From Halopelagius longus (lineage in GTDB: Archaea > Halobacteriota > Halobacteria > Halobacteriales > Haloferacaceae): a stretch of DNA of 64,000 bases. A program made the translations under genes and the position numbers. The notes beneath the pieces were generated by a model that saw only the letters and a list, made by a program, of their open reading frames with translations, did not search any database and had not been told where the DNA came from. The stretch lies in the NCBI RefSeq assembly GCF_900100875.1, contig NZ_FNKQ01000002.1, positions 558,001 to 622,000 of the forward strand, in the 5' to 3' direction. Shown piece after piece: positions 1 to 64,000 of this stretch; the first letter of the stretch is position 1; each line of letters starts with the position of its first letter.

Positions 1-1
1 G

Positions 2-199
2 CTGAAGGGCGGGTTCAAGCGGACGATGGACGCCCTCCGCTACTACCTCACCGTCGATTGGATCACCGAGGACGTCGAGACGGAACTGCACGACTACCTC
101 ATCGGCTTCTCGGGCAACGTCGCCGACACGACGGAGTTCGACGTGGACGACCACCACCTCAGCCTCCTCTACGTCGCGCGCCTCACTTCGATGACGTAA
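2..199 (+). CDS. C-terminal end of an archaellum FlaD/E-like protein (partial)
   Basis: The reading frame is open from the window edge to a TAA stop; only the last 65 codons are present. The segment KRTMDALRYYLTVDWITEDV followed by a leucine-rich ELHDYL stretch resembles the FlaD/FlaE family, in which a tyrosine pair precedes a (G/D)WI(S/T)EDV motif and a short helix. The last residues (HLSLLYVARLTSM) also fit the C-terminus of haloarchaeal FlaCE/FlaD proteins. Such proteins sit at the cytoplasmic base of the archaellum motor and link it to chemotaxis. The assignment rests on one short motif, so it is tentative; the rest of the gene lies outside the window. Confidence 0.55.
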   Translation: MKGGFKRTMDALRYYLTVDWITEDVETELHDYLIGFSGNVADTTEFDVDDHHLSLLYVARLTSMT

Positions 200-346
200 C
201 CGAGGAATTACATCCTCCCGCGGACGCCTCCCTCCGAACCACTTCATTGGCTCTCTGTCTTCCGTTTTTCGACTCGTCGCGTTCGATCCACTTATGTAAG
301 AACGATTACCAACAGGATTTTCTACCAGTTGCGTATCCGTCCGGGT

Positions 347-1417
347 ATGACGGAGGATGGAAGCGGCGAAGACGAATCGACGAACGACGAGAGCAGTTCG
401 GGGCCGACTGCGGTCGGAGTGAAACTCGGCAGTACGCGCACGGTGCTTCAGTTCCGGAACGACGACGGCGAGGTGGAGACGGTTCGGACGCTGACCTGTC
501 TGGCGACGTACGACGACCCGTTGACCGGCGAGGAGCGAGTCCTGTTCGGCGAACAGGCCGCCCAAGAGTACCCCGACAGAGTGGAGTACATGCTCCGGTC
601 GGGCCTCCCCGAAAGCCGCGAGGGGACGGAGTTGGCCAAGAAGTTCTTCGCGGAACTGGTGTCGGCGCACGGACTCGATACCGACAGCGCCATCGTCTAC
701 GCGATTCCGACGATAGACAACGAACCCGGACTGGCGAGTCTCAACGAGGTGATAGAGGACAGTCCCGTCGGCGGGGCGTTCGTCCGCAGTTTCCCCGAGT
801 CGCTCACCGGTTCGATTCCCGCGTTGGGCGACGGCCTCGAAGCGATAGAGAGCGTCTTCGTCGCGGTCAACATGGGCTCGACGAACCTCGAAGCGTCGGC
901 GTACCGCCACGGCGAGCAACTGTCGCCGTTCGTCTCTGGGGCCGTCACCGGCAACGAAGTGGACCGCCGCATCGCAAACGCCGTCGAGGAGGAGACGCAG
1001 GGCCGCGTCAACGTCGACCTGACGACGGCGCGGGAGTACAAGGAGACGCACGCCGACTTCGACGAGTTCGAACCGTTCACGGACGTCATCCAGCAACCCG
1101 GCGGCGGGTCCCACGAGTTCACCATCGAACGCTCGGTGATGGAACCCCTCGACGACTACCTCGACGACGCGGTGGACGAGGTAGCGAACAACTTCCTCTC
1201 GCAACTGGCGAACGACCACATGAAACCGTACCAACTCGCCCTGAGCAAGCCCATCGTCCTCACGGGTGGGATGGCGTGCATCCCGGGTATCGTCGAGGAG
1301 TTCGAAGCGCGGATGAGCGAGGAACTCAACCGCGACGTGGAGTGCGTCGCCGCGGACCGGCCGGACACCGCGCCCGCCGAGGGTGCCCGGCGCATCGCGG
1401 AACGACTCGTCGAGTAG
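347..1417 (+). CDS. Actin/MreB-like ATPase, salactin/volactin type
   Basis: The protein has 356 residues. After an acidic, disordered N-terminus of about 25 residues comes a phosphate-1-like strand-turn (VGVKLGSTRTVLQF), a phosphate-2-like stretch (VFVAVNMGSTNLEASAYR) and an adenosine-like motif (IVLTGGMACIPGI). These are the hallmarks of the actin/Hsp70/MreB fold. Haloarchaea have two described actin homologues of this size, salactin and volactin, linked to filament formation and cell shape; I cannot tell which this is closer to. ATG 347 is preferred over an upstream TTG because it precedes the acidic tail naturally. It follows the FlaD/E-like gene after 147 bases and converges on the sugar kinase with no gap between stop codons. 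Confidence 0.7.
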   Translation: MTEDGSGEDESTNDESSSGPTAVGVKLGSTRTVLQFRNDDGEVETVRTLTCLATYDDPLTGEERVLFGEQAAQEYPDRVEYMLRSGLPESREGTELAKKFFAELVSAHGLDTDSAIVYAIPTIDNEPGLASLNEVIEDSPVGGAFVRSFPESLTGSIPALGDGLEAIESVFVAVNMGSTNLEASAYRHGEQLSPFVSGAVTGNEVDRRIANAVEEETQGRVNVDLTTAREYKETHADFDEFEPFTDVIQQPGGGSHEFTIERSVMEPLDDYLDDAVDEVANNFLSQLANDHMKPYQLALSKPIVLTGGMACIPGIVEEFEARMSEELNRDVECVAADRPDTAPAEGARRIAERLVE

Positions 1418-2410
1418 TCAGGACTGCTCTTCTCTGAACGCCCGGACCGCCTCGCGGTCCGGAAGCGCCGTCATCGCCCCCGCGGCGGTGGTCGTCACCG
1501 CGGCGACGGCGTTGGCGAACGCCAACACCTCCGAGAGCGGTTCGTCTCCGACGAGTGCCGCGATGACGCCCGCGGTGAAGGCGTCGCCCGCGCCGGTGGT
1601 GTCGACGGGCGTCACCTCGTACCCGCCGTGTTCGACCACCGAGAGGTCCGACGTCCACGGCGACCCGTCGGAGGTGGCCGCAAGCGACCCGTCGCCGCCG
1701 AGGGTGAGAAGCGCCGTGTGCGGTCCCTCGTCGAGAATCGCGTGCGCGAGTTCCGAGGGGTCGCCGCTCACGTCGAAGGCGGCCAAGTCCTCCGGCGTCG
1801 CCTTCACCACGTCGGCGAGTCCGAACGCCTCGCGCATCGACCCGACGTAGTCGAACGTCTCCCACAGTTCCGGCCGGGCGTTGGGGTCGAACGAAACCGT
1901 CGCGCCCGCCTCCCGCGCGCGGCGCATCAGGTCGAAGGTGGCCTCGCGCGACGGTTCGTCCGCGAGGGTGACGCCGCCGACGTGGACCCACTCGGCACCT
2001 TCGAGGTCCTCGTCCGCGAGTCCGCCGGGTTGCATCCGCGTGTCGGCGGTTTCGTCGCGGTAGAAGGAGAACCCGCGTTCCGCGTCCTCGTCGTGGGCGA
2101 CGAACGCGAGCGTCGTCTTCGCCACCGGGTCCCGTTCGACGTGGTCGGTCGGCACGCCCCGCTTTCGGAGGGTGTCTTCGAGGAAGTCTCCGAACGGGTC
2201 CTCGCCGATGCGCGTCCAGAACCGCGGCGTCTCGTCGAGGTGTGCGAGGGCGACGGCGACGTTCGCGGGCGCGCCGCCGGCCCGGCGAGTGAACGACTCG
2301 ACGCCCGAGAGGGGCCCCTCGCTGTTCGGCAGGAAGTCGATGAGCGTCTCGCCCGCGACGACGACGCGCGGGGAACCGCCGTCCGGTTCGGTCCGGTGTT
2401 CGTCGGTCAT
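1418..2410 (-). CDS. PfkB-family sugar kinase (probable fructokinase/KDG kinase type)
   Basis: A 330-residue ribokinase-fold enzyme. The N-terminal signature appears as RRAGGAPANVAVALAHL and the C-terminal ATP/anion-hole signature as DTTGAGDAFTAG, with the catalytic aspartate in TGAGD. The substrate is a sugar or sugar acid phosphorylated with ATP in the cytoplasm; overall layout (VVVAGETLIDFLP start) matches fructokinase and 2-keto-3-deoxygluconate kinase relatives, which sequence alone does not separate. The neighbour upstream on the same strand is a sugar isomerase/epimerase-like TIM barrel 73 bases away, so the two may form a small sugar-use operon. Confidence 0.85.
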   Translation of the reverse strand: MTDEHRTEPDGGSPRVVVAGETLIDFLPNSEGPLSGVESFTRRAGGAPANVAVALAHLDETPRFWTRIGEDPFGDFLEDTLRKRGVPTDHVERDPVAKTTLAFVAHDEDAERGFSFYRDETADTRMQPGGLADEDLEGAEWVHVGGVTLADEPSREATFDLMRRAREAGATVSFDPNARPELWETFDYVGSMREAFGLADVVKATPEDLAAFDVSGDPSELAHAILDEGPHTALLTLGGDGSLAATSDGSPWTSDLSVVEHGGYEVTPVDTTGAGDAFTAGVIAALVGDEPLSEVLAFANAVAAVTTTAAGAMTALPDREAVRAFREEQS

Positions 2411-2483
2411 GGCATGCGGTACGGTTACGGAGTAGTTGAAACCTCGTGGCGGCCCCGCGATTCGGGAGCGACTCCCCGCCGAC

Positions 2484-3269
2484 TCACAACAGTTCGTCGA
2501 GTCGCTCCGCGCTCGTCCGCAGGTAGCCGAAGTCGTCGGTGAACACCTCCAACGAGAGCGTCCCGTCCCACTCCCCGCCGAGGGCGTCGAACGCCGCCTC
2601 GAAGTCTATCGTCCCGGACCCGAACGGCAGGTGTTCGTCGCTCGGAACGCGCGTGTCGTTGAGGTGGAGGTGGGAGATGCGGTGGCCGAACTCCCGGCAG
2701 AGCGCCGCGATGCCGCCGCCGTCGCGTCCGTCCATCCGGGCGTGCCCCGTATCGAGCGTCATCGAGGCGTCCGTCTCCTCGAACAGCGTCGGGAAGTCGT
2801 TGGTGTCGAACGCGCCGCGGGGGACGTTCTCGACGCAGAGTTCGATTCCTCGCTCCCGAGCGCGGTCGTCGAGTTCGCGCACCGAGTCCAGCAGGTGTCC
2901 GTGGAGCGTCGATTCGTCCCACGCCGGCCCCCACGCGTTCGTGCTCGCGTGCAGGACGGCCTTCTCGGCGTCGAACGTCGCCGCCGCGTCGAGTGCGGCG
3001 GCGATTTCCCGGCGCGACCCCTGCCGGACGTGTTCGTGCGGGCTTCCGACGTCCACGCCGCCGAACGGCAGGTGGACGAGGAGCGAGACGCCCGCCTCGT
3101 CGGCCGCCGCCCGCAGGTCCGAGGCGCGTTCGCGGAGTCGGCTCCGGTGACCGCCGCCGTCCATCATCAGTTCCACGAAGTCGAGGCCCGCGTCGCCGGC
3201 GAACGCGACGGCCTCCGCTTCGTCCATGCCGAGTTGCGTGACGAATCCGGTTCGTGCGTCTCCGAGCAT
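2484..3269 (-). CDS. Sugar phosphate isomerase/epimerase-like TIM barrel protein
   Basis: The 261 residues show the xylose-isomerase-like/AP-endonuclease-2 barrel. Visible metal- and substrate-site pieces are GLDFVELMMD near residue 30, LCVENVPRG near 145, MTLDTGHARMDG near 170, ISHLHLNDTRVPSDEHLPFG near 195-215 and a final LSLEVF strand. Family members isomerise or epimerise sugars or inosose using a divalent metal; the true substrate cannot be read here. ATG 3269 gives a start right before the first strand. It is co-oriented with the PfkB kinase that follows, supporting a role in carbohydrate metabolism. Confidence 0.75.
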   Translation of the reverse strand: MLGDARTGFVTQLGMDEAEAVAFAGDAGLDFVELMMDGGGHRSRLRERASDLRAAADEAGVSLLVHLPFGGVDVGSPHEHVRQGSRREIAAALDAAATFDAEKAVLHASTNAWGPAWDESTLHGHLLDSVRELDDRARERGIELCVENVPRGAFDTNDFPTLFEETDASMTLDTGHARMDGRDGGGIAALCREFGHRISHLHLNDTRVPSDEHLPFGSGTIDFEAAFDALGGEWDGTLSLEVFTDDFGYLRTSAERLDELL

Positions 3270-3517
3270 GGGAGCCGTTGGTCCGCGCGCGAGAAAAGTC
3301 CGTCAGTCGCCTCAGAATCAGACGGCGGTGGAGGGCATAGACGCACCCGCCGAAGCCGACGGAGTAATGATTTCGACAGCGAAAGTTCGCTTGAACGACA
3401 CTATTCGTCCGCCCGACCCCGCCGAACGACGGGTTCGCCGCTTTCGGCCGCCGCGGCGCACCGGCCGACCGAAACCCCCGGCGTTCAAGCCGTCGGAGTG
3501 CATGTATCCGTGTCACG

Positions 3518-3904
3518 ATGACGCGCGACGAACGAGACCCGTTGGCGGTGTTCGACGACGACGTCGTCTCGCGGACGGCCGAGGAGACGGGGGTCGGCGC
3601 GGACCGAATCAGAAGCGTCGCGCGGAGCCACCAACAGACGGTTCGTGACCTCCCGGGGGTCGAGGACATCGTCTACGAGTGGCGGCGGTCGCTCCCGAAG
3701 AACCCGCTCGTCGAACGGCGGACGGAGGCGTACTTCCTCGCGGTGGACGCGACCGTCTGGGGGGAGTACGGCGACGCGCTCTCGCTCTCGCTGGAGGAGT
3801 TCGACGCCCTCAGAGCCCTCCACGCGAACCAACTGGCGGCGACGCTCGGGTCTGATGCGGCCCCCGACGACGGCAGGCTCCCGCTCGTTTTGACGCGCCC
3901 CTGA
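3518..3904 (+). CDS. Haloarchaeal hypothetical protein, 128 aa
   Basis: I do not recognise this protein. It is acidic and predicted soluble, with no signal peptide or membrane span. It has a helical N-terminal half (VVSRTAEETGVGADRIRSVARSH) and a segment VEDIVYEWRRSLPKNPLVERR followed by YFLAVDATVWGEYG and a helix rich in Leu and Ala. Codon use matches neighbouring genes, with G or C at nearly all third positions, and the frame ends one base before the convergent histidine-kinase stop region, so it is very likely a real gene. Confidence 0.65.
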   Translation: MTRDERDPLAVFDDDVVSRTAEETGVGADRIRSVARSHQQTVRDLPGVEDIVYEWRRSLPKNPLVERRTEAYFLAVDATVWGEYGDALSLSLEEFDALRALHANQLAATLGSDAAPDDGRLPLVLTRP

Positions 3905-3905
3905 G

Positions 3906-6101
3906 TCAGTCGTCGTTCTCCGCCGCGACGGCGTCACCCTCCGAGGGACGGTCGTTCGCGGAGCGGCGCTCTCCGACACCGTCGTCCGACGCCCGGCCGC
4001 CCGCCGAACGGCCTTCGACGGCGTCGCCGTCCGAGGCGGACGCGTTCGACTCCTCCCGCGCCGGGTCGGCGGCGGCGAACCGCATCACGACGGCCGTGCC
4101 TCGCGGGGAGTGGTTCTCGAACGAGACGCTCCCGTCCGACCCCGTGAGGACCCACTTGACGAGCCACAACCCGAGTCCGCTGACGTGTTGCAGTTGCGTC
4201 TCCCGCCCCGACTGCAGGGCGTCGAGTTCGGAGTCCGGGATGCCGGGACCGTTGTCGACGACGCGAACTTCGACGACGTCCTCGCGCGGTTTCGAGACGG
4301 CGACGCCGATGCGGGGGAGCGCCCGGTCGTTGTGTTCGACGGCGTTCTCGACGACGTTCGAGATGGCCATCGTCACGTGCGCCGTCGCCTTCACCCACGC
4401 CTCGTCCGGGAGGTGCCGGTTGACGACGACGCCGGGGTGCGTCTCGGCGAGGGAGTCCAACTGCTCGCCGAGGGGTTCGGTCACCTCGACGGGTTTCCGC
4501 GTGCGGTTCGTCACGTCGAGCGTCCGGTCGATCTCGCGGGCGCGTTTGCCCAGTTCGACGAGCGACTCCCCCTTGCGGCGAATCGTCCGCGCGTGGTGGG
4601 CGGACGACTCGTCGATCTCGTCCATCAGGAGGTCGGCGTGCCCGAGGATGACGTTCATGTCGTTGCGCAGGTCGTGCCGGAGGACGCGGTTGAGGACGCG
4701 CAGACGCTGTTGGTAACTCGTGCGGTCGGTCACGTCGCGCGCGTTGACGACGATACCGCCGACGGCGGGGTCGTCGAGCAGGTTCACGCAGACGACGTCG
4801 AGCGTCCGCCACGTGCCGTCGGCGTGGCGGGACCGAATCTGCGTCCGCACCGCCTCGTCCGTGTTGGCTATCTCCTCCATCACGTCGCGGGCGTCGTCGC
4901 GGTCGTCGGGATGCATCCGGTCGAAGGAGTTCTCGCCGACGAGTTCCTCCGCTTCGACGCCGAGCACGTGCGACGCCGACGGACTGACGTACTTCCGCCG
5001 CCCCGCGCGGTCGATGATGGTGATGAGGTCCCGAGAGTTCTCGATGAGCGCGCGGAACTGCTCTTCGGTCTGCCGGTAGTCGGTCACGTCCCGGAAGAGG
5101 ACGGTCCACCCGCGTTCGTGACCGCTGTCGCCGCCGAGTCGGGTCGCCGCCGCCTCGAAGTGCCGCCTCCCCTCCTCGGTGTCGACGGTCACTTCGAGCA
5201 CCTCCCGTTCGTCGGCGAGGAGCGCCTGCATCCCGAGGGGGTTGTAGCAGACGTCGGCGACGTACGAACCGACGGCCTCGGAGCGGTCGACGGTGAACAG
5301 CGGTGCCGCGGCGGGGTTCACCTCGACGACGCGCCCCCTGTCGTCGAGGACGACGATGCCGTCTCGCATCTGCGAGAAGACGAAGTCGCGGGCGACGGGC
5401 GTCACGTCGAACAGACCGTCGCCGCGGAGGGCGACGAGGACGACGACGGCGGAGACGCCGAACGTCGCCGGCGTCGGATCGAACCAGTGCGGCCAGAGGC
5501 CGAGGAGGGTGAGACCGAACGCGAACAGCGGAGCGCTCGCGGCGAAGAGGAGGGCGAACGCGCCCTTGCTGTAGGCGCCGTTCCCGCGAACCAAGAGCCG
5601 ACCCATCATCACCGCTCCGGCGAGTCCGACCGCGGCGGTGTACAGCAGGTGGAGGCCGTAGGCCGGACCGTACCTCGTGGTGAGGACGACGCCGCCGGGA
5701 ACCGACGCCAGCGCGTGGTCGCCGACCAGCACGCCGCCGCTACCGACCACCAGGAGCGTCAACACCAACACCGGTTCGACCACCAGTGCCGCGACGCCCC
5801 GGTGGTTCAGCAGTCGCTCCTCGCCGGTGTACGCGAGCGTGAACGCGAACCAGAGCGTCGGGACGAACACCGCGCCGACCCAACTGACGTGGTACAGAAA
5901 CACCTTCGTCGCAAGCGAGTCGGCGGCGAGTCGAAGGCCGTACCCCGTCGCCCACAGCCCCGCCGCGAGCATCAGAAGCGAGAACGGGAGGCGGACCCGA
6001 CGGGAGTAGAGCCGGAACCGAACGAGGACGACGACGGTGACGGCGCCGCACAGCGCACCCGCTACGAGCGGTAGTACGGCGAGCTGCGTCGTCAGTGCCA
6101 T
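3906..6101 (-). CDS. Membrane PAS-PAS histidine kinase with 7-TM N-terminal domain
   Basis: A 731-residue sensor kinase. Residues 1 to about 225 contain seven hydrophobic spans of the type seen in the haloarchaeal histidine-kinase N-terminal 7TM domain. A first PAS domain (about 235-345: VVLDDRGRVVEVNPAA) and a second (about 350-465: ITIIDRAGRRKYVSPSASH) follow. The dimerisation/phosphoacceptor helix has the motif VLRHDLRNDMNVILGHADLL with His near residue 478. The ATPase domain shows N (VVENAVEHN), G1 (VVDNGPGIPD) and G2 (HVSGLGLWLVKWV) boxes. A last 55-residue acidic tail is disordered. No response regulator gene lies nearby, which is common in haloarchaea. A 15-bp inverted repeat lies just ahead of the start. 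Confidence 0.9.
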   Translation of the reverse strand: MALTTQLAVLPLVAGALCGAVTVVVLVRFRLYSRRVRLPFSLLMLAAGLWATGYGLRLAADSLATKVFLYHVSWVGAVFVPTLWFAFTLAYTGEERLLNHRGVAALVVEPVLVLTLLVVGSGGVLVGDHALASVPGGVVLTTRYGPAYGLHLLYTAAVGLAGAVMMGRLLVRGNGAYSKGAFALLFAASAPLFAFGLTLLGLWPHWFDPTPATFGVSAVVVLVALRGDGLFDVTPVARDFVFSQMRDGIVVLDDRGRVVEVNPAAAPLFTVDRSEAVGSYVADVCYNPLGMQALLADEREVLEVTVDTEEGRRHFEAAATRLGGDSGHERGWTVLFRDVTDYRQTEEQFRALIENSRDLITIIDRAGRRKYVSPSASHVLGVEAEELVGENSFDRMHPDDRDDARDVMEEIANTDEAVRTQIRSRHADGTWRTLDVVCVNLLDDPAVGGIVVNARDVTDRTSYQQRLRVLNRVLRHDLRNDMNVILGHADLLMDEIDESSAHHARTIRRKGESLVELGKRAREIDRTLDVTNRTRKPVEVTEPLGEQLDSLAETHPGVVVNRHLPDEAWVKATAHVTMAISNVVENAVEHNDRALPRIGVAVSKPREDVVEVRVVDNGPGIPDSELDALQSGRETQLQHVSGLGLWLVKWVLTGSDGSVSFENHSPRGTAVVMRFAAADPAREESNASASDGDAVEGRSAGGRASDDGVGERRSANDRPSEGDAVAAENDD

Positions 6102-6104
6102 CTG

Positions 6105-6119
6105 AATGGTCGCACCATT
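6105..6119. promoter_or_regulatory. Inverted repeat just upstream of the PAS kinase gene
   Basis: AATGGT-CGC-ACCATT is a perfect 6-bp inverted repeat with a 3-base spacer starting three bases before the kinase ATG. Its position over a likely transcription start suggests an operator. The rest of the 290-base space up to the next gene holds a second weaker repeat (TATCA-TAGT-TGATA at 6224-6237) in an AT-rich patch where divergent promoters are likely; I see no RNA or protein gene there. Confidence 0.4.
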
Positions 6120-6391
6120 TCGTCTCTCTTCGTTCTGCGTCCGGCCGATGACTGTTCCCTGTTTCCGCCGCTTCTTGTCACCCGGAGCGATGATAAACGA
6201 TTACTTAAGCGGTTTGTCCCCGATATCATAGTTGATAACCTTTCTGGCCGATTCGCTCCCTCGAACGCGCCAGGAAGTCGCGGTACGGACTCCCTACCGC
6301 GCCGGCGAAAACGGCTTACCGAGGCGTTTAGTCCGCCGCTTCCGGCGTCACCGGGCCCATAACCAAGACCGATACCCACCTCGCGTGGCGT

Positions 6392-6901
6392 ATGACCGAC
6401 CGGACGTACCTCACGCCCGACGAACTCGACTTCGCCAGCGACGACAGCGTCCGCGAGTTAGGCGACGGGCGGTACGTCGTCGCCGTCGGAGGAGACGCCG
6501 GCGGAGGCGACGCGAACGGCGGGAACCGACGGCGGACGGAGAGAGAACGGCGCGTCGCGCCCGAGAACGGAGCGACGGACGGGGAGACGACGGCCGGAGC
6601 GAAGATCGAGGGTGAAACGAGAGACGGGGAGTCGGCGGAACCGAAGGCGACGGACGGGGGGACGACTGACGGAACGCCGGAGACGAGCGAAGCGGGCCGC
6701 TACTACCTCGAACTCGGCGCTCGGACCGACGTGGCCGAAGACGAGACGGTGGTCGAGGGCGACGACATCCGAGCGGTGTTCGCCGACGCCCTCCGGTGGT
6801 ACGCGCGCCGCGTCGCGCCCTCGGAGGACCCGGCGACGGTGGTGGAGGTGCTTCTCGACGAGACGGAGTTCGCCGTCACAGACCGAGTTCCCGACCGATG
6901 A
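6392..6901 (+). CDS. Haloarchaeal hypothetical protein with disordered middle
   Basis: The 169-residue protein begins with a conserved-looking segment (LTPDELDFASDDSVRELGDGRYVV), then about 60 residues of Gly/Glu/Thr-rich disorder, then a folded-looking C-terminus that includes SGRYYLELGAR-like strands, an acidic helix (DIRAVFADALRWYARRVAP) and VVEVLLDETEF. It resembles a haloarchaeal family of unknown function (possibly the one catalogued as DUF7500), but I cannot confirm this. Its last 26 bases overlap the 3' end of the convergent acyl-CoA dehydrogenase gene. Confidence 0.6.
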   Translation: MTDRTYLTPDELDFASDDSVRELGDGRYVVAVGGDAGGGDANGGNRRRTERERRVAPENGATDGETTAGAKIEGETRDGESAEPKATDGGTTDGTPETSEAGRYYLELGARTDVAEDETVVEGDDIRAVFADALRWYARRVAPSEDPATVVEVLLDETEFAVTDRVPDR

Positions 6902-8018
6902 CGAGGTGTTGTATCTCGCTCGTCCCCTCGCCTATCTCCATCAGTTTGGCGTCGCGGTAGAATCGCTGAGGCGCGAAGTCCTCGGTGTAGCCGTACCCGC
7001 CGAGAACCTGCACGGCGTCTTCGGCCACCTCGCGGGCCGCCTCGCTGGCGTCGAGTTTCGCGAGCGCAGACTCCCGCGTGACCGGTTCGCCCGCGTCGTA
7101 CGTCGTCGCCGCGCGGTGGGTGAGGAGACGCGCCCGTTCGGTCTTCCGGTGCATGTCCACGAGTTTGTCGCGGATGGCGTCGAACTTCGAGATGGGCTTG
7201 CCGAACTGTTCGCGTTCGAGGGCGTAGGACTTCGCCGCCTCGAACGCCCCCTGCGCGAGGCCCGTCGAGAGCGCCGCGATGGAGATGCGCCCGCCGTCTA
7301 ACGTCTTCTTCGTCTGCGTCCACCCCTCGCCCTCCTCGCCGAGCAAGCGGTCCGCCGGGAGGTACAGGTCGTCGAACCGAATCTCGCAGGTCGGCGAGGA
7401 GTTCAGCCCCATCTTGTCCCACACCGTCGTCACCTCGAACCCGTCGTCGTTCCGCGGGTCCACGACGAACGTCGAGATGCCGTCGTACCCCGCCCCGGGG
7501 TCGGTGACGGCTTTCACCAGTATCGACCCGGCGACGTTCGCGTTCGTGATGAACTGCTTGGTGCCGTTCAGGACGTATCCGTCTCCGTCTCTCTCTGCGG
7601 TGGTGTCCATGTCGCTCGCGTCGGACCCCGACCCCGGTTCGGTGAGGGCCCACCCGCCGAGATACTCGCCCTCCGCGAGGGGGCGGAGCCACCGCTCTTT
7701 CTGGTCTTCGGTGCCGAACATCTCGATGGGTTTCGAGGCGAGACTGACGTGGGCGGCGTAGGAGAGGCCAACGCCGCCGGAGACGCGCCCCAGTTCCTCC
7801 GTCACGAGGGCGTACATCAGTTGGTCGCCGCCGAGTCCGCCGTACTCCTCCGACACCGGGACGCCGAGCATGTCCAGTTCCGCCAACTGCTCGAACACCT
7901 CCTCCGGGAACCGGTGCTCCGTCTCTATCTCCTGTGCGATGGGGGATATCTCCGCCTCGCAGAACTCCCGGACGGTGTCCCGAATCATCCGATGTTCGGA
8001 GGGTAACTCGAAGTCCAT
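6876..8018 (-). CDS. Acyl-CoA dehydrogenase
   Basis: A 380-residue FAD flavoprotein of the usual family length. Visible are the N-terminal helical domain (MIRDTVREFCEAEISPIAQEIE), the FAD/substrate strand WALTEPGSGSDASDMDTTAE near residue 120, the dimer/FAD segment (REQFGKPISKFDAIRDKL) and the C-terminal FAD motif with DAVQVLGGYGYTEDFAPQRFYRDAK. The catalytic base is probably the Glu in IGEGTSEIQ, as in short/medium-chain enzymes. It oxidises acyl-CoA to enoyl-CoA in fatty or branched-chain acid breakdown. A TATA-like ATTAAAC (8042-8048, read on the minus strand) lies about 26 bases before the start, and a palindrome lies further upstream. Confidence 0.93.
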   Translation of the reverse strand: MDFELPSEHRMIRDTVREFCEAEISPIAQEIETEHRFPEEVFEQLAELDMLGVPVSEEYGGLGGDQLMYALVTEELGRVSGGVGLSYAAHVSLASKPIEMFGTEDQKERWLRPLAEGEYLGGWALTEPGSGSDASDMDTTAERDGDGYVLNGTKQFITNANVAGSILVKAVTDPGAGYDGISTFVVDPRNDDGFEVTTVWDKMGLNSSPTCEIRFDDLYLPADRLLGEEGEGWTQTKKTLDGGRISIAALSTGLAQGAFEAAKSYALEREQFGKPISKFDAIRDKLVDMHRKTERARLLTHRAATTYDAGEPVTRESALAKLDASEAAREVAEDAVQVLGGYGYTEDFAPQRFYRDAKLMEIGEGTSEIQHLVIGRELGL

Positions 8019-8089
8019 GGAGGACCTTCAGACGTGAGCGCATTAAACCAATCGAACGACCATTAAGGACTCATCTTCGCCGACTAGAC

Positions 8090-8107
8090 TGTCCGTTTAG
8101 ACGGACA
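8090..8107. promoter_or_regulatory. 18-bp palindromic operator candidate
   Basis: TGTCCGT-TTAG-ACGGACA is a perfect 7-bp inverted repeat with a 4-base spacer. It lies between the divergent acyl-CoA dehydrogenase and universal stress protein genes, upstream of the minus-strand TATA at 8042-8048. The symmetry and place fit a binding site for a dimeric repressor or activator; which regulator is unknown. Confidence 0.55.
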
Positions 8108-8143
8108 ATAGGCATTTGCGTCGGGCGTCGGTACTGGATTTCG

Positions 8144-8578
8144 ATGTACGACCGGGTACTGGTCCCGACGGGCGTCTCCGGACCCGACGCCGACGGACGG
8201 ACGGTCGGCCGCGCCCTCGACGTGGCGCAACGGTACGACGCCGACCTGCACGTCCTCCGCATCGAGGATCCGGAGACGGTGGACGCCGAGACGCCCGCGA
8301 CGGACCTCAACGACGTGTGGCCCGCCCGCGACGACCGACCTGCGGTCCCCGACCGAGTCGAAGAACGCGCGTTCGCCGGCGGCGTGAACGTCGTCGAGGC
8401 GGCCCGGCGCGGACCGCCGACCGACGCGATAGAGACGTACGTGGACGAAGAGAGCGACCTCGTCGTGATGCCGGAACGCGGGGCGTTCTGCGACGAACCG
8501 TACCGACTCGGCGGCGTCGTCGGGCGATACCTCCGGGAGTCTCCCGTCAACGTCATGACCGTCCGAACCGAGAAGTGA
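8144..8578 (+). CDS. Universal stress protein (UspA family)
   Basis: A 144-residue single UspA domain. It starts with YDRVLVPTGVS, has a helix GRALDVAQRYDADLHVLRI, an acidic loop region and ends with SDLVVMPERGAF followed by LGGVVGRYLRESPVNVMTV. The usual G-x2-G-x9-G-(S/T) nucleotide motif is only partly kept (G-x2-G-x2-R), so ATP binding is doubtful. The ATG at 8144 is preferred to longer upstream frames because homologues begin with M(Y/F)(D/E)xVLVPTDGS. Confidence 0.85.
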   Translation: MYDRVLVPTGVSGPDADGRTVGRALDVAQRYDADLHVLRIEDPETVDAETPATDLNDVWPARDDRPAVPDRVEERAFAGGVNVVEAARRGPPTDAIETYVDEESDLVVMPERGAFCDEPYRLGGVVGRYLRESPVNVMTVRTEK

Positions 8579-8639
8579 GAGCCGACTGACGCTCTCCGGT
8601 CGCCCGGAGAGTTATACCCGCGCCCGCCGTACGGCGTGT

Positions 8640-9437
8640 ATGGAACTCCGCCGCCTCGTTCGGGGGCGCGTGGATTGGCCGCGACTCGAAGCAGTCGCCC
8701 GCGAACTACAGACGCGCTACGGACGAGAGGAACTACGCATCCGCTTTCTCGAAGCGGACAACTGGCTCTCTACGCCGATGGTCGTCGACGACGAGTGGTT
8801 CGTGAAGGTCATCTCGCGCCAGAACTCGCTAGTTCACGCTCTCTTCACTACGACCCGCAACCTCGGAGCGTTCTCCTCGGGAAGGGAGGGTTTCTTCGAG
8901 CACTTCGGGACGCCGTTCCAGATGGCCGAACACGAACTGGAGGCGACCCGACGGATGCGGAAGATAGGCGTCAACGCGCCGGAACCCGTCGAGGCCTTCG
9001 AGGTGGACGGACTCGGCGTCCTCGTGTTGGAGTACCTCCCGAACTTCCGCCCCATCGACGAGTTGGACCGCGAACGGGAGGCGAACCTCGCACCCGACGT
9101 GTTCGCCTCGCTCCGTCGGATGCACGACGACGGACTCGCCCACGGCGACCTGCGGGCGGAGAACGTCCTCATCGTCGAGGACGAGGTGTTCTTCATCGAC
9201 GCCACGAACGTCAGCGAAGGCAGCGAGGACGACGCCCGGTCGTACGACATCGCCTGCGCCTTGGCCGCCTTCGAACCGCTCATCGGCGCGAAGGCGTCCG
9301 TCGCCGCCGCGAGAGAGTCCTACGACACCGACGAACTGCTCTCGGCGCTGGAGTTTCTCGACTTCGTCAACATCCGCCCGGACCACGACTTCGACGCCGC
9401 GGCGCTGAAAGGCGAGATAGAGAAGTGCGCGAGTTAG
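8640..9437 (+). CDS. RIO-type atypical protein kinase
   Basis: A 265-residue protein with a compact kinase fold. The likely ATP-site lysine is in WFVKVISRQ (about residue 60), the hinge region is VLEYLPNFRPIDEL, the catalytic loop is HGDLRAENVLIV (Asp near 164) and the metal-binding aspartate is in FFIDATN (near 184). Archaeal RIO1 and RIO2 proteins assist 30S ribosome maturation, but their loops normally read HxDLSEYNIL and IDxPQ, and this protein departs from both, so it is probably a third, haloarchaeal RIO subgroup of unknown target. A TATA-like TTATACC at 8612-8618 about 26 bases before the ATG suggests a leaderless transcript. Confidence 0.8.
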   Translation: MELRRLVRGRVDWPRLEAVARELQTRYGREELRIRFLEADNWLSTPMVVDDEWFVKVISRQNSLVHALFTTTRNLGAFSSGREGFFEHFGTPFQMAEHELEATRRMRKIGVNAPEPVEAFEVDGLGVLVLEYLPNFRPIDELDREREANLAPDVFASLRRMHDDGLAHGDLRAENVLIVEDEVFFIDATNVSEGSEDDARSYDIACALAAFEPLIGAKASVAAARESYDTDELLSALEFLDFVNIRPDHDFDAAALKGEIEKCAS

Positions 9438-9459
9438 AGGGCGGGACGCCGAAAGCGGG

Positions 9460-10215
9460 TTACTCGTAGTCCGCGCCGCCGAGGTACAGTTGCGACACCT
9501 CGGGGTTGTCGAGGAGTTCGTCGGCGTCGTCCTCGTAGGCGACGGTGCCTTGGTCGAGGACGTACCCGCGGTCCGAGATGGCCAGCCCCTCGCGGGCGTT
9601 CTGTTCGACCATCAGGATGGCCGTGCCGAGTTCGTTGACCGTCTGGACGTTCTCGAAGACGTCCCGGACGATGCTCGGCGCGAGGCCCGCCGACGGTTCG
9701 TCGATGAGCAGTACGTCCGGCTCCATCACGAGCGCTCGGGAGAACGCCAACACCTGTCGTTGGCCGCCCGAGAGCGTCCGCGCCTTCGCCTCGCGCTTCT
9801 CGTCTAAGACGGGAAAGCGGTCGTACAGTCGGCCGATGACCTCGTCGAGGCCGGACTTGCGGGCGACGCCGCCCATCCGGAGGTTCTCGTCGATGGTCAG
9901 AGAGGAGAAGACGTTGTCCACCTGCGGGACGTAGCCGACGCCCTTGCGAACCAAGTCCTCGGGTTCCGTCCCGGTGATGTCCTCCTCGCCGAGTCGGACG
10001 GTCCCCGCCCACGGCTTCAGGAGACCGAACACGGTCTTCAGTACGGTCGATTTCCCCGCGCCGTTCGGGCCGATGATGCAGACGATTTCGTCGCTTGCGA
10101 GGTGGAGACTCAGGTCGTCTAACACCTGCGCCTCGCCGTATCCCGAGTCTATGCCCTCGACTGCGAGTGCGATGTCGTCGCTCTGCTCCGTCCGCCGTGG
10201 TGTTTCGGTACTCAT
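9460..10215 (-). CDS. livF: Branched-chain amino acid-type ABC transporter ATPase, LivF
   Basis: The 251-residue ATPase carries Walker A (GPNGAGKSTVLKT), Q-loop (GYVPQVDNVFSSLT), the ABC signature LSGGQRQVLAFSRAL and Walker B (VLLIDEPSAGLAP) with H-loop replaced by MVEQNA, as is normal for LivF. ATG 10215 is one base after the livG stop and has a GGAGGTG ribosome site seven bases upstream, so it is preferred over the GTG at 10224. It is the last gene of the five-gene importer operon and drives uptake of hydrophobic amino acids or related compounds at the membrane. Confidence 0.92.
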   Translation of the reverse strand: MSTETPRRTEQSDDIALAVEGIDSGYGEAQVLDDLSLHLASDEIVCIIGPNGAGKSTVLKTVFGLLKPWAGTVRLGEEDITGTEPEDLVRKGVGYVPQVDNVFSSLTIDENLRMGGVARKSGLDEVIGRLYDRFPVLDEKREAKARTLSGGQRQVLAFSRALVMEPDVLLIDEPSAGLAPSIVRDVFENVQTVNELGTAILMVEQNAREGLAISDRGYVLDQGTVAYEDDADELLDNPEVSQLYLGGADYE

Positions 10216-10216
10216 C

Positions 10217-11029
10217 TCAGGCACCTCCGAGGTACGCGTCGATGACGCGTCGGTCCGACCGGACTTCCTCCGGCGTCCCCTCCATGAGGACCTTCCCTTG
10301 GTCTAAGACGATGACCGGGTCCGCGAGGTCCATGATGAAGGGCATGTCGTGTTCGATGATGAGGAAGGTCTGACCCTCCTCGTTGAGTTCGCGGATGAAC
10401 CGCTTGATGTCGTTCGCCAGCGTCGGGTTCACGCCGGCCACGGGTTCGTCCAAGAGCAGAATGTCCGGGTCCGTCGTGATGGCGCGGGCGAGTTCGACGA
10501 GTTTCGACTGCCCGCCGGAGAGGTCCGCGGAGGGTTGGTCGATGAGGTGCGCTATCTCGAAGCGTTCGAGGAGTTCCTCGGCGCGTTCGACGTTCGCGCG
10601 TTCCTCTCGGGTCACCGTCGAGGGCTTCAGCCAAAGCGGGAGTATCGACTCGCCCGTCTGCGGGCGCGCGCCGACGAGCATCGCCTCGCGGACGGTCATG
10701 TCCTCCAGACGCCGGGGCGTCTGGAACGTCCGGACGAGTCCGGCCCGCGCCGTCTCGTGCGGTTTCGCGTCCGTCACCTCGGTGTCGTTGACCCAGACGC
10801 GGCCGTCGTCGGGGTCGTAGAACCCCGAGATGAGGTTGAACAGCGTGGACTTGCCCGCGCCGTTCGGCCCTATCATCCCGGTGATGGTCCCCTCCTCGAC
10901 GGCGATGGACGCGCCGTCCGTCGCCACCAGTCCGCCGAACGTCTTCCGGAGGTTCTCCGTCCGTAGAATCTGGTTCGGCTTCTCGAGGTTCGCGCCCTCG
11001 TACGTCACGTCGATGTCGGGTCGGCTCAC
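10217..11029 (-). CDS. livG: Branched-chain amino acid-type ABC transporter ATPase, LivG
   Basis: 270 residues with Walker A (GPNGAGKSTLFNLISG), the LivG-type Q-loop region (GLVRTFQTPRRLEDMTV), signature LSGGQSKLVELARAI, Walker B (ILLLDEPVAGVNP) and H-loop IIEHDMPFIMDL. The GTG start at 11029 overlaps the livM stop in the sequence GTGA, the coupling style used between all three central genes here. A 20-residue N-terminal extension precedes the usual LivG start. It pairs with LivF as the motor of the importer. Confidence 0.93.
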   Translation of the reverse strand: MSRPDIDVTYEGANLEKPNQILRTENLRKTFGGLVATDGASIAVEEGTITGMIGPNGAGKSTLFNLISGFYDPDDGRVWVNDTEVTDAKPHETARAGLVRTFQTPRRLEDMTVREAMLVGARPQTGESILPLWLKPSTVTREERANVERAEELLERFEIAHLIDQPSADLSGGQSKLVELARAITTDPDILLLDEPVAGVNPTLANDIKRFIRELNEEGQTFLIIEHDMPFIMDLADPVIVLDQGKVLMEGTPEEVRSDRRVIDAYLGGA

Positions 11030-12081
11030 GTCTCGTCCTCCGTCCCGCGCGCGGCGGGCCAGACGAGTTCGTCGCGCGGCGGGAGCAGTCCCTCCGGCCG
11101 GAGTCGCACGACGAGGATGATGAGCAGTCCGACGAACAGCAGTCGGAGCGGTGCGAGGTCGATTCCGAGGCTGGTGAACGCCGCCACGTCGTTGAGGAAG
11201 CGCGTCCCCTCGCGGATGGCGATGACCGTCGCCGCCCCGAGGACCGCCCCCCGATTGCTCCCCGTGCCGCCGAGGATGACCGCGATCCAGATGTAGAACG
11301 TCGTCAGCGGAACGAGGTCGGTCGGGTCGATGTAGAGGTTCACGTGGACGTAGAACGCCCCCGCTATCGCCATGATGACCGACCCGAGGACGAACGCCTG
11401 CATCTTGAACGCGTACGTGTTCTTCCCCAGCGCCTTCGCCAAGTCCTCGTCGGAGCGAATCGTCCGGAGGACGCGGCCCCACGGCGAGCGGTGAACCCGC
11501 CGGAGGAAGCCGTACACGACGGCGATGAGGACGAGGACGACGGCGAGGTTCGTCGCGTTCTGCGTCAGCGGCAGTTCCGGGAGCAACCGCGGGATGCCGG
11601 AGATGCCGCTCGACCCCGCCGTCCACTGCTCCTCGTTGAGGATGAGGCGGCGGATGACCTCCGCCAACCCGAGCGACGCGATGGCGAGGTAGTCCTCGCG
11701 CAGGCGGAGCGTCGGCACGGCGATGAACACCGCGACGACGGCGCTGACGACGACGGCCGCGAGGAACCCGAAGACCGGGTTCAATCCGAGTCCGAGCGGC
11801 GAACTCGGCGCGCTCAGGAGCGCCGCGCAGTACGCGCCGATGCCCCAGAACGCCGCGACGGAGAAGTTGATGAGGCCGGCGTACCCCCACTGGACGTTCA
11901 GTCCCAGCGTGAGGAGCACGTACATCCCCGCCAGCGACAGAAGCGACAGCAGGAACGGGAGTTTCACGACGCCGAGCGCCGTCGCAAGAAGCAAGACGAG
12001 CAACGCGCCGGCCACGCCGGCCAGCACGGTTCGCTCGCCGTCGGTCCGGGCGAGTCCCGCGATGTCGTCTGCGACGCTCAC
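11026..12081 (-). CDS. livM: Branched-chain amino acid-type ABC transporter permease, LivM
   Basis: A 351-residue membrane permease with about ten hydrophobic spans. The LivM hallmark LTLGLNVQWGYAGLINFSVAAFWGIGAY is seen in pieces near residue 60, and the EAA-like cytoplasmic loop as SPWGRVLRTIRSDEDLAKALGKN near 215. The start is GTG, overlapping the livH stop (GTGA). The C-terminus ends with a short hydrophilic tail (VWPAARGTEDET). Confidence 0.93.
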   Translation of the reverse strand: MSVADDIAGLARTDGERTVLAGVAGALLVLLLATALGVVKLPFLLSLLSLAGMYVLLTLGLNVQWGYAGLINFSVAAFWGIGAYCAALLSAPSSPLGLGLNPVFGFLAAVVVSAVVAVFIAVPTLRLREDYLAIASLGLAEVIRRLILNEEQWTAGSSGISGIPRLLPELPLTQNATNLAVVLVLIAVVYGFLRRVHRSPWGRVLRTIRSDEDLAKALGKNTYAFKMQAFVLGSVIMAIAGAFYVHVNLYIDPTDLVPLTTFYIWIAVILGGTGSNRGAVLGAATVIAIREGTRFLNDVAAFTSLGIDLAPLRLLFVGLLIILVVRLRPEGLLPPRDELVWPAARGTEDET

Positions 12082-13016
12082 GTCGTCTCACCCATGATTC
12101 CGCTCGGTCGAACGAGCAAGATGGCGACCATGATGAGGAACGCGACGGCCTCGGCGTACTCCGACCCGATGGGGACGCCCACCATCGAGAACATCGGCGT
12201 CAGTTCGTACAGCATGCCGATGACGAATCCGCCGAGCATCGCGCCGTAGACGGAGCCGATGCCGCCGAGGATGACCGCCGCGAAGACGATGAGCAGGATG
12301 TCGAACCCCATGCGGGGGCGGACGAGCGTCTCCAGTCCGAGGAAGACGCCGCCCGCCGCCGCGAGGACGCCGCCGATTATCCACATCGCGAGGATGACCT
12401 CGCGGGTGCGGATACCGCTCACCCGCGCGAGGTTCGGGTCGTCCGCGGTGGCGCGCATCTTCCGGCCCAGCGTGGTGTACTGGAGGACGAAGTGGAGCGC
12501 GCCAACTAACACCACCGCAGAGAGGACGACCGCGACCTGTCGCGGCGTCACCGCGAGGTTCAGCGCCTCCCGAATCTCGGGGATGGGACCTGCCCGCGGG
12601 ACGCCGTATCGCTGCGGTTCCGTACCGAAGAGCAGGAAGACGACGGCCCGGTACGACAGCGCCACCCCGATGCTCGTGATGAGCAGTTCGATGGAGCCCG
12701 CATCGAGCGGTCTGTAGACGACGTACTCCGTGAGGACGACGACGGCGGCGGCCACCACCATCCCCACGAGGAGTACGACGAACAGCCACACCGGGAGTCC
12801 GAACAGCACGATACCCTCCATCGCGGGCGCGACGACGGGGACGGCCGCAAGCGCGCCGAACGCGCCGACGGTCAAGGTGTCCCCGTGGGCGAAGTTCGCG
12901 AAGTCGGCGATGCTGTACACTAACGACAGCCCGATGGACGCCAACACGATGATGCTACTGAAGACGAGTCCGTTGACGACGAACTGGAACGGGTTCAGAC
13001 CCTGCAGGGGGATCAT
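12078..13016 (-). CDS. livH: Branched-chain amino acid-type ABC transporter permease, LivH
   Basis: A 312-residue permease with about eight membrane spans. It has the family segments IGLSLVYSIADFANFAHGD near residue 27, and the coupling loop TTLGRKMRATADDPNLARVSGI near 195. It forms the membrane channel with LivM. It lies 51 bases after the solute-binding protein gene, so the operon order is binding protein, LivH, LivM, LivG, LivF. Confidence 0.93.
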   Translation of the reverse strand: MIPLQGLNPFQFVVNGLVFSSIIVLASIGLSLVYSIADFANFAHGDTLTVGAFGALAAVPVVAPAMEGIVLFGLPVWLFVVLLVGMVVAAAVVVLTEYVVYRPLDAGSIELLITSIGVALSYRAVVFLLFGTEPQRYGVPRAGPIPEIREALNLAVTPRQVAVVLSAVVLVGALHFVLQYTTLGRKMRATADDPNLARVSGIRTREVILAMWIIGGVLAAAGGVFLGLETLVRPRMGFDILLIVFAAVILGGIGSVYGAMLGGFVIGMLYELTPMFSMVGVPIGSEYAEAVAFLIMVAILLVRPSGIMGETT

Positions 13017-13067
13017 ACGACCCTCCCCGGAGGCCCCGACCCCGACTGTCCACCCGGGTCGTTCATC

Positions 13068-14390
13068 TTAGCTCGTGATGTACTCGCCGTACTCGTAGGT
13101 GTGATCCTGCACGCTGTAGACCTGATAGAACCCCGGCGGGTCGCCGTTCTCGTCTAAATCGACGGGGCCGCTGACGCCCTGGTAGTCCACGTCGCTCGGC
13201 GACCCGCCGTCGCGGAGTATCTGGGCCGCCTCCTCGAAGGTGAACGCCTCCTGTCCCTCGGGGCGAGTCACGTCGCGGACGACTTCGTTCAGGGCCTCGC
13301 CCGTGAACTCGTCGGCCGCCTCGATGGCCAGCGCCGCGATGTGGACCGCGTCGTAGGCGTACGCCGCCCAGACGGTCGGCTTGGCGTCGTACTCGGACTC
13401 GAACGCCGAGACGAAGTTCTTGTAGTTCTCCTGATCCGCGGGCGCCGACTCCGTGACGCCCTTCATCCCGTCTAAGCTCCCCTCCGGGGTGTTCGCCAGA
13501 ATCTCGTCTGCGACGGTCGATTCCGCGCCGTAGTAGTCGGCGGACGTGTTGTACCCCTGGTCGAACGCCTCGTTGGCCATCACCGTCATCTCGTTGGCGT
13601 AGGTGAGGAACAACCACGCGGAAGCGCCCGTGCTGGCCATCTCCGTGAGGATTCCGCTGTAGGACGACTGCCCTTGGTCGTGGGGTTCGTTGTAGACGAC
13701 TTCGCCCTCGAACGTGTCGGCGAAGACGTTCGAAAGTCCCGTGCCGTAGTCGTTGTTGACCCACGTGATGGCGACTTTGTCGTGGCCGTCCCCGGCGATG
13801 AGTTCCGCGAGGGCCTTCCCCTTCGCGGACCCGGCGGGACTCGTCCGGAGCAGTCCCGGCTTGTTCGTCAGTTCGGGACTCGTGGAGTTCTGCGATATCT
13901 GGACGACGCCCGCGCCCTTCGTGACGGAGTCGTACATGGCGATGGAGACGCCGGAGCCGACGGCCCCGATGAACAGGGGGACGCCGTTCTGTTCGACGAG
14001 CTTCTGCGCCGCCGTCACGCCGGACTGGTTCGAAGACTCAGAGTCTTCCACCGAGATGCTCAATTCGGCTCCCTCGGAGCCGATTCCCACCTCGTTTATG
14101 GCCGCCAGCGCGAGGTCCTTCCCTCGTTGGTTCCGCTTGCCGTACGGCGCGAGCGAACCGGTGAGTGCGTCCACCATACCGATGGTGTAGGCGTTCTGCC
14201 CGCCGGCGTTCGCGTCGGTGCTCTCGTCGGTGACGTCCCCGCCTGACCCCCCGGTGGCCTCCTCGCCGGTTGCGGTTCCCGCGCTCCCCGAGTCTTCGAG
14301 GCAGCCGGCCGTGGCCCCCACCAGACCGACTCCGGAGAGCTTCAGTAGCGTGCGACGGTCGAGTTTCCCGTCCGTGCCATTCGATTGCAT
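13068..14390 (-). CDS. ABC transporter substrate-binding lipoprotein (Leu/Ile/Val-binding type)
   Basis: A 440-residue type I periplasmic-binding-fold protein. The N-terminus has a twin-arginine motif (LDRRTLLKLSG), a hydrophobic stretch and a lipobox TAGC near residue 30, so it is exported folded and anchored by a lipid. A Gly/Ser/Glu-rich linker follows, then YTIGMVDALTGSLAPYGKRNQRG, the typical start of the binding domain, and GAVGSGVSIAMYDSV near 140. It delivers substrate to LivHM. A minus-strand TATA (CTTATTC, 14418-14424) lies about 30 bases ahead, with a 14-bp palindrome directly upstream of it. Confidence 0.92.
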   Translation of the reverse strand: MQSNGTDGKLDRRTLLKLSGVGLVGATAGCLEDSGSAGTATGEEATGGSGGDVTDESTDANAGGQNAYTIGMVDALTGSLAPYGKRNQRGKDLALAAINEVGIGSEGAELSISVEDSESSNQSGVTAAQKLVEQNGVPLFIGAVGSGVSIAMYDSVTKGAGVVQISQNSTSPELTNKPGLLRTSPAGSAKGKALAELIAGDGHDKVAITWVNNDYGTGLSNVFADTFEGEVVYNEPHDQGQSSYSGILTEMASTGASAWLFLTYANEMTVMANEAFDQGYNTSADYYGAESTVADEILANTPEGSLDGMKGVTESAPADQENYKNFVSAFESEYDAKPTVWAAYAYDAVHIAALAIEAADEFTGEALNEVVRDVTRPEGQEAFTFEEAAQILRDGGSPSDVDYQGVSGPVDLDENGDPPGFYQVYSVQDHTYEYGEYITS

Positions 14391-14397
14391 GACAGGG

Positions 14398-14444
14398 TAT
14401 CCTCACGGGTAATCATGAATAAGGGTGTGACCGACCATGGTCGG
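14398..14444. promoter_or_regulatory. Promoter and palindromic operator between importer and PRODH genes
   Basis: The perfect 14-bp palindrome CCGACCATGGTCGG lies at 14431-14444, just upstream of the minus-strand TATA (14418-14424) of the importer operon. A 10-mer TATCCTCACG lies at 14398-14407. Both elements, in the same order and orientation, recur ahead of the dehydrogenase gene at 16179-16218 with the palindrome CCGTCCATGGACGG. The shared form CCGWCCATGGWCGG suggests one regulator for both promoters. Confidence 0.65.
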
Positions 14445-14571
14445 GTTGGAGTTCGTGACTCTGGAGGGAGCCCACCGCAATCGCCCGAAATCGGATTAAT
14501 TTCTCACACATACTCCGGGAATTGTATGGTAGGGTCTCCCACTAAGCCCGTAGGGTGGACAGTGGCGAAGG

Positions 14572-15405
14572 ATGATACCACCGGTGGCGAACAACTTTGT
14601 GGCTGGGGAGGACGCGGAGTCGGCGCTCTCGTACGTCTCGGACGTCAACGAGCGCGGAATCCGGGGGATAGTGAACCTTCTCGGCGAACACTACGACTCG
14701 CGGGCGGACGCCGACGCCGACGCCCGGGAGTACCTCGAACTCGTCGAGCGAATCGGCGACAGCGACTTGGACTGCACCGTCTCGGTGAAACCGTCGCAGA
14801 TAGGGCTCGGGGCCGGCGAGACGGCGTTCGAGGAGAACCTCGAACGAATCGTCGAACGCGCGACCGAACGGGACGTGTTCGTGTGGGTCGACATGGAGGA
14901 CCACGAGACGACCGACGCGACCCTCGACGCGTTCGAGGCGAACGCCCGTGCGTCCGACGGTAACGTCGGCGTCTGCGTGCAGGCGAACCTCAAGCGGACG
15001 GGCGAGGACTTAGCGCGACTCGCGGACGTGCCGGGGAAGGTCCGACTCGTCAAGGGGGCGTACGACGAACCGAAGTCCCTCGCGTACAAGGACAAGTCCG
15101 TCGTAGACGAGAAGTACCGCGAGTATCTGGAGTTCATGTTCCGCGAGTTCGACGACGGCGTCGCCGTCGGGAGCCACGACCTCTCGATGGTGAACTTCGC
15201 GGCGGACCTCTACCGCGAGCACCGGACGCCGTTCGAGGTGCAGATGCTGATGGGGGTCCGCGAGGACGTCCAAGAGCAACTCGTCGGGCGGATGCCGGTG
15301 TACCAGTACATCCCCTACGGGGACAAGTGGATGTCGTACTTCTACCGTCGCGTGCGCGAACGGAAGGAGAACGCCCTGTTCGCGCTTCGGGCGGTGCTGA
15401 GCTGA
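14572..15405 (+). CDS. Proline dehydrogenase
   Basis: A 277-residue single-domain flavoenzyme, slightly short for the family (about 300). Barrel strands with conserved residues are visible: CTVSVKPSQIGLG near residue 68, FVWVDMEDHETTDATL near 103, VGVCVQANLKRTGEDL near 130, VRLVKGAYDEP near 157, and the closing YQYIPYGDKWMSYFYRRVRERKEN, in which the two arginines of YRRVRE bind the proline carboxylate. It oxidises proline to pyrroline-5-carboxylate with FAD. The aldehyde dehydrogenase for the next step is 0.85 kb downstream, across a divergent regulator gene. Confidence 0.92.
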   Translation: MIPPVANNFVAGEDAESALSYVSDVNERGIRGIVNLLGEHYDSRADADADAREYLELVERIGDSDLDCTVSVKPSQIGLGAGETAFEENLERIVERATERDVFVWVDMEDHETTDATLDAFEANARASDGNVGVCVQANLKRTGEDLARLADVPGKVRLVKGAYDEPKSLAYKDKSVVDEKYREYLEFMFREFDDGVAVGSHDLSMVNFAADLYREHRTPFEVQMLMGVREDVQEQLVGRMPVYQYIPYGDKWMSYFYRRVRERKENALFALRAVLS

Positions 15406-15406
15406 C

Positions 15407-16141
15407 TCAGTTCGACTCGGGGTCGAGCAGTTTCGCCTCGGCCTTCCGGAGGTGTTCCAGAAGCGTCGTCTTCGAGATGTCCAACTCGTCGGCCAAATCG
15501 CGGGTGGAGATGCCGCGCGGCCACTGGTAGTACCCCTTCTCGCGGGCGAGTTCGAACACGTCGCGTTGCGTCGGCGTCAGCGTCCCGAGTCGCCGTTCGC
15601 GCTCGGGTTCCACCGTGTCGGAGGAGGCGATGCGGGCGACGGATATCTCCGCGCCGCTCTCCTCGCACACCGCGTCGAGTTCTTCCTCTATCTCGCCGCG
15701 TTCGCCGGCGAAGCACACCTTCCAGTACTCGCGGCCGTCCTCGATGCGCGAGGGCGCACTGTGGACGAACCCGTGCCGGAGCAAGACCGGACAGATCATG
15801 TCGCCGGGGTCGTACTCCAAGAAGAACTCCCGCGCGACCCGTCCGGGCGCGACGCGGGCGGCGCTACGGCCGAACCGTTCCTGTAGCTCTCGGACCTCCC
15901 CGGCGCGGTCCGACTCCTCGATTGCGTCTAACAACCGCTCTACCTCCTCGGCCGACTCTCCGTAGGCCGTGAACAGACCGTTCACCGTCTCGCCCTCCCC
16001 GAGCGTCTCCGGCGCGGTGTAGATCGCGTGCGCGAGAATCCCCCCCGGGAGGCGGTCCGTCGCCTCGATAGCCCAGCAGTTCGGATGCCACAGGTCCAGC
16101 GTCAGTCTGGTTCCTGTTTCGGTAGCCGTTCGGGCACTCAT
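15407..16141 (-). CDS. Bacterio-opsin-activator-type HTH regulator
   Basis: A 244-residue transcription factor. The C-terminal 50 residues form an HTH_10 domain: LTPTQRDVFELAREKGYYQ, then GISTRDLADELDISKTTLLEHLRKAEAKLL. The N-terminal 190 residues are a ligand- or partner-sensing region beginning TLDLWHPNCWAIEATDRLPGG, with no known ligand motif that I can see. ATG 16141 is preferred over 16165, since a minus-strand TATA (CATATAC, 16167-16173) sits about 28 bases before it. It stands between the proline dehydrogenase gene and the divergent aldehyde dehydrogenase gene, so control of proline breakdown is the likely role (inference). Confidence 0.85.
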   Translation of the reverse strand: MSARTATETGTRLTLDLWHPNCWAIEATDRLPGGILAHAIYTAPETLGEGETVNGLFTAYGESAEEVERLLDAIEESDRAGEVRELQERFGRSAARVAPGRVAREFFLEYDPGDMICPVLLRHGFVHSAPSRIEDGREYWKVCFAGERGEIEEELDAVCEESGAEISVARIASSDTVEPERERRLGTLTPTQRDVFELAREKGYYQWPRGISTRDLADELDISKTTLLEHLRKAEAKLLDPESN

Positions 16142-16178
16142 CGCCCGACCGTAGACGACTGTCACGTATATGGTTGAC

Positions 16179-16234
16179 TATCCTCACGATATCGGTTCGG
16201 GGTACCGTCCATGGACGGGATGTGGGTTATTAAG
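16179..16234 (+). promoter_or_regulatory. Promoter and palindromic operator of the P5C dehydrogenase gene
   Basis: TATCCTCACG at 16179-16188 is followed by the perfect palindrome CCGTCCATGGACGG at 16205-16218 and a TATA element TTATTAAG at 16227-16234, which is 27 bases before the ATG at 16258, as expected for a leaderless transcript. The palindrome differs by only two symmetric bases from the one ahead of the importer operon at 14431-14444. Confidence 0.65.
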
Positions 16235-16257
16235 ACGCGTTCGAGAACATTGCTACC

Positions 16258-17787
16258 ATGGCGAACAGCGACCAAGTGTACAACCACTACATCGACGGTG
16301 AGTGGACGAACGGGTCGGGAGACGAGACGTTCGTGAGCGAGAACCCCGCGACGGGCGAGACGCTCGGCGAGTTCCGCCGGGGGACGGCAGACGACGTGGA
16401 CGAGGCTCTCGCGGCCGCCGAGGACGCCTTCGAGGAGTGGCAGGACCTCTCGCACATCGACCGCGCGGAGTACCTCTGGGACATCTACCACGAACTGAAG
16501 GAGCGACACGAAGAACTCGGCGAAATCGTCACGAAGGAGTGCGGCAAGGAGATAAGCGAGGGCAAAGCCGACGTGACCGAGGCGTGGCACATGGTCGAGT
16601 GGGCCGCGGGCGACGCCCGCCACCCGAAGGGCGACGTCATCCCCTCGGAGATTCCGTCGAAGGACGCCTACATGCGCCGCAAGCCCCGCGGCGTCGTGGG
16701 CTGTATCACCCCGTGGAACTTCCCCGTCGCCATCCCCTTCTGGCACATGGCCGTCGCCCTCGTCGAGGGGAACGTCGTCGTCTGGAAGCCCGCCGAGCAG
16801 ACGCCGTGGTGCGCGCAGATCATCGCGGAGATGTTCGAGGACTCGGGCATCCCCGAGGGCGTGTTCAACATGGTGCAGGGCTTCGGCGACGCCGGGTCCG
16901 CCATCGTCGACGACTCCCGCGTGGACACGGTCCTTTTCACCGGGTCGGCGGAAGTCGGCCACGAGATCGCCTCGAAGGTCGGCGGCGAACCCGGCAAACT
17001 CGCCGCCTGCGAGATGGGCGGGAAGAACAACGTCGTCGTCACCGAGAAGGCGGACTTGGACGTCGCGGTTCACTCCGCGGTGATGTCGTCGTTCAAGACC
17101 ACCGGCCAGCGCTGCGTCTCCTCGGAACGCCTCGTCGTCCACGAGGAGGTGTACGACGAGTTCAAGGAGCGATTCGTCGAGATGGCGCGGAACGTCTCGG
17201 TCGGCGACCCCCTCGACTCGGACACGTTCATGGGTCCCCTCATCGAGGAGGGTCACAAGGAGAAGGTCACGAAGTACAACGAACTCGCCGAACGCGAGGG
17301 CGTTAACGTCCTCGTCGACCGGACGGACCTCGACGACGACGAGATTCCCGACGGCCACGAGGACGGCCACTGGATCGGACCGTTCGTCTACGAGGCCGAC
17401 CCCCACGAGGACCTGCGCTGTACCCACGAAGAGGTGTTCGGCCCGCACGTCGCCCTGCTGAAGTACTCCGGCGACATCGAGGAGGCCGTCGAGATCCACA
17501 ACGACACCGACTACGGACTCGCCGGCGCGATAATCTCCGAGGACTACCGGCAGATAAACTACTTCCGCGACCACGCGGAGGTCGGACTCGCCTACGGGAA
17601 CCTCCCGTGCATCGGCGCGGAGGTCCACCTGCCCTTCGGCGGCGTCAAGAAGTCCGGCAACGGCTACCCGTCGGCCCGCGAGGTCATCGAAGCCGTCACC
17701 GAACGGACGGCGTGGACGCTCAACAACTCGAAGGACATCCAGATGGCGCAGGGCCTCTCGGCGGACATCAAGACGCAGGACGACTGA
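16258..17787 (+). CDS. pruA: L-glutamate gamma-semialdehyde (P5C) dehydrogenase, aldehyde dehydrogenase family
   Basis: A 509-residue NAD(P)-dependent aldehyde dehydrogenase. Key parts are the oxyanion asparagine in ITPWNFPVAIPFWHM, the cofactor loop VVWKPAEQTPWCA, the nucleotide segment VLFTGSAEVGHEIA, the general-base glutamate in CEMGGKNNVVV and the catalytic cysteine in TTGQRCVSSERLVVH, with EVFGPHVALLKY near residue 390. Substrate choice rests on the neighbouring proline dehydrogenase and regulator; on its own the sequence also fits other semialdehyde or KGSA-type dehydrogenases. A T6 run follows the stop by 17 bases. Confidence 0.88.
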   Translation: MANSDQVYNHYIDGEWTNGSGDETFVSENPATGETLGEFRRGTADDVDEALAAAEDAFEEWQDLSHIDRAEYLWDIYHELKERHEELGEIVTKECGKEISEGKADVTEAWHMVEWAAGDARHPKGDVIPSEIPSKDAYMRRKPRGVVGCITPWNFPVAIPFWHMAVALVEGNVVVWKPAEQTPWCAQIIAEMFEDSGIPEGVFNMVQGFGDAGSAIVDDSRVDTVLFTGSAEVGHEIASKVGGEPGKLAACEMGGKNNVVVTEKADLDVAVHSAVMSSFKTTGQRCVSSERLVVHEEVYDEFKERFVEMARNVSVGDPLDSDTFMGPLIEEGHKEKVTKYNELAEREGVNVLVDRTDLDDDEIPDGHEDGHWIGPFVYEADPHEDLRCTHEEVFGPHVALLKYSGDIEEAVEIHNDTDYGLAGAIISEDYRQINYFRDHAEVGLAYGNLPCIGAEVHLPFGGVKKSGNGYPSAREVIEAVTERTAWTLNNSKDIQMAQGLSADIKTQDD

Positions 17788-17803
17788 ACCTCGGAAGAAC
17801 CGC

Positions 17804-17809
17804 TTTTTT
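17804..17809 (+). terminator. Poly-T terminator after the P5C dehydrogenase gene
   Basis: Six T residues follow a GC-rich stretch 17 bases after the stop codon, the usual archaeal intrinsic stop signal. It separates the gene from the convergent RNA candidate downstream. Confidence 0.6.
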
Positions 17810-17844
17810 CGCGTCGTCGTCGCTCTCGCTCGAAGCGAACTGAA

Positions 17845-18069
17845 AGTGTGAAAGGTCGCGCGCCACCGGACGAGGCGGCGCGCGTTTCGGCAGTAGGCTG
17901 GCAGCCCTGCCGGGCGAGAGGGTGAAGGGAGGTGGAAACCGCCTCCGCCGGGTTCGGAGGCGGCGAGCGACGCCGTGGCGTCGTGTGTGCCGTAGTGGAC
18001 CCCGTGCACTACGGCGTGGTGCGGCGGGTCGTGCCGACTCTCGACGAGAAAAGCGTCGGGCGTCGGCAA
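17845..18069 (-). ncRNA. Candidate structured non-coding RNA (unclassified)
   Basis: This 376-base space (17788-18163) has no credible protein gene but a run of strong hairpins. In plus coordinates the pairings are 18033-18038 with 18062-18067 enclosing 18042-18046 with 18054-18058; 17989-17997 with 18007-18015 (9 bp); 17968-17974 with 17977-17983 (7 bp); 17940-17947 with 17955-17962 (8 bp); 17888-17893 with 17907-17912 (6 bp); and 17857-17864 with 17877-17884 (8 bp), all perfect. A minus-strand TATA (TTTATTG, 18092-18098) puts a transcription start near 18069, exactly at the first stem, and T-rich sequence follows the last stem near 17850. Loops read on the minus strand include a CU-rich segment with CCACCTCCC. 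It lacks the conserved motifs of RNase P or SRP RNA. Strand and ends are inferred. Confidence 0.55.
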
Positions 18070-18091
18070 TTCACTCTAGACGACGGGTATC

Positions 18092-18098
18092 AATAAAC
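18092..18098 (-). promoter_or_regulatory. TATA box of the structured RNA candidate
   Basis: On the minus strand the sequence reads GGTTTATTGATA, a good haloarchaeal TATA element, centred 26 bases before 18069 where the first hairpin stem begins. No protein gene starts downstream on this strand before the convergent dehydrogenase gene, so the promoter must serve a non-coding transcript or be spurious. Confidence 0.5.
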
Positions 18099-18163
18099 CC
18101 TCCGGGTGTTTCACGGCAATATCCGGCTATAACGTGTCACTAAGCCCGCCAAAATCGACCGGT

Positions 18164-18595
18164 TCACGCCGGGTGTTCGGTCTCTCGACGCAGTGCGGCT
18201 TCGAGGTTTTCGAGTTCCTCGTCGAGATTACGCTTGAAGAACCGCTCTACGCCCGGAACGCGGCCGTCGACGACGAACTCGTTGAGGAGTCTCGTCCCGC
18301 CGTCTATCTCCTCGACGGTGTGTTCGCCCGTGACGCGCATCACCTTCGACCGGCCGACGAACTTGACGTGTCGCGGCGGTTCGAACTCCACGTCCTCCGT
18401 CTGCACCGTCGCCGTGGAGTTCAAGAACGGAATCGGGAGGCTCACCTCCCACGTCGCGCGGTTCGTCCCTTCCTCCAGTTCGTAACTCTCGACGACGCTG
18501 ATGGCGTTGGCCCGCTTTCCCGGATCGGAGATGAAATCCCAAATTCGCTCCGGCGGTGCATCGAACTCGAACGCCCGGCGAACGCGGACCGTCAT
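18164..18595 (-). CDS. SRPBCC (START-like) superfamily protein
   Basis: A 143-residue helix-grip protein. It opens with VRVRRAFEFDAPPERIWDFISDPGKRANAI, the standard first strand and helix pair of polyketide-cyclase/CoxG-like members, then strands ATWEVSLPIPFLNS and VKFVGRSKVMRVTGEHTVEEIDGGTRLLNEF and ends in a long helix (FFKRNLDEELENLEAAL). Such proteins form a hydrophobic pocket; the ligand here is unknown. It lies 39 bases downstream of a small HTH-like gene on the same strand. Confidence 0.8.
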   Translation of the reverse strand: MTVRVRRAFEFDAPPERIWDFISDPGKRANAISVVESYELEEGTNRATWEVSLPIPFLNSTATVQTEDVEFEPPRHVKFVGRSKVMRVTGEHTVEEIDGGTRLLNEFVVDGRVPGVERFFKRNLDEELENLEAALRRETEHPA

Positions 18596-18634
18596 GGTAT
18601 CGACGTACGGGGCGGGAGTAAAAAAGCCACCCGA

Positions 18635-18859
18635 CTAACTCAGCGTGACGCGCCACGTGGTCGAACGGGCCCGGCCCCACTTCTCGATATCCACGTCGTC
18701 GGACTTCTCCGCGAGTCGAGGGAGGCGAGAACCGACCTGTTTCGACGAGAGGCCGATCGCTTCGGCGATGTTCTTCGCCCGGAAGTATCGCTCACCGCGG
18801 GAGACGCTCTCCCGCAGGTAGGCGACAATCCGCTGTTCTTCCTCGGTGTACTCGGACAT
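18635..18859 (-). CDS. Small winged-helix-like haloarchaeal protein (DUF7123-like)
   Basis: A 74-residue basic protein: YTEEEQRIVAYLRESVSRG, then YFRAKNIAEAIGLSSKQVGSRLPRL, then KWGRARSTTWRV. The middle looks like a helix-turn-helix and the end like a wing, so DNA binding is likely. I associate this very conserved sequence with the haloarchaeal family DUF7123. ATG 18859 has AGGAGTG seven bases upstream and is preferred over the GTG at 18868. Confidence 0.8.
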   Translation of the reverse strand: MSEYTEEEQRIVAYLRESVSRGERYFRAKNIAEAIGLSSKQVGSRLPRLAEKSDDVDIEKWGRARSTTWRVTLS

Positions 18860-18996
18860 CTTCACCACTCCTAGGTGATTTCGCGTCTTAACGGTTTCTC
18901 GTTCGGTACTCGTTTCGTCGCGACCACGGGCCGGACGGCCCGAGTTCCGCCGGCGCGCGGTCGGGCGCGCGGGCGGTCACGGACGCGAGCGTCGTC

Positions 18997-19179
18997 TCAC
19001 CAGTAGATGTGCGTCGCGGCGACGGCGAGGCACGCGGCGACCATGGCGGCGGCGAACCCGATCGCCGTCACGAACTGGTCGCCGGCGGCGAGCATCGCCG
19101 CCGCGGCGAAGAGCGCTACGACCGAGAAGAGGACGGCAAACCCGATTCCCTTGTCCGAACCGACAGTACCGGTTTCCAT
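18997..19179 (-). CDS. Small two-span membrane protein, 60 aa
   Basis: METGTVGSDKGIG is followed by two hydrophobic helices (FAVLFSVVALFAAAAML and AIGFAAAMVAACLAVAATHI) joined by the short loop AAGDQFVT. Nothing catalytic is visible. It looks like one of the small conserved haloarchaeal membrane proteins of unknown function (perhaps DUF7525). The ATG at 19179 is preferred; a GTG at 19203 would add eight polar residues. Confidence 0.6.
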   Translation of the reverse strand: METGTVGSDKGIGFAVLFSVVALFAAAAMLAAGDQFVTAIGFAAAMVAACLAVAATHIYW

Positions 19180-19307
19180 ACATTCCGCTTCGAGTCCGAC
19201 CACTTAGTTCATTCGACAGCCGTTCACACGGCGGGGTCGCACGTCAACGGAGCGCACAGTCACGCTCGTCCAAACAACCTATACGAGAGAAGCGTATCCG
19301 CGAGAGT

Positions 19308-20543
19308 ATGTCCGGGCACCTCGCATCGATGCTCCTCGGGAGCAAACTTCGAATCGTCGGCACCCTCGTCCTCGCAGTCGCCGTCGTCGTCGGCGGCGGC
19401 GTCGCGGCGGGACTCCTCGGCGCTCCGGCCGTCGAGGGTGTAGAGAACAGTTTCGGCGCAGTGAACGACTCGACGACGGTGATACACACGGACCTCGTCG
19501 TCTCGAACCCCAACCCCGTCGGCGTCTCCCTCGGGGGCGTCACCGTCTCCTACGACGTGTGGATGAACGACGTGAAGATGGCCGAGGGGTCGAAGGAGGG
19601 CGTCGCGATCGGGTCGGGCAACTCGACGCTCTCGTTCGAGACGACGATGCGGAACGAGCGCATCTCCGCGTGGTGGCGCTCTCACGTGAGCAACGGCGAA
19701 CAGTCCGACGTGACCGTCGACGCCACCGCCGAGTCCTCGACGCTCGGGCGGTCCGCCGACGCGCCGAACGTCACGCGGTCGGTGGACACCGACATGCTCT
19801 CGCAGTTCAACTCCTCGGAGACGCGCGAGGTGAACGCGAACTCGCCAATCGTCTCCGACCCGGTGCTGTACATCAACGAGACGAACGCCTCGTGGGGCGA
19901 GGTGAACGAGTCGGTGACGCCGTTGAAACTCCGCTTCGTCGTCTACAACCCCAAATCCTACCCCATCACCGTCTCGAAACTCGGCTACGACATCTCGATG
20001 AACGACGTGGCCGTCGGCAACGGCACGACCGAGTCGGGGTACGTCGTCCCGCCGAAGTCCACGAAGACCATCGAGGCGACGACGTACATCCGAAACGAGC
20101 GACTCGACGAGTGGTGGGTGACCCACCTCGAACGGAATCAGGTGACCGACCTCCGCATCGACTTCGCCGCGCAGTTCGAGGTTAGCGGCGGGCAGACCGT
20201 CGAAGTTCCGCTCGACCCCCTCACCTACGAGAAGACCATCGAGACGGACATCTTCGGGACGAAGAACGCGTCCGCGCCGAACGACACCGCCGCGAACGGA
20301 ACGGAGACGGCCACCCCGACGGACGAACGTACGACCGACGCGTCCACGACCACCGACGCCGACGCGACGGAGACGACCGCCGACTCGGGCGGCCTCCTCG
20401 GCGACGACTCGACCGAATCGACGGCGGAGACGACGACGTCGACGCCGACAGAGACGGCGGCACCGACGCCGACGGAGACGAGTACGGCGACGGGGACGGC
20501 GACGACGACCGGCGACGGGTTGTTCGCCCTCTCGGAGTCGTAG
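19308..20543 (+). CDS. LEA type 2 / WHy-domain protein with two domains, membrane-anchored
   Basis: A 411-residue protein. An N-terminal hydrophobic segment (RIVGTLVLAVAVVVGGGVAAGLLG, seen in part at residues 15-38) acts as an anchor or signal. Two WHy-like beta domains follow, at about 50-175 and 190-315. Each has an N-P motif (VVSNPNPVGVSLGGV; VVYNPKSYPITVSKLGYDI) and a matching MRNERISAWWRSH or IRNERLDEWWVTH segment, so they are internal duplicates. The last 90 residues are Thr/Ala/Asp-rich, like a surface stalk. WHy/LEA14 domains are linked to desiccation and stress; an extracellular role is inferred. Confidence 0.8.
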   Translation: MSGHLASMLLGSKLRIVGTLVLAVAVVVGGGVAAGLLGAPAVEGVENSFGAVNDSTTVIHTDLVVSNPNPVGVSLGGVTVSYDVWMNDVKMAEGSKEGVAIGSGNSTLSFETTMRNERISAWWRSHVSNGEQSDVTVDATAESSTLGRSADAPNVTRSVDTDMLSQFNSSETREVNANSPIVSDPVLYINETNASWGEVNESVTPLKLRFVVYNPKSYPITVSKLGYDISMNDVAVGNGTTESGYVVPPKSTKTIEATTYIRNERLDEWWVTHLERNQVTDLRIDFAAQFEVSGGQTVEVPLDPLTYEKTIETDIFGTKNASAPNDTAANGTETATPTDERTTDASTTTDADATETTADSGGLLGDDSTESTAETTTSTPTETAAPTPTETSTATGTATTTGDGLFALSES

Positions 20544-20602
20544 TCGGGGCGGTCGGTCGTACCGACAGTATTTTGTCGAATCCGGCGGAACGCGGGAGTA
20601 CA

Positions 20603-21143
20603 ATGACGCGGAGTACCCACGCTCCTGATCGAGTTCTTCTCGTGTGACGAGAGTTCCGTCGTCGTATCCGCAGACGACGACGCGGTAGTCGTCCAGATCG
20701 GAGACCAATCCTGCGAACTGTCAAGAACCGACGCCGCCGACCTGCAGGAGGCCATCGGCGCGGCCATCACGGAGAAACGGGAGTTCTTCCGAACCGCCGG
20801 CGAGTACCGCGACGACGGCTGTTACGTCGTCTCCCGACGCGGCGCGGACTCGACGGGCAACGCGAAGGTGTTCGACGACTTCGAGAACCTCGTGCGCCTG
20901 TACGACCGCCTGCCGGCGGAGTTCACGGCGGCCGACGTCGGCCGGACGGGCATCACCGGGTCGCGGCGGCACATGCTCGTCCGGCACTTCGGCGAGCATC
21001 CGGCGTTCGACTGCCGCATCTCCTGTCGAAATCCGCTGACGGCCGTGAAAGAGTCGTCCGAGTCGGACGAATCGACGTCGGAGGCGTCGGCGTCGTCCGA
21101 GTCGGTCGGTACGGGAGAGTCCGCGGACGCGACGGCGGACTGA
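20603..21143 (+). CDS. Haloarchaeal conserved protein with probable frameshift near its start
   Basis: From 20607 to 21143 one frame is open and codes a coherent protein (VVVQIGDQSCELSRTDAADL, then KREFFRTAGEYRDDGCYVVSRRGADS, RLYDRLPAEFTAADVG and RRHMLVRHFGEHPAFDCRI, with an acidic Ser tail). No ATG, GTG or TTG lies in this frame before the GTG at 20868, well inside the conserved part. The ATG at 20603 has a TATA-like TATTTTG 27 bases ahead but is in another frame and stops after 14 codons. Either a one-base frameshift lies between 20603 and 20645 or a rare CTG (20625) is used. The protein resembles a haloarchaeal family of unknown function (possibly DUF7528). Confidence 0.6.
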
Positions 21144-21181
21144 CCGCCGTCAGAAGAGAAACGGGGAGTTCGGCCGCGGCC

Positions 21182-22213
21182 TCACCCGATGGTGACGTGT
21201 TCGGACTCCTCGTTGAGCGCCAAGTTGGCGGCGATTTCGGCGTTCCGCATGGCGTACTGCGCCGTCTGCTGGAGGCTCACGAGGACTTCGCGCACCTGTA
21301 GCAGTTCCTCGTTGTCCATCTCTGGGAGGTCCTGAAGGATGTCCTGCTCGCGGTCCTTTATCTCCCGGAACAGTTCGCGGCACTCCACCGTGAGGTCGTA
21401 GTCCCGTTCGACCACCGACTGGACCGCCTTCGAGGTTATCTCGTCCACCTGGTCGGTGAACTCGCGGATGCGGCGCATCGTGCCCGCCTCGACTTCGAGG
21501 GTGTGTCCCTCGGCGTTCATGACGATGTTCGCGATGTCCTCGGCGTTGTCGGCGGTGAGTTCGAGGTTCTTCGCCACCGACCGGTAGCCGATGAGGGGGA
21601 AGCCCGATTCGAGACCGACCGCCCGACAGAGGTTCGGATTCTGGTAGGCCGTGAAGATGAGTCGAAGCAGGAGGACGAAAATCTTGTTCGCCTGCCGTTC
21701 GCGGTTGAGGGCGCGTTGCGCGAGGTCCGGATTGCCGTGCGCGAGGGCTTTGACCGCCTCGCCGCGCATCGTGCTTCCGGTGTTCTCCAGTCGTTCGAGG
21801 AGGTTGTCGAGCGTGAAATCCTCCGGGTCCACCGAACACCGGATGGCGATGCGTTCGGGCGTCTCCTCGATGACGCCGAGACCCATCAGTTGGGTTTCGG
21901 CCTTGTACACCGCGTTGATGTGTTCGGAGTCGAGCGCACCGTCGCCCTTCTCGATGTGGATGACGCGCCGCCCGAGGACGTACTGCGCGACGATGGCCCG
22001 TTCGAGGGCGTCCGCGTTCAACGCGTCCGCCCGGATGCTCGCCGTCGAGTCCTCCTGACTCGCCGACTCCGGGAGGACCGTCAGCGTCCCCTTACCGCCC
22101 ATCCGAAGCGACACCTCGTCGCCCTTCTCCACACCGTGTTCTTTGGCCCACTCCGCCGGGAGGGTCATCGCCAGCGTCGAGGGACCGAGGCGCTGTACCT
22201 TGCGTGTCTCCAT
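21182..22213 (-). CDS. phoU: AbrB-PhoU phosphate uptake regulator
   Basis: A 343-residue fusion. Residues 1-45 form a swapped-hairpin AbrB/SpoVT DNA-binding domain (METRKVQRLGPSTLAMTLPAEWAKEHGVEKGDEV). Two PhoU-type three-helix repeats follow (about 125-220 and 230-325), with the metal-site-like segments AEDIANIVMNAEGH and DREQDILQDL. Haloarchaeal members sit with phosphate transport genes or alone and are thought to link phosphate state to transcription; no pst genes are here. ATG 22213 is preferred over the upstream GTG at 22249 because homologues begin METRKVQ. A TATA-like CATATAAG (22260-22267, minus) lies upstream. Confidence 0.88.
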   Translation of the reverse strand: METRKVQRLGPSTLAMTLPAEWAKEHGVEKGDEVSLRMGGKGTLTVLPESASQEDSTASIRADALNADALERAIVAQYVLGRRVIHIEKGDGALDSEHINAVYKAETQLMGLGVIEETPERIAIRCSVDPEDFTLDNLLERLENTGSTMRGEAVKALAHGNPDLAQRALNRERQANKIFVLLLRLIFTAYQNPNLCRAVGLESGFPLIGYRSVAKNLELTADNAEDIANIVMNAEGHTLEVEAGTMRRIREFTDQVDEITSKAVQSVVERDYDLTVECRELFREIKDREQDILQDLPEMDNEELLQVREVLVSLQQTAQYAMRNAEIAANLALNEESEHVTIG

Positions 22214-22306
22214 ATCACACCCCTTGCATCCGACTACCTTAATCTTCACTATATCACCCTTATATGCAGAGTGACGAATAAGAGAACGCTCCCCGCCGAC
22301 GGACGG

Positions 22307-23368
22307 TCAGACGATGCGCATCATCCGACGTTCGAATCGCCCGACGCGGACGCGGGCCCACCCGCGGAGTTCCTCGTCGAGTTCCGGGTCGTCGGTGTCC
22401 ACTCTCAGTTCGCCCACGTCGTCGAGTTTCGACCGCGAGGCGACGATTTCCACGTCGCACTTTCGGATGACCGCGGGCGACAGTTGGGGGTTGCCGCGCC
22501 CGAAGACGAACCCTTGGCCGCCGATGGGCGAGACGACGACGACGTTCTCCTCCCCGAGGGCGTCGAGAATCTCCGATTCGGCGGCGTCGAGGGCGACGAC
22601 TTCCCCGTCCCGCCAGATATCGACGCCGATGGGCGACCCCTCGAAGCCGAGTTCCGCCTTCACCGCGCCGACGGTGCTCCCGGGGCCGAGGACGTACGTC
22701 TTCTCCGGACTCGCGCGAACGTCGTCCGCGACGCCCGCGGCGAGTGCTTCGACGGTGCCGCCGCCGAGTTGCTTGGAGGACTGCACGTCGTCGGCGACGG
22801 GGACGACGGCGACGGCGCGGAGTTCGGGGCGCACCTCGCCCTCGCGGTACTCGTCCTCGTCGATGTCCATCACCTCCCGCCGTTCGGTCCGTTCGAACGT
22901 CGTCGCCACGGCGGCGGCGTCCTCCGGCGAGACGGCGAACACCGAGGAGTACACCTTCACGCCCGCGGGCGCGCCGAGGACGGGAACGTCCGTTCCGACC
23001 GCTTCCGCGACGTCGGCGGCCGTCCCGTCGCCGCCGACGAAGAGGAGTAAGTCGACGCCCGCCTCGACGAACGCCTCCGCGGCGCGGACGGTGTCCTCGG
23101 CCGTCGTCTCCTCGCTTTCGGGGTGGCCGAGAACCGTCGGGTCGAGGCCCGCCGCCCGCGCCTCCGATTCGCCCATCGGCCCGCCCCACGTGAGGATATC
23201 GACGTCCGCGTCGGCGTCGGCCAACGCCTCGAACGTCCGGCGCGCGCGGTCCGGCGCGCGCGGTTCGGCACCGAGGGCGCGCGCCTCCTCGACTTTCCCG
23301 TCGGTGCCTTTCAGACCGACACGCCCGCCCATCCCCGCGACGGGGTTTACCACGACGCCGATTCGCAT
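22307..23368 (-). CDS. ATP-NAD kinase family protein
   Basis: A 353-residue protein whose first half is a NAD-kinase/diacylglycerol-kinase fold: IGVVVNPVAGMGGRVGLKGTDG at the start, VDLLLFVGGDGTAADVAEAV near residue 100 (the GGDGT nucleotide motif) and VLGAPAGVKVYSSVFAVSP near 128. The C-terminal half has the repeat-like VVVSPIGGQGFVFGRGNPQLSP. This matches the long AcoX-like archaeal subgroup annotated as ATP-NAD kinase family, whose true substrate is uncertain, rather than classic NAD kinase. ATG 23368 begins directly at the first strand. Confidence 0.85.
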   Translation of the reverse strand: MRIGVVVNPVAGMGGRVGLKGTDGKVEEARALGAEPRAPDRARRTFEALADADADVDILTWGGPMGESEARAAGLDPTVLGHPESEETTAEDTVRAAEAFVEAGVDLLLFVGGDGTAADVAEAVGTDVPVLGAPAGVKVYSSVFAVSPEDAAAVATTFERTERREVMDIDEDEYREGEVRPELRAVAVVPVADDVQSSKQLGGGTVEALAAGVADDVRASPEKTYVLGPGSTVGAVKAELGFEGSPIGVDIWRDGEVVALDAAESEILDALGEENVVVVSPIGGQGFVFGRGNPQLSPAVIRKCDVEIVASRSKLDDVGELRVDTDDPELDEELRGWARVRVGRFERRMMRIV

Positions 23369-23507
23369 GGTTCGAGGGAGCGTCGGGCGGCACAAAAACG
23401 CCGCGGTGCGGCGCGTCGGGGAATCGGAGGCGTCGGTCGGGTCGCGTCGCTGACGCGTCCGAAACTCGAACGTTTAAGAAGAGGCCCCGCGACCCTCAGA
23501 CACGACA

Positions 23508-23618
23508 ATGATTCCGCTTGCTACACAGGAAGCGCTTCCCATCGAGGCGACCGGTGCGGTCGTTCTCCTCGTGAGTATCCTGATAACCGTCGCGTGGCTC
23601 TGGCACCTCTACCGCTGA
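23508..23618 (+). CDS. 36-residue single-span membrane protein
   Basis: The frame reads MIPLATQEALPIEATG, then a hydrophobic helix (AVVLLVSILITVAWLW) and ends HLYR. A TATA-like TTTAAG at 23473-23478 stands about 30 bases ahead of the ATG. Its stop overlaps the 3' end of the convergent CinA-type gene by 10 bases. The clean start, single transmembrane helix and charged end suggest a real small protein of unknown role, perhaps a subunit or regulator of a membrane complex. Confidence 0.6.
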   Translation: MIPLATQEALPIEATGAVVLLVSILITVAWLWHLYR

Positions 23619-24322
23619 GTCTTCTCCTCGCCGCCTTCTCGCGTCTCGACCCGTTCCCGTAGCCACGCCGCCGCCTCCTCGAGGACGCCCTCGTCCGTCG
23701 CGGTCAGTTTCAGTCGGACCGTCTCGCCGGGATAACTGCCGACGGTCACGTCGAACCGGTCTCGGACCTCGCGCAACCGACCCACGAGTTCGCTCTCGGG
23801 TTCGTCGGCGACGATAGACTCCGTGTACGTCGCTTCGCCGCTGAACTCCTCTTGGACCGACTCGAACATCGCCTTCATCTCCTCGGGGACGCCCGGCAGG
23901 ACGTAGATACCCTCGACCACCGCGCCGGGGGCGACGCCCTCCTCGTTCGGGAGCATCCGCGCCCGCGCCGGGAGGTGCGTCGTCCCCTCCGCGAGGTCGT
24001 CGGCGTCGTAGCCGCCCTGTTCGGTCAACCACGCCGTCGCCTCGGGGTGTTCCTCGACGGACCGTCCGACCGCCGCGGCGACGCCCTCCATCGTCAGGTC
24101 GTCGTGCGTGGGTCCGAGGCCGCCGGTGACGACGACGGCGTCGTACTCGGCCCTGTACTCGTTTACGACCCGAGCGATGTCCCCGACCCGGTCGGGGATC
24201 GTCGTCACTCGTTCGACGTCGACGCCGCGGGCGTCGAGTCGGCCGCACAACCACGCCGCGTTCGTGTTCACCGTATCGCCCGCCAGTAGTTCGTCGCCGA
24301 CGGTCACGACTGCGACTCGCAT
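23609..24322 (-). CDS. CinA/MoaB-like molybdopterin-binding domain protein
   Basis: A 237-residue protein with the MoCF-biosynthesis fold of the CinA N-terminal domain: VAVVTVGDELLAGDTVNTNAAWL at the start, VVVTGGLGPTHDDLTMEGVA near residue 65 and IYVLPGVPEEMKAMFE near 140. The deamidase domain of full CinA is absent, as in most archaeal members. CinA N-terminal domains bind nucleotides such as ADP-ribose and hydrolyse them; the exact role in haloarchaea is not settled. Confidence 0.85.
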   Translation of the reverse strand: MRVAVVTVGDELLAGDTVNTNAAWLCGRLDARGVDVERVTTIPDRVGDIARVVNEYRAEYDAVVVTGGLGPTHDDLTMEGVAAAVGRSVEEHPEATAWLTEQGGYDADDLAEGTTHLPARARMLPNEEGVAPGAVVEGIYVLPGVPEEMKAMFESVQEEFSGEATYTESIVADEPESELVGRLREVRDRFDVTVGSYPGETVRLKLTATDEGVLEEAAAWLRERVETREGGEEKTQR

Positions 24323-24443
24323 GCCTCCACTTACTCGGAGTCGGGGAAAAACTCCGCGGCCGCCGCCTCCGTGTTCGGGAATGTGTAATTTCTCCCGTTC
24401 TAACCCATAAAGGAATTAGAAGTATATAATGGCAATATAAAAT

Positions 24444-24450
24444 CATATAT
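24444..24450 (+). promoter_or_regulatory. TATA element of the GDPD gene in an AT-rich patch
   Basis: CATATAT is centred 27 bases before the ATG at 24474, predicting a leaderless transcript. The surrounding 24396-24452 stretch is far richer in A and T than the rest of the window and contains two further TATA-like runs (24423-24430 and 24435-24442), so several start sites or strong induction are possible. Confidence 0.5.
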
Positions 24451-24473
24451 TCTCACCGATTGCGTATCCAGGT

Positions 24474-25478
24474 ATGTCGCGTGACAAACTCACACTCGGT
24501 CGGAGAGCGTTCGTCGCCGGAACGGGTGCCGCGGTCGGAACCGCGTCGGTGGGCGGGGTCGCAAGCGCCCACGAGGACGGCTCCTCGAAGGAGAAAGAGA
24601 AGGACAAAGAAAAGGAGAAGAAGAAAGACGAGACGCCGAAGACGATAGCCCACCGGGGGTTCGCCGGGCAGTACCCCGAGAACACCCTCGGCGCGTTCGA
24701 ACGCGCCACGATGTGCCACGACCCGGACATGGTGGAGATAGACATCATCCCTGCCTCCGACGGGACGGTGATGGTCACCCACGACCCGAAGATGAGTAGC
24801 CGCGACGGCGGCGAACGGGGCCTGACGGAGGAAGACGGGTACGTCTGGGACTACACGCCGGACGAACTGAACGACATCGAAGTCCAGGAGAGCGGAGAGA
24901 CGATTCCGACCCTCGAACAGTCGCTCGAAGTCATCCCCTCCGACGTCGCCGTGAACATCGAGTTCAAGAACCCCGGCGCGCCCAGCGACGAACTGGAGTT
25001 CGCGACGAACCTCTCCGGCGACGCGTTGGAGACGCAGAAAGAACTGTGGCGGCCGTTGGCCGAACGCACCCTCGACGTGGCTTCGGAGTTCGAGAACGAC
25101 ATCCTCGTCTCCTCGTTCTACGAGGCGGCGTTGGCTACCGTTCGCGACGTCGACTCCGACGTCCCCATCGCGTTCCTCTTTTGGGACTCGATCGAGGAGG
25201 GCCTGAAGATCACCCGCGAGTACGACTGCGAGGCGGTCCACCCGCCGTACAACATGATCAAGGGTGCGCCGTTCTTCAACGACGAGTACTACGTCGAAGC
25301 CGACTCCTTCGAGGACATCGACCTCGTACAGCAAGCGCACGACGAGGGACGGACGGTGAACACGTGGACCGTCACCACGTGGTACCAGGCCGAACAACTG
25401 GCCGCGGCCGGGGTGGACGGCCTCATCGCCGACTACCCGAACCTCATGTGGAACGGCGGGTCGCCCGACGACGAGTAG
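24474..25478 (+). CDS. Exported glycerophosphodiester phosphodiesterase
   Basis: A 334-residue protein. The N-terminus LGRRAFVAGTGAAVGTASVGGVASAHE is a twin-arginine signal with an AxA-type cleavage region. Next comes a Lys/Glu-rich linker, very unusual in a halophile. The GDPD barrel starts at TIAHRGFAGQYPENTLGAFERA (catalytic HRG and E of PENT), then MVEIDIIPASDGTVMVTHDP (metal-binding E-D and catalytic second His), VNIEFKN near residue 160 and VNTWTVTTWYQAEQLAAAGVDGLIADYP at the end. It cleaves glycerophosphodiesters from lipids outside the cell to free glycerol 3-phosphate. Confidence 0.92.
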   Translation: MSRDKLTLGRRAFVAGTGAAVGTASVGGVASAHEDGSSKEKEKDKEKEKKKDETPKTIAHRGFAGQYPENTLGAFERATMCHDPDMVEIDIIPASDGTVMVTHDPKMSSRDGGERGLTEEDGYVWDYTPDELNDIEVQESGETIPTLEQSLEVIPSDVAVNIEFKNPGAPSDELEFATNLSGDALETQKELWRPLAERTLDVASEFENDILVSSFYEAALATVRDVDSDVPIAFLFWDSIEEGLKITREYDCEAVHPPYNMIKGAPFFNDEYYVEADSFEDIDLVQQAHDEGRTVNTWTVTTWYQAEQLAAAGVDGLIADYPNLMWNGGSPDDE

Positions 25479-25484
25479 ACCGGA

Positions 25485-26282
25485 CTACTTCATCCCCGGC
25501 GGCGGTCCGCCGCCGACGTCGTCGTCCTCCTCGACGTCGAGGCCCAGTTCCTGACGCTTCTCTTTCAGCGACTCTATCTGCCGCCGGTAGTACAGCAGGC
25601 CGCCGATGCCGACGACCGCGAGCACAGAGAGGATGCCGGCGAAGATGTACAGGTCGCGTTGGAGGTAGTACTGCACCGCGACGGTGTCGGTCGTCACCTC
25701 GGTCCAGTGGAGGCGCACCCGTCCGTCGTCGGTCGTCGTCTGTTCGTCGGCCGGCGGATTGACCGACCCGAAGACGGGGAACTCGACGTGGCGGTTCTCC
25801 GGGAGGACCACCTCGTAGGAGCCTTCGACGTACGTCGGCAGGGAGAATCGCTTCGGCGACCCGCTACTGGTGAACGCGAGTTGGCCGCCGCCGTTCGCCG
25901 GGGCGTCGTTCGGGAGTCGAACGGTGGTGACGCTCCGCGTCTGACTCACCTCGCCGCCGCGTTCGCGAATCTCCGTCCCGTTGATGACCGTCCCGTTGGG
26001 GTAGCGGTAGCGAACCGCCTCCACCGAGAGGGGGTTCCGCCCGCCGAACCCGTCGCGGCGGAACAGTTCTATCTCGCTTCGGTTCATCTCGTAGACGGCG
26101 CGGAAGTCCGCGTTCTTCTGGATGGTGATGTGCGTCGTGACGTTCGAGTCCCACGCGTAGTCCGACTGCGGCGCGGCGTCGATACGCTCGGCGGGCACGT
26201 CGCCCGTCCCGATGCCGAGACACCCGGCGGTCACCGCGAGAACGGCGAGTGCGACCCCGGCGAGGAGCAGTCGTCGGTTCAT
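25485..26282 (-). CDS. DUF5803-like membrane lipoprotein
   Basis: A 265-residue protein. It has a Sec-type N-terminus (NRRLLLAGVALAVLAV) with a lipobox TAGC at residues 18-21, an extracellular beta-rich region of about 190 residues, a single membrane span near residue 215 (LYIFAGILSVLAVVGIGGLLYY) and a cytoplasmic tail ending GGGPPPGMK. It matches my memory of the haloarchaeal family DUF5803, which follows tfe and a DUF2110 gene in many haloarchaea, as it does here seven bases after the latter. The function is unknown. Confidence 0.75.
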   Translation of the reverse strand: MNRRLLLAGVALAVLAVTAGCLGIGTGDVPAERIDAAPQSDYAWDSNVTTHITIQKNADFRAVYEMNRSEIELFRRDGFGGRNPLSVEAVRYRYPNGTVINGTEIRERGGEVSQTRSVTTVRLPNDAPANGGGQLAFTSSGSPKRFSLPTYVEGSYEVVLPENRHVEFPVFGSVNPPADEQTTTDDGRVRLHWTEVTTDTVAVQYYLQRDLYIFAGILSVLAVVGIGGLLYYRRQIESLKEKRQELGLDVEEDDDVGGGPPPGMK

Positions 26283-26289
26283 TCGTCGG

Positions 26290-26967
26290 TCAGGGGATGA
26301 CGCACTTCAGTTCCGCGGGGAGGTACGAACCGATGCTCGCCAACAGTCCGGGCGGGTCCGTCCCCTCCGCGCAGACGATGCTCTGTTCGAGGAGTCCGAG
26401 GCGTTCGACCGTCACGATGTCCTCGGCGTGGCCCGCGCGGTTCACCGTCGCGCGGACTTCGCCGCGGGTCGAACTGTTGACGTTCACGCGCCCGCCCGTC
26501 TCCTCGCGGGTCCAGTTGAACAGGCGGTTGCGCGCGCCGTCGGAGAGGCGCGGCGTCTCGCCGTGGACGAACTCGAGCGGTACGTGTTGGACGATTCCGA
26601 ACCGGTCGCGAATCTGCGTCGCCGTCCCGGTTCCGAGTCCGAGTTCGTCCGTCGGGACGCGGACCTCGTTGCCGTAGCCCGCGTCGAGGACGAACCCCTC
26701 GTCGTCCCACGATTCGAGCGTTCCGACGTACGTCTCGCCCGCAGAGAGGTGCGGCGTCACTTCGCCCCACTCCTCGGCGAGGACGTTCCGCGCGATGGTC
26801 TCGTCGTCGCCCGTCACCGTCACCGAGATGAAGTCGTCGTCGCGGACGCCGATGTCCCACTCGACGTCGAGTTCGCCGATGTCGTTCCGAACGAGCGAAT
26901 CGAGGCTGTCGAGTGCGCGTTCTTGGGCGTCGCCCGAGACGTAGCACTTCGTTGCGAGGACGACCAT
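26290..26967 (-). CDS. DUF2110 family protein
   Basis: A 225-residue soluble protein starting VVLATKCYVSGDAQERAL. It has a segment GETYVGTLESWDDEGFVLDAGYGNEVRVP that looks like a small beta-barrel (S1/OB-like) near residues 75-110, and ends in a strand-rich part with LLASIGSYLPAELKCV. DUF2110 is found in archaea, often next to tfe; its role is unknown but transcription or RNA binding is a fair guess. The ATG overlaps the tfe stop (TGATG), so the two are translationally coupled. Confidence 0.8.
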   Translation of the reverse strand: MVVLATKCYVSGDAQERALDSLDSLVRNDIGELDVEWDIGVRDDDFISVTVTGDDETIARNVLAEEWGEVTPHLSAGETYVGTLESWDDEGFVLDAGYGNEVRVPTDELGLGTGTATQIRDRFGIVQHVPLEFVHGETPRLSDGARNRLFNWTREETGGRVNVNSSTRGEVRATVNRAGHAEDIVTVERLGLLEQSIVCAEGTDPPGLLASIGSYLPAELKCVIP

Positions 26968-27500
26968 CAGTTGGACTGTCTCTTCACGTCGACGTTGAGT
27001 TCGTCTCGCAGGTCCTCGATGCGTCGCTCCATCGCCTCGACCATGTCGTCGTTCTCCATGGGTTCGAGCGGAGCGCCGGTTTCGGGGCACTGGAAGCCCA
27101 GTTCCATCGCCTCGGAGAACTCGAAGCGGATGCCCGCGGGTTCGGAGAGGTAGAACTCGTGGGTCCGTTCGTAGTCGAGTCGCTCTTCGAGCGCTTCGAG
27201 AAGTCGGTACATCTCCTCTTCGAGGTTCTCCGGGATGTTCTCGTAGTGGAACGTCCAGAGATAGGTGAGCCACCCGGAGTCCTCGTCGCGAACTCTGCGG
27301 TACGACGCGAGGTCGTTCTCGTAGAGGATGAAGAGCGCCCGTCGCACGTCGTTGAGCTCGAGGCCGAGCTCTTCGGCGAGTTCCTCGTCCGTCACCTCGC
27401 CGTCCGGCGGCGCGGCGGCCACCGGCATCCCCGTCGGTCCGACAAGTTCGTGGAGGTACTTTTGGATGACAGGGTCGTTCAGCAGCTCCTCAAAAGCCAT
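26967..27500 (-). CDS. tfe: Transcription initiation factor TFE (alpha subunit) with degenerate zinc ribbon
   Basis: A 177-residue factor of normal length. The N-terminal winged helix is clear (MAFEELLNDPVIQKYLHELVG, then VTDEELAEELGLELNDVRRALFILYENDLASYRR and WLTYLWTFH). A coiled linker follows, then the C-terminal ribbon region. There the usual four cysteines (CxxC ... CPxCG) are reduced to one: the sequence reads FYLSEPAGIRFEFSEAMELGFQ and CPETGAP, so three ligands are replaced by S, A and T. TFE stabilises the open promoter complex with RNA polymerase. The winged helix carries the polymerase and upstream-DNA contacts, so function may persist without zinc. Confidence 0.92.
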   Translation of the reverse strand: MAFEELLNDPVIQKYLHELVGPTGMPVAAAPPDGEVTDEELAEELGLELNDVRRALFILYENDLASYRRVRDEDSGWLTYLWTFHYENIPENLEEEMYRLLEALEERLDYERTHEFYLSEPAGIRFEFSEAMELGFQCPETGAPLEPMENDDMVEAMERRIEDLRDELNVDVKRQSN

Positions 27501-27665
27501 TATCGAATAACCGTCGGTGCGCCCATTAAGTCTTTTGAGGTCCCGGTGCGATTGCGAGGGGAGTAACGCTCGGACCGCAGCGCGCTCTGTCGATTCCGTC
27601 GGTGCGTCCGTCTGTCCCGTTCGGACGGTTCTCGACCGACGCTCCGACGACCGCATCCGGCCGTC

Positions 27666-28394
27666 TTACGAGTACGCCCTCGTTTCGAGGTCGATTTCGA
27701 CGCTGCGGGTCTCTTCGTGGCCCACGTCCCCCGCATCGCCGATGTCGGTGTTATCTACGACGAAGTAGTACTGCCCCGCGTAAAGCCCGACTTCGGTCTG
27801 CGCGCTCGACTGGACGCCTTCGACCGACGCATCGTTTATCGCGTCCGGGTTCGCGTCGCCGCCCTGAACCTTGTTCAGGTAGTCCTTGTACTCCGCTCTG
27901 TCGAAGATGAACGCGTCGAAATCGTAGTCGTGCGACTTCTGGTTCGTGACGGTGTACTCCAGTACGAAGTCGTTCGAGATATCGAGTTCGAACGACCAGT
28001 AATCGTCGTCGCCGCTAATCGTCTGCGTGCCGGAGTACGACGGGTAGTTGGACGACGGTTCGGGCGTCTGCGTCTCCGTCGGAGTGTCGGTCGGCTCCTC
28101 CGTGGGCGCGTCGGTCGGTTCTGCCGTGGATGTCTCGGTCGGTTCCTCCGTCGGAGTGTCCGTGGGTTCCTCCGTCGGGGTGTCTGTCGGCTCCCGCGTC
28201 TGCGTCGCCGTCGGGGTGTCGGTGGGACTCCGTGTCGGCGTCGCAGTCGCTGTCTTCGTTTCGGTACCGGTACGCGCCCCAGTGTCGGACGTGCTCCCCG
28301 TACAACCGCTGAGGCCGCCGAGGACAAGGCCGCCGACCGTGCCGATTATCGTACGGCGACGAACTGTCCGCTCGTCGCTTTGTTTACTCGTCAT
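27666..28394 (-). CDS. Secreted Tat lipoprotein with Thr/Pro repeat stalk
   Basis: A 242-residue protein. VRRRTIIGTVGGLVLGGLSGC is a twin-arginine signal ending in a lipobox. Residues 35-115 are a stalk of PTDTPTEEPT-like units, and the C-terminal 120 residues form a beta-rich domain (DDYWSFELDISNDFVLEYTVTNQKSHDYDFDAFIFDRAEY, quoted in part) resembling small extracellular binding domains of the emp24/PPC kind, in which aromatic and Asp residues alternate. The ligand is unknown. A 20-bp inverted repeat lies over its promoter. Confidence 0.75.
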   Translation of the reverse strand: MTSKQSDERTVRRRTIIGTVGGLVLGGLSGCTGSTSDTGARTGTETKTATATPTRSPTDTPTATQTREPTDTPTEEPTDTPTEEPTETSTAEPTDAPTEEPTDTPTETQTPEPSSNYPSYSGTQTISGDDDYWSFELDISNDFVLEYTVTNQKSHDYDFDAFIFDRAEYKDYLNKVQGGDANPDAINDASVEGVQSSAQTEVGLYAGQYYFVVDNTDIGDAGDVGHEETRSVEIDLETRAYS

Positions 28395-28429
28395 CGTGAC
28401 TCTACCGAGACAGTTCGGACGTATTGTAC

Positions 28430-28449
28430 TTCTGGTTTAGTTACCAGAA
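28430..28449. promoter_or_regulatory. Inverted repeat between lipoprotein and MscS genes
   Basis: TTCTGGT-TTAGTT-ACCAGAA is a perfect 7-bp inverted repeat. It lies 36 bases upstream of the lipoprotein ATG (minus strand), touching a TATA-like TACAATAC at 28422-28429, and 36 bases after the MscS stop. It could be an operator for the lipoprotein gene or part of a transcription stop. The right arm lies within the 13-mer AGTTACCAGAACG, which occurs again at 33370-33382 ahead of the epimerase gene. Confidence 0.4.
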
Positions 28450-28484
28450 CGGATAACGCCGCCCTCTCGACCGAGACGAAGCCG

Positions 28485-29675
28485 TCAGTTGCGGTCCGGG
28501 ACCGAAGCCGTGGCGTCGTCCGGTGCGATTCGGAACCCCGAGTCGTCCCGCGAGTCCACGACTCGTTGGGGGTACGGGATGTCGATTCCTTCGCGGTCGA
28601 AGGCGCTCCGTATCGCTCGAATCGCCTCCGTTCGGGCGTCCTCGACGCGTCGCTTCGTCGGGCGGTCTATCCACGCGTGGAGGCCGATCACGACCGCGGA
28701 GTCGCCGAACTCCCGGAGCACGGCCTTCGGGGCGGGCGAGGTTCGGAACGCGTCGCTGTCTTCGGCGGCCTCCTCCACGACATCGAGCGCTCGTTCGAGG
28801 TCCGTGTCGTAATCGACCCCGACCGACACGTCGATTCGAAGCTGGTCGTTGTCCGTGAGGTTGAGGAGTTCGTTGCTCGTGACCCGGTCGTTCGGAATCA
28901 GCACGTGCTTGTCGCTGAACGTCTGGAGTTTCGTGTTGAACAGGGTGACGTCTATGACGACGCCCGACTGGCCGTTGACCTGTATCCAGTCGCCCACCTC
29001 GAACGGCCGCGAGAACAGGAGGACGAAGCCCGCGACCATGGCGGACAACGTCGCCCGGGCGGCCAGCCCCACGACGACGCTGAGCGCACCGGCGCTTATG
29101 AACACGTTCGTCAGGTCGACGCCCCAAAGCGAGAGGGCGATGCTCCCCGCGACGAGGAAGATGCCGAGGTCCGCGAGGTGGTAGGCGATCTCCGATTGGT
29201 GTTCGGTGAGCGCTTCTGTCTCGCCGAGTTTGTCGATGGAGCGGTTGACGGACCGGACGAGGAGGTACGCGGTGACGAACAGGGCGACGGTGATGACCTG
29301 TCGCATCGCCGTCCAGCGGTCTACCACCACCGCGTCGACGGCGAACTCGACGAGGTACGTCATGTTCCAGACGGACGCGATTCCCACCACCGCGACGCTG
29401 ATGAGTCCGGACGTCAGCACCGTCTGGACGAACTCCGCGGTCGTCGTCCCGAACCGGTCGTCGAGACTGTCGCCCGCGAGGCGGACGAGTTCGATACCGA
29501 CCGCGAGGCCGAAGACGAGAGCGAGGGTCGCGTAGAGCGGATTCGACACGTCGAGGATGTCGACCCCCTGTACCACGCTGTTAATCTCGCCCGCGGCCCG
29601 GCCGGAGGCGTCGAACGACGACGGTTCCGCGGCGGACGTGCGCCCGCCGTTCGATGGAGTGTTCGGCAGTACCAC
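28485..29675 (-). CDS. MscS-type mechanosensitive channel
   Basis: A 396-residue membrane protein. There are about five spans; the last is the pore helix region with VFISAGALSVVVGLAARATLSAMVAGFVLLFSRPFEVGDWIQVNG (in part), typical of MscS TM3 and the beta domain. The cytoplasmic vestibule follows (VLIPNDRVTSNELLNLT; VSVGVDYDTDLERALDVV) and ends DREGIDIPYPQRVV. It releases ions and solutes on osmotic downshift. The start is GTG: a minus-strand TATA (TTTTATT, 29702-29708) lies 30 bases upstream and no better start exists. Confidence 0.88.
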   Translation of the reverse strand: MVLPNTPSNGGRTSAAEPSSFDASGRAAGEINSVVQGVDILDVSNPLYATLALVFGLAVGIELVRLAGDSLDDRFGTTTAEFVQTVLTSGLISVAVVGIASVWNMTYLVEFAVDAVVVDRWTAMRQVITVALFVTAYLLVRSVNRSIDKLGETEALTEHQSEIAYHLADLGIFLVAGSIALSLWGVDLTNVFISAGALSVVVGLAARATLSAMVAGFVLLFSRPFEVGDWIQVNGQSGVVIDVTLFNTKLQTFSDKHVLIPNDRVTSNELLNLTDNDQLRIDVSVGVDYDTDLERALDVVEEAAEDSDAFRTSPAPKAVLREFGDSAVVIGLHAWIDRPTKRRVEDARTEAIRAIRSAFDREGIDIPYPQRVVDSRDDSGFRIAPDDATASVPDRN

Positions 29676-29701
29676 GACGGCGCGGGCGTCGGTCCCGCGC
29701 G

Positions 29702-29708
29702 AATAAAA
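29702..29708 (-). promoter_or_regulatory. TATA element of the MscS gene
   Basis: The minus strand reads TTTTATT, centred 30 bases before the GTG start at 29675. This predicts a transcript with at most a few untranslated bases and supports the chosen GTG. Confidence 0.55.
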
Positions 29709-29810
29709 GTAGCCGGTCGGTGACGCGCCGAACGCGCCGCCTAACGTCGCCGGTCGCCGAAGGACGGGACGGACGTTCCGCCCGCGTTGCGCCTCCGTCT
29801 CGGGTCCCGT

Positions 29811-32495
29811 CTACTGTATCCCAGTCGCGTTCGTCGTCGTCGTCTGAGTTGCGGTCGCCGTCTCAGTCGGCGTCGCAGTCTCGGTCCGAGTCTCCGTCTC
29901 TGTCGCGGTTTCCGTTTCAGTCGGCGTCTCCGTCGGCGTCTCGGTCTCCGTTTCGGTGGTCGTTTCCGTCTCCGTCGTCGTTTCCGTCTCAGTCGGCGTC
30001 TCCGTCGTCGTTTCCGTCTCAGTCGGCGTCTCCGTCGTCGTTTCCGTCTCAGTCGGCGTCTCCGTCGGCGTCTCGGTCTCCGTCGCAGTCTCTGTTGCCG
30101 TTTCCGTCTCGGTGGGTGTCTCCGTCTCGTTCGGCGTCGTCGTTTCGTTCGGCGTCGCAGTCGGAGTTGCCGTCTCGTTCGGCGTCGCCGTTTCGTTCGG
30201 GGTCGTAGTTTCGGTCGGCGTCTCCGTCGCCTCGATACTGAACGCGAAGACCGCCTCGTCGTTCACGTCGACGGGCGTCCCGTCTTCGGTCTCCGCCGTC
30301 AGGGCGTAGTCGCCCGGCGCGAGTCCCTCGACGCTCGCGTTCCCGTCTGCGGGGACGGTGACGGATTCGACGACGCCAGTCTCGTTCGTGACGTTCGCCG
30401 TGACCGGCGCGTCGTTCGGGTTGAACACGGTCACGTTGTCGTCGCCGACGGTCGCTTCGAGGCTTTCGACGGGCGGTGCTTCGACCGTCAGCGTCGCCGA
30501 GGCGTTCTCGTTCACGTCGACGGGCGTCCCGTCCTCGGTTTCGGCGGTGACGGTGTAGTCACCTGCCGAGAGTTCGTCCGTCGTGGCGTTCCCCTCGGCG
30601 GGGACGGTGACGGACTCGACGACGCCCGTCTCGTTCGTGACGTTCGCCGTGACCGGCACGGCGTTCGGGTTCGTCACCTCGATGGACCGGTTCTCGACCG
30701 TCGCCGTGGTCGAGAGCGGTTCGATATCGAACGCGTACTCGTCTCGGTCGTTCACGCCGACGGATATCCCGTCTTCAGTTTCCGCGGTGAGGGTGTAGTT
30801 GCCCGGCGGAAGTTCGGCCGTCGTGGCGTTCTCGCCCGCGGGCACCGTCAGCGATTCGACCACGTCGCCCGTCTCGTTCGTGACGTTCGCCGTGACGGCC
30901 ACGACGTTCGGGTTCGCCACCTCGACGGACCGGTTCTGCACGCTGGCCGAAGTCGAGAGCGGTTCGAGCGTGAATCCGTATTCGGCTTGGCCGTTCACGT
31001 CCACGGACGTGCCGTCCTCGGTTTCCGCGGTGAGGGTGTAGTTACCCGGCGGGAGATTTTCGATCGTCTCGTTCTCGCCGGCCGCAACCATATCTGCGGT
31101 CACCTCGCCGGTGTCGTTCGAGACGGTCACCGTCACCGGAACGTCGTTGGGGTTCTCGACCGTGACGTTGCTCTGACCCGTGGTCGCGTTCACACTCTGC
31201 AGTTCGGGCTCTTCCGGTTCTTCCGGCGCGGGTTCTGCCGGAGTTGCCCCGTCGTCCTCGTCGGGCGTCTCCGTGTCAGTCTCGGTTCCCGCGTCGGTGT
31301 CCGCTCCCTCCCGCTCCGAGAGGTTCTCGTCTACGCTCTCGCGACCGTTCTCGGCTATCTCCTCGAAGTCGGTCGTTCCGCTCTCGGCCGCTTGCTCCGC
31401 GGTCGTCGCGGCGGACTGCGTGACGACGACCTGTATCTGGTAGATGTTCACCACCTGCGTCTGCATTATCTGGACGACCGCACCCTCGCTCACGCCCGCG
31501 GCGGCCGCCTGAATCTGAGTCGCCGAGGCCTGCTGCGACTGCGAGAGCGACCCGCCGGCGGCCGACTCCGCGATTATCTGCGTCTGCACGATACTGACGT
31601 TCTGCACCTGACTGACGGTCCCGCTCGCCGCCCCGAGTGCGGCCGACTGGACCTGTTCGACCGTCGCCCGTTGGCTCTGGTTCACCGCGCCCGAGGCGGC
31701 GCCAAGCGCGACGACCTGAACCTGCTTGATATCGACCGACTGCGTCTGCGTCAGGACGCCCTCGGCGCCGCCTCTGGCACCCGCTTCGACCGCCTCTAAC
31801 TCCGCGTCGTCGCTACTCTCCAGCGCACCGTAGGCGGCGCCCTGCGCGGCCTCCTGTATCGTCGCGACGCTCACCGTCTCGTTCGTCCGTTCCGCGCAGG
31901 CACCCGCGGCCGCGCCCGCCGCCGCCACCTGCATCTGCTCGACGGTCACCGACTGGCGCTGGGCGACCGCCCCGTGCGACGCGCCGTACGCGGCCGCCTG
32001 AATCTGCCGCACGCTCGCGTTCTGCGCCTGCGACAGCGCACCGGCCGTACTGCCGCCGACGGCCGCCTGTATCTGCTCGGCACTCGCGTTCTGGGTCTGA
32101 ATCAGCGTCCCGTGGGCCGCACCGGCGGCGACGCGCTGAATCTGCGTGACGTTCGCCTCTTGGGTCTGCGCCACCCCCTCGAGCGTCCCGTTCACGGCGG
32201 CCTGCCGTTGGGACTGGTTCACCGTCGCGCCCTGCATCTGCGCTAGCCGAACGCCTCGCTGGACGCCCTGCTCGACCGCCTGCCGTTCCTCGTCGGTCAG
32301 TTGCGCGTCGTCGTCGCTCACTTGGAACGCCGCGGCCGCCGAACCCCGGTCAGGCGCGGACGCCGCGCCCGCGACGCCGACCCCCGCGACGAGTGCGCTC
32401 CCGACCACGGTCCAAGCGACAACTGCGGCGGCGACCCGACGGAACCGCCCGCCTGTCGCCGTACTGTCCCTGCCTTTCGCTCCCTTCTTTGACAT
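29811..32495 (-). CDS. Large secreted repeat protein: 23-residue Gln/Ala repeats, four beta-sandwich repeats, Thr-rich stalk
   Basis: 894 residues in four parts. Residues 1-46 look like a signal peptide (RVAAAVVAWTVVGSALVAGVGVAGA). From about 65 to 360 run some twelve repeats of 23 residues with the pattern GAAxG, then QxQNAS, then QIQAAA. An acidic linker follows. Four near-identical units of about 80 residues come next (about 425-750), each with VENPNDVPVTV, NETG and LPPGNYTLTAETEDG-like parts, as in bacterial Ig-like surface domains. The last 140 residues are Thr/Glu/Pro repeats ending NATGIQ, with no PGF sorting signal and no final membrane helix. Many N-x-S/T sites suggest glycosylation. 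A cell-surface or matrix adhesin is the likely role; I do not recognise the N-terminal repeat family. Confidence 0.75.
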   Translation of the reverse strand: MSKKGAKGRDSTATGGRFRRVAAAVVAWTVVGSALVAGVGVAGAASAPDRGSAAAAFQVSDDDAQLTDEERQAVEQGVQRGVRLAQMQGATVNQSQRQAAVNGTLEGVAQTQEANVTQIQRVAAGAAHGTLIQTQNASAEQIQAAVGGSTAGALSQAQNASVRQIQAAAYGASHGAVAQRQSVTVEQMQVAAAGAAAGACAERTNETVSVATIQEAAQGAAYGALESSDDAELEAVEAGARGGAEGVLTQTQSVDIKQVQVVALGAASGAVNQSQRATVEQVQSAALGAASGTVSQVQNVSIVQTQIIAESAAGGSLSQSQQASATQIQAAAAGVSEGAVVQIMQTQVVNIYQIQVVVTQSAATTAEQAAESGTTDFEEIAENGRESVDENLSEREGADTDAGTETDTETPDEDDGATPAEPAPEEPEEPELQSVNATTGQSNVTVENPNDVPVTVTVSNDTGEVTADMVAAGENETIENLPPGNYTLTAETEDGTSVDVNGQAEYGFTLEPLSTSASVQNRSVEVANPNVVAVTANVTNETGDVVESLTVPAGENATTAELPPGNYTLTAETEDGISVGVNDRDEYAFDIEPLSTTATVENRSIEVTNPNAVPVTANVTNETGVVESVTVPAEGNATTDELSAGDYTVTAETEDGTPVDVNENASATLTVEAPPVESLEATVGDDNVTVFNPNDAPVTANVTNETGVVESVTVPADGNASVEGLAPGDYALTAETEDGTPVDVNDEAVFAFSIEATETPTETTTPNETATPNETATPTATPNETTTPNETETPTETETATETATETETPTETPTETETTTETPTETETTTETPTETETTTETETTTETETETPTETPTETETATETETRTETATPTETATATQTTTTNATGIQ
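29971..30060. repeat. Three perfect 30-bp tandem repeats inside the surface-protein stalk
   Basis: The 30-bp unit at 29971-30000 is repeated exactly at 30001-30030 and 30031-30060. It encodes ten residues of the Thr/Glu/Pro stalk, so gain or loss of a unit keeps the frame. Perfect identity at the DNA level, including silent positions, points to recent expansion by slippage or recombination. Confidence 0.9.
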
Positions 32496-32678
32496 GTGCT
32501 AACAAGAGGCTAGTACGACGTTTGAGTCTGCGGCTTACCACTGCAGGGGCGCTACGCGGCGAAAACGTGACGGCGAGAAACTGATTCCGCGAAAACTACC
32601 GGATTTAATTCACTTCTATCGCCGCCCTCGGCGGCCCTCTGTGCCGTGTGTTCACACGCGTCGGCGACGGCGCGCGCC

Positions 32679-33224
32679 TCACTCCTCGTCGTCGGTTTCG
32701 ACGACTCGCTTGCCAGTCTCCATCGGGACGACGCGCCGGTCGGCGTCCTCCCACTCCCGTTCGAGTTCGCGCCCGTCGAACAGTCTGTCGAGGAAGACGG
32801 CGAGTGCGGCCACCTCCGAGTGGGGTTGGCCCGTCACGCCCACGTTGTAGTCGGCCTCCTCGTAGACGTCGAACGGAACCTTCTCCGCGCCGACGACGAC
32901 GAGGACCGGTTCGTCGGCGTGCGCCTCGCGCACCTCGGCTTCCACGTCCTGTACGCGTTCGCCGTACATCGTCAGGTGGACGACGACGCCGTCCCACTCG
33001 CGGATTATCGGTCGGTACGACTCGATGACCTCAGCCTCGAACGGCCCGCCGAACCGCGCGGTGATGTCGTCTACCGTCTCCTTCGATTGGCTGGCGTCGC
33101 CGACGAACAGCGCTCGGTCCGCCCCGAGTGCGCGCGCCGTCAGTCCGATGTGAGTCGTCATCCTGTCGTCTCGGCCCGGCCGGTGTCCGAGACGGAGGAC
33201 CGCGACGTCCGGTTCGTCCTGCAT
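32679..33224 (-). CDS. trm56: tRNA (cytidine-56-2'-O)-methyltransferase, aTrm56
   Basis: A 181-residue SPOUT-family enzyme found only in archaea. Recognisable parts are AVLRLGHRPGRDDRMTTHIGLTARALGA at the start, VVVHLTMYGERV near residue 82, and the trefoil-knot cofactor loop region PVLVVVGAEKVPFDVYEEADYNVGVTGQPHSEVAALAVFLDRL (in part) near 110-150. It methylates C56 in the T-loop of tRNAs using S-adenosylmethionine. It stands alone between unrelated genes; 183 empty bases separate it from the repeat-protein start. Confidence 0.93.
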   Translation of the reverse strand: MQDEPDVAVLRLGHRPGRDDRMTTHIGLTARALGADRALFVGDASQSKETVDDITARFGGPFEAEVIESYRPIIREWDGVVVHLTMYGERVQDVEAEVREAHADEPVLVVVGAEKVPFDVYEEADYNVGVTGQPHSEVAALAVFLDRLFDGRELEREWEDADRRVVPMETGKRVVETDDEE

Positions 33225-33412
33225 GCTCGGTCGGTGTCGGTCCGACCGGTAAGACCCTTCGTTTCCCCCGCGCCGTCGCCGCGCCCGAGCGATTCCGCCC
33301 GCCGTCCCGTCCGCCGTTCCGCCCCCGCGAACGCCTCCCGAAACGAGCGAACGATTCGGCGGCCGTGAAAGTTACCAGAACGCACTTAGGGAGATACGGT
33401 GCAGTAATCTCC

Positions 33413-34369
33413 ATGAACCTCTCCGAGAAGCGAGTCGTCGTCACCGGCGGTGCGGGCCTCGTCGGCTCTCACCTCGCGAAGCGTCTCCTCCCCGAGAACG
33501 ACGTCGTCGTCGCCGACGACCTCTCGAAGGGCGACGAGGCGCGCGTCCCCGACGGCGCGGAGTTCGTGCAGGCGGACATGACCGACCCCGACGACGTCGC
33601 GGAGGCGATAACCGAAGACGTGGACGTCGTCTTCCACTTCGCGGCGTACACGGACACGAACTACGCCGACCCGCGGCAGTTGTTCGAGGAGAACACCGAG
33701 ATGACGTACAACGTCCTCGAACGGATGGAGGAGGTGGGCGTGACGAACCTCGCCTTTACCTCTTCCTCGACGGTGTACGGCGAGGCGCCGCGTCCGACGC
33801 CGGAGGATTACGCCCCCCTCGAACCTATCAGCGTCTACGGCGCGTCGAAACTCGCGGACGAGGGTCTCATCTCGACGTACGCCCACGCGAAGGACTTCAC
33901 CGTCTGGCTGTTCCGCTTCGCCAACATCGTCGGCCCGCACCAACGCGGCAACGTCGTCCCCGACTTCATCGAGAAACTGCTCGAGGACCCCGAGACGCTC
34001 ACCATCCTCGGCGACGGCCGACAGGAGAAGTCCTACCTCCACGTCACCGACTGCGTGGACGCCATCGCCCACGTCGTCGAGAACGCCGACGACTCGCTGA
34101 ACACGTACAACCTCGGGACGCGGACGACCACCTCCGTCACCCGCATCGCCGACATCGTCAGCGAGGAGATGGGACTCGACCCCGAGTACGAGTACACCGG
34201 CGGCGACAGGGGATGGACCGGCGACGTCCCGCGGATGCGCCTCTCCATCGAGAAACTCTCCGCGCTCGGATGGGAGCCGGAGGGGTCGAGCGACGAGGCG
34301 GTGCGCCGCGCCGCGCGGGAACTCATCGAGGAACTCCGCGCGGAACACGCCGCGCCCGCAGGCGAGTAG
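33413..34369 (+). CDS. NAD-dependent sugar-nucleotide epimerase/dehydratase (extended SDR)
   Basis: A 318-residue extended short-chain dehydrogenase. VVVTGGAGLVGSHLAKRL is the NAD-binding Rossmann start; FHFAAYTDTNYADPRQLFEEN follows; TSSSTVYGEA holds the catalytic serine/threonine region; and YGASKLADE is the catalytic YxxxK. The substrate is probably a UDP- or TDP-sugar for surface glycans; the family includes GalE-like enzymes and dehydratases. ATG 33413 starts right before the Rossmann strand, and an upstream run of open frame is just high-GC sequence. Confidence 0.9.
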   Translation: MNLSEKRVVVTGGAGLVGSHLAKRLLPENDVVVADDLSKGDEARVPDGAEFVQADMTDPDDVAEAITEDVDVVFHFAAYTDTNYADPRQLFEENTEMTYNVLERMEEVGVTNLAFTSSSTVYGEAPRPTPEDYAPLEPISVYGASKLADEGLISTYAHAKDFTVWLFRFANIVGPHQRGNVVPDFIEKLLEDPETLTILGDGRQEKSYLHVTDCVDAIAHVVENADDSLNTYNLGTRTTTSVTRIADIVSEEMGLDPEYEYTGGDRGWTGDVPRMRLSIEKLSALGWEPEGSSDEAVRRAARELIEELRAEHAAPAGE

Positions 34370-34376
34370 CGCTTCC

Positions 34377-36812
34377 CTAGGGTTCCGTCCTCTTTTCGGT
34401 CCGCGTCGCGTCCGGCCCGTTCGTTCGTTCGGTCCGCGTCGTGTCGCTCGTCCGTCCGAACCGCTTGAAATACTTGTAGACGGGGAACAGGGTGGCCTCG
34501 ATGCGCTGGGGAACGCTCGCGGCACTCGCGTAGACGAGCACCGGCAGTTCGGGGTCGCTTCCCGCCGCAAGCTTGACCACCCGATCAGGGGTGCTCCCGA
34601 ACACCCACCGCTTGAGGCGCCGGTCGCGGGACGCGCCGATGAGCAACACGCCGCCGGACTCCGCCGCCGACGAGACCAGTCCCTCGGCGACGCTGGCGGA
34701 GGAGACGTGTCGCACGTCCACCGCCTCCCTGTGTTCGAGTTCGGAGAGGGTCGCTTCGGGGTCTTCGGCCTTGTCTCTCGGCCCGTCGGCGGGGTCCACG
34801 CTCACCAACCGTATCCGTCTGCCCTCGGCGCCGAAGGCGTTCACCAACGGTAACAGCGCCCGGTGGTGAGGGCCGCCACCGACGCCGACGGTGACCGTCT
34901 CGAACAGTCGTTCTGGGTCGTCGGGGAACCCGCTCGCGTACACCACGTCGCAGGGCGAGTCGTACTCGACCGCCTCGGCTATCTCGGGGTGCTCGGTCGG
35001 GTAGCCCATCAGTATCAGGTCGGCCTCGTCGCCGCGGGCGGTGTGGACGATGTCGAACCCCACGTCCCTGCTGATGTGTCCTTCGACGGTGTACTCGACG
35101 TCTACGTCCGCCGCCGCGAGCGTCTCGGATATCCGGTCGGCCCGTCCCTCGGCCGTCTCCCGGACCAACTCGTTGGGCGTCTGCTCGGGGATTTCCGTGA
35201 CGTTGACGACCTGAATCGCCGGCGACTCGGAGCGCGCCCGCCCGATGAGCGCCGCCAGTCGGACGTACCGTTCTGCGCGACTCGGGCGGGCGACGGGGAC
35301 GAGCACCCGGTAGGCGTCCTCCGGCAGACCGCCGGGTTCGCTCGCCGCACCCGCCGGAGTCTCGCCGCCGGGTCGTCCCCTCGGTTCGACGGCGCGTTCG
35401 TACAGGTCTTCGATGTCGGGACCGCCGCCCCAGAGGAAGTACAGACCCGAGAGTGCGAGTACGACTGCGATGCCGACGACGACGCCCGACGTCGGGAGGT
35501 TGAGGATGAGCGCGAGGTTCGCGACGACGCCGAGGATCGGAAGCACCGGGACGCCCGGCATCCTGAACCCCCGTTCGAGGTCCGGGAAGTTCCGCCGCGA
35601 GTAGATGAGCGCGACGTTGACGACCGCGAGGGGGACGAGCAGGTTGAACGTCGCGAATCCGGTCAGCGAGTTCAGTCCGAGGACGTGGAGTCCGGTGACG
35701 CCTTCCTCCGAGAGGAGCGTGATGAACACGACGATGAGGCCCGCGATGGTCAGCGTCACCGTCGTGACCGACCAGAACGGCGTCCCGTACTCGGGGTGGA
35801 TGCGGGAGAACCGCCGGGGGGCGTGTCCCTGTCGCCCCATCAGCGACCCGATTCCCGACGCCGCGAGGATGCTCGCGTTCGATGCCGACACCATCGAGAA
35901 GATGGCCCCGGCGACGATGAGCGCCTCCCCGACGGCGATGGAGTTTCCGAGCACCGAGACGGTGACCGGGATGAACGCCTGCGAGACGGCGCCCATCGCC
36001 GTCTCGCCGAGTTCGAGAATCGTCTGTGGGTCCCGCGCGAGGCGGTCGGTCACGTTGTAGATGTTGACCATCGCCACGATGACGAACGCGTAGAGGACGG
36101 TGACGGTGACGATGGAGGCGGCGATGGCGCGCGGGACCGTCTTCCGCGGTTCGATTATCTCCCCGGCGCTGGCGGCGATAGCGGAGAAGCCGAAGAAGGT
36201 GATGAACGCCAACGCCGCGACGGACACCGTCTCGACGGGTTCGAACTGGAAGCTGGTGGCGAACTCGGTGGTGGCGGGGCCGAACCCGACGGCGGCGAAC
36301 ATCCCGCCGACGAAGACGACCAGTATCGCAACCTTCGCGCTGGTGACGACGAGTTGGAACGCCCCGCTCTCCTCGGTCCCGCGGGCGTTCAAGACGCCGA
36401 GGAGAACCGCCGTGAGGACGCCGAACGTGCCGTGCGGAACGGTCCCGGAGAGGCCGGGGACGATGAACCGGAAGAACCACTCGTCCATCGTCGCCAAGTA
36501 GAACGCCGTCGTTCCGGTGTAGCCGAGAAACAGCGCCATTCCGATGCCGTACTTCAGAAAGTCCAATCCCTCGAACGTCCGAGAGGTAAAGAGGTAGCCG
36601 CCGCCGTTCTCCGAGTAGATGGACGCGAACTCCGAGTACGCCGCCGCGGTGAGTCCGGCGACGACGGCGGCGAGGGTGAACGCGACGACGGCGGTAGAAC
36701 CGATGCGGAGGACCGCGGACCCGGACAGCGAGAAGATGCCCGCCGCTATCATCGTCCCCAACCCGAGGGCGAACGCTATCTTGAAATCGAGCGTCCGGGT
36801 GTGTTCCACCAT
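34377..36812 (-). CDS. APC-superfamily amino acid transporter with C-terminal UspA-like domains
   Basis: An 811-residue protein. The first 460 residues form a 12-span APC permease (start KIAFALGLGTMIAAGIFSLSG, with the unwound TM1 motif GTMIAAGIF). Residues about 505-635 form one UspA-like domain (YRVLVPVARPSRAERYVRLAALI; ADLILMGYP) and about 640-760 a second, more diverged one (TVTVGVGGGPHHRALLPLV; VLLIGASRDRRLKRWVFGSTPDRVVKLA), in which G-S-T-x-D is kept. UspA domains bind ATP or AMP, so transport is probably gated by the energy state. The final 50 residues are disordered. It converges on the epimerase gene, seven bases apart. Confidence 0.9.
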   Translation of the reverse strand: MVEHTRTLDFKIAFALGLGTMIAAGIFSLSGSAVLRIGSTAVVAFTLAAVVAGLTAAAYSEFASIYSENGGGYLFTSRTFEGLDFLKYGIGMALFLGYTGTTAFYLATMDEWFFRFIVPGLSGTVPHGTFGVLTAVLLGVLNARGTEESGAFQLVVTSAKVAILVVFVGGMFAAVGFGPATTEFATSFQFEPVETVSVAALAFITFFGFSAIAASAGEIIEPRKTVPRAIAASIVTVTVLYAFVIVAMVNIYNVTDRLARDPQTILELGETAMGAVSQAFIPVTVSVLGNSIAVGEALIVAGAIFSMVSASNASILAASGIGSLMGRQGHAPRRFSRIHPEYGTPFWSVTTVTLTIAGLIVVFITLLSEEGVTGLHVLGLNSLTGFATFNLLVPLAVVNVALIYSRRNFPDLERGFRMPGVPVLPILGVVANLALILNLPTSGVVVGIAVVLALSGLYFLWGGGPDIEDLYERAVEPRGRPGGETPAGAASEPGGLPEDAYRVLVPVARPSRAERYVRLAALIGRARSESPAIQVVNVTEIPEQTPNELVRETAEGRADRISETLAAADVDVEYTVEGHISRDVGFDIVHTARGDEADLILMGYPTEHPEIAEAVEYDSPCDVVYASGFPDDPERLFETVTVGVGGGPHHRALLPLVNAFGAEGRRIRLVSVDPADGPRDKAEDPEATLSELEHREAVDVRHVSSASVAEGLVSSAAESGGVLLIGASRDRRLKRWVFGSTPDRVVKLAAGSDPELPVLVYASAASVPQRIEATLFPVYKYFKRFGRTSDTTRTERTNGPDATRTEKRTEP

Positions 36813-36894
36813 CCCGGCAAAATTGGCCGCGGAGTTACTAAACCGGCCTGCCGTGTGGCTTAAATATCAGTTCTCGGCGTCGAACCGGGCGGTC

Positions 36895-37968
36895 TCAGTT
36901 CCGGAGCAGGTCGTTCACGTCCTCGCGGAGCAGTTCCCCGTACCGGAGGCGGAGTTCCTTCGCTTCGTCCGGAGAGACGCGCTCGCGCCCGTCGATTTTC
37001 CGCGTCACCGGCGCGTACCCCTGCACGTCGAACCCCATCCGTTCGAGGTACGTCGCGACGTCGGCGGAGTCTAACCCCTCGTAGATGGCGTCCGCGACGT
37101 AGTCGCACACCGTCTCGAACTCGGGGAGGACGATTTCGTCGTCCGTCACCTCGCCCGTCGTCCCGTCGACGCGGACGTTCGCGTGGTGGAGTTGCTCCAT
37201 CACGGCGTCCATCTCCTCGGCCAAGCGCAGAATCTGGCTCGGAAGCGTCGCGTCGGGGGCGCGCCACTCGACGGTCGGCATCTCGTCGCGCAACCGAACC
37301 GGCGTCCACACCACGTCGTCGGCGGTGAAGTTGGCCTCGACGGCCATCTTGTCGATTCCGGCTTCGACGGCCGCCTCGGTGAACTCCGCTAACCGCCGGT
37401 CGAGACGCCGTTCCCACTGGGCGACGGTGTCTACGTACTCCCACAGTTGTCCGTGCTTCGGGAAGTTCTCGTAGCACTTCTTCCGGTAGAGGTACGCCCG
37501 GGCGCCGTTCGCGACTCGTTCGCCGCGGAAGTACGGCGACGAGTTGAGCAACGCCAACGCGGGGTCGAGACCCGCGAGCACGTTCAGTTGGTCCACGACG
37601 TTCCGCTTCTCGAAGTGCAGGTGCGTCCCCGCGCAGTACTTCGCGTAGTCGAAGTTCGTCCCGAGAACCCGCTTCTGTATCCGACTGCGTTCGCTCGGCC
37701 ACCGTTCGATCTGCTCGCCGTTGACCGGCGTCCCCAACGGAACGAGCAGTTTGTCGAGTTCGTCGGCCCGCGTCAGCACTTGGTCGAGTTGGTCGACGAA
37801 CGTCGAGCGCAGGTCGGCGTACGTCTCGCACGGTGGCGTCTTCAACTCGAAGAGCGGCGGAACGAACTCCTCTTCGACGTTCTCGGAGATCTCCGTGAGG
37901 GAACCGGGCGTCGTCAGTTCGCCGTCCTCGTCGACGACCCAGTACTCTACTTCGATGCTCTTTTGCAT
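36895..37968 (-). CDS. gshA: Glutamate-cysteine ligase-like enzyme (GCS2 superfamily)
   Basis: A 357-residue member of the carboxylate-amine ligase group. It starts SIEVEYWVVDEDGELTTPG (substrate-binding E-x-E), has ELKTPPCETYADL near residue 42, GTHLHFEKRNVVDQLN near 118 and VEWRAPDATLPSQILRLAEEMDAV near 225. Haloarchaea use gamma-glutamylcysteine rather than glutathione as their main thiol, and this enzyme type makes it from glutamate and cysteine with ATP. Closely related proteins have other amine substrates, so the exact product is inferred. ATG 37968 begins directly at the ExE motif. Confidence 0.85.
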   Translation of the reverse strand: MQKSIEVEYWVVDEDGELTTPGSLTEISENVEEEFVPPLFELKTPPCETYADLRSTFVDQLDQVLTRADELDKLLVPLGTPVNGEQIERWPSERSRIQKRVLGTNFDYAKYCAGTHLHFEKRNVVDQLNVLAGLDPALALLNSSPYFRGERVANGARAYLYRKKCYENFPKHGQLWEYVDTVAQWERRLDRRLAEFTEAAVEAGIDKMAVEANFTADDVVWTPVRLRDEMPTVEWRAPDATLPSQILRLAEEMDAVMEQLHHANVRVDGTTGEVTDDEIVLPEFETVCDYVADAIYEGLDSADVATYLERMGFDVQGYAPVTRKIDGRERVSPDEAKELRLRYGELLREDVNDLLRN

Positions 37969-38168
37969 TGGTTGAAGTCCGTCGTCGAAATTCCTTCGTC
38001 GGCCCGACCGTTCCGGGCCGCCGGTCCCGAACTCCGTCGGGGAACGTTGCAACCTCCGGCCGGCCGTCGTATCGAGGGTGTCGCCGTCAACGGATTACGG
38101 AATTCGATACTACGGGTAATGAGGGGCCTGCCTTCGCTCGCAAGCCGGCGACGGAGATTCGACGGGCG

Positions 38169-38870
38169 TCACCCGTACACGGCACCGAGAACCCCGAGCA
38201 ACCAGATGAGGACGTGCGCGCCGACGACGGCGAAGAGCGACCGACGGCGCACGTAGACGAGCGTGAAGACGAGTGCCGCGAGCGCGACCTGTAAGAGGTC
38301 GCCGAGTTGCCAGCTAACCGCGTGGGCGACGGTGAACGCCGCCCACGAGAGCCCTCCCGCGACGAGGGCGCTCTCCGAACGCTCCGCGAGGCGTTCGATG
38401 GCGTATCCCCGGTAGAGCACCTCCTCGACCACGCCGGTGGTGACCGCGGCGGCGACGGCGATTCCGACGCCGTACTCCTCGACGCCCATGCCCGTCTGTC
38501 CCGACTGCGCCAGTCCGAGCATCTCGACGAGCGGACCGGTCGCGGCCAACGCCAGGAAGCCGAGAACGGTCGCCGCGAGGAGATACGCGGCGTCGATTCG
38601 GTCGGGGCGGCGGACGCCGAGCGAACGCAACGGGCGGTCCTCCCAGACGAACACCACGCCGAGGACGACGCCCAGAAGCGACCACAGGAGCGCGATTTCC
38701 GCGACGGGGTGGAGACCGACCGAGAGCGTCCGCGCGGCGAACGAGAGCGCTGGAATCCCCAGCAACGCGACGACGAGACCGACGACGGTCGGTCGCTCGA
38801 ACGCGTCTCTCTCGCCGGTCGCGTCGACGTACGGAGGTGCCACGGTGGTCGGGTCGTTTTGCGCCGGCAT
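38169..38870 (-). CDS. CPBP-family intramembrane metalloprotease
   Basis: A 233-residue membrane protein with about seven spans. The active-site motifs are GVVEEVLYRGYAIERL near residue 142 (EExxxR), FTVAHAVSW near 183 and FAVVGAHVLIWLLG near 215, with the conserved histidines. Relatives (Rce1/CAAX proteases, bacterial Abi proteins) cleave proteins within the membrane; the target is unknown. ATG 38870 gives a short polar N-terminus before the first span. Confidence 0.88.
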   Translation of the reverse strand: MPAQNDPTTVAPPYVDATGERDAFERPTVVGLVVALLGIPALSFAARTLSVGLHPVAEIALLWSLLGVVLGVVFVWEDRPLRSLGVRRPDRIDAAYLLAATVLGFLALAATGPLVEMLGLAQSGQTGMGVEEYGVGIAVAAAVTTGVVEEVLYRGYAIERLAERSESALVAGGLSWAAFTVAHAVSWQLGDLLQVALAALVFTLVYVRRRSLFAVVGAHVLIWLLGVLGAVYG

Positions 38871-38982
38871 AACTGTTTCCCAGATGACACCTTTGCGGGG
38901 CGTTTCGTCGGCGGGCGGGGTCGCCGGCACGTCGCTCCGTCGAACGGCACGCCTTTTACGCCCGGCTCCCCTACCCCGATTC

Positions 38983-39729
38983 GTGCAGTTCGTCGGCTAC
39001 GACACGGACGGTCCGGGGCTCTTTTTGAGCGACGGCGGCGAGGTGGAGTACGTCTCGTTGGAACCGGGAACGGAGCTCGCCTACACGCTCGAAGACCGCC
39101 ACTGCGCCGGCGTCGTCGCCGACGACGAACACGTCCCCTGCGACGCCGAACGCGCGCCGTACTGCCGGGACCACAGTTCGACGTGGGTGTGCGCGAAGTG
39201 CACCGGCACCTGCCTGAAAGACGAGATGGACTGCCACGACCCCCACGCCGTCTACCTCGCGGCCTTCGCGCCCGACTCGTTCAAAGTCGGCGTCACGAAG
39301 GAGTGGCGACTGGAGACGCGCCTGCGCGAACAGGGCGCGGACCGCGGCGCGCACGTCCGAACCGTCTCGGACGGGCGCATCGCGCGGGAACTCGAAGCCG
39401 AAATCGCCCGGAACATCCCCGACCGCGTCCGCGTGCCGACGAAGGTGGACGGACTCCACCGCGACGTGGACGAGGCGTCGTGGACCGGCCTGCTCTCGGG
39501 GTTCGACGTGATATCGGAGTTCTCCTTCGACTACGGTCTGGACCTCGAAGACCGGCCGGTGGCCGAGACGATGGCGACCGGAACCGTCCGCGGCGTGCAG
39601 GGGCGGGTGCTCGTCCTCGACCGCGCCGGAAGCGCCTACGCCGTCGATTTACGCGACCTCGTGGGCTACGACGTGGTGCCGGAGGCGACGACGCGCGACG
39701 TGCAGTCGAGTCTCGGCGCGTTCGGGTGA
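38983..39729 (+). CDS. DUF2797 family protein
   Basis: A 248-residue protein. An N-terminal beta region (FVGYDTDGPGLFLSDGGEVEYVSLEPGTEL, seen in part) precedes a Cys-rich section of seven cysteines and several histidines (PYCRDHSSTWVCAKCTGTC) that likely binds zinc. A GIY-YIG-like part follows (AVYLAAFAPDSFKVGVTKEWRLETRLREQGA), as in this family. The function is unknown; nucleic-acid action is plausible. GTG 38983 is the start: a TATA-like TTTTAC at 38953-38958 lies about 28 bases ahead, fitting a leaderless transcript. Confidence 0.85.
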   Translation: MQFVGYDTDGPGLFLSDGGEVEYVSLEPGTELAYTLEDRHCAGVVADDEHVPCDAERAPYCRDHSSTWVCAKCTGTCLKDEMDCHDPHAVYLAAFAPDSFKVGVTKEWRLETRLREQGADRGAHVRTVSDGRIARELEAEIARNIPDRVRVPTKVDGLHRDVDEASWTGLLSGFDVISEFSFDYGLDLEDRPVAETMATGTVRGVQGRVLVLDRAGSAYAVDLRDLVGYDVVPEATTRDVQSSLGAFG

Positions 39730-39809
39730 GCGGACGGTAATCGACCGCCCTCGGCGACTCGTTTTCGCGTACCAACAGTCCTTTGCGGCCACGGGTCGAA
39801 CCGGAAGGT

Positions 39810-40217
39810 ATGTCCGAAGAACCCGACGAACCCGAGGAACCGACCGAGGAGGCAGGCGAGGGCGACGAGGAGGAGAAGTCGTTCCGAGAGCGAGTCGAGG
39901 AGATTCGCCAGCGACGCGAGGAGGAACGCGAGGAGGGCGACGGCGAGCGACCCTCCCCCGAGGAGATGATGGGCGGCGGCGGCCCAGGCGGCGCGGGCGG
40001 CAACCCCTTCGCGCAGATGATGAGCGGGATGATGGGCGGCGGCGGCGGCCCGCCGGGAATGGGCGGCGGCGGCATGGGCGGCGGTCCCGGCGGCCGCGGC
40101 GAGAGCGAGTCCGTCGGCAACGAGGAACTCGTCCGCGAAGTCCGGCAACTCCGCGACGAAGTCCGCGACGCGACGCGACAGCTCCAGCGCATCGCGCAAG
40201 CGATAGAAGACGACTGA
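39810..40217 (+). CDS. Small charged protein with Gly/Met-rich linker
   Basis: A 135-residue protein in three parts: an acidic, disordered head (EEPDEPEEPTEEAGEGDEE) running into a charged helix, a middle of about 50 residues made of Gly and Met (EMMGGGGPGGAGG, MMSGMMGGGGG) and a C-terminal helix with heptad-like spacing (VREVRQLRDEVRDATRQLQRIAQAI). I do not recognise a function. The coiled-coil end suggests oligomerisation, and the Met-rich flexible middle resembles client-binding linkers in chaperones. It follows DUF2797 by 80 bases in the same direction. Confidence 0.65.
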   Translation: MSEEPDEPEEPTEEAGEGDEEEKSFRERVEEIRQRREEEREEGDGERPSPEEMMGGGGPGGAGGNPFAQMMSGMMGGGGGPPGMGGGGMGGGPGGRGESESVGNEELVREVRQLRDEVRDATRQLQRIAQAIEDD

Positions 40218-40226
40218 AGCCCCGAT

Positions 40227-41357
40227 TCAGCGACGAGCGGTCCTTTTCTTCGAGCGAACCCGGTCGTACAGCGCCGCCAGTTCGTCGACGGCTCGTTCGA
40301 CGCTGAGTTCCTCCCGCTTGGCCAGACACGACTCCGAGAGCGACTCGCGTTCGTCCAGCACGCGCCGGATGGCGTCGCGACAGTCCGCGACGTCGCCGCG
40401 TTCGTAGTGATAGCCCGTCACGCCGTCCGCGACGGTGTCAGAGAGCGCTCCCGCGTCCACGCCGACGACGGGCGTCCCGCAGGCGTTGGCCTCCAAGGCG
40501 ACCAACCCCTGCGTCTCGACGGGACTCGGGAAGACGAACGCGTCGAGCACCGAGTAGAACGCCGGGAGTTCCTCCCGCGGGAGGAAGCCCAAGAACCGGG
40601 CGTCGACGTCGCGTTCGCGGGCGAGCGATTCGAGGTGGCTCCGGGCGGGGCCGTCGCCGCCGAACACCAGCGTCGCGTCGAGTCCCTCCGCGGCGCGGAC
40701 GAACTCCGAGAGATTCTTCTCGTACCCGTGTCGGCCGGTGTACCCGAGGATGGGCCCGTCCGGTAGGTCGTGGCGGCGGCGGAACTCCGCGGCGTCCGTC
40801 GGGACGAACCGCTCGATGTCGATGCCGTTCGAGAGGACGGTCACCTCCGTCTCGACGCCGACTTCCGAGACGAGGTGCTCGCATGCGTCCTCGCTCGGGC
40901 AGACGACGGCGTCGGCCCGGTCGAAGAACCAGCGCTCGTACCGTTCCGAGAGCGATTCGATGCCGGACTCGACTCGCGCGCGCGAGGTGAGGTAGTCCGC
41001 GTACTCGCCGGTCGGCGTGTGGTAGGAGGCGACGAACGGTATCTCCCGCCGTCGCGCGAGGCGCATCCCGCTCAGACCGAGGGCGAACGGCGTGTGCGCG
41101 TGGACGAGGTCCACGTCCCGCACCGCCTCGGGGACGCGCGGCACGCCCAAACGGAACCCGTCGTAGAAGGGAAAGGCGACGCTCCGAACCGGAAACTCGC
41201 CGTCGGTGGGGTCGTACTCGTCGCTCCCGGGGAAGACCACGTCCATCCGACCGCCGCGCTCCTGCCAGCGGTCGCGCCACGTCTCTATCGTGTACGTGAC
41301 GCCGTTGACCGTCGGGAGGTACGTGTCTGTGAAGGCGGCAACCGAGACCGGTTCCAT
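40227..41357 (-). CDS. GT4-family glycosyltransferase
   Basis: A 376-residue GT-B enzyme. The N-terminal acceptor domain starts VAAFTDTYLPTVNGVTYTIETW, with HAHTPFALGLSGMRLARR near residue 95 and YHTPTGEYADYL near 115. The donor domain has GYTGRHGYEKNLSEFVRAAEGL near 212, LVFGGDGPARSHLESLA near 238 and the E-x7-E motif as PSPVETQGLVALEANACGTPVVGVDAG near 283. It is of the group that includes glycolipid and phosphatidylinositol mannosyl/glucosyl transferases, which use nucleotide sugars at the cytoplasmic face. A second GT4 gene lies 41 bases upstream in the same direction. Confidence 0.9.
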   Translation of the reverse strand: MEPVSVAAFTDTYLPTVNGVTYTIETWRDRWQERGGRMDVVFPGSDEYDPTDGEFPVRSVAFPFYDGFRLGVPRVPEAVRDVDLVHAHTPFALGLSGMRLARRREIPFVASYHTPTGEYADYLTSRARVESGIESLSERYERWFFDRADAVVCPSEDACEHLVSEVGVETEVTVLSNGIDIERFVPTDAAEFRRRHDLPDGPILGYTGRHGYEKNLSEFVRAAEGLDATLVFGGDGPARSHLESLARERDVDARFLGFLPREELPAFYSVLDAFVFPSPVETQGLVALEANACGTPVVGVDAGALSDTVADGVTGYHYERGDVADCRDAIRRVLDERESLSESCLAKREELSVERAVDELAALYDRVRSKKRTARR

Positions 41358-41398
41358 CGGTCGTGCTTCGGCGGTGTCCGTTTAATCGCTTGTGACTT

Positions 41399-42502
41399 TC
41401 ACCGGAGCCGCGATACGTCCACGGACCGGCCCTCGCGGTTCGCCTCGTACGCCTCGCGGTACGCCGCCATCAGCCGGTCTCCCACCCGGTCGAGGCTGTG
41501 TTCCGCCGCCGTCTCGCGGGCGTTCTCCCCGAGTCGCCGCCTGAGGTCCTCGTCGCGCGAAAGCAGTTCGAGCGCGCGGCGGAACTCGTCTCTCGTCGAA
41601 CACTTCAGGCAGTCGTGGCCGTGGGTGTAGAACTCCTCGAAGACGGGGATATCCCGGAGGACGACCGCCTTCCCGCAGGCCATCGCTTCGAGGACGGCGA
41701 TGCCCTGATTCTCGTTTTTCGTCGGGAACAGGTAGACGTCGCCCGCGCCGAACGCGCCGCGAATATCGTCTATCCAGCCGGTGAAGGTGACGTTCTCCGG
41801 CGGATCCGTCACCCACTTTTTCACCGTCTTCGAGGCGTGCGGCCCGGTGTCGTACGGCCCGAACCACGCGAAGTCGTGGTCGGTCTCCTCGGCGAGTTCG
41901 CAGAACGTCGTGAGGCCCTTCCGCTCGAAGACGTTGCCGACGGCGAAGACGACCATCCCGTCGAGTCCGTACCGCTCGCGGTACTCCTCGCGCAGACCCT
42001 CGAACCCCGACAGCGACTCGGCGTCGACGCCGTTCGACATCGGGACGACGGGCGCGCCCACGGGGTACGATTCGAGGACGCGCTTCGTGTACGCCGAGGG
42101 ACAGAGCACGAGGTCCGCCTGCGAGTAGAACCACTTGAGGTACCGCCCGAGGAGTGGGCCGACGGCGTTCGACCCGCGAAACGAGTCGGCGAAGTCCTCG
42201 CGGGTGACGTGCGTGTGGAGAATCAGGGGGATGTCGTTGCGCTTGGCGTGCCGGGCGACGGCGACGGACCCCGGCCCGACGAGGTTGCAGTGGGCCACGT
42301 CGTACTCGCGGAAGAACCCGCGTCCGAGGGCCGCAGAAAGCGGCGCGCGCGCCGGGTGTCCGCCGCGCCACGGAGAAGTGACGACGTCCACGTCGGCGTC
42401 GGTGCGAGCGAGTGCCGCGCGCTGTTGGTCCGTCGCCGTGCCGATGCCGCTTCGGTGTAACTCGGATTCGAGTTCCAGGTAGTTGAGGACGCGCAGGGTC
42501 AC
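41399..42502 (-). CDS. GT4-family glycosyltransferase
   Basis: A 367-residue GT-B enzyme. It starts LRVLNYLELESELHRSGIGTATDQQRAAL, has DVAHCNLVGPGSVAVARHAKRNDIPLILHTHVT near residue 68-100 (in part), VVFAVGNVFERKGLTTFCELAE near 190 and the donor motif PTKNENQGIAVLEAMACGKAVVLRD near 260. The donor and acceptor cannot be told. Together with the neighbouring GT4 gene it probably forms a two-step glycan or glycolipid module. Confidence 0.9.
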   Translation of the reverse strand: MTLRVLNYLELESELHRSGIGTATDQQRAALARTDADVDVVTSPWRGGHPARAPLSAALGRGFFREYDVAHCNLVGPGSVAVARHAKRNDIPLILHTHVTREDFADSFRGSNAVGPLLGRYLKWFYSQADLVLCPSAYTKRVLESYPVGAPVVPMSNGVDAESLSGFEGLREEYRERYGLDGMVVFAVGNVFERKGLTTFCELAEETDHDFAWFGPYDTGPHASKTVKKWVTDPPENVTFTGWIDDIRGAFGAGDVYLFPTKNENQGIAVLEAMACGKAVVLRDIPVFEEFYTHGHDCLKCSTRDEFRRALELLSRDEDLRRRLGENARETAAEHSLDRVGDRLMAAYREAYEANREGRSVDVSRLR

Positions 42503-42597
42503 GTTGCCGCGGACTTTTTCGGGCGACGGTTTGACGCTACCGACTTCCGCGTCCGGCAGACGGAACGTCTTTGTCCGGCCGCCCCTCTCGTGGGACC

Positions 42598-42873
42598 ATG
42601 GGCATCCCGGCGGAACGCATCGAACGTCTGCACGAACTCGCGCGGGAGGCCACCGCCGAACGGGAGTTCGCCCGCGCCCGCGAGTACGTCCGCCTCGCGC
42701 GGCGCATCGCGGAACGGAACCGGACCGGCCTCCCGCGGGCGTTCCGCCGCTATACCTGCGACGACTGCGACGCGTACCTCCGCCCCGGCGTCAACGCGCG
42801 CGTCCGACTCCGCCCCGGCCGGGTGGTCGTTCGCTGCGACTGCGGCGCGACGAAGCGCTACCCGCACGATTGA
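42598..42873 (+). CDS. rnp4: RNase P protein component 4 (Rpp21/Rpr2)
   Basis: A 91-residue protein of normal archaeal length. The N-terminal helices (ERIERLHELAREATAEREFARAREYVRLARRIAERN) pack on Rpp29 and the C-terminal ribbon holds YTCDDCDAYLRPG with VVVRCDCGATKRYP, giving the four zinc cysteines. It is part of the RNase P holoenzyme that trims tRNA 5' leaders. It starts the operon rnp4, yhbY, mscS. Confidence 0.93.
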   Translation: MGIPAERIERLHELAREATAEREFARAREYVRLARRIAERNRTGLPRAFRRYTCDDCDAYLRPGVNARVRLRPGRVVVRCDCGATKRYPHD

Positions 42874-42931
42874 CCGGGCACGACGTTCACGGACCCTTAA
42901 CGTTCAAACGTACTCGGCCGTTAACGGAGGT

Positions 42932-43180
42932 ATGGACAAACAGGAACTGCGGAAGGAAGCACACGACGTGGACGTGACGGTGTGGGTCGGCAAGAGCGGA
43001 ATCGGCGCGGTGACCGACGAACTGTCCGACCAACTGGCCGATAGGAAACTCGTGAAGGTGAAGTTCCTCCGCGCGGTGCGGGCCGGAACCACGGTCGAAG
43101 AACTCGCCGATGACCTCGCGGAACGGGTCAACGCGAACGTCGTCGAAACGAGAGGTAACACCGCCGTCGTCACTCGATGA
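42932..43180 (+). CDS. YhbY-type CRM-domain RNA-binding protein
   Basis: An 82-residue single CRM domain: ELRKEAHDVDVTVWVGKSGIGAVTDELSDQL carries the GxxG-like loop (GKSG) that contacts RNA, and VKVKFLRAVRAGTT and NANVVETRGNTAVVTR make up the sheet. YhbY is linked to large-subunit ribosome assembly. It lies 58 bases after rnp4 and its stop overlaps the start of the channel gene (ATGA). Confidence 0.92.
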   Translation: MDKQELRKEAHDVDVTVWVGKSGIGAVTDELSDQLADRKLVKVKFLRAVRAGTTVEELADDLAERVNANVVETRGNTAVVTR

Positions 43181-44091
43181 GCGGTGCCGGACTCACCCTC
43201 CAAGTGAACGGCTTAGACGGCGTAATCGCCCGACTGTTCGAGGGGTTCCTCGGAGAGGCGTCGGCCGCCCTCCTCGGCAAGACAGTCGCCTTCGTCGTCG
43301 CCTTCGCCGTCGTCTACCTCGTCGGGAAAGTGGTCCTCCTCCCCTTCCTCTCGCGGATGATGCACCGGCGGGGACTCGAACCGCACGCGCGGCGACCGCT
43401 CAGACGAATCGCCAGCGTCATCGTCGTGTTCGCGGCGCTGACCGTCGCGTTGACCGCGGCGGGATTACCGAACTTCCTGCAGTCCGTCGCGACCATCGCC
43501 GCGGCGGCGACCCTCGCGATCGGGCTGGCGATGCAGGACGTTCTGCAGAACTTCGTCGCGGGCGTGTTCATCTTCACCGACAAGCCGTTCAGAATCGGCG
43601 ACTGGATAGAGTGGGAGGACAACTCCGGCATCGTCGAGGACATCAGCTTCCGCGTCACGCGGGTGCGGACGTTCGACAACGAACTGCTGACGGTGCCGAA
43701 CTCCCAGTTGACCGACGACGTCATCAAGAACCCCGTGGCGAAGGACAAACTCCGCCTGCAGGTGCCGTTCGGAATCGGCTACGACGACGACATCGACGCC
43801 GCGACGGAGATAATCGTCGAGGAGGCGGAGGCCGACTCGGACATCCTCGACGACCCCGCGCCGTCCGTTCGCCTGACGGAACTGGGCGATTCCTCGGTGA
43901 CGCTCACCTCGCGCGTCTGGATTTCGAACCCGAGTCGCTCCGACTTCGTGAAGACGCGCGCGAAGTACGTCCAACGCGTGAAGGAACGGTTCGACGAGGC
44001 GGGCATCGACATCCCGTACCCGAACCGAACGCTCAGCGGCGACCTGACCATCGCCGACTCGGATTCGCTCCGCGCCAGCGCGGACGACTGA
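43177..44091 (+). CDS. MscS-type mechanosensitive channel (short form)
   Basis: A 304-residue channel with an N-terminal 30-residue head, three membrane spans (FVVAFAVVYLVGKVVLLPFL; ASVIVVFAALTVALTAAG; VATIAAAATLAIGLAMQDVLQNFVAGVFIFTDKPFRIGDWIEW in part) and the beta domain (LLTVPNSQLTDDVIKNP) plus vestibule ending DEAGIDIPYPNRTLSG. It is the second MscS protein in the window and lacks the extra N-terminal spans of the first. It is coupled to yhbY by an ATGA overlap, an arrangement that links osmotic release and RNA-processing genes. Confidence 0.92.
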   Translation: MSGAGLTLQVNGLDGVIARLFEGFLGEASAALLGKTVAFVVAFAVVYLVGKVVLLPFLSRMMHRRGLEPHARRPLRRIASVIVVFAALTVALTAAGLPNFLQSVATIAAAATLAIGLAMQDVLQNFVAGVFIFTDKPFRIGDWIEWEDNSGIVEDISFRVTRVRTFDNELLTVPNSQLTDDVIKNPVAKDKLRLQVPFGIGYDDDIDAATEIIVEEAEADSDILDDPAPSVRLTELGDSSVTLTSRVWISNPSRSDFVKTRAKYVQRVKERFDEAGIDIPYPNRTLSGDLTIADSDSLRASADD

Positions 44092-44128
44092 ACGGCGACC
44101 GACGCGAGACTCCCGTTTTCGGCCGAGT

Positions 44129-44941
44129 TTACAGTTCGATGCGTTCGACCAGTTGGTCCTCGGCTCTCGTGTTGACCGCGACGATGCGGATGTAGTCTTC
44201 GAGCATCGAGTTGTTGAGTTTCGCCTTCAGGAGGTTGTCCACCTGATAGACGCCCGCGGCGTTGACCATCTCTATCTCCACGAGGACGGGCCGACTGTCG
44301 CCCGGTTCGAGGGCGACGTTGTCGATGGCCCGACTGGAGAGGGTGTTGATACCGCGGCCGCCCTTCTCGTAGGGGATGCGCGACCGGCCGCGTTCCATGT
44401 CGAGTGCGTCCGCGACGCGGATGACGCCAGCCTCCCGCGTGAGGGGGTCCTCCTCGGTGTGGTGACAGAGGATGGCGTGAAGCACCTCCGCTTTCATCCG
44501 CACGGCGTCGGCCCTGTCGTAGAACTTCGGGAGGAAGCGGTCCAGAAGGTCCGCGGCGAGGGGGATCGAGTAGTAGGCGTGTTCGTCCCGGTGGACGATG
44601 TGTCCGATGTCGTGGAGGGTGGCCGCGAGGGCGACGATGACCGGTTCGTCGGCCTCTTCGAGGCCTTGGTCCGACGCGCCGTTGAACTCGACGCCGCCCG
44701 CCTTCAGCAGGTCGTAGAGGCGAAGCGCACGGTTCCGAACGATTTCGATGTGTTTCGGCCCGTGGTCGTTGTACCCCTTCCGCGTGACCGCGTTGACGTT
44801 CTGCGCTTCGAGATACGCCGTCACCTCGGGGTCGTCGAGCAGTTCCGGTAGAATCTCGTTCAGTTTCTCGTCGGGGTAGGCGTGGTCCTCTCCGGACCGG
44901 TACTCACGCCCGCCGTCGTCGTCGATGTCGGTCACGTCCAT
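44129..44941 (-). CDS. HD-domain phosphohydrolase
   Basis: A 270-residue protein with the metal-binding HD series: NDHGPKHIEIVRNRALRLYDLL near residue 57, ALAATLHDIGHIVHRDEHAYYS near 105-125 (the HD pair), AILCHHTEE near 158 and GVIRVADALDMERGRSRIP near 172. Members hydrolyse phosphate esters, often nucleotides such as dGTP or (p)ppGpp or metal-bound phospholipid parts; the substrate is not readable. The C-terminal 70 residues form a separate beta domain (RPVLVEIEMVNAAGVYQVDNLL). Confidence 0.88.
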   Translation of the reverse strand: MDVTDIDDDGGREYRSGEDHAYPDEKLNEILPELLDDPEVTAYLEAQNVNAVTRKGYNDHGPKHIEIVRNRALRLYDLLKAGGVEFNGASDQGLEEADEPVIVALAATLHDIGHIVHRDEHAYYSIPLAADLLDRFLPKFYDRADAVRMKAEVLHAILCHHTEEDPLTREAGVIRVADALDMERGRSRIPYEKGGRGINTLSSRAIDNVALEPGDSRPVLVEIEMVNAAGVYQVDNLLKAKLNNSMLEDYIRIVAVNTRAEDQLVERIEL

Positions 44942-45001
44942 GCGCCGTTCGGTTCGTGACGCAGGCGCAAATACCTCCGGGTATCGGCGGCGTCGGCGCC
45001 G

Positions 45002-45481
45002 TCAGGCGCGCGCCGTCTCGGCGGCGTCGGCGACTTCCTCGTAGTCGGGTTCCGCGCCGGGGTCGTCGCTCACCCACGCGTACGTCACCTCGCCGGACCC
45101 GTCCACGACGAACACCGCCCGCTTCGCTACCTCCTCGACGCCGTACTTCTCGAAGTCCATCGAGACGCCGTACTCGCGGACTATCTCGCGGTTCGTGTCG
45201 CTGACGAGCGGGAAGTTCAGGTCGTTCTGGTCGCGGAACTCGTTGAGCGCGAAGGGCGTATCGACGCTGATTCCGAACACGGTTGCGCCGATATCCTCGA
45301 AGTTCGCCATCCGGTCGCGGAACGTGCACATCTCCGTCGTGCACGTACTCGTGAACGCCGCGGGGAAGAACGCGAGGACGAGAGGCGCGTCGTCGAGGCG
45401 GTCCGAGAGCGTCACGGTGCTCACGTCACCGTCCGCGAGCGGTGCCGTAAAGTCAGGGGCGTCGTCGCCGACTTCGACCAT
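45002..45481 (-). CDS. Peroxiredoxin (AhpC/Bcp-PrxQ type)
   Basis: A 159-residue thioredoxin-fold peroxidase: VEVGDDAPDFTAPLADGDVSTVTLSDRL at the start, VLAFFPAAFTSTCTTEMCTFRD near residue 37 holding the peroxidatic cysteine (T-x2-C) and a second cysteine five residues later, as in PrxQ, then FGISVDTPFALNEFRDQN and FVVDGSGEVTYAW. It reduces peroxides with thiols. ATG 45481 is supported by the conserved VGxxAPDF start; the open frame upstream is not conserved in character. Confidence 0.9.
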   Translation of the reverse strand: MVEVGDDAPDFTAPLADGDVSTVTLSDRLDDAPLVLAFFPAAFTSTCTTEMCTFRDRMANFEDIGATVFGISVDTPFALNEFRDQNDLNFPLVSDTNREIVREYGVSMDFEKYGVEEVAKRAVFVVDGSGEVTYAWVSDDPGAEPDYEEVADAAETARA

Positions 45482-45735
45482 GGGCGCGGTTCGGACGCGG
45501 CGGTGTTGAACCTTCCCCAACCGAGGCGCGTTCGGCGTCGGCCGCGAGTAGTTTCGACCCGCGAACGGCGGGCGTTCGCGGGACCGACCGCTCTCTCGGG
45601 ACCGGCGTTCGAATATCAGCGGTGCAGGGACTAAACCGGAGATATTCGGCGGGTATCTCCCGTTCTCGGAGCGGGAAACGTTACGTTGAGGGAGCAAAAA
45701 GCCTATAATCGAGACTAGGTTAGCATTTGGTAGTG

Positions 45736-45999
45736 ATGTCACCGACCATGACCCCCCTCTTCCCGGGGATACCTGGCGGGCCGGAACTGCTCATCGTTCT
45801 GCTCGTCCTCGTGTTGCTGTTCGGCGCGAACAAGATTCCCAAACTCGCTCGCTCCACGGGTCAGGCGATGGGCGAGTTCAAGCGCGGACGCAACGAAATC
45901 GAGGAGGAACTGAAGGAGTTCGAGAACGGCGAGGAGGAGGACGAAGAGGCCGACACCGAGACGGCGACGTCCACGTCCACCTCGACCGAAACCAACTGA
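45736..45999 (+). CDS. tatA: Twin-arginine translocase subunit TatA
   Basis: An 87-residue protein with a short head, one membrane helix (ELLIVLLVLVLLFGANKIP) with the FG hinge, and an amphipathic helix (KLARSTGQAMGEFKRGRNEIEEEL), followed by an acidic Ser/Thr tail. This is the standard TatA build. It forms the pore for folded Tat substrates, of which this window has several. Haloarchaea depend heavily on Tat. A TATA element (CTATAAT, 45704-45710) stands 29 bases ahead of the ATG. Confidence 0.93.
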   Translation: MSPTMTPLFPGIPGGPELLIVLLVLVLLFGANKIPKLARSTGQAMGEFKRGRNEIEEELKEFENGEEEDEEADTETATSTSTSTETN

Positions 46000-46072
46000 G
46001 CAGTTCCGTTTTCCGCCCGCGGTCTTTCGAATCACACCCGTTTTTAGTCGATGCTCTCTTACTCTCCGTCGA

Positions 46073-46145
46073 GGGCGTGTGGCCTAGCGGACAGGGCGAG
46101 AGGTTCCTAACCTCTCGATCGCGGGTTCGAATCCCGCCACGCCCG
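46073..46145 (+). tRNA. tRNA-Arg (anticodon CCT)
   Basis: A 73-base tRNA without encoded CCA. The acceptor stem GGGCGTG (46073-46079) pairs with CACGCCC (46138-46144), and G46145 is the discriminator. The anticodon arm AGAGG-TTCCTAA-CCTCT has anticodon CCT at 46106-46108, which reads AGG. The T arm carries GGGTTCGAATCCC. A TATA-like TTTTTA at 46041-46046 stands about 29 bases before the 5' end. Confidence 0.95.
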
Positions 46146-46222
46146 TTCTCCGGCGAACGACAGTGAGCCGTGAGAACGGCCCGAGGGATTCGAATCAGGG
46201 AGCGAACGAAGTGAGCGACCGA

Positions 46223-46246
46223 GGTTCGAATCCCGTCACGCCCGTT
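46223..46246 (+). repeat. Duplicate of the tRNA-Arg 3' part (possible att remnant)
   Basis: The 24 bases at 46223-46246 match 46123-46146 of the tRNA gene (T-arm through acceptor end and two following bases) with one mismatch, at a distance of exactly 100 bp. Direct repeats of a tRNA 3' end are what integrase-type elements leave as attL/attR. No integrase or cargo lies between the copies, and a further TTCGAATC copy occurs at 46188-46195. The interval to the next gene holds no other feature I can name. Confidence 0.7.
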
Positions 46247-46409
46247 TTCGGTTTCGCTCGACGCGAAAACGAACCGTGCATTTTCTGTCAATTCGAGGAG
46301 TCGCCGCCCGAACGGCCGAGAACGTAATATCGAGCAAGAGACGACAGCAACGACGAAGATAGCGCTCCCAGTGTGAAATTTGAAATACACTTGGCACGGA
46401 GTATCGGTG

Positions 46410-47600
46410 ATGACGTTTTGGACGGACGCCGTATCTCTTTCCCGCGGAAGAGAGACAGTCGTCGCGTTCGGCGGCTTCTACCTCGCCCTCGGCGTGGGAT
46501 TGGCGTTCGTGGAACTCCTCGAAGGGAAACCGGTGTCGAACGTGCTCGTCGTGTCGCTGTTCGTCGTTTCCGCGGGTATCGTGCTGCTCTACGGCGGATA
46601 TCGGTTACCGCGTACCGATATCGAACCCGAGTTCTACCCGACCATCGCGCGGTGGTGTCTCGGCGGGTTCGGGCTGATGTTCGCTAGCCTCGCGCTCTAT
46701 CAACTCGAACCCGCAGAGAGCATCAGCGACCCGATTCGGGGCTACCTCGTCCTCACGGCGTTCGGGAGCGTCGCGGGCTTCGCCGTCGGGAGCCGCGACG
46801 CGCTGGCGAAGACGCACGCCCGCCGCCTCGAATCGCGTAACGCCGAACTGGAGCGAACGCGGGACGAACTCCGGAGAGCGGTCGAACGGCTCGAAGAGTC
46901 GAACCACAAACTGGAGGAGTCCAACGAGCGCTTAGAGCAGTTCGCCTACGTCGTCTCCCACGACCTGCAGGAGCCCCTTCGGATGGTCACGAACTACCTC
47001 TCCCTCATCGAGGACCGATACGGCCACGAACTGGACGAGGACGGTGAAGAGTTCCTCGAGTACGCCGTCGACGGCGCGGAACGGATGCACGCGATGATCG
47101 ACGGGTTGCTCGAACTGTCCCGACTCGGGACGGAGGAGGAGACGTTCCGGAAGGTGGACCTCGACGGGGTTCTCGACGACGTTCGAAAGCAACTCGAAAT
47201 GCGGATTCGGGAGAGCGGTGCCGCGGTGGAAATAGAGGAGTTACCGACGGTGCGTGGCGAGGAGGACCAACTGCGCCAACTGTTCCAGAATCTGGTGAGT
47301 AACGCTCTCGAGTACAGCGGCGACGACCCCCCGACGGTGCACGTCTCCGCCCGGCGAAACGGAGAGTCGGAGGTGATAGTCTCCGTCCGGGACGAGGGAA
47401 TCGGCATCGACCCGGACGAACAGGAGCGCATCTTCGAGATTTTCCAGCGACTCCACACCCGAGAGGAGTGTTCGGGTAGCGGAATCGGTCTCGCCCTCTG
47501 TCAGCGCATCGTCGAACGCCACGGCGGCGACGTCCGAGTCGAGTCCGAACCCGAAGAGGGGTCGACGTTCTCGGTTACGCTTTCGGCCGCCGATACGTGA
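46410..47600 (+). CDS. Membrane histidine kinase with four-span sensor
   Basis: A 396-residue kinase. Residues 1-125 contain four hydrophobic spans with short loops, then a coiled-coil of 60 residues (RRLESRNAELERTRDELRRAVERLEESNHKL in part). The phosphoacceptor motif is FAYVVSHDLQEPLRMVTNYL (His near 196), a phytochrome-type HisKA. The ATPase boxes are LVSNALEYS (N), VRDEGIGIDPDEQERIFEIFQRLH (G1/F) and GSGIGLALCQRIVERHGG (G2). The partner response regulator is not in the window. A TATA-like AATTTGAAATA at 46377-46387 ahead of ATG 46410 fits a leaderless start. Confidence 0.92.
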   Translation: MTFWTDAVSLSRGRETVVAFGGFYLALGVGLAFVELLEGKPVSNVLVVSLFVVSAGIVLLYGGYRLPRTDIEPEFYPTIARWCLGGFGLMFASLALYQLEPAESISDPIRGYLVLTAFGSVAGFAVGSRDALAKTHARRLESRNAELERTRDELRRAVERLEESNHKLEESNERLEQFAYVVSHDLQEPLRMVTNYLSLIEDRYGHELDEDGEEFLEYAVDGAERMHAMIDGLLELSRLGTEEETFRKVDLDGVLDDVRKQLEMRIRESGAAVEIEELPTVRGEEDQLRQLFQNLVSNALEYSGDDPPTVHVSARRNGESEVIVSVRDEGIGIDPDEQERIFEIFQRLHTREECSGSGIGLALCQRIVERHGGDVRVESEPEEGSTFSVTLSAADT

Positions 47601-47682
47601 ACGCGGCGAGCGAACCGACGCTTCCGTTCCGGGGTTCCGGAGGACGAACCGACCGCCGCGCGGACGTGCCCCTCCCGTTCGG

Positions 47683-48624
47683 TCACAGACTCCGGTCCGT
47701 CACTTCGTAGACGGTTCCCTCGTAGGCGAACGTCAATCCACGATAGAGCGGAGTCCCGAACAGGTCGTCGTCGCGGACCGTCACCGCTTCGACGCCGTCC
47801 TCGAAGTGCGCGAGGGCGTTTCGGAGGGCCGGAACGCCGTAGACGGACTCCGTGACGTAGGCGGCGGACACGGCATCGTCCGAGGGGTCCGTCTCGGGCC
47901 GTTTCGTCACCGTGACGGAACCGTTCGAATCGGCCCCTCCGACGGTCACGGTGACGGCGTTTCCGTCGCGGGTAACGTCGCGGACGGTGTTCGTCGGGAC
48001 TAACTGAAGCGCGTCGCCCGACAACGTGAACGGCGCGGCGTAGGCGATTATCGGTTGATTCTCCTGCGGCGACTGACCCCGCCGGCCGTAGGAACCGACG
48101 ACGAGGAACGCGTACGTCCCCCCGCCGAGTGCCCGCAGAGAGAGCGACTCGTCGGCGGTGACCGGTTCGACCGGCGTACCGAGGTTGTCGTTGGTTACGG
48201 AGACGGACCACGTGTGCGACTCGTCGGGTGCGAGCGACGACCCCGCGTTCGCGGCGGCCCGCGTGGGGACCGTCGCGTACCACTCGCCGTCGACGCGTTT
48301 CTGGAGTTCCCACCGATAGAAGTTCGCGTTGAAGTACCGGTCACGGCGGTTCGTGAGCGTGAACGCGATCTCCGCGTCCGGGAGCGAGACCGAACGAGAG
48401 TCGGGGGCCAGAGCCGTGTCCGAAGGTTCCGTCTCCGATTCGGTGGGCGCGTTGCACCTCATCTCGAACTCGCCTTCGAAGTCGGCGTTTTCGATGCGGG
48501 GGACCGTCGATGGACACGAGAGGCCGTCCGACGAGGACGACGTGGGGGGTCTAATGCTGTCGAGGCATCCGGCGAGTCCGCACGAAAGTGCGACGCCGGC
48601 GCGGAGGAACGTTCGACGATTCAT
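47683..48624 (-). CDS. Secreted Tat lipoprotein, unknown function
   Basis: A 313-residue protein. NRRTFLRAGVALSCGLAGC is a twin-arginine signal with lipobox. The mature part is beta-rich, with a first immunoglobulin-like region (SLPDAEIAFTLTNRRDRYFNANFYRWELQKRVDGEWY, in part; a motif WELQKRVDGEWY also seen in other haloarchaeal lipoproteins of the DUF4352-like kind) and a second region ending in GLTFAYEGTVYEVTDRSL. Two extra cysteines (LSC and RCN) may pair. The role is unknown. Confidence 0.75.
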   Translation of the reverse strand: MNRRTFLRAGVALSCGLAGCLDSIRPPTSSSSDGLSCPSTVPRIENADFEGEFEMRCNAPTESETEPSDTALAPDSRSVSLPDAEIAFTLTNRRDRYFNANFYRWELQKRVDGEWYATVPTRAAANAGSSLAPDESHTWSVSVTNDNLGTPVEPVTADESLSLRALGGGTYAFLVVGSYGRRGQSPQENQPIIAYAAPFTLSGDALQLVPTNTVRDVTRDGNAVTVTVGGADSNGSVTVTKRPETDPSDDAVSAAYVTESVYGVPALRNALAHFEDGVEAVTVRDDDLFGTPLYRGLTFAYEGTVYEVTDRSL

Positions 48625-48665
48625 TCGCGGGGACACTCGGCGACCGAAGTATGGGCTTTGTGATA

Positions 48666-48896
48666 TTACTCGGCTCTCCCGGACGTCGCGTCCTCGACGA
48701 GGGTGTAGACGCCGTGTGCAATCTGCTGGAAGGCGAAGTAACTACAGGCGCCCCCCACCGCCACCGCGAGAGGGATTCCGACCCACCCGTCGAGACCCGT
48801 CGTCAGTCTGGCGGCGACGAGGGCGCCGACGGCGAAGAGGGCGAGTGCGACCATCCCGTTGACGGCGGCGTCAGTCGTCGCAGTGTCGCGAGACAT
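48666..48896 (-). CDS. Small two-span membrane protein, 76 aa
   Basis: The protein has a polar start (SRDTATTDAAVNG), two hydrophobic helices (MVALALFAVGALVAARLTTG and WVGIPLAVAVGGACSYFAFQQI) and a short charged end. I recognise no family. It lies 42 bases upstream of the Tat lipoprotein gene on the same strand and could be co-transcribed with it. Confidence 0.6.
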   Translation of the reverse strand: MSRDTATTDAAVNGMVALALFAVGALVAARLTTGLDGWVGIPLAVAVGGACSYFAFQQIAHGVYTLVEDATSGRAE

Positions 48897-49014
48897 GACC
48901 GTCGCATCCCCGTATGAGTTGAAATCCTTGTCCCTTTCCGACGGGAGCCGACCCCAGTCGGCCGGTCCTCGATATCACGTTCTGATAATTGGGGCGGCAA
49001 GAATATAGCACTCG

Positions 49015-49021
49015 TTTATAA
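49015..49021 (+). promoter_or_regulatory. TATA region of the chemotaxis transducer gene
   Basis: Two TATA-like elements precede the ATG at 49031: TTTATAA at 49015-49021 and GAATATA at 49001-49007. The latter is centred 27 bases before the ATG and fits a leaderless start; the former would start transcription inside the gene, so it is less likely to be the main one. This resolves why the gene begins with a short basic head. Confidence 0.4.
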
Positions 49022-49030
49022 TTTCGACGT

Positions 49031-51310
49031 ATGCCATCGTTACGGGGCGTGCTCCCGAAGCGGATTCGGTCGAGCTACGCACTCACATTTCTCACGGTTG
49101 TCCTAGTCGTTCTACTAGCAATGGGAAGCATCGCAGGGTACGCCTACACAGACAGCCAAAATTCGGTCAAGGAGGACGTCTCGAACGAGATAGCGACGTC
49201 CGCGGAGTTACAAGCCGGTCAGGTCGCCCGATGGGTGGGTCAGCGCAATCAGACGGTGCAGATGCTCTCCGAGTATCAGGTGATGAAAACGGAGAACGCA
49301 CTGAGCATCAACGGGTTCCTGATGAGCGAAATCGACTCCATCCCGGACGACGTGTACTCGGTTCACTACGTCGAGGCGGAGACGAACACCGTCTTAGCGA
49401 GCACCAACACCTCCACGCTGGGCGAGACTTACACCGGTAAGGAGGCGGCGTGGGCGGCCGACGAACGTAACCTGACGGACGGCGACGACGTGTACCGCTC
49501 CGACATCTACATGGTCGGAGACAGGCCGACGATATCGTGGGTCTCTCCGGTCAACGGTCACGATGACTACCTCGTCGTCATCAACGCCGACGTCTCCAAG
49601 ATCTCCTCGCAGTTGGACACGAGCGTCAACGGCGGGTTCAGCATGGTCGTCGACACCGGCGACGGCGAGGTGATGATGGACGAACGCGGGGAGGCGATAA
49701 ACGAAAAGTACGTCCTCGCCGACGCGGCGGCGCAGGCCGCGGGCCAGTCCGGAATGATCGAGATGGCCCCCGTCGAGGGATTGATAGACGAACCGTCCCT
49801 CCTCGGATACGCCCCCGTCGAGAGGACCGACTGGTCGGTCGCCGTCCACGCCCCGAAGTCCGAGGCGTACGTCCTCGCAACGTCGGTCGGGAAGGACTTC
49901 CTCCTGCTTCTGGGAACCGCGCTGGCCGGACTCGCGTTTCTCGGCGTCACGGTCGGTCGGAGCACCGTCTCGTCGCTGAAGGACCTCCGATCGAAGGCGA
50001 AGGAACTCGAAGCCGGTAACTTGGAAGTCGAAATCGAGAGCTCCCGCGAGGACGAAATCGGGCAGTTGTACGGTGCGTTCGGGTCGATGCGGGACACCGT
50101 CCGCGAACGCATCGAGGACTCCCGCCGGACGACGGAACACCTCGAACGGCAGGCGGCCGACTACAGCGCCGTCATGTCCGCCTGCGCCGACGGCGACCTG
50201 ACCCGACGCCTCGACCCCGACGACGAGAACGAGGCCATGCGGGACATCGCGATGTCGTTCAACGGGATGATGGACGAACTCGAAGCGACGGTCGTCAGAA
50301 TCCGGTCGTTCGCCGACGAGGTGGCGGCCGCGAGCGAGCAGGTGACGTCGAGCACCGAGGAGATTCAGCAGGCCAGCGAACAGGTCAGCGGGGCGGTCCA
50401 AGAGATATCGGACGGCGCGGCGAGGCAGAACGAGCACCTCGAAACCGTCAACGACGAGATGACATCGATGTCCGCGACCATCGAGGAAGTCACCTCTTCG
50501 GCGTCCGAAGTCGCCACCACGGCGGAGGGGGCCGTCGAACGCGGGAAGGACGCCCGCGACTACGCGCAGGACGCCATCGAGGAGATGAACGTCATCGAGA
50601 CGCGGACCGAACGCCGCGTGGACGAAGTGGAGTCGCTCGAAACGGAGATAAAGCAGATCAGTGAAATCGTCGAGATGATAGACAGCATCGCGGAGCAGAC
50701 GAACCTGCTGGCGCTGAACGCCTCCATCGAGGCCGCCCGCGCCGGCGAGGCGGGCGAAGGGTTCGCCGTCGTCGCCGACGAGATAAAGACGCTCGCGACC
50801 GAGGCGAGCGAAGCGACGGACCAGATCGATTCGCTCATCTCCGACGCCGTCGCCTCGACCGAACAGGCCGCCACCGACATGCACGACACCGGCGAGGACG
50901 TCTCCAACAGCGTCGACGTGGTCGAACAGGCGCTGGAAGCGGTCGAGGAAGTCGTCGTCGCCTTCGAGGAGACGAACCGCGGCATACAGGAGATAGACGA
51001 CACGACCGAAGAGCAGGCGCGGACGACCGAACAGGTGGTCAGCATGGTTGAGGACGTGGCGGGCGTGAGCGCTCAGACGACCGCCGAGGCGCAGAACGTC
51101 TCCGCCGCCTCCGAGGAACAGACGTCGTCGCTGACCGAAGTCTCGACCAGCGTCCAGTCGCTCGCCGACAGGGCCGAACGATTGCACTCCCTCCTCGAAC
51201 AGTTCGAGGTCCAAGCGGGGGACTCTCCTCCGACCGCGACGCCGGACGACGCCGCGCCCGCCGCGGCCGACGGCGGCGAACCGACCGAGACGACGCAGTC
51301 CGACGACTGA
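49031..51310 (+). CDS. Methyl-accepting chemotaxis/halobacterial transducer protein
   Basis: A 759-residue transducer. TM1 is at about 17-40 and TM2 at about 285-310, with a dCache-like extracellular sensor between ([42 protein letters not shown]). Two HAMP units follow ([23 protein letters not shown]; a second near 395). The signalling domain has the hairpin tip [21 protein letters not shown] near residue 557 and flanking methylation helices rich in EE/QE pairs. It passes an extracellular signal to CheA/CheW and the archaellum. The ligand is unknown. A T5 run follows the stop by 15 bases. Confidence 0.95.
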
Positions 51311-51716
51311 CGCTCGGTTCTCCGATTTTTCGCGTCGCCTTTCGACGCCGTACGTCCGGAAGCGGTCCCGACTCGACACCGCCGAAAGACACGCTACATC
51401 CATCTGACAGTACTGCGCCGACACCAATGTATGCCGAGTGACAAGTCGGCTGACGGCCCCGCGCGCGCCGCGACTTAACGACCGATTACGGTCGCCGCCC
51501 GGCCCCTTCAAGTGACGTTTAAGTCACACTTATATTTGGAACGTCGTAGATGGCGCTGTCGGCTCTACCGGTCCGTTCGATTCGTCTCGCAGATTAATTC
51601 GCCTCTCGGATCGCATATTATATACCTTATTCCTGTAGAATACTGTAAGATTTCAAACTAAATGACTTGTTAAATTGCCAGAAGTCTTTTTGATGGGGGG
51701 AATCCACCGGAGAACA
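51311..51716 (+). promoter_or_regulatory. Control region ahead of the pilus operon
   Basis: This 406-base space holds no credible gene. A T5 run at 51326-51330 ends the transducer transcript. GTGAC-GTTTAA-GTCAC, a perfect 5-bp inverted repeat at 51513-51528, abuts a TATA element TTATATT at 51531-51537. A second TATA cluster (ATATTATATA, 51615-51624) lies in a strongly AT-rich stretch up to 51680. Transcripts from either would have leaders of about 70-160 bases before the ATG at 51717, unlike the leaderless pattern elsewhere, so control by protein or RNA structure is possible. Confidence 0.5.
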
Positions 51717-54700
51717 ATGGCTAGCGACGACGACGTCGAGGTGGCCCCCGTTCGTCAGTCCGATTCTGACGACGACGGGTCGGACCTCGACGCGTTGGAG
51801 AGGGGGGCCGACTCGGGGCAGTCGGCTCTGGAGGGGGAAGTTGCCCGGGGAGCGCCGCCGAATGAGGCGGCGACCGACCCGGCGTCGGACGAGGATACGA
51901 CCGACGGACCGAGAGTTGCGGTCGGAGAGTACACGTGGGCGCACTTCCTCGATGAGTACGGGGAACCGGGCGACGTGGAGTCGTTGTACGGCGGCGTGGA
52001 CCCCCGGGACCTACCGGAGGAACCGTCGAGTTCGCGGTGGGACGACTCCGAGGAGGAACCGGTCGAACCCTCGACGCCGACGCGCGAGGACTGGGAGGAG
52101 GTCAGCGTCGACTCCGAGGAGTACCTCGACTTCCACGCCGTCGAAACCGAGGAGAAGGTCGGCGAGTGCGCCTCGGAGGCCCACCGCATCCAAGCCGAGT
52201 TCGAGGCGTTCTGCGACCCCGAGACCACGCCGGTCGTCAAGGACGTCTGGATGTGGGAACACTACAAGCGCGAGTACTACTACGAGGACGACGGGGCCCG
52301 CCCCCGCGACGACGAGGGCGACATCGTCCGCTTCGACGCCGAGGACGCCCTCGGATTCGACCCCGAGTACACCGAGAACGCACTCGCGCGCGCGGGTCAA
52401 CGCGCCGACGAACTCGCGGACGTCGTCGAAGAACGCACCGTAGACGTCAACGAGGAACTCGACGAGGACGCCTTCTTCTCCGACGAACGCGGCGCGACCA
52501 CTGTCGTCAACCGGTACGACCTGGAGAAGGCCGTGCCGATGGAGAAGAAGACGCACTTTCAGGAGGTAGAGCGCTACTGGGTGAACAAGCCCCACTCCTT
52601 CATCGTCATCTTCCAGTCGATAAAGGAGAACGAGAAGAAGTACTACCAGATAGAACCCTACCAGAACCGCATCGAGGCCGACCTGACGGAGTTCCTCACC
52701 GGGAAACTCCGGACGGCCATCAAGTACGACGACGAGAGTAGCGTCGGCGTCGGAGAGGGGACCCGCCGCCGCGTCATCGAACGGCAGGCGCTGGACCTGT
52801 TGGACCGCTACGACGTGTACGAACGGCCGGACGACGGCTACTCCGATCTGCTCTCTCTGGCACCCGAGCCGTCGGAGACGGACGACGCCGAAGAGGCCGG
52901 TCCGGGCGCGGTGGAGGCGCTTCTCTCCAGGTTCGGTATCGACTCCGACGGCGGCGACGCGGACGACGCCTCGGCGTCCGGCGCGGACGCCGGGCCGACG
53001 GACTCCTCGCTCGGGTCGTTCGCGCGTCGCCTCGGACTGAACGAGGGCGCGTTCGGCGGGCGTCTCGACGGCCTGTTCGCCTCCCCGCCCGAGGCGGAGT
53101 CGCCTTCGCTCGACGGCATCGCCGCCCGGCCCGAGTCCGCCGTCTTGGCGGACAACGCCGAGACGCTCACGGAGTATCAGGTCGAGAAGATGCTGTACTT
53201 CCTCCGCCGGGACTTCATCGGCTACGAGCGAATCGACGGCATCAAACACGACATCAACGTCGAGGACATCTCCTGCGACGGCTACAACTCGCCGGTGTTC
53301 GTCTACCACTCGGACTACGAGCAGATAATCTCGAACGTCTATCACGGCGAGACGGAACTCGACGACTTCGTCGTCAAACTCGCCCAGCGGTCGGGGAAGG
53401 GCATCTCGAAGCGACGACCGCAGGTGGACGCCACCCTCCCGGACGGGTCGCGCGCGCAACTGACGCTCGGACGCGAGGTGTCCGACCACGGGACGAACTA
53501 CACCATCCGGCAGTTCAAGGACGTCCCGTTCACTCCCATCGACCTCATCAACTGGAACACCTTCTCCTTGGACGAGATGGCGTTCCTGTGGCTCTGCATC
53601 GAGAACAACAAGAGCCTCATCTTCGCCGGGGGGACCGCCTCCGGGAAGACCACCTCGCTGAACGCGGTGTCGCTTTTCATCCCCTCGAACTCGAAAATCG
53701 TCTCCATCGAGGACACCCGCGAGGTGGAACTGCCCCAGCGAAACTGGATCGCCTCCGTCACCCGGCCGTCGTTCAGCGACGACGACAAGGGCGACGTGGA
53801 CGAGTTCGACCTGCTCGAGGCCGCACTCCGGCAACGTCCTGACTACATCGTGATGGGCGAGATTCGAGGCGAGGAGGGACGGACGCTGTTTCAGGTCATG
53901 TCCACCGGGCACACGACGTACACGACGTTCCACGCCGACAGCGTCGGCGAAGTGCTGAAGCGGTTCACCACGGAACCCATCAACGTCTCGAAGACGATGT
54001 TCACGGCGCTGGACCTGGTGTCGATTCAGACCTCCACGCGCGTGCAAGGGAACAAAGTCCGACGGAACAAGTCGCTCACCGAGATAAACCACTACGACCC
54101 CGAGAACGACGAGATAAACGTTCAGGACGTCTTCCAGTGGCAGGCCGAGACGGACGAGTACCTCAAGATGGGCTCTTCGAACACCTTAGAGGAGATAAAG
54201 TTCGACCGCGGGTGGAGCCAAGAGACGCTCGAACTGCAGTTGTTCAAGCGACAGGTCGTCCTCGCGTACCTCATCAAGCACGGCCTGAACACGTACACGC
54301 AGGTGGCGGCGACCCTGCAGGCGTACATCAACGACCCCGACACCATCCTCGCGTTGATGGCGAACGACGAACTCGAACGGAGCCTCGAAGACCTCCGGGA
54401 GATGGAGTCCGTCCAGATCAACGTCGACCCCGACAAGGAGGAGATGGTCCCGCGACCGGACCCGAGCGAGGAGATACTCGACCTCTGCGAGCGGATTCTC
54501 CGGCGGGCCGAGGAGGAACTGTTCCCCGACTTCCGCGGGCAGGAACCCGGCGACGTGGCGGACGCGCTCACCCACCTCAGAGACCAGCCCGACGTGACCG
54601 CCGACACCGACGGCGACAGACACGAACTCGACGCCTTGGACGAACGGACGACCGACCCCGAACTCGACGAAGGCGGCGACGGACCGCCGGGACTCGACGA

Positions 54701-55193
54701 GGGCGAGGACGGCCCCTCCGAACTGGACGAGGGCGAGGACGAACCCTCGGAACTCGACGGCGGTTCGACGCCCGCGTTGGACGCCGGCGACGACGCCGCC
54801 GAGGCGGGCGAGTCGGCGTCCGACGGTGCAGACGGCGAAGACGCGGACGGTGAAAGCGACGCTGACGGCGCAAGCGACCCCGCGACGGCGACGGACGACG
54901 CGCCGACGGAACCGGACGACGCGCCGACGGAACCGAACGGCACGTCGACGGAGGCGGGCGACCCCGCATCGGAGGCGGCTGACGCCGACAACGGGGACGA
55001 ACCCGACGCCCCGTCCGACGGCGCGTGGACCGAAGACGAGGAGTTCGGCATCGAGGACATCCTCAACCAAGAGGTGGACACCGCCGAGTTGGCCGACGAC
55101 GCCGACGGGTGGGGCTTCGGGGAGTTCGAGAGCGTCGAACCCGAGGCGGACGACTCCGACGCGTCGGACGAAGCGACGGGCGAGGGGGACTGA
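51717..55193 (+). CDS. PilB-type secretion/pilus assembly ATPase with long acidic extensions
   Basis: A 1158-residue type II/IV secretion ATPase, about twice the size of the core family. Residues 1-100 are acidic and disordered; 100-380 form an N-terminal domain (VKDVWMWEHYKREYYYED; FIVIFQSIKENEKKYYQIEPY). Residues 381-484 are a low-complexity insertion. The RecA-like core follows: RQFKDVPFTPIDLINWNTF, Walker A (FAGGTASGKTTSLNAV) near 637, Asp box (VSIEDTREVELPQ), Walker B (RQRPDYIVMGEIRGEE) near 707 and His box (STGHTTYTTFHADS) near 729. From about 955 to the end runs an Asp/Glu/Ala-rich tail with near repeats of ELDEGEDGPS. It powers pilus or secretion-filament assembly with the next gene's platform. 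Confidence 0.9.
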   Translation: MASDDDVEVAPVRQSDSDDDGSDLDALERGADSGQSALEGEVARGAPPNEAATDPASDEDTTDGPRVAVGEYTWAHFLDEYGEPGDVESLYGGVDPRDLPEEPSSSRWDDSEEEPVEPSTPTREDWEEVSVDSEEYLDFHAVETEEKVGECASEAHRIQAEFEAFCDPETTPVVKDVWMWEHYKREYYYEDDGARPRDDEGDIVRFDAEDALGFDPEYTENALARAGQRADELADVVEERTVDVNEELDEDAFFSDERGATTVVNRYDLEKAVPMEKKTHFQEVERYWVNKPHSFIVIFQSIKENEKKYYQIEPYQNRIEADLTEFLTGKLRTAIKYDDESSVGVGEGTRRRVIERQALDLLDRYDVYERPDDGYSDLLSLAPEPSETDDAEEAGPGAVEALLSRFGIDSDGGDADDASASGADAGPTDSSLGSFARRLGLNEGAFGGRLDGLFASPPEAESPSLDGIAARPESAVLADNAETLTEYQVEKMLYFLRRDFIGYERIDGIKHDINVEDISCDGYNSPVFVYHSDYEQIISNVYHGETELDDFVVKLAQRSGKGISKRRPQVDATLPDGSRAQLTLGREVSDHGTNYTIRQFKDVPFTPIDLINWNTFSLDEMAFLWLCIENNKSLIFAGGTASGKTTSLNAVSLFIPSNSKIVSIEDTREVELPQRNWIASVTRPSFSDDDKGDVDEFDLLEAALRQRPDYIVMGEIRGEEGRTLFQVMSTGHTTYTTFHADSVGEVLKRFTTEPINVSKTMFTALDLVSIQTSTRVQGNKVRRNKSLTEINHYDPENDEINVQDVFQWQAETDEYLKMGSSNTLEEIKFDRGWSQETLELQLFKRQVVLAYLIKHGLNTYTQVAATLQAYINDPDTILALMANDELERSLEDLREMESVQINVDPDKEEMVPRPDPSEEILDLCERILRRAEEELFPDFRGQEPGDVADALTHLRDQPDVTADTDGDRHELDALDERTTDPELDEGGDGPPGLDEGEDGPSELDEGEDEPSELDGGSTPALDAGDDAAEAGESASDGADGEDADGESDADGASDPATATDDAPTEPDDAPTEPNGTSTEAGDPASEAADADNGDEPDAPSDGAWTEDEEFGIEDILNQEVDTAELADDADGWGFGEFESVEPEADDSDASDEATGEGD

Positions 55194-55196
55194 CGC

Positions 55197-57248
55197 GTGA
55201 GTCTCGACTCGAAGACGTCGGAGTCCGGCGGCCTCGACCGGAGCACGGACGCCCTCGGCGACGCGTTCTACCCGCTGTTTCGGCTGCTGTTCGACGAGGA
55301 CGGCGACTTCGTGGCCGACGTGGAATTGAAGCTCCAACAGGCGCGGATACCCGCGACGGTGGAGCTGTACCTCTCGAACGCCCTCGCCGTCGGCACCCTC
55401 GCCGGCCTCCTGCTTTGGGTCGTCGGGTCGGTGCTCGGGTACTCGCTGTTCGCGTTCGGCATCCTCTCGGCGGACTCGCTGAGTCTCGGCATCCCCGTGG
55501 CCGACGAGTCCACCGCGCAGTTCCTGAAGTCGCTCACGATGCCGGCGGGCGTCCTCGTCTCCGGCCTCGTCTTCGGGAGCGCCGGATTCGGCCTCGGGTT
55601 CGGAACCCTCGTGGCGGTTCCCTACTCGAAGGCGTCCTCCCGGGAGCGCGAGATAAACATGCTGCTGCCCGACGCGGTGTCGTTCATGTACGCCCTCTCC
55701 GTGGGCGGGCTGAACCAACTGGAGATTCTGGAGGCGATGGGTCGCGCGGAGGACACCTACGGCGAAGTCGCCTGCGAGTTCCAGAGCATCGTCCAGGAGA
55801 CGGAGTACTTCGGCACCGACTACCGGAACGCCATCCGCGAGCAGGCGATGCTGACGCCGTCGGACGACCTCTCGCAGTTCCTGACGGACATGCTCTCCAT
55901 CGTCAACTCCGGCGGGAACATGGAGCAGTTCCTAGACGACAAGAAGGAGAAGCACCTCCGGACGGCGAAACAGGAACAGGAGACGATACTGGAGACGCTG
56001 GAACTGTTCGGCGAGATGTACATGACGCTGTCTCTGTTCCCGCTTCTGCTCATCATCATCCTCGTCATCATGAGCATGCTGAACCAGGCCCAGCAGGAAC
56101 TGCTGTACGCCACCGTCTACGGCCTGATTCCGCTCACCGGCGTGGGCTTTCTGGTGCTCGTCTCGACGGTGAAGCAGGACGAACCCGGCGACGGCTACCT
56201 CCAACCGTCCGGGGGGAGCAAACGCCTGCAACAACAACACCGCGAGGGCCTCCTGCACATGGGGCTGGTCGAGAGCTTCGTCGGCGACTTCGGCGTGTTC
56301 GACCGCATCCGCAGTCGGGAGGGGACGTACAAGACGCGGGAACTGCTCCGACAACCGCACATCTTCTTCCGCGAGAACCCGCTGTACACCCTCGTCGTCA
56401 CCGTTCCGGCGGCGCTTGTGTTCGTCGGCGTCACCGCCTCCGGCGGCGGCGCGCCCCTGACGTGGGAGGGGATGCTGGAGCAACCCGTCTGGGGGACGTT
56501 CGTCTGGTGGTACATCCCCGTCTACCTCGTCGGCATCCCGCTCGCGTTCTTCTACGAGTGGAACGTCCGGTCGCGGAAGGCCGTCGTCGGGAAACTCTCC
56601 GACAACCTCCGGAAACTGTCGAGCGCGAACGACACCGGCCAGACCTTACTGGAGTCCATCAAGACGGTTTCGGACACCTCCTCGGGCAAACTCGCAGACG
56701 AGTTCGATATCATGCACGCGAAGGTGAACTACGGGATGAGCCTCCGCGGCGCCATGGTCGAGTTCAACAACAAGTACCACATCCCGCGCCTCGCCCGGAC
56801 GGTCAAACTCATCTCGAAGGCCCAAGAGGCCTCCAGCCAGATTACGGACGTGCTGACGACGGCGGCGCAGGCCTCCGAGAATCAGGACGACATCGAGCGA
56901 GAGCGCATCTCCCGGACGCGAATGCAGGTGGCTATCATCCTCATGACGTACCTCACCCTGCTCGCGGTGATGGCCATCCTGAAGACGCAGTTCCTCGACG
57001 TGATGGCCGGCCTCTCCTCGCAGGCGAGCAGTTCCGGCGGGGCGGCCGCCCAACAGGGCGGGCCGAGTTTCGGCGGGAGCGTCGACATCAACTTACTGTC
57101 GGTGCTGTTCTTCCACGCCGTCACCCTGCAGGCGGCGCTCTCGGGGTTCATAAGCGGCTACATCCGGAGCGCGCAGCTCATCTCCGGGGTGAAGTTCGTC
57201 GTGATACTCCAGACCATCGCGCTCGCGGTGTGGGTGGTGGTGGGGTGA
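55197..57248 (+). CDS. PilC-type membrane platform protein (T2SSF family, double domain)
   Basis: A 683-residue membrane protein with two T2SSF units. Unit one spans about 85-310 (NMLLPDAVSFMYALSVGGLNQLEILEAMG, in part) and unit two about 450-640 (KLSDNLRKLSSANDTGQTLLESIKTVS; IPRLARTVKLISKAQEASSQI). About nine hydrophobic spans frame them, and the last residues form a membrane helix. It anchors the ATPase and transfers force to pilin subunits. GTG 55197 is the start, three bases after the ATPase stop. Confidence 0.9.
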   Translation: MSLDSKTSESGGLDRSTDALGDAFYPLFRLLFDEDGDFVADVELKLQQARIPATVELYLSNALAVGTLAGLLLWVVGSVLGYSLFAFGILSADSLSLGIPVADESTAQFLKSLTMPAGVLVSGLVFGSAGFGLGFGTLVAVPYSKASSREREINMLLPDAVSFMYALSVGGLNQLEILEAMGRAEDTYGEVACEFQSIVQETEYFGTDYRNAIREQAMLTPSDDLSQFLTDMLSIVNSGGNMEQFLDDKKEKHLRTAKQEQETILETLELFGEMYMTLSLFPLLLIIILVIMSMLNQAQQELLYATVYGLIPLTGVGFLVLVSTVKQDEPGDGYLQPSGGSKRLQQQHREGLLHMGLVESFVGDFGVFDRIRSREGTYKTRELLRQPHIFFRENPLYTLVVTVPAALVFVGVTASGGGAPLTWEGMLEQPVWGTFVWWYIPVYLVGIPLAFFYEWNVRSRKAVVGKLSDNLRKLSSANDTGQTLLESIKTVSDTSSGKLADEFDIMHAKVNYGMSLRGAMVEFNNKYHIPRLARTVKLISKAQEASSQITDVLTTAAQASENQDDIERERISRTRMQVAIILMTYLTLLAVMAILKTQFLDVMAGLSSQASSSGGAAAQQGGPSFGGSVDINLLSVLFFHAVTLQAALSGFISGYIRSAQLISGVKFVVILQTIALAVWVVVG

Positions 57249-57727
57249 CGCGAACCGATCGGGGGCAGATGACGCTCGACTTCGCCATCGGCGTCGGACT
57301 GTTCCTCCTCGTGGTTGCGTTCGTCGTCGCGTTCGTCCCCGGCATCTTCGAACCGTTCGAGCGAACCGAGAGCGGAACCCAAGTCGCAGACAGGGTCGCC
57401 ACGTCGCTCGCGACGGACGTCCTCGGCGACCCCGCGGAGCCGTACGTCCTCGACGACGCCTGCACCGTCGAGTTCTTCAACGGGAGCGGCGGGTCGACCG
57501 ACTGCCGGTTCGACACCGGCGCGGACGCGCCGAACGGCGTGTTCGCGCTCGACTCGTCGACGAACGCGAACGTCACCGTCAGGGACCGTGGCGGCGACAT
57601 CGCCGCCCTCGGGGGAACGACGCTGGCGGCGGGAGACGCCGTCCCCGACGACCGGTCGGTGACGACGGCCCGCCGCGCCGTCCGCCTGAACGGGACGACG
57701 TACTTCCTGTTCGTGAGGGTGTGGTGA
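57245..57727 (+). CDS. Pilin-like protein with N-terminal class III-type signal (1 of operon)
   Basis: A 160-residue protein starting at GTG, which overlaps the platform gene stop (GTGA). TRTDRGQMTLDFAIGVGLFLLVVAFVVAF shows a basic head, then a hydrophobic helix starting at QMTLDFAIG, as in archaeal prepilins and pseudopilins. The outer part is beta-rich with two cysteines (DDACTVEFF; TDCRFD) that could form a disulfide. It resembles haloarchaeal families that cluster with such operons (I think DUF7287). Probably a minor subunit. Confidence 0.75.
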   Translation: MTRTDRGQMTLDFAIGVGLFLLVVAFVVAFVPGIFEPFERTESGTQVADRVATSLATDVLGDPAEPYVLDDACTVEFFNGSGGSTDCRFDTGADAPNGVFALDSSTNANVTVRDRGGDIAALGGTTLAAGDAVPDDRSVTTARRAVRLNGTTYFLFVRVW

Positions 57728-57728
57728 G

Positions 57729-58319
57729 ATGACGGACAGACGCGCCCAAGCGCACACGTTGGAGGCGCTTGCGGCGGGCATCCTCCTGCTTTCGAGCCTC
57801 GTCTTCGCGCTACAGGTGACGGCGGTGACGCCGCTGACCGGCAGTACGTCGAGTCAGCACATCGAGAACCAGCAGGCGTCCATCGCCGACGGCATCCTCG
57901 CCTCGGAGGCGGAAAACGGGACGCTGAAGCCGACGACGCTGTACTGGAACGCCTCGGGGTCGAACTGGCACGGCGCGACGAGCGACGGCTACCCCCTCGG
58001 CGGGCCGCCGACGCCGTTCGGCGCGGTGCTGAACGAGACGCTCGCGGACAGAGGCATCGCGTTCAACGTGAACGTCTACTACATGCGGAGCGACGAACGG
58101 CGGCGGGTTCGGATGGTCTACCTCGGACAGCCGAGCGACCACGCGTCGGTCGCGACGCGCACCGTCACCCTCTACGACGACGACGTACTCCTCGACGCGA
58201 ACCGGAACCCGTCGGGGACCGCCGTCTCGGAGACGACGGAGTTCTACGCGCCCGACGTGTCGCCGGACTCTCCGCTGTACAACGTCGTGGAAGTGGAGGT
58301 GGTCGCGTGGCGGATGTGA
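57729..58319 (+). CDS. Pilin-like protein (2 of operon)
   Basis: A 196-residue protein. TDRRAQAHTLEALAAGILLLSSLVFALQVTAV (in part) gives a basic head and a helix beginning AHTLEALAAG, a glutamate at position five after the presumed cleavage point as in many pilins. The exposed part holds ENQQASIADGILASEAENGTL and a beta-rich end. It is similar to the haloarchaeal family I know as DUF7288. It starts one base after the previous stop. Confidence 0.75.
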   Translation: MTDRRAQAHTLEALAAGILLLSSLVFALQVTAVTPLTGSTSSQHIENQQASIADGILASEAENGTLKPTTLYWNASGSNWHGATSDGYPLGGPPTPFGAVLNETLADRGIAFNVNVYYMRSDERRRVRMVYLGQPSDHASVATRTVTLYDDDVLLDANRNPSGTAVSETTEFYAPDVSPDSPLYNVVEVEVVAWRM

Positions 58320-59332
58320 CGCCGCGTCGGCCGCCGACCGACGCCCGAAGGGGCGGAGAGTCCACCCGGGGACGCCGCCGCGACGATAGGGCGCAGTTGA
58401 TGCTCGTCGCCGCGTTGGCGATGGCGGTGCTCTTCGTTTCGCTGGCGTTGCTCCTGAACACCGTCATCTACACGGGTAACCTCGCCACGCGGTCCGTCGG
58501 CGGCGACTCCGACGTAATCGCGGAGTACCGAACCGCCGCGACCGACGCCGCCGACGAGTCGCTCCGACGGGTGAACGCCCACAACAACTCCGACTACGCG
58601 GAACTGGAGACGACGTTCGGCGCGGCGATGCGCGACTGGGACGCCGCGACGAGTCGCCACCGCGCCGTCACGAGTTCCGCGACGGAACTGCGCGTCGCCG
58701 CCCGGACGCGGGGGACGCGACTCAGACAGGACGACTTCGACCGGGAGTTCCTGAACGAGACGGGGGCCGGAAACTGGTCCGTCGCGGAGGGCGCGGGCGC
58801 GTACCGCGACTTCTCGATGACCGTCAACCGGTCTGCGCTGACCGACGTGAGCGGGACCGACCTGACCGACGCGTCCGTTCTGGACGCGGCGAGCGTGTTC
58901 CACGTGACCCTCGAAACCGACGCGGGCGAGGAGTACACCGCCTTCGTCGGCCGCGACGGGTCGTCGAACGTCGTCGTCTCCGTGTTCGGCCCGTCGGGGA
59001 CGCACCGCGCCACCTGCACCGCCGCGTCGGGCGGCGACGCGACGGTCGACTTCTCCGACGGCACCGTCGGCGGGGCGGACTGCGAGGCGCTCACCTTCGA
59101 GGACGGCGTCCGCGACACCTTCACGCTCCGGTACGGCGACGGCGACGCCGCCGGGGGGACGTACTCGCTCGTGACGGACACGCCGTACGGCGAGTACGGC
59201 GAGGACTTCGCGAACGACGGCGGCGGGTCGCCCTACCGGACGCACGCGCTGTACGGCGTCGAACTCGAACTGGTGTACAGAACGTCTTCGACGCAGTACG
59301 CGTCGAGAGCGGCGGTGATTCCGAATGCGTGA
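58316..59332 (+). CDS. Pilin-like protein with larger extracellular domain (3 of operon)
   Basis: The hydrophobic helix is RAQLMLVAALAMAVLFVSLALLLNTVIY (seen in part) after a 25-residue basic head with several arginines. The outer domain of about 280 residues is mixed alpha/beta, with ATDAADESLRRVNAHNNSDYAELETTF and two cysteines (RATCTAAS; GADCEAL). GTG 58316 is chosen because it overlaps the previous stop as GTGA, like other junctions here; GTG 58307 is an alternative that adds three residues. It matches haloarchaeal families such as DUF7261. Confidence 0.7.
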   Translation: MTPRRPPTDARRGGESTRGRRRDDRAQLMLVAALAMAVLFVSLALLLNTVIYTGNLATRSVGGDSDVIAEYRTAATDAADESLRRVNAHNNSDYAELETTFGAAMRDWDAATSRHRAVTSSATELRVAARTRGTRLRQDDFDREFLNETGAGNWSVAEGAGAYRDFSMTVNRSALTDVSGTDLTDASVLDAASVFHVTLETDAGEEYTAFVGRDGSSNVVVSVFGPSGTHRATCTAASGGDATVDFSDGTVGGADCEALTFEDGVRDTFTLRYGDGDAAGGTYSLVTDTPYGEYGEDFANDGGGSPYRTHALYGVELELVYRTSSTQYASRAAVIPNA

Positions 59333-60680
59333 GTCGGATGACCGTCGAGGGCCGACGCTCGCCGCCCTCTCGGGGACCGACCGGGCCGTCTCGACGGCCA
59401 TCGGGTACGTCCTCACCCTGATCATCACGACCATGCTCGTCTCCGGACTCCTGTTCGCGTCCGGGCAGTTCGTCGAGGACGAACGGGAACAGGTCGTCCG
59501 CGAGGAGCTATCGACGCTCGCAGAGCAGTTGGCCGCGGGCGTCGCCGACGCGGACCGCCTCTCGTCGGGCGACGAGGCGGGAACCGTCCGCGTCGCCGTG
59601 GACCTGCCGACGCGCGTCGCCGGGAACGCGTACCTCGTCGAAGTGTCGAACGAATCGACGCCGCCCGACAAACCGAACAGAACCGTCGTCACCCTCTCGG
59701 ACACCGTCAGCGGCGTCTCCGCGTCGGTGACGGTTCCGACGGCCCGCGAGGCGGCCCCGAGGGCGGTGTCCGGCGGGCCCCTCGTCGTCGTCGTCCGCGA
59801 CGCCGACGGCGACGACGCGCGCGAGTTGGTGACGACGACGGAGTCGCTGTCGCCGGACGCGGCCGCCGCGTCCCTCGGACACGAGGAACTCGTGTACGTG
59901 ACGCCCTCGGGCGTCCTCACGTCGCTGTCGCCCGACGGGACGAAGACCCGGTACGACGCCGACGCCGTGACGGCGGTCGGACCGAAGGCGGTGGACTTCG
60001 ACGGCGACGGCCTCCGGGAGATTCCGTACGTCACCGCCGCCGGGCACGTCCGCCTCGTGGACGCGAACAACCGGACCCAGACGGTCGCGACGGGCGCGAA
60101 AACGTCGGAGACGACGCTCGCCGTCGGGACGTTCCGCGGCGAGACGAGCGTCTTCTACGCGAACGCCTCGGACGCCTCGCGAGTGTACCGCGCCTCGACG
60201 GCGAACCCGCCGCGGCGCGTCGAAACCGGGGGCGGCGGCGTCGCCGCGGACGCAGTCGCCGGACCCGCCGACTACGACGGCGACGCCGTCACCGACCTCG
60301 CCTACGTCGAGTCGTCCGAACTCAAGTACGTGAACCAGTCGGCGAACGCGACGGAGTCGACCGGCGTCGCCGTCGATTCCGACGGCGTCGGCGCGCCGCG
60401 TCGCCTGACGGCCACGGACCCCGCGGAGGTACCTGTCGTGAACACGAACAACCTACACATCGTCTACGAGAGCGGTATCAACGACACGCTGGTCACGGGC
60501 GGGGTCGAACCCGCCGCGGCGACCGGCGTCGACTGGCAGGGCGACTCGGCCCTCGAAGTCGTCTACGTCGATTCGAGCACGAACGAACTCCGCGTCGTCA
60601 CCCTCTCGGGGGCGTCGAACGCCGTTACGGACGGCGACGGGAACCGAATCGCGGTCGATACGGCCGCGGGGGTGGCCTGA
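59325..60680 (+). CDS. Pilin-like protein with FG-GAP-like calcium-loop repeats (4 of operon)
   Basis: A 451-residue protein. TDRAVSTAIGYVLTLIITTMLVSGLLFASG (in part) is a typical haloarchaeal pilin N-terminus with an SxxIGxVL-like core. A helical/beta part up to 190 follows. The C-terminal 260 residues hold three blade-like repeats with the loops DFDGDGLRE (residue 224), DYDGDAVTD (316) and DWQGDSALE (403), about 90 residues apart, each followed by a strand such as IPYVTAAGHVRLVD. These look like calcium-binding loops of beta-propellers of the FG-GAP/VCBS type, so it may be a tip adhesin. Its ATG overlaps the preceding stop. Confidence 0.75.
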   Translation: MRESDDRRGPTLAALSGTDRAVSTAIGYVLTLIITTMLVSGLLFASGQFVEDEREQVVREELSTLAEQLAAGVADADRLSSGDEAGTVRVAVDLPTRVAGNAYLVEVSNESTPPDKPNRTVVTLSDTVSGVSASVTVPTAREAAPRAVSGGPLVVVVRDADGDDARELVTTTESLSPDAAAASLGHEELVYVTPSGVLTSLSPDGTKTRYDADAVTAVGPKAVDFDGDGLREIPYVTAAGHVRLVDANNRTQTVATGAKTSETTLAVGTFRGETSVFYANASDASRVYRASTANPPRRVETGGGGVAADAVAGPADYDGDAVTDLAYVESSELKYVNQSANATESTGVAVDSDGVGAPRRLTATDPAEVPVVNTNNLHIVYESGINDTLVTGGVEPAAATGVDWQGDSALEVVYVDSSTNELRVVTLSGASNAVTDGDGNRIAVDTAAGVA

Positions 60681-60681
60681 G

Positions 60682-62136
60682 ATGGACCGCGCGCTGTCCT
60701 CCACCGTTGCCGTCGTCCTCCTCGTGGGGATGACCGTCACCGCCGCCGGACTGACCGTCGCGCTCGGTTCGACGGCAATCGACGGGACGACGCAGACGAC
60801 GGAACTCAGCCGGGCGGAACACGCGATGACGCTGTTCGACGCGCGGACGGCGATGGTCGGCCTCGGGGAGACGGGCGGCCAGTCCGTGACGCTCGGTCGC
60901 GCCTCCGGCGGGACGTACGAGGCGACGCCGAACACCGGCCGGATAGTCGTCAGACACAGGAACTACACGGGAACGTACGACGAGGAGTTGTACAACCGGT
61001 CGCTCGGCGAGGTGACGTACTCGAACGGCGACACCGTCGTCGCGTATCAGGGCGGCGGCGTCTGGCGGCACACCGACAACGGCACGGTGATGGTGTCGCC
61101 GCCGGAGTTCCACTACCGCGACGCGACGCTCACGTTGCCGGTCATCCGCGTCACGTCGGGAGACGCCTCGGGCGGGCCGTCCAGCGCGTTCGTAAAGCGG
61201 GAGAGCGAGACGCTCCGCGTCTACCCGAACCAGAGTGCGACGTACGAAGAGGGGTCGCTCCGCTACCACAACCCCGTCAGAAACGGGACCGTCTCGGTCG
61301 AGGTACAGAGCGTCTACTACCGGGGGTGGGCCGACTACTTCCGCGAACGGACGACGGGGAACGTCACCGTCGACCACTCGACGCGGACGGCCACCGTCGT
61401 CTTGGAGACGGTCGGACAGGTCGGAGACTTCGCGCTCCCCTCGAAGGGCGACGGCGTCGAGGTGCGCGGGAAGGCCGCCGGCCACTCGGTGGACCAGTTC
61501 GCCGTGGACATCGCGCAGTCGGGCGGGTCGTTCAACAACATGAAGTTCTCCTTCTACGCCGAGCAGGAGGGCCGCAAGTACGAGGTGCTCCTCCGCGTGG
61601 ACAAAGACCGCGGGAACTGCAACATAAAGAGCAGCGACACGCTCACGATGTGGGTTCTCTACGACGACCCGGACGACGGCAAGCCGAAGCACGCGTGGGT
61701 GAACGACAGCATCCCCGCGGACAGCGGTCCGATTCGCTTGGAGTGCGACGGGAAGGACACGCGCATCGTCGTCGATTACCTCACGGACGACACCACGCTC
61801 CGGATGGGCGACCCCTCGCTCCCCTCGAAGACGGGCCTCGCGTGGGACGACCCGAGTGCGAGTTCGGCGTCGTTCAACCACTCCGGGTACGACGGCGAGA
61901 ACAAGACCCACACCACCGGCAACTCCGAGACGGTCGGCAACCTCTCGCGTCACTACCTCACGGAGATGGGCTCGGACTTCAAACTGAAAGTGTACCACGG
62001 CGGCGGGTCCAGCGGTACCGCCCACGTGGACGGGAGCGGTTCGTCCGGTGCGCTGTACTACGACACCTCCACCGGGTCGCGGTACATCACCTACCTCCAC
62101 GTCACCGAGAACAACGTCAGCGTCCGGTTCCGCTGA
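60682..62136 (+). CDS. Pilin-like protein, large (5 of operon)
   Basis: A 484-residue protein. MDRALSSTVAVVLLVGMTVTAAGLTVALGS (in part) has no basic head beyond DR and begins directly with the ALSSTVAVVLLVG pilin-type helix. The outer part is about 450 residues of beta structure with HRNYTGTYDEELYNRSLGEVTYSNGDTVVAYQGGG (in part) and two cysteines near 312 and 352 (GNCNIKS; LECDGK). It resembles haloarchaeal DUF7289-like proteins with a pre-pilin start. It begins one base after the previous stop and ends the operon. Confidence 0.75.
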   Translation: MDRALSSTVAVVLLVGMTVTAAGLTVALGSTAIDGTTQTTELSRAEHAMTLFDARTAMVGLGETGGQSVTLGRASGGTYEATPNTGRIVVRHRNYTGTYDEELYNRSLGEVTYSNGDTVVAYQGGGVWRHTDNGTVMVSPPEFHYRDATLTLPVIRVTSGDASGGPSSAFVKRESETLRVYPNQSATYEEGSLRYHNPVRNGTVSVEVQSVYYRGWADYFRERTTGNVTVDHSTRTATVVLETVGQVGDFALPSKGDGVEVRGKAAGHSVDQFAVDIAQSGGSFNNMKFSFYAEQEGRKYEVLLRVDKDRGNCNIKSSDTLTMWVLYDDPDDGKPKHAWVNDSIPADSGPIRLECDGKDTRIVVDYLTDDTTLRMGDPSLPSKTGLAWDDPSASSASFNHSGYDGENKTHTTGNSETVGNLSRHYLTEMGSDFKLKVYHGGGSSGTAHVDGSGSSGALYYDTSTGSRYITYLHVTENNVSVRFR

Positions 62137-62182
62137 GTTCGACTGCGCTACCTTCCTCTCTCCGTTCGTTTCGAACGCCCCC

Positions 62183-62971
62183 TCACTCGAACGTCGTCGT
62201 GAGTTTCACGTAGACGAGGTGGAGTCGGCGCACGTCCGTCTTCGTGCAGGAGACGCGGCCCGGGTCGTCGCCGTCGGGCGCGGCCAGCGTCGTGCAGGAG
62301 AACCCCTCCGACTCGAAGTACTCGGCCCACGCCGGCGCGTACAGGGAGGTGACGTTCACCGTCACCTCGTCGAACCTCCCGGAGTCCGCGACGAGAACGT
62401 CGCGGGCGGACTGTTCGGTTCGGATGCGGACGGTCTGGGACCCCGCGACTACCGGCGACCCGCGCGGTTCGAGTTGTATCACCGTGAGCACCGTCCGGTC
62501 CTCGTCGAGGACGTTCGCCGGCGGGCGCACCATCCGCCCGTCGCCCACCTCGCCGTCGTCGCGGACCACCGCGCCGCCGACGTACCGGATGCGACCGGTC
62601 CCGCCCGCCTCGAAGGTGAGAGGCGAGAGCGTTATGTTCCCGGTGGTGAAGTCGCGGGCGGGGTCGGTCGATCCCGTGCGGTAGTCGCCCGTCACGTTGA
62701 TGCGAGCCACCCCCTCCGTTCGGAGCGACGCGTCGGCGAGTTTTATCTCCGTCCCGCGACTGGGCGCGCCGCGTTGGCTCACGTCCTCGACGTTGTCCGC
62801 GAACACGTCGAACGCCCGTTCGGCGTTGTTCAACCGTTCGTAGTCCCGCACGTCCGTGAGTTCCTGCGCCCCGACTGCGTACACGAGGGCGACGGACGTC
62901 ACGATGAGCGAGAAGATGAGGACGAAACTGATAGCCTCGCTGACGCCGCGCCGGTCGGTCCGGAGTTTCAC
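62183..62971 (-). CDS. Pilin-like protein, divergent orientation
   Basis: A 262-residue protein on the minus strand facing the pilus operon. KLRTDRRGVSEAISFVLIFSLIVTSVALVYAVG (in part) shows a short basic head and a helix beginning VSEAISFVL, close to the archaeal pilin form. The outer part has NAERAFDVFADNVEDVSQRG and two cysteines (FSCTTL; RVSCTK). GTG 62971 is the start; a minus-strand TATA-like CTTAATG at 62996-63002 lies 28 bases upstream, so it has its own leaderless promoter. Confidence 0.75.
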   Translation of the reverse strand: MKLRTDRRGVSEAISFVLIFSLIVTSVALVYAVGAQELTDVRDYERLNNAERAFDVFADNVEDVSQRGAPSRGTEIKLADASLRTEGVARINVTGDYRTGSTDPARDFTTGNITLSPLTFEAGGTGRIRYVGGAVVRDDGEVGDGRMVRPPANVLDEDRTVLTVIQLEPRGSPVVAGSQTVRIRTEQSARDVLVADSGRFDEVTVNVTSLYAPAWAEYFESEGFSCTTLAAPDGDDPGRVSCTKTDVRRLHLVYVKLTTTFE

Positions 62972-63070
62972 ATCTACGCCTTCCTCGGTACCCCCATTAA
63001 GTCTGCGTGTTAATTCGCCGATACGAGACAGTCGTAGCGTTTAGATATGTGTCACCCGACTATCTCGACT

Positions 63071-63361
63071 ATGTCGAACGCCCTCCTCGGTCGAGAGCTC
63101 TCCTCGGCCGCGAAAGTCTCGATCGCAGTCGCGCTCGTCGTCTCGCTCACGTACTCCGTCATCATCGCCGGACAGATTCTGCTGTGGTTCTACCTCCTCT
63201 TTCTCGTCGTCCTCCTCGTCCTCGGAGTGCGGGTGGTCTTCGCCTTCCTCCGACTCGTCGATGCGGTCGAACGCATCGCCGACGCGTTGGAGCGAATGGA
63301 CGCGGAGACGACCGAACGCATCGCCGACGCGTTAGATGAGACGAACCGCGACTCGCGGTGA
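63071..63361 (+). CDS. Small membrane protein with two spans and charged helix
   Basis: A 96-residue protein. After SNALLGRELSSAAK come two hydrophobic stretches (VSIAVALVVSLTYSVIIAGQI and LLWFYLLFLVVLLVLGVRVVFAFL, in part) and a charged amphipathic helix (VDAVERIADALERMDAETTERIADALDE) holding the internal repeat ERIADALxxxDxETT. ATG 63071 has a TATA-like TTTAGATA at 63038-63045 about 29 bases ahead. No family is recognised. Confidence 0.65.
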   Translation: MSNALLGRELSSAAKVSIAVALVVSLTYSVIIAGQILLWFYLLFLVVLLVLGVRVVFAFLRLVDAVERIADALERMDAETTERIADALDETNRDSR

Positions 63362-63383
63362 ACGCTCGACCCCGACGTAGCCG

Positions 63384-64000
63384 TCACTCCGGTCCCGACG
63401 CGCCCTCGCGCGTCCCCGTCTCCGTTCCGTCGGCACCGAAGTCGATGACCGCGAGGAACGCCCGCACCGCGTCGGTGAAAAAGTCCGGGTCGTCGAGGTT
63501 CGAGGCGTGCCCCGCGCCGGGCACCTCCCGGACGGTGACGCGCGGAATCTCGGCCGCCATCTTCGCCGCGTGCCGCCGGACGAACGACGGTTCGAACTCG
63601 CCGTACAGGACCAGCGTCGGGGCGGCGACGGCCGAGTAGTCCACCGTCGTCTCGTGGAAGGCGGCGACGGCGCGGACCACCTTGGCGAACTCCGCCGTCT
63701 CCATCTTCGGCCCCTCGGCCCGCAGGCTCTCTATCCGCCCGTAGTCGCCGCTGACCCCCTTCGAGAAGCGTTCGTGGAGCCACACCATCGCTCGCTCCAC
63801 CCGTTCGTAACCGACGAGTCGGACGAACGGGACGGTGGCCCGAAGCATCGCCGAGCGCTGAAGCCACTCGCGCCGGTCGAACAACTCCGGCGTGAACGTG
63901 TCGGCGAGCACCAGACCGGCCACCTCGTCGGGGTGGGCGGCGGCGTACACCTGCGCGATGCATCCGCCCATCGAGAGCCCGCAGACGACGGGCCGGTCGA
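63384..64000 (-). CDS. Alpha/beta hydrolase (5' end outside the window)
   Basis: The frame is open to the window edge. The last-seen N-terminal part reads VVCGLSMGGCIAQVYA, holding the nucleophile elbow GxSxG (serine in GLSMG). The cap region and YSAVAAPTLVLYGEFEPSFVRRHAAKMAAEIPR hold the conserved acid (Glu in GEFE), and VPGAGHASNLDDPDFFTDAVRAFL holds the catalytic histidine. It is an esterase/lipase-type enzyme of the 260-280 residue class; the substrate is unknown. The first roughly 80 residues are missing. Confidence 0.88.
   Translation of the reverse strand, partial: DRPVVCGLSMGGCIAQVYAAAHPDEVAGLVLADTFTPELFDRREWLQRSAMLRATVPFVRLVGYERVERAMVWLHERFSKGVSGDYGRIESLRAEGPKMETAEFAKVVRAVAAFHETTVDYSAVAAPTLVLYGEFEPSFVRRHAAKMAAEIPRVTVREVPGAGHASNLDDPDFFTDAVRAFLAVIDFGADGTETGTREGASGPE

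Follow-up and report, generated by a model that had tools for sequence, protein, structure and literature searches.

Positions 17845 to 18098 of the window, the stretch of 64,000 nucleotides of Halopelagius longus DNA analyzed here, raise the question of what a chain of closely packed hairpins encodes. The initial annotation had read them as a haloarchaeal structured RNA of a new class, transcribed from the minus strand. This proposal was supported, as the position, the promoter, and the base pairing were conserved among relatives and no Rfam family matched; it is the comparison with relatives that strengthened the earlier observation. On the minus strand, an independent gene for a non-coding RNA very probably runs from 18068 to about 17845, and we regard it as close to certain that a genuine, conserved RNA gene is located here. 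Judged from sequence comparison, on which the promoter, the first hairpin (hp1) with its pairing, the second hairpin (hp2), a hairpin with a CCGG loop, the location, the near-universality, and the single copy all rest, the RNA would be small and structured, with its own promoter, near-universal across haloarchaea, usually present as a single copy, and located mostly in the same genomic setting.

The six stems described earlier were all present at the locus on the minus strand, and the minus-strand fold had an energy of −125.8 kcal/mol, compared to −103.8 ± 4.6 kcal/mol in dinucleotide shuffles (z −4.8, 0/200). As the complement folds well too (z −3.45 for the plus strand), folding alone left the strand undecided, and it was the placement of the promoter that assigned the RNA to the minus strand. 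In the window, a BRE (CCGGAGGG, 18105–18098) is followed on the minus strand by the TATA box TTTATT (18097–18092), the two together spanning 18092–18105, and by a −10 ‘TA’ element at 18077–18078. When 65 representatives were aligned on hp1, a position-by-position profile showed the box TTT[A/T]T in 65/65, at a constant spacing ahead of hp1, and the set also had in common a BRE-like motif, C[CG]G.GG, and a −10 element rich in TA, with A at 86% at the offset. TTTATT lies 30 bases ahead of the hp1 GCCG in the window, and the spacing was 29–30 bases in nearly all relatives. From this spacing, the predicted start is the first base pair of hp1 (18067–18069), which upholds the earlier placement of a TATA element and of a start (18069) at the base of the first stem.

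The 3ʹ end could be placed less firmly than the start; in the window it would lie near 17842–17854 on the minus strand, where CUUUCACACUUUC is the probable terminator. T-rich sequence had been noted after the last stem, and such sequence was indeed present (CTTTCACACTTTC, 17854–17842), but it is weak as a signal, with no T run longer than three. CCTTTCG and CTTTC were enriched in the tails of relatives, and the CCTTTCG enrichment agrees with the T-stretch followed by C that forms the intergenic terminator of H. volcanii (PMC7237163). The predicted RNA is about 220 nt in length and would extend up to this weak T/C terminator, ahead of the convergent aldehyde dehydrogenase gene.

The 5ʹ hairpin hp1 (18032–18068, on the minus strand like all of the following elements) is the class-wide signature, as indicated by covariance-model matches, covariation, and column counts. 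It is composed of an outer stem of 7 bp (UGCCGAC/GUCGGCA), an inner stem of 5 bp (CGACG/CGUCG), and the loop CUUUUCU (18053–18047), corresponding to TGCCG..CGACG-CTTTTCT-CGTCG..CGGCA in DNA (18068–18032). The invariant CTTTTC of this loop resembles the haloarchaeal T-stretch-C terminator signal and is oddly placed for one, about 20 bases past the expected start. Downstream lies hp2 (17989–18015), which has a stem of 9 bp (GCCGUAGUG/CACUACGGC), a loop with GGGGUCC, and covariation in Haloferacaceae, followed by hp3 (17968–17983), a small hairpin of 6 bp (CGACGC/GCGUCG), and by hp4 (17939–17963), with 9–10 bp (CCGCCUCCG/CGGAGGCGG) and the loop AACCCGG, one of the recurring (C)CCGG-loop hairpins. 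Beyond an anti-Shine-Dalgarno (anti-SD)-like stretch (CCACCUCCC, 17928–17936), which is present in the window and is not conserved as a motif, hp5 (17888–17912) has an outer stem of 6 bp (CGGCAG/CUGCCG) and an inner stem, and hp6 (17857–17884) has 11 bp including one GU (CGCGCGCCGCC/GGUGGCGCGCG) and a loop, UCGUCC, that adjoins GG, giving a second UCCGG. The hairpins hp3, hp5, and hp6 come from the fold, with support from one same-genus relative (L002), in which hp3 is identical, hp5 is kept with a longer loop, and the G-U pair of hp6 is G-C. In the window, kissing between the loops of hp2 (GGGGUC) and hp4 (ACCCGG) is possible over 4 bp; as both loops are near-invariant, covariation provides no test of it.

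Compensatory changes in relatives, which the initial annotation had named as the support to look for, were found in both hp1 and hp2. In hp1, two-sided compensatory changes occurred at 9 of the 12 pairs, which was equaled in 0/500 shuffles (alignment A3), and 92% of the cells were paired, compared to 64% or less after the partner columns were slid. Alignment A3, which includes weak matches outside the pattern constraint, was aligned to the structure of the model and is biased towards that structure, and MAFFT alone gave the same picture. The apex of hp1, an 11-base tip fixed save one base, reads CGCUUUUC[U/A]CG (DNA CGCTTTTC[T/A]CG) and was invariant save the U/A site in 78/78 aligned copies; part of this set had some stem bases fixed by the pattern, a bias from which the weak matches and the copies of genus g36 are free. 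In the g36 copies, which lie beside the same genes, the otherwise invariant GC pair 17–31 has turned into AU. The length of hp1 varies among copies by non-multiples of three.

In Haloferacaceae, two-sided changes were found at 8/8 pairs of hp2 around an invariant GGGGUC loop; the invariance of the loop is by construction, as the 24 sequences were picked for GGGGTC, whereas the covariation of the stem is not. Hairpins with (C)CCGG loops occurred in 33/65 tails, compared to 3.9 ± 2.1 in shuffles, on stems unrelated in sequence (GCUCGU/ACGAGC, CGCCCCU/AGGGGCG, and AAGGCUG/CAGCCUU). The control palindromes CGCG, GCGC, CGGC, and GCCG showed no loop excess, and GGCC showed a small one. The tails were C-rich (0.41 C, 0.26 G, 0.18 T, and 0.14 A). 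A switch between mutually exclusive stems had also been proposed, with GGAGG (17928–17932) and CGCCTCCG (17940–17947) pairing with the same bases. Both elements stand at these positions, but the GGAGG/CGCCTCC switch was not preserved among relatives, in which hp4 keeps its loop while its stem is wholly replaced, and beyond the genus the alternative partner is missing.

How widely is the RNA distributed? In a DNA search of 40 relatives, 13 genomes had matches, mostly to the 5ʹ part, and most of these loci were near an SRPBCC gene. The pattern derived from those matches recovered Halobacterium, Haloquadratum, Halorubrum, Haladaptatus, Halococcus, Halobellus, Halogranum, Halorhabdus, and others. 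As the pattern fixes the hp1 core, a covariance model of hp1 was built and searched instead. With the first model, hp1 was found in 278/392 Halobacteriales genomes; with the second, trained on 78 copies, it was found in 343/392, including 317 of the 345 good-quality genomes and 85 of the 95 genera, mostly as one copy per genome. No match to the hp1 model was obtained in about 240 other genomes sampled from the same phylum. Bacterial matches to the pattern were taken as chance, since they had no SRPBCC, DUF7123, or convergent aldehyde dehydrogenase gene nearby. When 11 no-hit genomes were checked, two of them (genus g36) proved to have a copy after all, a divergent one next to the same DUF7123 gene, and the figure of 343 is thus a lower bound, as the search missed these copies. 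The other no-hit genomes (f2, f9, f10-g32, f17-g39, and more) may be truly without the RNA or may carry one that has diverged. In four lineages (L043, L096, L108, and L112), the RNA is seemingly cut to hp1 plus a C-rich tail, with neither hp2 nor a clear CCGG hairpin, and this may be the minimal functional form.

The genomic setting agreed with the synteny that had been suggested for the SRPBCC and aldehyde dehydrogenase genes. In the window, Pfam identified an SRPBCC (Polyketide_cyc2) gene (18164–18595) and a DUF7123 winged-helix-like gene (18635–18868) upstream on the same minus strand; genes of these two kinds had this position and orientation in 59/71 and 58/71 loci, respectively. Downstream, an aldehyde dehydrogenase gene (16258–17787, plus strand, Pfam) is convergent, as in 34/79 loci. 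The RNA lies 56 to 1948 bases from the SRPBCC gene, a spacing too variable for it to be a fixed 3ʹ UTR of that gene. The DUF7123 protein, which adjoins SRPBCC and the RNA in those 58 loci, is small, and each genome encodes several paralogues of it. Beyond the aldehyde dehydrogenase gene, as seen from the RNA, Pfam identified genes for a proline dehydrogenase and an HTH_10 regulator in the window. We take the stretch 14572–17787, with proline dehydrogenase, the opposite-strand HTH_10 regulator, and aldehyde dehydrogenase, to be a likely proline-degradation cluster, the end of which abuts the RNA gene.

No known gene was found at the minus-strand RNA locus itself. A protein-coding origin was rejected, since open reading frames were not in excess in the RNA (42/89) compared to the flanking controls (50/85 and 52/83). 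A minus-strand frame of 635 aa (16162–18069), antisense to aldehyde dehydrogenase and with a TTG start at the base of hp1, is probably spurious, a product of GC-rich codon usage. A cis-regulatory leader or riboswitch was rejected as well, there being no excess of same-strand open reading frames downstream and the recurrent downstream gene being convergent (34/79). Archaeal intergenic sRNAs are recognized by an intergenic promoter of their own and by having no conserved open reading frame; such a promoter was present in 65/65 representatives, and no open reading frame was conserved.

Known RNA families were searched as well, as had been recommended, and none matched. Rfam 15 at gathering thresholds returned only a tRNA from the whole window, outside the RNA locus, and at relaxed thresholds the best match at the locus was Pxr, with 17.6 bits compared to a gathering score of 80. 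RNase P RNA (RF00373) and archaeal SRP RNA (RF01857) had been set aside earlier, rightly so, as the genome encodes its copies elsewhere (G000:C1:99983 and G000:C2:754280, respectively) and the locus matched neither. An H/ACA guide RNA was rejected because columns 43–48 after hp1 hold no fixed ACA. A text search of 5.39 million papers with the hp1 core returned none containing it. Elsewhere in the window, ARAGORN called a tRNA-Pro (ggg) of 93 nt on the minus strand (32322–32414), without support from the Rfam tRNA model at gathering score; the sequence resembles GC-rich coding DNA, and the call is probably a false positive.

What might such an RNA do? The reading that we favor, with a probability of roughly one half, is that of a regulatory RNA that acts in trans and is anchored through a protein bound to hp1. 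Transcription would begin with the outermost pair of hp1 and give an RNA of about 220 nt. The fixed CUUUUC[U/A] loop would make hp1 a docking site for a protein, and base-pairing with target RNAs, or between two copies of the RNA, would fall to the C-rich linkers and to the exposed loops, CCGG and GGGGUC. An Lsm/SmAP-type protein is our guess for the partner of hp1, given the preference of archaeal Lsm proteins for AU-rich RNA, which Halobacterium SmAP1 shows for AU-rich transcripts (PMC10134880), although a loop with four U is short for an Sm-type site. Two points weigh against a regulator: the invariant loop suits protein binding or housekeeping at least as well as target pairing, and the tail is so divergent that targets common to the whole class are not obvious.

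The main rival, which we consider rather unlikely, is a housekeeping RNP RNA, a scaffold or ribosome-associated RNA with a status like that of SRP or RNase P RNA, in which the hp1 tip would be the core protein site and the remainder a variable scaffold. The near-universal presence, the single copy, the stable locus, the 11-mer invariant save the U/A site, and the variable periphery would all fit, and H. volcanii does possess ncRNAs that associate with the ribosome (PMC6104027), whereas a tail that ranges from almost nothing past hp1 (L108) to several hairpins would be unusual for a scaffold. Slightly less likely is the more specific form of this proposal, a class-wide housekeeping RNP RNA in which the invariant CGCUUUUC[U/A]CG binds a conserved protein and the self-complementary CCGG loops kiss.

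It is highly improbable that hp1 acts as DNA, that is, as an inverted-repeat operator that a regulator binds where transcription begins, the transcript being short or unstable and the RNA itself having no role. Its place exactly at the expected start site is a common operator position and its apical stem is palindromic, but compensatory changes with arms of varying length, a fixed non-palindromic loop, and more hairpins downstream with covarying stems all point to RNA. We give as little credence to promoter-proximal control of transcription or termination, with the CUUUUC of hp1 serving as a T-stretch terminator or pause site. The intergenic termination signal of H. volcanii is a run of T with a C after it (PMC7237163), and hp1 has TTTTC, yet the T-run is in the loop and not after the stem, the conserved structure extends past it, and there is no consistent same-strand gene downstream, the next gene often being convergent. 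Least probable of all is an anti-SD RNA that masks ribosome-binding sites, a role that takes up the anti-SD core and the possible effect on translation noted in the initial annotation. CCACCTCCC does occur in the window and in L002, and CACCTC was found in 20/65 tails with 9.1 expected; as a functional feature, however, the motif did not hold up, since CCTCC was rarer than in shuffles (23/65 tails, 32.2 expected), CACCTCC was not enriched (5/65 tails, 3.2 expected), and ATCACCTCC was absent from the 65 tails.

About 90% of haloarchaeal genomes carry this predicted structured RNA, with its nearly invariant tip and stable locus. To our knowledge, it would be the best-conserved haloarchaeal ncRNA outside tRNA, rRNA, SRP RNA, and RNase P RNA. 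Archaeal sRNAs are generally reported to be poorly conserved, and few have an assigned function. Genetics and transcriptomes exist for Haloferax and Halobacterium. The covariance model would be of use to annotators, and the RNA could serve biochemists as bait for an RNA-binding protein.

In kind, this is a small archaeal non-coding RNA, a kind already known, and as a family it appears to be new, with H225.2R and hts10 compared by description only. It resembles the intergenic sRNAs of H. volcanii (sRNA132, s479, H225.2R, hts10, and others) in being small and intergenic with its own promoter, and differs from them in its presence in about 90% of haloarchaeal genomes, whereas most of theirs are confined to the species. 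Among 27 tested H. volcanii sRNAs, 22 were confined to H. volcanii and three were conserved in more than ten haloarchaea; H225.2R, the deletion of which is pleiotropic, is conserved in 19 other haloarchaea and hts10 in 18 (PMC3956466). The RNA described here could be one of these conserved sRNAs (e.g., H225.2R or hts10), and its transcript may already be catalogued in H. volcanii with the family unrecognized. The ribosome-associated ncRNAs of H. volcanii, including rancRNA_s194, are likewise haloarchaeal ncRNAs, with a proposed role in translation (PMC6104027), but rancRNA_s194 is 97 nt long and is not conserved outside H. volcanii (PMC3956466). Archaeal SRP RNA and RNase P RNA, although encoded elsewhere in the genome and unmatched by the RNA locus, are like the new RNA in being structured, universal, and single-copy.
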